The notes beneath the pieces were generated by a model. It was given only the letters and a program-made list of their open reading frames with translations. It was not told the origin of the DNA and did not search any database. The translations under genes and the position numbers were made by a program. Source: a virus. Taken from it: a stretch of DNA of 25,208 bases. This document shows positions 1 to 25,208 of the stretch, piece by piece (within the stretch, counting starts at the first letter, position 1; every line of letters starts with the position of its first letter). Location of the stretch: IMG/VR virus record IMGVR_UViG_3300048814_000118, positions 1 through 25,208 of that record. One strand, written 5' to 3'.

Positions 1-543
1 CTGGCTGTTAGTCAGCGCCGTCAGTTGAGCGTTAGTTAGAGCGGAAAGCTTGAGGGAGGAACTTCCTCCAGCGCACGGCAGCAGGCTTACTCGCTGGGAA
101 ACAACTGTCACGCAGTACATCCCGTCAGCCAGGCCGGCCGCGTTCATCTGACCCCACTGCGTTGCGGCGGTGCTGGGTGGAGCAACCGATTGAGCCACGC
201 TGGAAATCCGAAGCGGCGTAGACGAGGTAGGAACGACCCACGTCTCAGTTCGCCGGATCGACCCGTTCAACAGGTAGACGGCGTTGTATGCGCTGTTCGC
301 CGGAGATGCCGTGTCGTTCGGCTCTAACGGGATCGTCACCGCGCCATTCACGATGCTGAAGGTGTTCGACTGCATCTCAACTCGAACACCGTCTGCCGCT
401 ACAAACGGAACGGTGGGCGTGAGAGTGATCGTACCGTTGGTGATTGCCGCACCACCTGGGGCCTGAATCTTGGTCTCTTGAATCAGCGTCTGAGCGCCGA
501 GGGGAGTAAGCAGCGCCGCACACAGAAGCAATAGGCGTCTCAT
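1..543 (-). CDS. Secreted or virion-associated fibre-like protein, N-terminal part, cut by the window edge
   Basis: An open frame of 181 codons runs from an ATG at 543 to the first base of the window without a stop, so the C-terminus lies outside. The start has a good ribosome-binding site (AGAAAGGAAACTTC before ATG) and lies 24 bases after the stop of the preceding tail gene, so it looks like the next gene of the same operon. Residues 1-18 (MRRLLLLCAALLTPLGAQ) form a clear Sec signal peptide. The rest is rich in Thr, Val, Ser and Ala, and predicted beta, ending in a repetitive LSALTNAQLTALTNSQ stretch like the start of a fibre shaft. I do not recognise a family. By position it may be a tail fibre, tail chaperone or surface protein; a signal peptide is unusual for a virion protein. 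Existence of the gene is well supported, function is not. Confidence 0.75.
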   Translation of the reverse strand, partial: MRRLLLLCAALLTPLGAQTLIQETKIQAPGGAAITNGTITLTPTVPFVAADGVRVEMQSNTFSIVNGAVTIPLEPNDTASPANSAYNAVYLLNGSIRRTETWVVPTSSTPLRISSVAQSVAPPSTAATQWGQMNAAGLADGMYCVTVVSQRVSLLPCAGGSSSLKLSALTNAQLTALTNSQ

Positions 544-567
544 GAAGTTTCCTTTCTAAGTTGCTGT

Positions 568-3500
568 TTAGAACACCCTGGCGGCCCGCCTGTTCGCCGG
601 CAAAGGAGGTACCTGCCAACTAAGCAGCGTCAGATGGTCGGCCGCCCAAAAACAGATAAGTGGTACTCCCGCGTTCGCCGCCGCCAAGTACTGCGCCGCC
701 CACGCGCACGCGCCGTTGAACCACGGGACGAGGTAAGCCGTCGCCGCCTTGGCATAAGTCAGCGTCGCAGTCCCATAAACCATCGCCGCCTTAGCCAGAT
801 CGATGTTCAGATACGAAGTGCCCCAGGAGAGCGCCTCCAACTTCACCCGGTCGATGTCGCCGTTCGGCGCCATGTACTGCGACGGGATGTTGACGTAATT
901 GTTCATTCGGCCGCCCTGCGGGTACGGATACCCCGCGTTCCAATAGACGGTCGGATTGTTGGTATCGAGCGGGAGCAGCCACTCGATCTTGGCTCCTGGG
1001 TACGATGCCTTCACTGCCTGCGCGATGGCGTGCATGTGGGTGTACACCTGGGTGCGCAGGAAGTTCGCGTCGGCGTACGAGTTGATGTTGGGGTTGTCGT
1101 CCTGCGTCCAGAAGCTGGCCAGTGCGCGCCCCAGCGCCGCCACGGCCGCCACCGCCGTGTACGCGTCGTAATAGGCCATGCCGCCGCCGCTCACCGTGCC
1201 CCCCGCCGTGTACGCGGCGTTCCCGTTCGATCCGGTCTCGGTGAAGTGCGTCGAATTAGTGACCACGATAGGCCACGTTCCATCCGCCGCCGTCGCGCCT
1301 CCCACCGCAGCGACTATCGCGTTCTGGCCCGTAGCGAGCCCGTGTGCCGCCGCCGTGCCTATCGAGATGGGCGCGGTCCAACTCGCATACCCGATGGCCT
1401 CGTTCATCAGCCGCGAGAAGAACCACCAACCGACCTCGCCCAACTGAAGCCAGGGCACGAGGCCGGCCGCCGCCAGAATCCCGGCCGCTTGCAGATAGCA
1501 CTTTTCGAGGTAAGCGGTGACCGTCGCCGGGTTGAAGCAGCATTGCGCGGTCTGAAGATCGATCAGCGTCGTGGCGCCCGGCGCGACGGTGAACGCGGTC
1601 CCCGAAACGAGTGTCGTCAACTGGTAGTGGTTGGCGTCCGTGACGGTCACCGACCAGACTGCGCCGTTCGATCCTTGCGCGATGTGGACGGTGTTTCCGG
1701 TAACGTACCCGTGCCCGATCTGCTCGATAGTCTGCGGGCCGGACCCGCTCACTCCGTCCACCACCCCCGCGCCCCACGACCCGAAACCGGTGGCGGTCAG
1801 AACCACCGCACCGTTCGCGAACCGCTGGCACCACGCGCTGGCCGACGTAGCCGCGTCCGGCGGCGCGAGTAGCTCCTGGGAGAACGCCACGGTCATGGTC
1901 TGGCCGGCCGCTTTCACCAGCGTCGCGAGGTCGGTCAGGTAATCCTTGAACGCGCGGTTGAGCGGAGAGGCCTGCGACGCATCGACCGCCCACGTGCCTT
2001 CGTTCCCGCCCGCGAGGGAGGTCGAACCGATGTCGCCCGCCACCGCTACCGCGATCCCCGCGCCCGCGCTCACCGACAGGTCCAGACTGAACCCGTTGAT
2101 GGGGCTGAGGACGGTGATGGTGAATTGGCCGGCGGTCGCGGTCGGAGCTGCGCAGGTGCCGACGAACGTCGCGTTGATTGCGTTCACGACGCGCTGTGCA
2201 AGCGTCGCCAGGGTGTCGGCCGGATACGCCACCGCACCAAGCACCGTGCCGCCAAGCGAACCGCCGCCCGAGGGATTCCCACCCTTGGTTGTCGCCCCGG
2301 AGATCGCCGTTCCGCTGTTTGGGTACGTGCCGCCGACCGTCATCCACACCGTGTCCGCGCCAACCCCGAACGAGTTCCCCGGATTGATGGTCCCAGAGAG
2401 AGTCACCGTCGCCTGATGAAAGTTGCCGCCACTGCGCGCGCGCTTCAACGCGAAAAAGACGCCGACGTAGAAGTCGATGTCGCCGTTCAGGCCGGCCTGG
2501 TTGAGCGTCCACAGGAGGCGCGCGGGCGCGATCTGATAGGTCTGCCCGGTGTCGTAGTCGCAGGCGCACCCTACCACGGAGTAGGAAGTGGCCGGCAACG
2601 CCGGATCTGCCAGCACCGCGGCCTGCAGGAAATCGAAGATGCACGTGCCGCTCGCTACCGTAAGCGCCACGGTATGGGAGCCCGCCGCGACGCCGGATGC
2701 AATTAGACGCCGCCCCGCCGTTGGCGCGCCGGACGACTGCGTGGAATAGGCGCTCACCGGGATCGCAGCGCCGCCGTCCACCAACGCGCTGATCGCGCCG
2801 CCGACCGTCGAGAGCGCGGTGCCCCAGTACAGGTTGTGCGCGAACTGGCAGGAGTACTTCACCGTAACCGTGTCGCCGGCGTGAGCGCTGTCCCAAGCAA
2901 AGCCGCCCACATACCAGCCCGCTACCTGATTCCAACCGCTACCCGCCCGCGCCGCCCACGAGTCGCCCGAAGCAATGGTCACCGAGCCGGGCCCCGCGAT
3001 CTTCAGCGGAGTGACGCCGCCCGGATCGCCGACCGTCCAGTTGGCCAGGACCGCCGACCACTCCTGCGGCGCGAACGCCACAAGCGCCGGGTTGACCGTC
3101 CCGGCGTCGTAAGTGAGAGGAGGTGCGAAGGTAAGCCATAGCTGCCGGACGGTGGCGAGGCCCAGCGCGGAGAAGTCCATGTGGACGTGGATGGACGTCG
3201 GGTCGGTCCCGCCCGTAAGCTTCGATGCGCCAGCCGGCGTGAGATAGCAGGTCGTGGTCTTGTGCATCTCCAGCAGTTCGATTCCGTTGCCGTCCACGCC
3301 CTCCGTCCGCGATTGGACCGTGAAGGTGCTGCCGGTCTGCGTCGCCTGCAAGACCGTGTTCGCGTTGATCTGCGCCACCAGTTGGCCGGCCACCCATGCA
3401 GTGACGCTCGTGATTTCGAGAAGAAGCACCCCGGTCGCGTTGCCATCGGAAGCAGAGCATGTGACCTCTGCGCCCGTGTTCAATTTCGGGGTGAGCGTCA

Positions 3501-4203
3501 CATTGTTCCCCGCCGCCACCGCCGTGGCGTTCGCGTCCGGTGCCACGTTGATGAGGAGCGCCAGCGCGGTCGCAATATCGCCCGAGCCATCAGTCGCAAG
3601 CTGCACGTGGGTGTAAGTCTGCGTACCGATGGTGATCGTGTGGCTATACCCGGTGCCAGCGGAATTCCAGAATGCAAAGACGATGGATGACACAGCCCCG
3701 GCCCAAACCGGCACCACCACATCGAAAAGCACGTTGCCCAGGTATACCAGTTGCACGCGGTCGTACGCCGCCGGAGTGCCGTTGACCGTGTAAGTACAAC
3801 TGGCCTGCGCGCCGCCCGTGGTCGCCGTAACCGGCAGCGCCACCGTGCCGGGCGTTTCTGTCACGACGCCGCCGGCGACGCTGCGCGCGATGTAACTCAG
3901 CGAGCCCCACGCCACCGAAGGGTACTTCGAGCTCGTCGGATTCTGGCAGCCCGTCCAAGCCAGATCGAAGTCCAACGTCACGCCGGCCAGGGAGAAGTCG
4001 GGTAGGTACCTCGAGGTATACAAATGCCCATAAACATCGTCCGCATCGAACAGGACTGCCACCGCGAAATCCGCTTGGTCCGACCAGCAGCCCGAGAGCG
4101 TGAAGCCGGCGCCCGACGCGTTGTGCAGCGACGCCGCAGCTCCGCGCCGGTCGAATCCGCGCAGGTACATCGAGCGATGCGGTTGTAGTTTGGCAATCGA
4201 CAT
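568..4203 (-). CDS. Large tail-tip protein with interrupted glycoside-hydrolase-like barrel
   Basis: This is a 1211-residue protein starting at an ATG 9 bases after the stop of the tip/hub gene. It probably sits at the tail tip and may bind or cut host surface sugars. Residues 1-185 are beta-rich. Residues about 188-330 and 598-745 hold Gly/Thr-rich modules with a recurring 'A(L)xxxIN...A...G...T' pattern. From about 740 a TIM-barrel-like domain begins (AFKDYLTDLATLVKAAGQ), continues at 890-935 with LQLGEVGWWFF (Glu923 is a candidate acid) and again at 1008-1211 (MAYYDAYTAVAAVAALGRAL, then KIEWLLPLD). The barrel is broken by two beta modules with HGYVTG at 831 and HGLATG at 954. Such barrels occur in phage tail proteins; whether this one is catalytic cannot be seen. 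The C-terminus RRAARVF is short and basic. The tail assignment is firm by context, the enzyme activity is inference. Confidence 0.8.
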   Translation of the reverse strand: MSIAKLQPHRSMYLRGFDRRGAAASLHNASGAGFTLSGCWSDQADFAVAVLFDADDVYGHLYTSRYLPDFSLAGVTLDFDLAWTGCQNPTSSKYPSVAWGSLSYIARSVAGGVVTETPGTVALPVTATTGGAQASCTYTVNGTPAAYDRVQLVYLGNVLFDVVVPVWAGAVSSIVFAFWNSAGTGYSHTITIGTQTYTHVQLATDGSGDIATALALLINVAPDANATAVAAGNNVTLTPKLNTGAEVTCSASDGNATGVLLLEITSVTAWVAGQLVAQINANTVLQATQTGSTFTVQSRTEGVDGNGIELLEMHKTTTCYLTPAGASKLTGGTDPTSIHVHMDFSALGLATVRQLWLTFAPPLTYDAGTVNPALVAFAPQEWSAVLANWTVGDPGGVTPLKIAGPGSVTIASGDSWAARAGSGWNQVAGWYVGGFAWDSAHAGDTVTVKYSCQFAHNLYWGTALSTVGGAISALVDGGAAIPVSAYSTQSSGAPTAGRRLIASGVAAGSHTVALTVASGTCIFDFLQAAVLADPALPATSYSVVGCACDYDTGQTYQIAPARLLWTLNQAGLNGDIDFYVGVFFALKRARSGGNFHQATVTLSGTINPGNSFGVGADTVWMTVGGTYPNSGTAISGATTKGGNPSGGGSLGGTVLGAVAYPADTLATLAQRVVNAINATFVGTCAAPTATAGQFTITVLSPINGFSLDLSVSAGAGIAVAVAGDIGSTSLAGGNEGTWAVDASQASPLNRAFKDYLTDLATLVKAAGQTMTVAFSQELLAPPDAATSASAWCQRFANGAVVLTATGFGSWGAGVVDGVSGSGPQTIEQIGHGYVTGNTVHIAQGSNGAVWSVTVTDANHYQLTTLVSGTAFTVAPGATTLIDLQTAQCCFNPATVTAYLEKCYLQAAGILAAAGLVPWLQLGEVGWWFFSRLMNEAIGYASWTAPISIGTAAAHGLATGQNAIVAAVGGATAADGTWPIVVTNSTHFTETGSNGNAAYTAGGTVSGGGMAYYDAYTAVAAVAALGRALASFWTQDDNPNINSYADANFLRTQVYTHMHAIAQAVKASYPGAKIEWLLPLDTNNPTVYWNAGYPYPQGGRMNNYVNIPSQYMAPNGDIDRVKLEALSWGTSYLNIDLAKAAMVYGTATLTYAKAATAYLVPWFNGACAWAAQYLAAANAGVPLICFWAADHLTLLSWQVPPLPANRRAARVF

Positions 4204-4212
4204 GGTGCGGGC

Positions 4213-7200
4213 CTACATGTAAATGAACACCGAGAGGTTCGCGCCCGGCACCGTGGTTCCGACAGCAGCGATATCGAGCGTGATGCTGGCGCCGCCGGCG
4301 AGCGCGCCGGAAGCGGTCAACTGCGCGCTGGTGGCCTGCACCGACAGGTTGCCGGCGGCAATGGTGATGGTCATCCAAAGCACGCCGCCCACGTTGATGT
4401 TGACCGTCAGTCCCGCGCCGGTCGGTGCGGTGCCCACCAACGCCACGACCTCGTTGGGAGTACGTGTAGCGTTCAACTGCAACGGGGGCGCCTGATTGCT
4501 GCCAATCGCCAGTGTGCCGGCCACCTGCAGCGTCGCGCCCGGAGACGCGTTGGTACCGGCCGCCCCATAGATCCAGTCCTCGCGGACGGGCGCGTCGCCG
4601 TCCGGAGACTCGTTGCCGTTCACATCCACCGTAAACCCTCCGATCAGCATCGGTTGCTTTATGAAGTTCGCGGTCGGAACCGAGAGCGCAACCGCAGTCA
4701 ACGGGCTGGCGTTGTCGATGCTTGTGGAATCCGCCTGGAAGCCCCACGTCGGGCCTTCGACAATCCACACCGACGTTTCGTCCATCGTAAGCGCCGGTTG
4801 GAAGGTCAAGCCCGTTGCGGTGTTCGCCGTGATGGTGCTCGGCGGCTGGCCGCGCCCGGTGTTGGCGATGATGCGGATCAGGTTCCCAATCTCGACACCG
4901 ACTCCGGCAACGACGCCCATCCCGCCGTAAGCGTTCAGCGAGTTCTTGCAGCCGTTGTCGTTGACCGTGTTCACCGAGGGCGGCATGCTGTTCAGGTTGT
5001 CTGCCTTGAATCGGATTGCGAATGCGTCGCCCACCAGCACGATCCCGGTGGGGTCGCGGTCGAGCGTAAGCGTTCCCGTCGCCGGCACGTGGTTCGTGAT
5101 ATTGAAGCTCGCGTACGGCGTGCTAGCGTTCGGCCTCCCGATGATCGAAAGCACGCGTCCGGCAGCGTTGAACGGCGTGGCCGAGGTATCGACCATGTCA
5201 TTCGACACAATCGTATTCGTGGAGACACTGGCCACGGACGCGCCGATCACGCCCGAGTGGCGCAGAAGCTTCGACTTAATGCGCACCTTTGCGACGTACG
5301 GCGAAGGCATCGCCCAGGTCGACCGCGTCAACGGGCCGGAAAACGTGATGGAGGAAGGGCTGTAGGTCGTGCCGTTCCCGGTTGGCGTGAGCGCGCCCGT
5401 CAGTTGCTCGCAGATCAGGTCGTCCTGGCTGGCGATGAATAGAACGAAGGAAGCCAGCCCGGTGACCGCCGGCCACGTGATGTTCGCGAGCGTAAACGTA
5501 TCGGTGCCCGACACCGAGGTGCCGAGGACCAGGATGCTCGACGGCACAGAGGGGAGCCCGCTCCCGTCGACGGCGCAGATGGCCACGTACAACGTCACCA
5601 TCGCCGGCAGCGACCCGCCCGTCGATGCCTGCCCCACCAGCCCGACTCCCGGTGCGCCCGCGCCTGTGGCGCTGAACTCGTTCACCGGCAACTTCCCGGT
5701 GATCACCAAGTAGGCTTGCTGGCTGCCGTCCTGCAGGGGCACGTACACCTGATCCGAGTCGAACGTCCACTCGCCAGGGAAGAGCGCGTCGCCCGCGTTG
5801 GCCTGCACTTGGTACGGAGCCCATACCGGTCCGGCCGGAATCGCGTAGAAGATCGGTGACGGCGGCGCAGGCGCTACGTCCACCGGCTTGGGACCGACGT
5901 CGAGGTCGTACATCGACGCGGTAACGGTCTGCCCTTCCAGTTGCACCGACCAGTCTTTCTTGAGGCTCCACTTCTGAACCCGGAAACACATCGTGATGAC
6001 GTGGAAGACCAGGCCGGTCCCGCTGGGCGGCGCGGGGTTGGTGGTGATCGTGGAACCGTTGGCGGCCACCGCAGTGATCGTCACCTGGATACCGCCGATC
6101 AGAATCGCCTTGTTGACGAATTCGGTGTCGCCATCCGCCGTGCCGGCGTACGTCCACACGTCGCCGCTTACCCAGGTCGCGGTCGCGCCGGTCACGTTGC
6201 AGGTCCCCCGCGCACCGGGGATGTCCGGGTGCGTCATCGAGACGACTTGGCCGACCTCGTTGTTAAGACCCAGGAGCGTCGTTTGCCAGGATGCGCTGCG
6301 GGCATTCCGCCACTCCATCGGCGTGACGCCCCCGCACTCTTCGCGCGTACGCGTCGCCGCGATCCGTAGGGCCTGACTCAGCGTCGAAATGCCCACCGAA
6401 TGCATCTGGCTCGTGAGCGGAGAGCCGGCGCGGCCATAGTAGGCCGCATGGCTCTTGTCGACGTAATCGGCGGTGTTGGTCTGGTACTGATACGCGACGT
6501 CGGCGTAGGAAATAATCAGGTGCTCGAAGGCCGCCACAATCGGCGTCAACCGCAGGCTTTGGAACAGAACGCTACCGATGGTGTAAGCGTCCACCGCACT
6601 CGCGTTGATGCGGCAGCCCAATTTCAGCTTGCCGAATTCCCACGCGTAGAAGCCAAGGCAGCAGTTCAGAACCTCGGTGAGCCAGTCGCGGAAAGGCTTC
6701 TGGCTGCTGATCGATCCTTGAAACTGAAACTGAATTTCATTCCCGGTGCCGAGGATGGCCGGCACTTGGGCGGCGGCGATCTCCGCGGTGCCGCTGCCGT
6801 CGCCCACGATCAGCGAGGAGAGAACGAACGCCGCCAACTGCTGCGCCGACACACTCGGGTACGACATCGAGTCGCCGGGCGTCGCGCTGCTGGTGATGGG
6901 GTTGAGGTAGTAAGCGAACCAGTCGTATTTACCATCGCCCGTAAAGGTCATGCTGCCGACCGTCAACGTCATGCCGAGAGTCATCCGGTCCTCGACGGAT
7001 GCGATCAGCGCCTTCTCTGCGTTGCCGGTCGGATTGGCACCGGCGATCACCACGCACGCCTGCACGTACGCCTGCCAGACGGTCGTGAAGTTGGCCTCGA
7101 AGATAGTTCGATTCGCAGCAGTCTGGTATCGAGGCGCGAGGCTCTGCCAGTTGTAAAGATTCTGCTGCAACAGGACCGCGGCCTGGTTCGCTGCGTTGCT

Positions 7201-9231
7201 CATGGGCACGCTGTACGCGTTGCCCGTGAACGCGCTCCCGATCCATGCGATCAGGCACGCCCACATGCCAATGGGATTTCCGGTGAACGCCACGATCTTG
7301 AAGTCGCCGATGGTGGAACCGCTGAAGCTGAAGAACGAACTGGGCGGAAGCGTGATCGTGATCGTCTGCGTGTTGAGTGGCGCCTCGAGGCCGGCGGTAA
7401 GCCCCATGGCGCGCAGGAGCATGTTCACGCAGATCCAAAACGGGTTGATGAGGCCGGAGACAACCGACCGGTTGCCGTTCTGATCCCACACGAAGCCGGA
7501 CAGCCCGTAGTCGAGCGGAATCGTCATCTGGTGCTGGTCGGGCGTCGAAGGCTGAATGGTGCTCGACTTCGTGATGCGCAACTCGCAGAAGGCCACGCCG
7601 GCCGCATAGTTATTGGGCTCCCAGGTCTGCGGCGACCCCTGGCCGAGCGAGAAATAATCGGTAGACGGATTGGCCGGGTCATTGCCCAAGACCTGCCGGA
7701 GTCCCATTCCCGGCTGGTTCTTTGTGATCACCAGATTGCCGTTGACCTGAAAGCCCTGCCACGTATAGCCGTCGACCATCGGCGCCACCACGTACCGGTA
7801 GCCGTCCGCGTTCGCGACGATCTGCGACGGCGTAAACCCGCCCAGCGGTCCCGCGCCGAGGATTCCCAGCGAGTCCGCGTACGTGGACTCGTCGCGGTAC
7901 GCGACCATCAGAGCGTTGGCCATGAATGCGTAGAGCGCGTTACCGCCCGAGTTGCACCAAATTTCTGGCAGCGCCAGGCCCCAGATGTATTCCGTGATGA
8001 TCGAGGTGGCGGTGACCTTGTTGCGCCCGAAGCCCAGGAAGCCGGTGGAGTCGTCCTTGATAATCACGCCCTGCGGGTCGGCCTGCTGGCCGCCGAAGTA
8101 CGGAGACATGCCGTGCACCTGACAGCCGTTCGCCGACTCCAGGTAGAAGTCGCAACTGTTCGGATCGCCGCCCGCCGCAGTAACCGCCGCCGAGTTCGCG
8201 CCCTTGGTCGCCCACAGGCAGTAGACGCCGTCGTTGTAAGTCTTCCAGCACTGGCGGCTGGCCTGCCGCTCCGGGTACTGGTTCATGATCTGGAAGAAGC
8301 CGTCGGAGCAGACCACCGGGAAGTTCGGTGTGCCGTCGCTCGTAAAGTTCTGGATGACGCCCTTCCAGATTTGAATAAGGATACCGGAATTGACGTTGAA
8401 CGCGCAGAAGTCGATCTCCGCGTATTTGAGATCGGTGTCGTTGGAGAGGTCCGTCATCGTGCGGTCGGCGTTGCCGAAGGTGAATCGCACGCTGTCGGAG
8501 GAGCCCTTGATGTCCTGGGAGATCAGCGTGTCGGAGCCGGGCTCGCCGATCCCGGTGATACGCGGCAGGTAGAGTTGCGAACTGCCCGCCCAGCCGAGCG
8601 CGGCGGCCACCGCGCCGGCAGCGCCATCGGTGAGCGTCACGCGCCGGTCCGAAAGCCAGATGTCCGGCACGGTGGCCTCTTGCACGCGGATGTGGATGAG
8701 CGGAACGATTTCCTGGACTTCGGAAAGCAGCGCCGCAGAAAGCGCGGTCGAGGGGAATCGCAGGCAGGGCGCGGCTACCACCGCGTAAGTCGGTGCGGCG
8801 GTCGGATCGACGACCTCGACCAGATTAAATCCAGTCTGGCACGCGTTGCGCAGGTAGTTGAAGGAGACCGGCGTCTCCTCGAAGGTCACGAGGACCGACG
8901 TGGTGGTTCCACCGGGGTTGGGGACGTTGTAAGTGAACGCCTCCCATGGGCCCTGCATCGACTCCCAAAACGATCTGAGTTCGCGCGCCTCCGTCCAGCC
9001 CAGGTTGCCGCGCGAGAAGCGGAACTTACGAGGCCCGATCCCGCTATAGAAGCGCTGCTCCTGCTTCGCGTCCATACTGCCGAAGCGATGGACGATCACC
9101 GGGCGCTCGACGGAGAACCCGTAGGAAGACAGTTCCGTCGTAAGAGGAAAGACCTGCGTGCCCGAGAGGCCGGCGCCGCCCGTCGAGAGCACCGTCGTTG
9201 GTACGGAAATCCGTCCGATTAGATCTGCCAT
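4213..9231 (-). CDS. Tail tip/hub protein, apparent fusion of gpM-, gpL- and gpJ-like parts
   Basis: This is a 1672-residue protein. The chosen start is the ATG at 9231, which overlaps the upstream stop as TGATG; a 15-residue upstream extension would lie inside the neighbour. Residues 1-142 resemble the preceding gpM-like protein, ending in the same pattern (ACQTGFNLVEV versus CRTNVQGLQLVEV). Residues about 180-400 look like a DUF2163/gpL-type tail protein with a four-cysteine cluster (C328, C338, C360, C370); in lambda gpL such cysteines bind an iron-sulfur cluster. Residues about 400-1110 resemble a tail hub (gpJ-like), including FRDWLTEVLNCCLGFYAW near 847 and VQKWSLKKDWSVQLEGQTV near 1085, with an inserted beta module at 1009-1080. 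Residues 1200-1320 look fibronectin-III-like. The C-terminus (ASITLDIAAVGTTVPGANLS) is a beta end-domain seen in other tail proteins. The role as hub is inferred from order and size. Confidence 0.85.
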   Translation of the reverse strand: MADLIGRISVPTTVLSTGGAGLSGTQVFPLTTELSSYGFSVERPVIVHRFGSMDAKQEQRFYSGIGPRKFRFSRGNLGWTEARELRSFWESMQGPWEAFTYNVPNPGGTTTSVLVTFEETPVSFNYLRNACQTGFNLVEVVDPTAAPTYAVVAAPCLRFPSTALSAALLSEVQEIVPLIHIRVQEATVPDIWLSDRRVTLTDGAAGAVAAALGWAGSSQLYLPRITGIGEPGSDTLISQDIKGSSDSVRFTFGNADRTMTDLSNDTDLKYAEIDFCAFNVNSGILIQIWKGVIQNFTSDGTPNFPVVCSDGFFQIMNQYPERQASRQCWKTYNDGVYCLWATKGANSAAVTAAGGDPNSCDFYLESANGCQVHGMSPYFGGQQADPQGVIIKDDSTGFLGFGRNKVTATSIITEYIWGLALPEIWCNSGGNALYAFMANALMVAYRDESTYADSLGILGAGPLGGFTPSQIVANADGYRYVVAPMVDGYTWQGFQVNGNLVITKNQPGMGLRQVLGNDPANPSTDYFSLGQGSPQTWEPNNYAAGVAFCELRITKSSTIQPSTPDQHQMTIPLDYGLSGFVWDQNGNRSVVSGLINPFWICVNMLLRAMGLTAGLEAPLNTQTITITLPPSSFFSFSGSTIGDFKIVAFTGNPIGMWACLIAWIGSAFTGNAYSVPMSNAANQAAVLLQQNLYNWQSLAPRYQTAANRTIFEANFTTVWQAYVQACVVIAGANPTGNAEKALIASVEDRMTLGMTLTVGSMTFTGDGKYDWFAYYLNPITSSATPGDSMSYPSVSAQQLAAFVLSSLIVGDGSGTAEIAAAQVPAILGTGNEIQFQFQGSISSQKPFRDWLTEVLNCCLGFYAWEFGKLKLGCRINASAVDAYTIGSVLFQSLRLTPIVAAFEHLIISYADVAYQYQTNTADYVDKSHAAYYGRAGSPLTSQMHSVGISTLSQALRIAATRTREECGGVTPMEWRNARSASWQTTLLGLNNEVGQVVSMTHPDIPGARGTCNVTGATATWVSGDVWTYAGTADGDTEFVNKAILIGGIQVTITAVAANGSTITTNPAPPSGTGLVFHVITMCFRVQKWSLKKDWSVQLEGQTVTASMYDLDVGPKPVDVAPAPPSPIFYAIPAGPVWAPYQVQANAGDALFPGEWTFDSDQVYVPLQDGSQQAYLVITGKLPVNEFSATGAGAPGVGLVGQASTGGSLPAMVTLYVAICAVDGSGLPSVPSSILVLGTSVSGTDTFTLANITWPAVTGLASFVLFIASQDDLICEQLTGALTPTGNGTTYSPSSITFSGPLTRSTWAMPSPYVAKVRIKSKLLRHSGVIGASVASVSTNTIVSNDMVDTSATPFNAAGRVLSIIGRPNASTPYASFNITNHVPATGTLTLDRDPTGIVLVGDAFAIRFKADNLNSMPPSVNTVNDNGCKNSLNAYGGMGVVAGVGVEIGNLIRIIANTGRGQPPSTITANTATGLTFQPALTMDETSVWIVEGPTWGFQADSTSIDNASPLTAVALSVPTANFIKQPMLIGGFTVDVNGNESPDGDAPVREDWIYGAAGTNASPGATLQVAGTLAIGSNQAPPLQLNATRTPNEVVALVGTAPTGAGLTVNINVGGVLWMTITIAAGNLSVQATSAQLTASGALAGGASITLDIAAVGTTVPGANLSVFIYM

Positions 9232-9647
9232 CACGCCACCTCGACCAGTTGCAGGCCCTGGACATTGGTCCGGCACAGGTCGCTCAACTGCGACCAGTTG
9301 CCGCGAACCACGACCGTCACGCGGCCTTGGGTGTTGTTGCCGGTAGCGTCGTAGTTACTACCGATCTGCTGGCCGGCGAGCACGTCGAACGGGTTGTAGA
9401 AAAGAAACGGCGTCATACCGAAGTTCTGCGAAGTGAGGAAGGTGTAGAGCGTGGCGAGTTTCGTCGCGTTGAGACGCATGTTCGGCCGGAAGGTCCGGCG
9501 CGAAGTCTGGGCCAGTTGCGCCCGCTGGATCGTGCCGTCGCGATACTGGTTCTGGAGCTGCGCGTACTCGCGCGACTCGGTGAACGCGGTGCACAGCGCA
9601 AATGGCATCACGCCGTTCGGGACGGCGGCGAGGATATTACCCGGCAT
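9231..9647 (-). CDS. Minor tail protein at the distal tail end (gpM/DUF2460-like)
   Basis: This is a 138-residue protein. It contains a pattern typical of distal tail proteins: a helix (LNATKLATLYTFLTSQ, about 59-74), then PFLFYNPFDV and a closing beta strand GLQLVEVA. Lambda gpM and DUF2460 proteins are of similar size and occupy the same place after the tape measure, where they help cap the tube before the tip attaches. Its stop overlaps the start of the hub gene (TGATG), so the two are probably translationally coupled. It starts 9 bases after the stop of the zinc-knuckle gene. The N-terminal domain of the hub looks like a diverged copy of this protein. Family assignment is from visible pattern and position, not from a search. 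Confidence 0.7.
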   Translation of the reverse strand: MPGNILAAVPNGVMPFALCTAFTESREYAQLQNQYRDGTIQRAQLAQTSRRTFRPNMRLNATKLATLYTFLTSQNFGMTPFLFYNPFDVLAGQQIGSNYDATGNNTQGRVTVVVRGNWSQLSDLCRTNVQGLQLVEVA

Positions 9648-9656
9648 GGTGGTTTA

Positions 9657-10310
9657 TCACTGCGCGACCATTCGCTGGCGACGAAGGGCCGGCGGGAACG
9701 CTTCCTCGACGTCGGCTTCGAGCGGAAGCGCCTCCGAGGACTGCACCACACCCGCGAAATAGGACGAGACCGGATAGAGCGGGTATGGCCGCAACTCGGC
9801 GAAGGTCCGGCCGAGCCGTTCGGTAATCGAATACACGCTGTGGAAGAACGTCCCGCGATCAAGCCCTAGCGCGCGGCAGCAAGCCCGCCAGTCCGCGCGA
9901 CCCAGGAAGTGCAATCGAAATAGCTCATGGTCTGCCGGCGCCAGAATTCGGTGTGCGACCAGCGCGAAATCGGCGGTGTACTCCTGGCGCTTCCGTGAAT
10001 AGAGGCGATAGCCGCTCGGCCCGCCCGCGCGCTCGATGCCGACTCCGTTGGTGTGCGTCACCATCGCTTCGCACTCCCGGTATCGCGCGTGGCAGGCGCG
10101 GAAGATGGCGCGGAAGACGCACTTGCACGGCTCCTCCACGCTGTGCAGGATCGGGAGCAGACCGTACCCATGACAGAACCCGCAACTCGCCTTGGCGAGG
10201 CCGATCACCTCGGACCGAGTCCACATCGGAAGGGTTTGGACGGTTGCCGGCTCGATGCGCCGCACCCGTTTGTAAAACGCGGGAATCCTTCGCTCTGCCT
10301 GTGCAGTCAT
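9657..10310 (-). CDS. Zinc-knuckle and helix-turn-helix protein inside the tail operon, possible late regulator
   Basis: This is a 217-residue protein beginning at the ATG that overlaps the tape-measure stop (TGATG at 10308-10312); a longer frame extends upstream but lies inside the tape-measure gene and is not credible. Residues 43-50 are CGFCHGYG, the CxxCxGxG form of a DnaJ-type zinc knuckle, followed by C62-x-C64 and C73, C80, enough for one zinc site. Residues about 110-172 look like a sigma-region-4-type helix-turn-helix (ADHELFRLHFLG, then WRACCRALGLDRGTFFHSVY), followed by a conserved-looking RPYPLYPVSSYFAG. This architecture suggests nucleic-acid binding and recalls phage late antitermination or sigma-like factors. 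Its place between tape measure and tail tip is odd for a regulator, and a structural role cannot be excluded. I cannot name a family with certainty. Confidence 0.7.
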   Translation of the reverse strand: MTAQAERRIPAFYKRVRRIEPATVQTLPMWTRSEVIGLAKASCGFCHGYGLLPILHSVEEPCKCVFRAIFRACHARYRECEAMVTHTNGVGIERAGGPSGYRLYSRKRQEYTADFALVAHRILAPADHELFRLHFLGRADWRACCRALGLDRGTFFHSVYSITERLGRTFAELRPYPLYPVSSYFAGVVQSSEALPLEADVEEAFPPALRRQRMVAQ

Positions 10311-13300
10311 CACGCCACCATCAGCCCCGGCACCTGGAGGTTGGCCGACTGCTGCGTCCGTCCGTAGCTGGCGTTCTGCGCCGCCAAGGACTGGTCGGCC
10401 ACGAAGTCCGCGGTGATCGGTTGCCCGTTGAGGTTGAGCGATACATACGTGCTGCCGCCCGCCGTCGTATTCGGTCCTGGAGTCGTCGGGAACGTCGTCC
10501 CGCCGAGGCCGCCCAATGTGGGGAGATCCGAGGCGTACGAGTGCCACGCGTTGTTCTGAAAGCTGGCCTGCTGGTAGAGGTTCCCGCCCTGCTCGACCAG
10601 ACTGCCCGCGTATGGGGTCGACGCGGAGAGCGGCATTTTCTGGCCCGTGGCTTCGGAGTAGAGCATCACTAGTTGCCTCACGCTGGGCGACCGCACAGCT
10701 ACAGCGATATCGCCACCGAACTGCGACTGCGCGATGCTCACGACCTGCTTGATGGTGCCGCTGTTCTGCGGGATATCGACGTTGTAAATCTGCTTGATGT
10801 CGTTGTGCGCCTTGACCGTCGGCGACTCGATGCCGGCCAGCTTCTCGCCGACGCCGATCCCGAAGCCGGCAATCGCGCCGATCCCGGCACCGAGCACCGC
10901 GCCCATGGGGCCGCCCGCCTGCATGCCGATACCGGCGCCCAACAAGCCGCCGCCCACAGTGCCCATACCGACGCCGCCCCAGCTTCCCATTTGCTTCCCC
11001 ATCAGACCGCTGGTCGCGAGCATCATCCCGGCGGCGGTGGCTGCGGGCGACGTGGCCACTGCGAGGCCGCCGCTCTCCAGGCTCGCGCCGGTAGTGTACG
11101 GCTTGCCCAAGCTCTCATATGCGCTCTGGTTAAATACCGAGCCCTTGAGATTCGAAAGCATGCTGGCGCCGCTGCCGGCCTTGCCGCTGAGTCCCGGCGC
11201 CAACATCTGGAACAGCGGGCTCTGATGGTTTAGCGGTAGGTTCGCCAGCGCGGACATGCTGTACGCGCCGTTCGGCCCGCCGCCACCAGTGGACGCGCCG
11301 CCGATACCGAGACTCTGCGCAATGCGATCCGGCGTCACCGGGAGGCCGGAATAAGCTGGGCTGGCCTCCGACACGGCAGCGCCGCCGCCACCGGTCATCG
11401 TTACCGTAGCCATCCGCGCGGGCACCGAGATGCTGGGCACGGAGACACCCGCCAGGCCGGGGATCCCTGCGGGCGCGGCCACCGCCGGAGCGGTCATGCC
11501 CATAGCGCCGGCAAGCACGGCGGTGAGCGCCGCCACGTGCGCCGAGTTCAGAATCGTCGCGGTGGTGTTCTGATCCGTCGATATCTTTACCGGGTCGGCC
11601 TGCTTGCTACCACCGAAGATGCCTTTGAAAATCCCGGCCAGCCCGCCGCCACCGTCCGCGCCGTAGATCGCCGGATGCAGGATGTTGGCGGTCATCGACG
11701 CCATGCCTTCCGCCACGGGTTTGATCACCGCCTCGTGAAGCGTGCTAGCGAGTTCCTTCGGGAACTTGGTGGGGTGGGTCAGGAGCGTCTGCCACAGACC
11801 CTCGCTTTCCTTTTTGATCGAGTCCATCTGCTGCTTCTGAATTTCAAGCTCCTTGAGCACCGCCTCTTCCTGCGCGTCGGCGACTTCTTTATTGAGTGCC
11901 TTCATCGCCCTGGCGCCGGCGACCAACTGCTCTGAGCCCGTGGTCTCTTTCAGAATCCGTTCCGCTTCGACCTCGGCGAGTTGCTTAGCGAGATCGATCC
12001 GGATCTGATACGTCTCGCGGACTGCGTCCGTGCCCTCTGCCCCGCTGAACCCCACCATCTTCTGTGCGTGGCTGGCTTCGCGGGTGAGCCGGTCCTTCTG
12101 CGATTCGAGGTTGATCGAAGCGACTTGGTCCTGGGCGCGGAACCAGTCCTCCCATTCCTTCATCTCTTCTTTCGACGGGCCGAGGCTCGCGATGTTTTTC
12201 ATCGAACGTTTGGCCTGATCCGCTTGTGCGTACTCCTCGAATTTCCGCCAGTCCGCATCGAACTTCGCGGTCTCCGCAGTGCGGATCTTTCCGGCCTGCT
12301 CATCGGCCGCCTTGCGGATCGCGGCGATCTCCACTTCCGACGCTTTCACTAGCACGGCCTGCTTTAGAAGCTGGTCTCGCTGATAGAAGATTTTGCCGAT
12401 TGCGTCGAGTTCTGCTTCATCGCCCTTCTTCTCAAACTCTGCCGCCTGGCGGCGAAACTCCTTGAGTGCCTCCCCGCCATGTGCTGTCGCGTCCAACGCC
12501 GCCTTGCGCCGCGCCTCGTCGGTTTGCGCACTCTGGAGTTGGTGGCCAAGGTCCTGCGCCTGCGCCCTCGTCAACGGCTTGTCCGGTTCGAACAGTTCCT
12601 TCTGCAGTCGCTCGACATCCTTCTTGGCGTCGGCGTATGCCTTCTCCATACCCTCGTGCGTACCGAAGAATCGCGCGCGCAACCGATCCGTCTCCTCTTT
12701 GCCGCCATGCAGATCCGTCCGTCTGGTGGCCGCCTCTGCATCGTTCAACATCTGCTGCAACTGCTGGATCTGGCCTTGGATCTGGGTCGCGCGTTGCGCC
12801 TTGGCCTGCTCGTCCTTCGTGGGCGCCACCGCCTGCAGCAGGCCGAAATCTCCCACCAACTGCTGCTGCTGGCTGCGCAGGTCCGCGATCTGCTGTAGCG
12901 TGGCGTCGCGGTTCTTCATGATGTCCGGCGCGCGCCGGTCCATATCTGCCATCGCCTGCCGATGGGCAGAGATCGACATCTTCGCGCCCGCACCGCCCGC
13001 CGCCCGGACCGCTTCCTGGTCTTGTCGCTGCAACTCCTCACCCGCGTGCTCCTCCTCGCTGCTGGGCGCGGCAACGTTCTTGAGGAACCAATCGACGCCC
13101 TGGCCGACGTACGACACGGTGATGACCAACCCCTCTTTGAACTTGCGGACCAGGGAGTCCCACTTGGTTTCGAGCACGGTCACTTCACGCTGGTACTCGG
13201 TGAACCGCCGGATGTCGTCCTCGGTCGGCCCGAAGCCCTCGTCGTGGGCGATGCGCAGGTTGTCGTTAAGCTCCGTCATGAACGGAATCGCCTCTACGCC

Positions 13301-14203
13301 GACCCGCTTGAACAGGTCCATGGCCGCCGCGTCCCGCTGGAGGCCTTCGGGAAGTTTGTTCAAACCCTCGGAAATCTCAACCAGGGTTTCGGACGTGGGT
13401 TTCATCTCGCCGGCGGCGTTGTGCAGATCGATTCCCATCCCGCGCAGAGTTGTCCGCGCCTTCTCGCCCTCGTGGGAGCTGTCGTCGGCTGCCTGCGAGA
13501 GGCCGCGCATGAGACGTTCGACAATCGAAATGTCCTGCCCGACCGCGCGCGCCGCGAAGCCGAACTGCCCGACCTCCTTCGCGGCCAGGCCGGTGCGCAA
13601 TTCCACATCCTTGATGTGCGTTCCGTACTCGCCGAGACTCTTCGCAGCCTGGAACGCGGACACCGCTACGGCACCGAGTACGGCAGCGCCAGACGCGACC
13701 GCCACGCCGAAAGGACCGAGAGCGGTAAGCACGGACGAGATTGAGCCTCTGGCAACCTGGAGCGGGTTATCCATCGATTGGCTGATCCGCTGACCGAACG
13801 CTTCGATGGCCAGCGATTGCTTCTGGAGAGCCTCCTCTGCCTCTTTGGCGGCTTTGGCGGCCAGTGCATCGCGCGATGCCTTCTCCTCAATCGCGATCAT
13901 CTTTTCGTACGACCGTGTGATGGCGTCGATGGCCTGCGGCTCCCTGGCGTATCGCTGGAGGAGTTGGTCGCGTTGGGAGATAAGCCGGTCGACGCCGGTC
14001 TTGCCGAACGTGTCGGCCTGCTTCTCAAGCGAGGAGATGAGACGCTGCACACTCGTCCTGGTCTGGTCCGTGATTCGGACCACCTTGTCGTGCGCGGTCG
14101 TCGCTTTCTTCTCGAAGCTGTCCAGGCTGCTGTTGGCCTGATTCACCACCGGACTGACTTGGTCCTCTGCCTCGAGAACTACGCGTTCAGCTTGGTCGCC
14201 CAT
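10310..14203 (-). CDS. Tail tape measure protein
   Basis: This is a 1297-residue protein, the longest gene between tube and tip apart from the hub, as expected for the protein that sets tail length and helps DNA enter the cell. Residues 1-150 are helical (SSLDSFEKKATTAHDKVV, LEKQADTFGKTGVDRLISQR). A hydrophobic stretch lies at about 155-183 (LGPFGVAVASGAAVLGAVAV). Residues about 190-375 resemble the TP901/lambda-type tape-measure core (ELRTGLAAKEVGQFGFAARA). A long charged coiled coil fills about 380-795. A Pro/Ala/Gly-rich region follows, then a glycine-zipper-like membrane-active segment at about 1066-1124, and a 170-residue C-terminal domain. It starts 3 bases after the stop of the minor tail gene and its stop overlaps the next start. 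At the usual rule of about 1.5 angstrom per residue the tail would be roughly 190 nm long. Confidence 0.93.
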   Translation of the reverse strand: MGDQAERVVLEAEDQVSPVVNQANSSLDSFEKKATTAHDKVVRITDQTRTSVQRLISSLEKQADTFGKTGVDRLISQRDQLLQRYAREPQAIDAITRSYEKMIAIEEKASRDALAAKAAKEAEEALQKQSLAIEAFGQRISQSMDNPLQVARGSISSVLTALGPFGVAVASGAAVLGAVAVSAFQAAKSLGEYGTHIKDVELRTGLAAKEVGQFGFAARAVGQDISIVERLMRGLSQAADDSSHEGEKARTTLRGMGIDLHNAAGEMKPTSETLVEISEGLNKLPEGLQRDAAAMDLFKRVGVEAIPFMTELNDNLRIAHDEGFGPTEDDIRRFTEYQREVTVLETKWDSLVRKFKEGLVITVSYVGQGVDWFLKNVAAPSSEEEHAGEELQRQDQEAVRAAGGAGAKMSISAHRQAMADMDRRAPDIMKNRDATLQQIADLRSQQQQLVGDFGLLQAVAPTKDEQAKAQRATQIQGQIQQLQQMLNDAEAATRRTDLHGGKEETDRLRARFFGTHEGMEKAYADAKKDVERLQKELFEPDKPLTRAQAQDLGHQLQSAQTDEARRKAALDATAHGGEALKEFRRQAAEFEKKGDEAELDAIGKIFYQRDQLLKQAVLVKASEVEIAAIRKAADEQAGKIRTAETAKFDADWRKFEEYAQADQAKRSMKNIASLGPSKEEMKEWEDWFRAQDQVASINLESQKDRLTREASHAQKMVGFSGAEGTDAVRETYQIRIDLAKQLAEVEAERILKETTGSEQLVAGARAMKALNKEVADAQEEAVLKELEIQKQQMDSIKKESEGLWQTLLTHPTKFPKELASTLHEAVIKPVAEGMASMTANILHPAIYGADGGGGLAGIFKGIFGGSKQADPVKISTDQNTTATILNSAHVAALTAVLAGAMGMTAPAVAAPAGIPGLAGVSVPSISVPARMATVTMTGGGGAAVSEASPAYSGLPVTPDRIAQSLGIGGASTGGGGPNGAYSMSALANLPLNHQSPLFQMLAPGLSGKAGSGASMLSNLKGSVFNQSAYESLGKPYTTGASLESGGLAVATSPAATAAGMMLATSGLMGKQMGSWGGVGMGTVGGGLLGAGIGMQAGGPMGAVLGAGIGAIAGFGIGVGEKLAGIESPTVKAHNDIKQIYNVDIPQNSGTIKQVVSIAQSQFGGDIAVAVRSPSVRQLVMLYSEATGQKMPLSASTPYAGSLVEQGGNLYQQASFQNNAWHSYASDLPTLGGLGGTTFPTTPGPNTTAGGSTYVSLNLNGQPITADFVADQSLAAQNASYGRTQQSANLQVPGLMVA

Positions 14204-14206
14204 TTT

Positions 14207-14782
14207 CTAAGCTGCCTTCGCACCGAGGTACTGCTCAAATCCCGCCTGCCGCATGGAACCGAAATACGTGGAGCCGAAGCTCTGAAAGGATCGGAACGTC
14301 GAGCCCGCGCTGCCCGCCCCCTGGACCTGCTGCAGCGTCACCACCGGGCGGTAGTTATAAATCAGCGGAAACACCTTGTCCCGATCTGCCGGCGACACGC
14401 CCCACATCCGCTCCCGCTGGTTGTTCCAGAACGCAAGTTGCGAAGCGGTCTGGCTTCGACCGGGCAACGCCTCGTCGAGGAAGCCAATCACCGCGCGGTT
14501 CTCGGTCGCCGTAAGCACCTTGAGGCAGCGCATGGTGTGTCCGGTCCACGTCCAGTCGCGGATCGGTTGCAGGCCGTGGGCTGCCTTGTAATCGGGATAG
14601 CCGCGGCGCCCGGCCTTTGCGGGCTTCAGTGGCGTCGCCGCCTGATCGTAAATGTTCTGGCCACTCTGGATGCGCTTGCGGATCGTGTCCGCGAGCAACT
14701 GCGCGAAACCCTGCATCTCCTGGGCGGTGAACGGGGAGTACGCAAAGCGAGCGCGCCGGACGACTGTTTGGAAGCGAAGCAT
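14207..14782 (-). CDS. Minor tail or tail-completion protein upstream of the tape measure
   Basis: This is a 191-residue protein with ATG start at 14782 and a stop 3 bases before the tape-measure start. The N-terminal part is helical (FTAQEMQGFAQLLADTIRKR, about 18-37), followed by a basic loop (PLKPAKAGRRGYPDYKAAHG) and a WTWTGHTMRCLKVLTATENR stretch near 78-97 that recalls the 'phage virion morphogenesis' or HK97 gp10-like tail-completion proteins, which have a helix, a 'tGxL/M..s..v' strand and an Arg/aromatic-rich end. This resemblance is weak and from memory. Its upstream neighbour is the plus-strand cassette, 50 bases away and divergent, so this gene and the tape measure need either read-through across the cassette or their own promoter. 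No convincing ribosome-binding site was seen. Confidence 0.6.
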   Translation of the reverse strand: MLRFQTVVRRARFAYSPFTAQEMQGFAQLLADTIRKRIQSGQNIYDQAATPLKPAKAGRRGYPDYKAAHGLQPIRDWTWTGHTMRCLKVLTATENRAVIGFLDEALPGRSQTASQLAFWNNQRERMWGVSPADRDKVFPLIYNYRPVVTLQQVQGAGSAGSTFRSFQSFGSTYFGSMRQAGFEQYLGAKAA

Positions 14783-14832
14783 TTATGGAAACTCAAACGG
14801 TTTTGGCCGGGAAGGGTTACGATAGATGATTC

Positions 14833-15162
14833 ATGAAACTGCCCAATGGCGATCGGGCCATTGTCGATATCCGCAAGCTCCAGGATTACTGCCTGAATTC
14901 ACAACATCCGCGTGGCCGTAACAAAGCACGGGTATTTGCCTCCGTTGGAATCCGAAGCGCTGACGCCGAAGATCTCAGGACGGCACTGAGCGAGGTCGCC
15001 CATGAGGGTGAGGCATGTCTCGGCGTTGCGAACCCATACGGCCAGCGCTACATCGTGGATTTCGATTTCGTTCGGCAAGGCAGAACCGTAAGGATACGCA
15101 GCACGTGGATCGTGCGAACCGGGGAGGACTTGCCGCGGCTCACGAGTTGTTATGTACTGTAA
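14833..15162 (+). CDS. DUF6883-like protein, candidate toxin of an accessory cassette
   Basis: This is a 109-residue protein on the strand opposite to the phage operon. The N-terminus (GDRAIVDIRKLQDYCLN, then HPRGRNKARVFASVG) and the C-terminal IRSTWIVRTGEDLPRLTSCY match the pattern I know from DUF6883 proteins: 'K..dYlLn..Hp.G..Ka..f' followed by 'vrt.Wi...g...prl.t.y'. This layout is shared with small RNases of the BECR type (barnase/EndoU/colicin/RelE-like) and with toxin tips of polymorphic toxins; a nuclease role is inference. The start at 14833 is the only reasonable one, though the ribosome-binding site is weak (GGAAGGG is far upstream). It is followed after 16 bases by the DUF4926-like gene in the same direction, with which it forms a two-gene unit. 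It is unlikely to be structural. Confidence 0.75.
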   Translation: MKLPNGDRAIVDIRKLQDYCLNSQHPRGRNKARVFASVGIRSADAEDLRTALSEVAHEGEACLGVANPYGQRYIVDFDFVRQGRTVRIRSTWIVRTGEDLPRLTSCYVL

Positions 15163-15178
15163 GTAAGGAAGTTTCGTT

Positions 15179-15397
15179 ATGGCAGAAATTGAGATGCACT
15201 CCGTCGTTGCGCTGATCCACGACCTGCCCGGAGAGGGATTGGTGCGCGGTCAGGTCGGAACTGTGGTCGAGAACTGGGCACCGGGTGTCTACGAGGTTGA
15301 GTTCTGCGATGCCGATGGCCGAACGTATGCCATGGTTGCGTTGAAGGCTGAGCAACTGATGCGGCTGCATCATGAACCAGTCCACCAAGCAGCGTAG
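15179..15397 (+). CDS. DUF4926-like small protein, candidate antitoxin or partner
   Basis: This is a 72-residue protein that starts with ATG at 15179 after a clear ribosome-binding site (AAGGAAG, 15165-15171). The sequence pattern (SVVALIHDLPGEGLVRGQVG, then GVYEVEFCDADGRTYAMVAL, then AEQLMRL) is that of DUF4926, a small SH3-like beta barrel often found beside short unknown genes, several of which behave like toxin partners. DUF4926 next to DUF6883 is a recurrent pair as far as I recall. Here the pair stands alone on the plus strand inside a minus-strand tail operon, which marks it as accessory cargo. It ends 62 bases before the convergent end of the zinc-ribbon gene; no terminator was found there. 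The family call is good, the antitoxin role is inference. Confidence 0.75.
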   Translation: MAEIEMHSVVALIHDLPGEGLVRGQVGTVVENWAPGVYEVEFCDADGRTYAMVALKAEQLMRLHHEPVHQAA

Positions 15398-15459
15398 TGG
15401 CTCTCTCCAAGCCCTGAGCGCGACGCCATCAAATTTATAACTGAAACCTTCGCTCGGGT

Positions 15460-15876
15460 CTACCTGCGGGATAGCTTCCGGATCAGCAACTCCTGGAAGC
15501 TCTTCACATCGCGGTCCTCTGCCGCGACGTATTCTTTCTGCTCGCTATCGATCAACTCCATCACGCGGAACTCCTCCTCCGTGATGTCGTTGAGCGTGAG
15601 GGTCAACCCGAGCGATTTGGCGTTGAGAAGCCGGAAGCACCGCCGGACCAGGAGGCCGTTCGGCGTGTCCATGGCTTCGTCGAGCAGGTGCCTCGGGCAG
15701 TTCGGCCCATGGCTGACGTCGATGGCCTTCCAGCCCGCGCTACACTGCGGGCAGCCATCCAACTCGTCCGGAGAAGAGTAACCGCACTGCCGGCACCGGA
15801 ACACGCGGTCCGTGCAGTCTTCATCGCGTCCGCACGCCGACCCCTGGCGGCACGCCGAGCGGATCAGGAATCGCAA
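15460..15876 (-). CDS. Zinc-ribbon protein at the second tail-chaperone position
   Basis: This is a 138-residue protein. The start is a TTG at 15876 with a strong ribosome-binding site (GGAGGGG, 6 bases upstream). The N-terminal third is cysteine-rich: C9, C15, C21, then the zinc-ribbon pairs C28-x-x-C31 and C42-x-x-C45, and C60. The rest is helical and charged (TLNDITEEEFRVMELIDSEQ, then KSFQELLIRKL), with no further domain that I recognise. It follows the assembly-chaperone candidate by 29 bases and precedes the minor tail and tape-measure genes, the position where many siphophages make a longer chaperone by a -1 frameshift. Its reading frame is the -1 frame of the upstream gene and is open back to 16020, but no canonical slippery site is visible. 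It could be an adaptor or chaperone; this is inference. Confidence 0.7.
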   Translation of the reverse strand: MRFLIRSACRQGSACGRDEDCTDRVFRCRQCGYSSPDELDGCPQCSAGWKAIDVSHGPNCPRHLLDEAMDTPNGLLVRRCFRLLNAKSLGLTLTLNDITEEEFRVMELIDSEQKEYVAAEDRDVKSFQELLIRKLSRR

Positions 15877-15905
15877 GCCCGGCCCCTCCGGAGAGTCGGG
15901 CTGCG

Positions 15906-16517
15906 CTATTCCGGGTCGTCGTCTGCCTCGATGGCCAGTTGCGCGATCACTTCGGAGACCGCCGCGGATTTGTGGACGATGGGCGTGTCGCCGGCATAAC
16001 CGTCGTGCGACACGTGCAGCTTATCGTAGAGCGCGCCGCTGGGCTCGAGGAACGCCCGCGTCTCGACCGAGCGCCTGGCGGCCACGACGCTGGTGGATGC
16101 TTTCTCATGGTCCTGCATCTCCTTGGCGGTCGGCATCCGCAGGACGTGCGTCACGCGCGCGCCGGGTACCTTCATCTCGATCCGGTAGTTGACGCCCTCG
16201 CGCTCGATGCTGGCCACCTGACAACGCTCGACGCGACCGATCACCATACCGGCTTCGGCGTCGTCGAACTCGGGACCGTCCTGGTCGATGCGGATCTTCC
16301 TGAATAACTCCGCGTTGATTTTCGGAAGATCGATGTCTTCGCTTTGCGACTTCCCGCGCCCCAGGAAATGGCGAATGGTGCGTTGGGCCCGAGCCCAGAA
16401 GCACCATTCCTCGTCGGTCGGGAAACGCACTTCGCATCGCTTTTCCCCGCCCGAGAGGATCGGCACGACGATAGGCTTCGATGCGTCAAACATCGGCTTG
16501 TTGGTCTGTTGTTCCAT
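15906..16517 (-). CDS. Tail assembly chaperone candidate
   Basis: The protein has 203 residues from the ATG at 16517; a TTG at 16535 would add 6 residues, and neither start has a clear ribosome-binding site, so coupling to the tail-tube stop (16551) is likely. The N-terminal part reads FDASKPIVVPILSGGEKRCE followed by FPTDEEWCFWARAQRTIRHF, a substrate-like strand then a helix, seen in several tail-assembly chaperones. The middle is beta-rich (NYRIEMKVPGARVTHVLRMP) and the end helical and acidic (IAQLAIEADDDPE). The call rests mainly on position: directly after the tail tube and before the tape measure, where lambda gpG and its relatives lie. No enzyme motif is visible. Moderate confidence in function. 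Confidence 0.65.
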   Translation of the reverse strand: MEQQTNKPMFDASKPIVVPILSGGEKRCEVRFPTDEEWCFWARAQRTIRHFLGRGKSQSEDIDLPKINAELFRKIRIDQDGPEFDDAEAGMVIGRVERCQVASIEREGVNYRIEMKVPGARVTHVLRMPTAKEMQDHEKASTSVVAARRSVETRAFLEPSGALYDKLHVSHDGYAGDTPIVHKSAAVSEVIAQLAIEADDDPE

Positions 16518-16550
16518 CAAAGTGTTTATCGGCAAAACGGCGCCGCGAGC

Positions 16551-17582
16551 CTACTGGCAGATGCCGCCCTGCGGCGTAGTGATCGACATCGTGACCAGAC
16601 CGTTGGTCGGATCGTACAACTGGACGCCGGTCACCTGGAGGGTAGCGATGCCATCGGTGTTCGACAGTTCGACCACGTTGAAACCCATCGCCTGGATCAG
16701 CATCGTGAAGGCGTTGTTGGCATCGCGGGTGAACGTGATCGTGGCGGTGCCGACCGTCTGGGCAATCAGCGCAGCATACTCAGCGGACCCGGTCTGCACG
16801 CGCACTACGAACTGCACGGCGAAGGTGCGGTCGCCCCATTCGAAGCGTCCCTGGATCTGGTAGCCGTCCTGCAGCCCAGAGCCGGGGAAGAAGCCCGGCC
16901 GGAAATTGTTTTCCCAAGACGCATCGAGCGACACAAACTGCTTACCGCTGCCGCCCGTCAGATAGTTGATGCCGTTGATGGTCAACGCGCTCACCATGCC
17001 CGCGTTGAACTCGTGCAGCGCCGTCGCTGCCGGCAGGGTGATAGTGCTGGGCGAGGTGTACTGGCCGGTGGTCACGCACTCGCACGAGAGCATCGCGCTC
17101 GCGCGGCCGGGAGAATTCTTGATGGCCAGCTTCCAACCCTTGACCGCGCAGCCCACCAGAATTTCATCGAGCAGGGACGACCCGCCAGGCCGGATCTGTT
17201 GGACGTACGAGAAGTACGGCAATTCGAGTCCCGTAGCGTTGGTTGCGCCCAGCGCAGGCACGATGGTGTAAGTATACGGCGATGCGCTGCCGACGACCGT
17301 CACGTTGCCCAACGAGAACGCCAGCACCCACGCCAGGAATTCCGACGAGGCGTACTTCGAAATCTCGAAGCTCGGCATGTTGTAGTGCGACTTAAACAGC
17401 GCCGTCGGGAACTCGTGTCCCTTGCCGACTTCAGCCCGGTCATCCTCGTTCACCGGCACCTTCGCCCAAGGCTTCGTGTTGAGGTTCGTAAGCCGCCAGA
17501 TCTTGGCGACGAGCGCCGCCGTGCCGATGGCAGTCTGCTTGCCGTAACTCCAGCCCTCAATCAATTCATTGATATTCGCCAT
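16551..17582 (-). CDS. Major tail tube protein
   Basis: This is a 343-residue, beta-rich protein that would polymerise into the hollow tail tube. It begins ANINELIEGWSYGKQTAIGT and contains a loop (KVPVNEDDRAEVGKGHEF, about 42-59) like those of siphophage tube proteins, many Thr/Ser/Gly/Val strands, and a C-terminal repeat of strands (ATITFTRDANNAFTMLIQAM and DGIATLQVTGVQLYDP). It is longer than lambda gpV (246 residues), which may reflect an added surface domain. The ribosome-binding site is AAGGAGG within the end of the preceding 54-residue gene. No sheath gene follows, which argues for a non-contractile tail. The assignment fits both sequence character and gene order. Confidence 0.85.
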   Translation of the reverse strand: MANINELIEGWSYGKQTAIGTAALVAKIWRLTNLNTKPWAKVPVNEDDRAEVGKGHEFPTALFKSHYNMPSFEISKYASSEFLAWVLAFSLGNVTVVGSASPYTYTIVPALGATNATGLELPYFSYVQQIRPGGSSLLDEILVGCAVKGWKLAIKNSPGRASAMLSCECVTTGQYTSPSTITLPAATALHEFNAGMVSALTINGINYLTGGSGKQFVSLDASWENNFRPGFFPGSGLQDGYQIQGRFEWGDRTFAVQFVVRVQTGSAEYAALIAQTVGTATITFTRDANNAFTMLIQAMGFNVVELSNTDGIATLQVTGVQLYDPTNGLVTMSITTPQGGICQ

Positions 17583-17584
17583 GG

Positions 17585-17749
17585 CTATTTGGCCTCCTTC
17601 GCTTCCGTGGGTTCCGCCGTCGGCGCGGCGGGCGCGGGCACCTGATTCCAGCCCGCCACCATCAACGGTGAGAGTGTTGCGGTGGTCCCTTCGACCTCCC
17701 GGATTTCGCCTTCCGGCGATTGCATGTGAACCTTCTCTACGTTCTGCAT
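17585..17749 (-). CDS. Small 54-residue phage protein between tail terminator and tail tube
   Basis: This short frame starts at ATG 17749 after GAGGA (5-6 bases spacing) and stops at 17585, two bases before the tail-tube start. The protein reads MQNVEKVHMQSPEGEIREVE at the N-terminus, then a TLSPLMVAGWNQV motif, and ends in a Pro/Ala/Glu/Lys-rich tail. Short phage proteins with a 'M..PdG...ev..........lM.aGW..v' pattern occur at equivalent places near neck and tail-tube genes. The tail-tube ribosome-binding site lies in its last codons, so its translation could control tube expression. Function unknown. The good start signal, exact fit of the gap and the recognisable pattern make it a likely real gene. 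Confidence 0.75.
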   Translation of the reverse strand: MQNVEKVHMQSPEGEIREVEGTTATLSPLMVAGWNQVPAPAAPTAEPTEAKEAK

Positions 17750-17780
17750 TTCAGTCCTCGACTCCGGGGCGACCGGGCTG

Positions 17781-18278
17781 TTAGGGGTTAGTGGCCTCGA
17801 TCAACCGGACCGCCACCTCGAAGTACTCGAACGTGGCACCGTCCGCGCTGACCACGATAGTGTTGCGCCGGGCTGACGGCAGATAGAAATCCATCGGCTC
17901 GCAACTGGGGTTGACCGGGAGGTGCAGCATCTTGAGCGTGCTTCCCTCGGGACTGTCGTTGACGATCCAGTTGTAGAGGTCCTCGTAGCCGACGCTGGGC
18001 GTCTCCGGCGCGCGCAGGTAAAGCGCGAACTCATGCACGAATACGAGGGCGTTGCCCAGTCTGCCCGGCGCAGTGCCGTGCCAGACGACCATGATCGATC
18101 CCGGCGGCATTCCCAGGACCGCCAGGCGAACGTTGTTCTGCGTGGGCTGCCCGAAGACCGTCGCGTTCTCCGAATAGAACTGGATCGAACTGGCGCCGCC
18201 GCCTAGCGCTTTCATGAGGTTCGGCAGCGCCTGAAGCGCGGTCACCCACTCGGCCAGGATGGTCTTGGGATTGATCAT
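17781..18278 (-). CDS. Tail terminator/tail-completion protein candidate
   Basis: This is a 165-residue protein. The start is the ATG at 18278, which overlaps the upstream stop as TAATG; a 28-residue upstream extension would lie within the neighbour and has no support. The N-terminus is helical (PKTILAEWVTALQALPNLMK), followed by mixed beta strands (SIQFYSENATVF, GSIMVVWHGTAPG, NALVFVHEFALYLRAP), and a closing strand TFEYFEVAVRLIEAT. This helix-then-strands form, with an N-terminal helix, is usual for tail terminators of the gpU type. Position after the head-tail connector and before the tail tube supports this. No direct sequence motif proves it. The role would be to cap the tail tube and join it to the head. 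Confidence 0.65.
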   Translation of the reverse strand: MINPKTILAEWVTALQALPNLMKALGGGASSIQFYSENATVFGQPTQNNVRLAVLGMPPGSIMVVWHGTAPGRLGNALVFVHEFALYLRAPETPSVGYEDLYNWIVNDSPEGSTLKMLHLPVNPSCEPMDFYLPSARRNTIVVSADGATFEYFEVAVRLIEATNP

Positions 18279-18604
18279 TACGGTTGCATCGTCAGCGTCA
18301 AATGGACCATGCCGTACGGGTCGGGCTGTCGCACGGTCGTGACCGTGAATGTCGCGCCCCAAGCAGTGACCGTGTCGCCACGCTGCGGCGGCGCATCAGG
18401 AAGGTCGACAGGGTTCACTTCGATCTCTTCCACGCTCGCTACCGCACCTGCCTCCATCCGCTCGCGGGTACACCGGATGGCAGTGAGAGGAACCGGTGCG
18501 CTGGCCGGCGCGCCCGCTTGCATGGGTTGGTACACCACCGGTTCGCCGAACCTGTTCTGCATGGTGCGATTCGCGTTTGCGTTGATAGTGGGCCATCCGG
18601 ACAT
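18278..18604 (-). CDS. Head-tail connector (neck) protein candidate
   Basis: This is a 108-residue protein starting at ATG 18604 after GAGGTTTCT. It contains an N-terminal stretch with a tyrosine-rich turn (RFGEPVVYQPMQAG), then a small beta barrel (AIRCTRERMEAGAV, PQRGDTVTAWGATFTV, MVHLTLTMQ). Lambda gpFII and similar head-tail attachment proteins are beta-rich, about 110-120 residues long, and encoded here, after capsid and decoration genes and before the tail terminator. I infer that role from position, length and beta-barrel look. Its stop shares one base with the next start (TAATG). Between this gene and the decoration gene lies a strong GC hairpin. Confidence 0.65.
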   Translation of the reverse strand: MSGWPTINANANRTMQNRFGEPVVYQPMQAGAPASAPVPLTAIRCTRERMEAGAVASVEEIEVNPVDLPDAPPQRGDTVTAWGATFTVTTVRQPDPYGMVHLTLTMQP

Positions 18605-18627
18605 AGAAACCTCAGTGGGAGGACGAG

Positions 18628-18649
18628 AGGGGCGGCGCCCGCCGCCCCT
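18628..18649 (-). promoter_or_regulatory. GC hairpin just after the decoration gene
   Basis: A perfect inverted repeat with 9-base-pair arms (AGGGGCGGC and GCCGCCCCT) and a 4-base loop begins 5 bases after the decoration-gene stop on the minus strand. There is no run of U after it, so it is not a standard intrinsic terminator; it could protect the 3' end of a processed message or slow transcription. It ends 23 bases before the start codon of the connector gene. Confidence 0.6.
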
Positions 18650-18653
18650 ATGT

Positions 18654-19013
18654 TTAGAACGCCGGGTTCAAACGCACCCGCACCGTCGGATCTCCGGCGG
18701 CGCCACCGGGAGCGTTGGCCCCACTGGGCTGCATCAGGACTGCCACGCCGATCTTCTTATCGGTGTTGATGGAGGTAGCCACGTGATTGACGTTGTCCCA
18801 ATACACGTAATCGCCGGTCGCGAACGTGCTGGTGTCCTTGGCCAGGTCGAACACGCCTTCCGTTACGATCTCCATGTTGTCGTTCACCGCCTGCGTGTTG
18901 ACGGCGACCCCGAAAAGGTAGCCCGTGCCGATCACCTCGACACCGCCGCCCCCGAGTACGGCGTAGGGTGCGATTACCGTAATCGTCTTGCCCTGCTGGA
19001 CATAGTTGTTCAT
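18654..19013 (-). CDS. Capsid decoration/cement protein (DUF2190-like)
   Basis: This is a 119-residue protein starting at ATG 19013 after AGGAGACGAATCG. The N-terminus (NNYVQQGKTITVIAPYAV) and the strands that follow (GGVEVIGTGYLFGVAV, then EGVFDLAKD, then GDYVYWDNVNHVAT, then IGVAVLMQPSGAN, then PTVRVRLNPAF) are the normal DUF2190 pattern. These proteins sit on the outside of the capsid and stabilise it after expansion. It comes directly after the capsid gene, as usual, separated by 78 bases. Perfect GC hairpins lie on both sides of this gene, suggesting separate control of its message. High copy number is expected because the capsid needs hundreds of copies. Confidence 0.88.
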   Translation of the reverse strand: MNNYVQQGKTITVIAPYAVLGGGGVEVIGTGYLFGVAVNTQAVNDNMEIVTEGVFDLAKDTSTFATGDYVYWDNVNHVATSINTDKKIGVAVLMQPSGANAPGGAAGDPTVRVRLNPAF

Positions 19014-19034
19014 CGATTCGTCTCCTATGTTTGT

Positions 19035-19056
19035 GCCGGGCCCGTCGAGGCCCGGC
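19035..19056 (-). promoter_or_regulatory. GC hairpin between capsid and decoration genes
   Basis: A perfect inverted repeat with 8-base-pair arms made only of G and C (GCCGGGCC and GGCCCGGC) and a 6-base loop lies in the 78-base gap, 21 bases before the decoration start codon. It is followed by ACAAAC, not by a run of U. It may be a processing or stabilising element, or a partial attenuator, that sets the ratio of capsid to decoration protein. Confidence 0.6.
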
Positions 19057-19091
19057 GTTGGTTGTTCCTGTTGGCTGGCCGCGCGCTGCTT

Positions 19092-20588
19092 CTACGCGCC
19101 GGCGTTTTTCTGCATGCCGCGATAGTCGATGGCCGCAGCGCCGAAGTCCATGCGCGCCTTGATCTCGATGCCGTCGACCTCGAAGCCCTGCTTGGTCTCG
19201 ATGTAAACGCCCTGCTGCCCCTCGAGGTAGCAGTACTCCACGGTGTCCACCTGCGCCGGATCCGCGAACAGATACCACGCGGTCGAACTGGCGGCGTCCA
19301 GACGCGGCTCGACGATAGGCACCAAGCTGCGAACCCACTGCGGCACAACCTTGGTCTCGTCGGACGAGGCGATGTCAATCGGGAACACGACCTGGAGCAT
19401 GTACGTTTCGAGCGCCGTCGGTACCGCGATGAATCGCGGGACCAGATTCAAAGGAGTGCCCTGCGGCCCCTTCTGCCGGCGCAGTTCTCCACGCCCGAGG
19501 CCCAAGGCGCCCAGCGCCTGGGCGCCAGCCACGGTCGGATCGATGCTGCTGGGGGTTCCAGTTAGCAGGTTGTTGTGGCCGGCAGCGAACAGCGCGGTGG
19601 CCGCAACGTCGCCCGCGTACTTCGCCACCGGGTTATTGATGATGATGCCCCAAACGATGTCCGACTCCAGTCGCGCCGCAGCCACGCCCAGCAGCGCCGG
19701 GACGCGGGTGAAGGCCTGGAGGTCGTCGTTGATGATGACCTTGCGGGTCAGGGCCACAATCTCACCGAAGGTGTTCAGCACATAGGCGATGTTGCTATCG
19801 GTGAGTTGCGCCCGGTGATACTCGCCCTTCTCATTCAACTGCTGCAGCGACGGAGCATCGGACAGCATCACGCGATTAATGGGCTTGAAGTCCTGCGCCG
19901 TCATCTGACGGCTGAAGGGCTCGAACGTGCGCGGATAAGACTCGTATCCCTGGCGCAGGGTCTTATTGGCGACGTTCGCGAGGATCGCGGGGAAGTCCGT
20001 GGTGGCCTGCGATCCTCCCTCGAAGAATTCCGCATCGCGCGCCGGAGCGCGAAGGGCGACGTCCGCGATCCGTGTGGTATCCCAACCGCGCGGGTCGATC
20101 CCGCGGAGTTGCAGATACTCTTTGGCCATGTCGATGAGTTTGAAGTTGCGATACTCCCGCGCCATCTCCGACGCGTTGGTCTGCTGCTTCTCTCCACAAC
20201 CGGCCAGGAACTCGCCGGTCGTCGGATGCCGGTTCAGGAAGAACCGGGTGTCGGCGCGCAGCAGCAGAGCGGACTGCATGCAGCCCAACCGCTTCTGTAT
20301 CGCGTCGGTTCCGCCGCCCGTCCCCGGACCGTCGTTAACGATCTTGCGCTTCGCAGCATCCGCGGCCAGCTTGTTGAGGATCTGCGTCCCCGCATCGGCC
20401 GCCGAGACGCCCTTCGCCACGAGCTCGGTGACGAAGGCTCTTTCGACGCCTTGAATGGTGCCCAGCGTTTCGATATCGCTGACCCGTTTACGTTCTTGAG
20501 TGACCGCCTCTTCGCGCGCGGCGGCCAACGCTTGTTCGTTCACAACTCGGGCATCCACAGCCGTGCCCTGCTGCGTTGTTTCAGTCAT
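19092..20588 (-). CDS. Free scaffold plus major capsid protein from an internal start
   Basis: The in-frame ATG at 20588 (Met311 of the fusion) would give a 498-residue protein beginning TETTQQGTAVDARVVNEQAL after Met, that is, the helical scaffold-like segment plus the whole capsid domain. It is preceded by AAAAGGAGA with 9 bases between GGAG and ATG, as good as any start signal in the window. The fusion alone would put one protease on every capsid subunit, which is hard to fit in a prohead, so a second product in excess is sensible. Lambda makes its scaffold Nu3 from an internal start in protease gene C in the same manner. Direct proof of use is lacking. Confidence 0.55.
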   Translation of the reverse strand: MTETTQQGTAVDARVVNEQALAAAREEAVTQERKRVSDIETLGTIQGVERAFVTELVAKGVSAADAGTQILNKLAADAAKRKIVNDGPGTGGGTDAIQKRLGCMQSALLLRADTRFFLNRHPTTGEFLAGCGEKQQTNASEMAREYRNFKLIDMAKEYLQLRGIDPRGWDTTRIADVALRAPARDAEFFEGGSQATTDFPAILANVANKTLRQGYESYPRTFEPFSRQMTAQDFKPINRVMLSDAPSLQQLNEKGEYHRAQLTDSNIAYVLNTFGEIVALTRKVIINDDLQAFTRVPALLGVAAARLESDIVWGIIINNPVAKYAGDVAATALFAAGHNNLLTGTPSSIDPTVAGAQALGALGLGRGELRRQKGPQGTPLNLVPRFIAVPTALETYMLQVVFPIDIASSDETKVVPQWVRSLVPIVEPRLDAASSTAWYLFADPAQVDTVEYCYLEGQQGVYIETKQGFEVDGIEIKARMDFGAAAIDYRGMQKNAGA

Positions 20589-21518
20589 TGCAGGTTTCTC
20601 CTTTTGCGGGCTGATTGCCCGAAGTACATTCATCACAGCGGCGTCCGGCGCGCCGAAAATTGCTATCTCCCCGTTCGGTTGCGCGCTCAGAAAACATGTA
20701 TTGAAATCCGCCGGCACCGTACACGGGGAAATCTCGAACGGTTCCCAATCGGTCGCCTTGAACATCCCAACCTCCTGGTTGTTCAGGTACGGAGCTTTTC
20801 CCTCCGGCATGCCCTCCGTCTGCATGTCGGTTTTCTCGCGCTTGTAAATGAACGTGCCGAAGCTGAGGTTCTGGAGGATGCCGGTGCTGGCCTTGCGGAA
20901 CATCTCCGCGCCGTCCGGGTCGCCCAGGTCGAATTTAAGCGTCGCCATTCCCTTCGGGCCGTTCGGCCACGCGCGCTGGACGACGCCGACCTGGGCTCGC
21001 GTGCCGACCTTGCCGGCCATGAGGGACTTGAAATCGTCGCCCGAGAAATGCGTATCGAAGACCGGTGCGCCGCTATTCAGCCGGTCCATGCGGCAGCCTT
21101 CCATCGCGAGGCGCAGCATATAGGGCTCGCCGGTAGATCGGTCGATCCTCGGGACCATCGCGCCGCTATACCAAACGACATCGATGGTGCCGTCATCGGC
21201 GTTCGCAGTGCTGGGCACCACCTGCGCGTCGGCGGCGAAGACCTCGGAGACGCCTGTCACCGCCACCCTCGCGGCGGCCGGCGGCGCGACGGTCGTCGAT
21301 TCGACCTCCGGCGTTCCCTTGGCGTCGCCCGAGGCCGCAGCATCGCCGAGAGCGGTTACCTCCCGATGGACCTCCGTCTCGGTGGTAGTGGTGATCGCGG
21401 TGGTCTTCTTGGTTTCAGTGGTCGTCGTTGTTGCCGGCGGGTCCTGCGCAGCCGCCGCGATGACCGCTTGGCCGGGCTGCTCCTCCAGACCGGTGATTAC
21501 ATCCGGGTTGCCCTTCAT
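19092..21518 (-). CDS. Prohead protease fused to major capsid protein
   Basis: This is an 808-residue protein; protease-capsid fusions are a known arrangement. Residues 1-105 are low-complexity (Thr/Ala/Glu-rich at 24-50). Residues about 110-280 are a U35/S78-type prohead protease: the catalytic His is likely H157 (GAPVFDTH), the Ser is S219 in LQNLSFGTF, and FEISPCTVPADFN (261-273) matches the 'EvSlV..PAd' end of the domain. Residues 311-400 are charged and helical (AAREEAVTQERKRVSDIETL), a scaffold-like delta domain. Residues about 410-808 are the HK97-type capsid part (FPAILANVANKTLRQGYESY, then LNLVPRFIAVPTALETY). The start at 21518 follows GAGGAGAGGG, 29 bases after the portal stop. An internal start at 20588 could yield capsid protein alone. 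The protease would cleave itself and the scaffold region during maturation. Confidence 0.9.
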   Translation of the reverse strand: MKGNPDVITGLEEQPGQAVIAAAAQDPPATTTTTETKKTTAITTTTETEVHREVTALGDAAASGDAKGTPEVESTTVAPPAAARVAVTGVSEVFAADAQVVPSTANADDGTIDVVWYSGAMVPRIDRSTGEPYMLRLAMEGCRMDRLNSGAPVFDTHFSGDDFKSLMAGKVGTRAQVGVVQRAWPNGPKGMATLKFDLGDPDGAEMFRKASTGILQNLSFGTFIYKREKTDMQTEGMPEGKAPYLNNQEVGMFKATDWEPFEISPCTVPADFNTCFLSAQPNGEIAIFGAPDAAVMNVLRAISPQKEKPAMTETTQQGTAVDARVVNEQALAAAREEAVTQERKRVSDIETLGTIQGVERAFVTELVAKGVSAADAGTQILNKLAADAAKRKIVNDGPGTGGGTDAIQKRLGCMQSALLLRADTRFFLNRHPTTGEFLAGCGEKQQTNASEMAREYRNFKLIDMAKEYLQLRGIDPRGWDTTRIADVALRAPARDAEFFEGGSQATTDFPAILANVANKTLRQGYESYPRTFEPFSRQMTAQDFKPINRVMLSDAPSLQQLNEKGEYHRAQLTDSNIAYVLNTFGEIVALTRKVIINDDLQAFTRVPALLGVAAARLESDIVWGIIINNPVAKYAGDVAATALFAAGHNNLLTGTPSSIDPTVAGAQALGALGLGRGELRRQKGPQGTPLNLVPRFIAVPTALETYMLQVVFPIDIASSDETKVVPQWVRSLVPIVEPRLDAASSTAWYLFADPAQVDTVEYCYLEGQQGVYIETKQGFEVDGIEIKARMDFGAAAIDYRGMQKNAGA
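20586..20605 (-). promoter_or_regulatory. Internal ribosome-binding site and start codon in the protease-capsid fusion
   Basis: On the minus strand AAAAGGAGAAACCTGCA is followed directly by ATG, in frame with the fusion. A near-perfect Shine-Dalgarno sequence at this spacing inside a coding frame is unlikely by chance, and it falls exactly at the boundary between protease and scaffold/capsid parts. Confidence 0.65.
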
Positions 21519-21547
21519 CCTTGTCCCTCTCCTCTTTGCGGTTCGAT

Positions 21548-23269
21548 TTACCCCCGGTAGATCCGGGTGGTCGATTGCCAGTTGGTTGTGACGCGCGAGA
21601 TTCCCGCCACCAAGAGCTCTTTGACCATCGCGAGGTCCTCGTCGGATAGCTCGCAGATCCCCAAGCCCTGACTGCCGCTGCCGCCGCCTGACGGCTTGCT
21701 GGTCGGCGTGCGCTCTTCGGTATTGGCCGGTTGCTCCTGGCCACGCAAGGTCACGTTACGTGGATCGACGTCGAGGATGATCTCGTATTTGTCCACCAGC
21801 TTGTTGAACAAAGCGATCTGCTGGAGTTGCGTCGTCGGATCGTATCCGTTCTCCAGCACCGCCTCGAACCACGGCTTCCGGCCCATGCGGACGTCCTTCA
21901 ATACCGACTCGGCGTCCTTCACCGGATCGACCGACTCGAACCGGGGCGAAGTCCATTGAACCTGCTTCAGGTTGATCTTCGGATTGTTCACCGCCGCCAG
22001 GGGGATTTTCCCCAGCAGGACGAGCGTGTCGATGAACCGCCGCCACACCGGCATGCAGAACAACGGCATCAACGTAAGCCACCGGTAGTTTTCAATCGTG
22101 TTCCGGAAGCCCAGCATCCCGCCGCGCCAGGAGGAATAGTTCACCTGCGACATGTCGCCGGTGCCGAGTTCGTAGGGCAGCCCGATACCGGCCATGATCC
22201 CCTGCAACTCGGTCATCTTATATTCGCGGTAACCGCCGGCCGGAGGCGGGTTGTTGAATTTGATGTCCTGGCCCGGCTTCAGGTACTCGACCATGCCGGG
22301 CTGGAAGCTTTCGACAGGATGCCCGCTGAACGGATCTGTCCCGGCAAAACCCACCGGATCGCCGTCGACGCCTTCCGGCTGCGTCACAAACGCAGCCACG
22401 CACGCCTCGATCTTTTTCCGGACACGCTCGGCGTCGCAGTAGTCGTCCAGGTCCCGCAGCGCCATCATCACCGGCGCCAGCCACGGCACGCCACGCACTT
22501 GGCCGGGTCGGAGCACGCGATAGACGTGCATGATCTGGTCTGCCGGCACGGGCTGGCTGACGATACCGCCGCGCGGGTTGAGGATCAGCACACCACCCGG
22601 GTGATAGCTGAAGAGCCAGTACGCCACGCGATGGCCGTCCTCGTCGAACTGGACGCCTTCCATTACGTGGCCGTTGACCAGCCCCATCGTTCGAGCTTGA
22701 TCCAGGAAATCGGCTTCGAGCATCTGAAGTTGCAGCGGTACACGAAGGCCGGAGTCCACGAGGCGCGGCCGGAACCGCACGATAGCTTCGCCGCTCTCTC
22801 CCATGGTCCGGATCGCGAGCGTCTGCATGCCATAGAAGTCGAGACGCTGCGGCTCGTCGCATTGCTCCGAGAAGTATGGCCACTCGGCGTCGATGATCGC
22901 GTCGATAGCGGTGGCGCCGGTCTTGGCCATCGGGACGATGCCGGTCCCCACCACGTTGCCGGCCAACTCCTCGATGGCGCGCGCCGCGTATGGGTTGTTC
23001 CGGATGAGCTCCCGGCTGCGGTTGCGCAGCCAGATAAGCGCGCCCATCAACTCGACGTTGGCGTCGGCAGACGAGGCATACCATCCGTGCACGCGCCGTC
23101 CGGCGGTGGCGCCTTCGTAGGCGAACCGCTGCGCGTGCCGCTGGCGGTAGCCGTCGACCAATTCGCCCACGGTGCGCTGGATGGTGTAGCGGCCGGAGGC
23201 GGGAGACTGCGCGTTCCAGTCGCGGCGCAGCAGCGGGATAGGACGTCGTACCTGGAGATCAGTAGTCAT
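21548..23269 (-). CDS. Portal protein, lambda family
   Basis: This is a 573-residue protein that would form the twelve-part ring through which DNA enters and leaves the head. Typical lambda-portal segments are present in order: SRELIRNNPYAARAIEELAG (about 85-104) with NVVGTG following, the strand MLEADFLDQARTMG, the conserved RGVPWLAPVMMALRDLDDY, then FQPGMVEYLKPGQDIKFNNP and the signature MSQVNYSSWRGGMLGFRNTI. Length fits the family (lambda gpB 533). The ATG at 23269 overlaps the end of the upstream gene by 11 bases. The C-terminal 40 residues are poorly structured with a Gly/Ser run. The gene is complete and looks intact. Confidence 0.95.
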   Translation of the reverse strand: MTTDLQVRRPIPLLRRDWNAQSPASGRYTIQRTVGELVDGYRQRHAQRFAYEGATAGRRVHGWYASSADANVELMGALIWLRNRSRELIRNNPYAARAIEELAGNVVGTGIVPMAKTGATAIDAIIDAEWPYFSEQCDEPQRLDFYGMQTLAIRTMGESGEAIVRFRPRLVDSGLRVPLQLQMLEADFLDQARTMGLVNGHVMEGVQFDEDGHRVAYWLFSYHPGGVLILNPRGGIVSQPVPADQIMHVYRVLRPGQVRGVPWLAPVMMALRDLDDYCDAERVRKKIEACVAAFVTQPEGVDGDPVGFAGTDPFSGHPVESFQPGMVEYLKPGQDIKFNNPPPAGGYREYKMTELQGIMAGIGLPYELGTGDMSQVNYSSWRGGMLGFRNTIENYRWLTLMPLFCMPVWRRFIDTLVLLGKIPLAAVNNPKINLKQVQWTSPRFESVDPVKDAESVLKDVRMGRKPWFEAVLENGYDPTTQLQQIALFNKLVDKYEIILDVDPRNVTLRGQEQPANTEERTPTSKPSGGGSGSQGLGICELSDEDLAMVKELLVAGISRVTTNWQSTTRIYRG

Positions 23270-23528
23270 CGAATCGCTTCACCTTGAAACCGGGTTCCAG
23301 GATCAGAAAGTCGAGGCCGTACTTCTCGCGGACCTCGTTGAGCATCGCCTGGAGGTTGGCGTACGAGTCCGGCGTTACCTCGAAATCGGTCTGGATGATG
23401 TAGAGGCTGGAGGTCCTCAGCTTCGACCGCGTGCGCGGCTCCTTCGCCAGGGCCATGAAGCTTTTCGGGCCGGCATCGCGCGACGCCAGATTGAAATACC
23501 GCCCGAGCCATTCGAAGATCGCCGTCAC
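23259..23528 (-). CDS. Small unknown protein upstream of portal
   Basis: This is an 89-residue protein that starts with GTG at 23528, overlapping the stop of the 61-residue gene as GTGA. It starts TAIFEWLGRYFNLASRDAGP, then has a basic segment (KEPRTRSKLRTSSLYIIQ) and a C-terminal alpha/beta part (SYANLQAMLNEVREKYGLDF, then LILEPGFKVKRFDDY). The C-terminus overlaps the portal start by 11 bases, which means tight translational coupling. I do not recognise the family. Its overlap with both neighbours and sensible composition argue that it is real. A role in head assembly or packaging is possible by place only. Confidence 0.65.
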   Translation of the reverse strand: MTAIFEWLGRYFNLASRDAGPKSFMALAKEPRTRSKLRTSSLYIIQTDFEVTPDSYANLQAMLNEVREKYGLDFLILEPGFKVKRFDDY

Positions 23529-23710
23529 GGCTTCCGCACTCCGAACGTCTCGACGTCCGGCCGATCCGCCGACGCCAGACGCAGGTCCCGCGCCATCGTC
23601 TTGAGGGAGGTGTCGCTGAAGACCGCGTATCGCGATCCCTCCGGATGGTCCTTGTCTGCACCTTGCCGTTGCGCGCTTTCGAGCGCGTCCGCTATTTCAG
23701 GAATGGTCAT
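23525..23710 (-). CDS. Small unknown protein of the head module
   Basis: This is a 61-residue protein with ATG at 23710 preceded by GAGGAAAGGACAAACCG, a good ribosome-binding site. It has an N-terminal helix (TIPEIADALESAQRQG), a central PEGSRYAVFSDTSLKTMARD segment and a short tail. The 'pEGsRYi.iSdt....mA..L' pattern is one I have seen in small proteins beside phage packaging genes, without an assigned role. It begins 15 bases after the stop of the membrane-protein gene and overlaps the next gene by 4 bases. Function unknown. Confidence 0.65.
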   Translation of the reverse strand: MTIPEIADALESAQRQGADKDHPEGSRYAVFSDTSLKTMARDLRLASADRPDVETFGVRKP

Positions 23711-23725
23711 CGGTTTGTCCTTTCC

Positions 23726-24382
23726 TCACATCGTGCCGCCGCCGGCTCCCATGGTTTTCTCATCCGCATCCGCCGGGTTGCCGTCCTTCATTTGCATTCC
23801 GATGCTGGCAATCTTGACGTTCACCGTGTTCGCTTCCTTATAGGCAGCGTGGGCCTCATCTTTCACTTGGCCGAGCTTGTCGATGACGTCCTTCTGGTGG
23901 CTCCGTTGATCCTCCAGTGCCCATCGGCGGTCGCGAGCCTCGGTATATCCCTTCCAGAGCAGCCCGGCCACCACTGCGAGGAAACCGAAGGACTGCGTGA
24001 TCATTAACGCAATGTTCTGTGCCCGCGCCGTAGCGGCAGCGCTCTGCGCCATCACCGCCGCATCCTCGGCAGCCTTGCGCGCCGCCTCTCCGTTAGCAGT
24101 GGCGATGATCTGTGCGGTAGCGGCATCGGCGGCGGCGTCGGCGGCGGCTGCCGCAACGGTGGCGGCATCGTTCTTTCCGGCACGGGCCGCCGTAGCCGCC
24201 TTCGCTACGGCGGAGGCGTTCGCTTTCGCCAACTCCTGAGCCAGTTGGTCGGCCGCCCGAGTGGAAGCGCCCAGCGCGGCATGCGCCGCATCGAGTTGTG
24301 CCTGCAGCGCCTTCTCTTTCGCCGATTGGCCGAAGAGAGAACCCGAAAGCACGGCGACCAATAACAGTTTGTTGATTGTCAT
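23726..24382 (-). CDS. Signal-peptide, alanine-rich coiled-coil, single-span membrane protein of unknown role
   Basis: This is a 218-residue protein. Residues 1-19 (TINKLLLVAVLSGSLFGQ after Met) look like a Sec signal peptide without a lipobox cysteine. Residues 20-125 are a long alanine-rich coiled coil (AKEKALQAQLDAAHAALGAS). Residues about 126-146 are one hydrophobic span (IALMITQSFGFLAVVAGLLW), followed by a charged helix (ARDRRWALEDQRSHQKDVID) and a Gly/Met tail. Cleaved, it would put the coiled coil outside the inner membrane and the tail in the cytoplasm. Spanins and holins have other layouts, so neither call is safe, but a lysis or envelope role is possible. It lies between the gpW-like gene (7 bases) and the 61-residue gene (15 bases), an unusual place for a membrane protein. 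Confidence 0.75.
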   Translation of the reverse strand: MTINKLLLVAVLSGSLFGQSAKEKALQAQLDAAHAALGASTRAADQLAQELAKANASAVAKAATAARAGKNDAATVAAAAADAAADAATAQIIATANGEAARKAAEDAAVMAQSAAATARAQNIALMITQSFGFLAVVAGLLWKGYTEARDRRWALEDQRSHQKDVIDKLGQVKDEAHAAYKEANTVNVKIASIGMQMKDGNPADADEKTMGAGGGTM

Positions 24383-24389
24383 CGGAAAG

Positions 24390-24644
24390 TTACCACCTGT
24401 CGTAGAGCGAAGGACCGGACGGGCCGTCGCCGCGCTTGGTTTGCGCCAACCGGACGCGCCCGCCAGTCGCGCCGCTCATCTCGCGGATATCCTCTTCGAT
24501 CTCTGCCTTCGCTTTGCGCAACTCGTCGATGGTCCGGTATTGCACCTCGCGTCCGTCCGGAAAGCGCACGCGCAAGGTAGGATCGCCGATCGCGGTATTG
24601 ATGGCGTCCAGGTTCGCCTGCAACTGCACCAGGGTTAAAGCCAT
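24390..24644 (-). CDS. Head-tail joining protein, gpW-like
   Basis: This is an 84-residue protein with ATG at 24644 after GGAGTCCTCGC. The pattern LVQLQANLDAINTAIGDPTL, then VRFPDGREVQYRTIDELRKA, then a helix KAEIEEDIREMSG is that of gpW-type proteins: helix, beta hairpin, helix. gpW of lambda (68 residues) sits in the neck and is needed before the tail can join. In lambda it lies between terminase and portal, the same side of the portal as here. The terminase genes would be expected to the right, but the window shows a plus-strand gene instead. The C-terminus is basic and Gly/Pro-rich. Confidence 0.85.
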   Translation of the reverse strand: MALTLVQLQANLDAINTAIGDPTLRVRFPDGREVQYRTIDELRKAKAEIEEDIREMSGATGGRVRLAQTKRGDGPSGPSLYDRW

Positions 24645-24788
24645 GCGAGGACTCCGGCGTTCGCCTTAGATTCGGGCCACTTATCTTTTTTCCGGAAGTC
24701 CGCAGATTCCGCTTGCTGTCGGGCGTAAGCAGAGTGATGAATGGTCGTGCCAGCAGATAGAGGCAAACAAAAGGAAACGGACACCAAC
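24645..24788. other. Divergent intergenic region
   Basis: These 144 bases separate the gpW-like gene (minus strand) from the DUF3489-type gene (plus strand) and must hold the plus-strand promoter, and perhaps one for the head operon. I saw no convincing -35/-10 pair; TTGCTG at 24713 is the best -35 candidate but has only a poor -10. AAGGAAA at 24771-24777 is the likely ribosome-binding site of the plus-strand gene, at rather long spacing. Confidence 0.35.
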
Positions 24789-25208
24789 ATGAAACTTTTT
24801 TCGATAGACGCCGACAACACCATCACGACCTACGCCGCCGCCGAGCAGATCCCCGAAGGACAAGAGCACTTCGCCACCGAAAAGGAGTTGGCCAACGTAG
24901 CCGCCAACTGGCCCGCCGACCGCTTGGTCGCGGTTTGGAACAGCTTCGCAGGCGTCGCCGGATTCGGCGCGGACCTGAAGCCGGTCAAGAAGTTCACGGA
25001 CCGCAAGAGCGCGGTGGCGCGGATCTTCAAGGCCGTCCAAAAGCTGGACGGCGCGCCCGACGCCACGCCGGAAGCCACGCCCGCCGCCGCACCCGCCAAG
25101 GCGCCCAAGGCAGCCAAGGGCGCGCGGAAAGCCGCCAAGGCCGCGCCCGCGAAGGCCAAGGCCAGCAAGACTGCCAGCGCCGCTAAGAAGCCCACCAAAG
25201 CCACCCCG
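24789..25208 (+). CDS. DUF3489-type protein with histone-like tail, N-terminal part, cut by the window edge
   Basis: An open frame of 140 codons starts at ATG 24789 and runs off the right edge. The N-terminus KLFSIDADNTITTYAAAEQ, with FATEKELANVAANWPADRLV, VAVWNSFAGVAG and KPVKKFTDRKSAVARIFKAV, is the N-terminal domain I know from proteins that end in a DUF3489 domain, which itself would lie beyond the edge. From about residue 93 the sequence turns into Ala/Lys/Pro repeats (AKAPKAAKGARKAAKAAPAK), like a histone H1 tail, suggesting DNA binding. In other prophages DUF3489 genes often stand near DUF2924 and serine-recombinase genes. It is opposite in direction to the head genes, so it is an accessory or regulatory gene. 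Confidence 0.8.
   Translation, partial: MKLFSIDADNTITTYAAAEQIPEGQEHFATEKELANVAANWPADRLVAVWNSFAGVAGFGADLKPVKKFTDRKSAVARIFKAVQKLDGAPDATPEATPAAAPAKAPKAAKGARKAAKAAPAKAKASKTASAAKKPTKATP

Follow-up and report, generated by a model that had tools for sequence, protein, structure and literature searches.

A conserved nested start signal at the protease–scaffold join of phage prohead protease–capsid fusion genes

Our analyses indicate that a viral gene encoding a fused prohead protease, scaffold-like region and HK97-fold capsid protein is very probably a nested capsid gene from which both the full fusion and a separate scaffold–capsid protein of 498 residues are made. Initiation at codon 1 would yield the 808-residue protease–scaffold–capsid fusion, and ribosomes binding AAAAGGAG at the join would start at Met311 and produce the 498-residue scaffold–capsid protein in the same frame. 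The short form would be the main building block of the shell and the long form a minority, which would bring the protease into the prohead through the scaffold–capsid part common to both; the protease would then trim the scaffold. Sequence comparisons establish a putative start signal, its position in a linker and its family-wide conservation at the nucleotide level; synthesis of the short protein, the ratio of the two products and their co-assembly are what we infer.

The gene lies at 19092..21518 on the minus strand of the window, by which we mean the whole stretch of DNA analyzed, a viral record 25,208 bases long. Its open frame of 808 amino acids belongs to NF045541 (“prohead protease/major capsid protein fusion protein”), matching positions 2 to 634 of the 634-position model with 534.7 bits against a cut-off of 525, and it also matches PHROG 4523 (“major head and protease protein”). 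It falls outside NF045540, the family of ClpP-type fusions (Fels-1, F10 and Gifsy-2 type), to which it scored 296.6 bits against a cut-off of 475, with the match beginning only at residue 299. A PDB sequence search with P0001 returned no match at E 1. The gene is flanked on the same strand by an upstream portal protein gene (21548..23269; TIGR01539, PF05136) and a downstream head decoration protein gene (18654..19013; phrog_122, E 9.7e-18). Because its closest cellular matches are acidobacterial contigs (Bryobacterales and Solibacteraceae, 62–76% identity), the host of the virus is probably an acidobacterium. Elsewhere in the window, two very large genes (1211 and 1687 residues), neither matching a PHROG with a known function, occupy positions 571–9276 (minus strand), and a 661-codon open frame at 19575–21560 (plus strand) faces the capsid gene; the latter frame is probably a shadow of GC-rich coding sequence.

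In an AlphaFold2 model of the 808-residue fusion (mean pLDDT 68), a prohead protease domain spans about residues 103–279 (20682..21212, minus strand), as judged from the model, its fold likeness and the residues His157 and Ser219. These two residues, singled out in the first-pass annotation, proved to be invariant in 11 distant homologues and also in 30 homologues. By VIA-align, the modeled protease (residues 91–280) resembles T4 gp21 (5jbl_A) with a Z of 10.2 (127 residues, rmsd 3.3) and herpesvirus proteases with a Z of up to 8.7; Foldseek alone gave a weak result with the protease domain model (E 0.03), and PF04586 (Peptidase_S78) was matched in 11 of 20 homologous segments, the segment of the gene under study not being among those matched. 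The predicted fold and the conserved Ser/His place this part among the Peptidase S78/herpes-type prohead proteases. Residues 280–328 (20535..20681, minus strand) are modeled as a disordered linker (pLDDT <50) that contains the join and has many indels among relatives. Met311 sits in this linker, between the protease domain and a helical region at residues 326–391, after which comes the C-terminal HK97-fold part. The latter assignment is given by PF25209, which covers residues 488–805 (E 3.2e-50), and Foldseek relates the capsid part to HK97-fold shells (encapsulin and phage capsids) with an E of 1.7e-8.

A Shine-Dalgarno sequence and in-frame ATG at the protease–scaffold join had been proposed at first pass, and both are present on the minus strand: AAAAGGAG at 20605–20598 and, after a 9-nt spacer, the ATG of Met311 at 20588–20586, in frame with the 808-residue gene. 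The Shine-Dalgarno and spacer together form the stretch AAAAGGAGAAACCTGCA (20605–20589, minus strand). The frame and length of the proposed 498-residue product beside the 808-residue fusion also hold, the predicted scaffold–capsid protein corresponding to 19092..20588 (minus strand). Shine-Dalgarno strength was expressed as the energy of the anti-SD duplex, which is −8.7 kcal/mol for Met311 and −10.9 kcal/mol for Met252, the strongest internal match in the fusion gene. Because 4 of the 47 in-frame ATG/GTG/TTG codons of the gene reach −6 kcal/mol or better, the Met311 signal, judged from this one gene, could be chance and is not decisive. Part of the internal Shine-Dalgarno is paired in an 85-nt mRNA fold, which weighs against initiation there. 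The exact sequence AAAGGAGAAACCTG occurs once in the 25,208-base window, and reuse of the element elsewhere in the window was rejected, there being no further exact copy.

Related genes were aligned on one profile, and start codons were positioned relative to the conserved protease Ser264. The join window ran from +20 to +60 codons after this position, a choice made after the first phage set had been inspected, and an ATG was counted at an anti-SD energy of −5.5 kcal/mol or better. The 243 genes counted are fusions with both domains, whose relatedness makes the counts nonindependent; 104 frames without the anchor or capsid part, 80 of which are ClpP-type, were left out, and Sc-Yong805-like genes with joins beyond +60 were left uncounted. 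One ClpP-type gene (L318) got through the filter and is included in the counts, and four broken genes (L121, L136, L159 and L075) were retained on their longer frame. One seed of the first relative search overlapped the join; all 81 genes have another seed, 36 of them without that one, and the genome and Rhodobacter-type searches had no seed at the join.

An ATG with a good Shine-Dalgarno was present at the join in 228 of the 243 related fusion genes. Among representatives with <80% identity, the join signal was found in 54 of 63, compared to 93 of 844 equally sized control windows taken from these genes, and among those with <50% identity in 17 of 18, compared to 27 of 235 control windows. 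When the genes were divided into 20-codon bins, the two join bins reached 38% and 51%, and the next highest outside the gene’s own start region reached 16%. In 12 of 18 genes, the annotated start has a weaker Shine-Dalgarno than the internal one. In each of the 17 annotated phage stretches examined, the fusion gene is recorded as a single CDS. The 15 misses comprise five genes with a GTG behind a Shine-Dalgarno at −8.4 or better, six whose ATG lies at −5.0 to −5.4, and four weaker cases (L113, L144, L220 and L234). A relaxed count (ATG or GTG, −5.0) is passed by 239 of the 243 genes, with the control rate rising to 948/3306. The first-pass annotation had named, as evidence that would speak against its proposal, homologous fusions in which Shine-Dalgarno and methionine are both missing; none appeared: the codon at the join is ATG in 238 of the 243 genes and GTG, with a strong Shine-Dalgarno, in the remaining 5. 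Two acidobacterial relatives (L105 and L125) keep AAGGAGAAACCT and the hairpin described below, with GTG in place of ATG at the join. Such a change from Met to Val via GTG preserves a putative start codon, not the amino acid.

A fresh sample of 30 genes (23 representatives) from one bacterial order was collected by the family profile. With the preset window, the signal was found in 13 of the 23 representatives, compared to 15 of 292 control windows. In nine others the linker is shorter and the start falls at +17 to +19, behind a Shine-Dalgarno at −5.9 or better (one with GTG), and these nine count only when the window is widened to +17, as decided after the result; 1 of the 23, L442, has no signal at the join. 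Within the same order, 55 of 397 genomes match above the family cut-off, and 187 of 397 match at E 0.001, many of these matches being weak or partial. Taken across relatives, the predicted join signal is far beyond chance.

The alternative that survives best, which we nevertheless regard as improbable, is that only the full fusion is translated and the protease cleaves itself at the linker, the stretch RAISPxKEKPAM being a cleavage site and not a start signal. Prohead proteases cut in linkers, and this stretch is conserved as protein in the clade of the gene under study. Against this reading, the conservation sits at silent sites. With a null in which synonymous codons were shuffled using each gene’s own usage, the mean anti-SD energy at the join of 63 genes was −7.50 observed versus −5.61 expected (Wilcoxon p 1.9e-9), a comparison slightly biased toward the observed value by picking the best ATG per join; 738 control ATGs showed no such excess (−2.36 observed versus −2.60 null). 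Of 606 windows compared across 43 clade representatives, the one covering the ten codons ahead of the start shows the strongest constraint at silent sites. In these genes, AAG GAG AAA CCT is fixed wherever the amino acid is kept, Shine-Dalgarno positions −14 to −9 are identical in 43/43, and the alanine codon beside the start varies. The join peptide, moreover, varies between families (for example KGKTM, REENAM, PEGQM, GEGM and QEHTM) while the Shine-Dalgarno and start remain, and five genes have GTG in place of ATG. Given the variable peptides and constrained silent sites, we rejected a conserved cleavage peptide as the sole explanation. Rather, the putative nested start is maintained at the nucleotide level.

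A further alternative, to which we assign even less weight, is that the signal is a fossil capsid ribosome-binding site left from a recent fusion and no longer used. Separate capsid genes do occur, as exemplified by a natural split gene (L163, 2898–5115) in a Mesorhizobium albiziae prophage, which has an in-frame TAA between the protease and capsid parts and, 72 nt past the TAA, an ATG at 3658 behind CAGGAG in the capsid frame. Because the TAA separates the two parts, the only route to the capsid protein of L163 is its own predicted start; this single case, which may be a decaying prophage, also speaks for the nested start. A fossil, however, would decay, whereas 17 of the 18 families at <50% identity keep the signal, and in the close clade it lies in the most constrained silent-site stretch. 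Seven other fusions (L102, L170, L254, L121, L136, L159 and L075) are interrupted by frame changes, by N runs or, in L136, by an in-frame stop; they may be errors or decaying prophages and, as possible errors, were set aside as split-gene evidence. Initiation mainly at Met252 (CCAGGAGGTTGGG-ATG), which would yield a product lengthened by the end of the protease domain and has the strongest internal match (−10.9 kcal/mol) in its favor, is the least credible alternative of all and was rejected, because its Shine-Dalgarno codons vary and are thus without nucleotide constraint among the 43 representatives (Glu is GAG in 18 and GAA in 24, and the Gly codon varies), and an ATG is missing there in 55 of 63 representatives.

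Directly upstream of the Shine-Dalgarno of the favored Met311 start is a short hairpin, CGGGC-AATCA-GCCCG (20607..20621, minus strand), identified by its conservation in the clade. Of 94 genes from the clade and its acidobacterial relatives, 81 of them close relatives, 93 carry the pattern GGGC-N3..6-GCCC, compared to 32 of 7281 background windows. The stem is constant, the loop differs in length and sequence, and codon contexts differ; visual inspection of local folds reveals a small hairpin in 42 of 43 relatives. The stem never varies among the 43 relatives, which show no compensatory changes. Consensus folding of the hairpin was discarded, as the 85-nt fold favors long-range pairing instead. 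Speculatively, the hairpin might keep the signal clear of upstream pairing or bind a regulator.

The ClpP-type fusions have a Shine-Dalgarno and ATG at +20 to +40 in 20 of 28 representatives, but a different bin in these genes scores as high as 12 of 28. The peptide at this signal is conserved, and its Glu codon is GAG in 15/15 cases versus 603/1167 gene-wide. This similar candidate signal is supporting only and is weaker proof than that in the main family. We tentatively entertain, as a possible but somewhat doubtful combination, that three-in-one capsid genes generally have a nested start freeing the scaffold–capsid protein, in both the S78/herpes-like and the ClpP-like group, whose protease folds are unrelated, and that the hairpin upstream of the Shine-Dalgarno in the acidobacterial clade helps set the protease-to-capsid ratio.

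In phage lambda, an in-frame start lies inside the protease gene C behind a Shine-Dalgarno; its product, Nu3, is scaffold only, and the capsid gene is separate. Shaw and Murialdo are said to have described these nested genes in 1980. The herpesvirus UL26/UL26.5 genes also encode a nested in-frame protease-free product that is scaffold only; the UL26 protease has a related fold, but the short form there comes from a separate transcript, whereas an internal ribosome-binding site is proposed here. The Gifsy-2 gene is reportedly called a “tripartite capsid gene” in the title of a 2010 paper by Effantin, and its fusion protease is ClpP-like, unlike the S78/herpes-type one here. The gene under study resembles the nested genes in having a putative in-frame internal start with a Shine-Dalgarno after the protease part, but, unlike in lambda and Mu, its nested product would not be scaffold only, since the frame continues through the capsid domain to 19092. 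The parallel with lambda C/Nu3 drawn at first pass stands with respect to the nested start and was amended in that the closest relatives are the three-in-one genes of Gifsy-2 and MD8.

In the NF045541 and NF045540 families, Gifsy-2 and MD8, a single gene likewise combines a protease, a scaffold-like region and an HK97-fold capsid protein. According to the accessible part of its description, gp5 of Pseudomonas phage MD8 is a three-in-one capsid gene whose protease is ClpP-like, in contrast to the S78/herpes type here (PMC8508860). The term “start codon” is absent from that text (PMC8508860), and the family records and MD8, as far as the available portions go, present a single product, whereas two are proposed here. 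In the same partial source, HK97 gp4/gp5 are a protease and a capsid protein that carries its own scaffold (delta) domain, encoded side by side by two separate genes (PMC8508860) and not by one fusion gene as here. The excerpts available also mention fused protease–capsid genes in phages of Rhodobacter and Paracoccus (PMC8601537, PMC6536676). A nested start is known in the Mu protease/scaffold gene and was proposed for Mu-like Pseudomonas phages such as PaMx73, where, in the accessible sections of the source, an in-frame internal start behind a Shine-Dalgarno gives a protease-free product, as here; that product is scaffold only with a separate capsid gene, whereas here it would comprise scaffold and capsid (PMC4378225). 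Fusion genes (NF045541; Gifsy-2, MD8) and nested starts in protease–scaffold genes (lambda, Mu) were therefore already known. A literature search for internal starts in protease–capsid fusions, whose coverage did not extend to the main Gifsy-2 paper, returned protease–scaffold cases only, and within that coverage we found no published description of a family-wide nested start whose product comprises scaffold and capsid.

Fused protease–capsid genes pose a problem, as a shell of hundreds of subunits would contain as many proteases. The conserved nested start offers a testable answer, namely a shell that would be built without a protease on every subunit. It also implies that this widespread family has been annotated without what is probably its main capsid protein.
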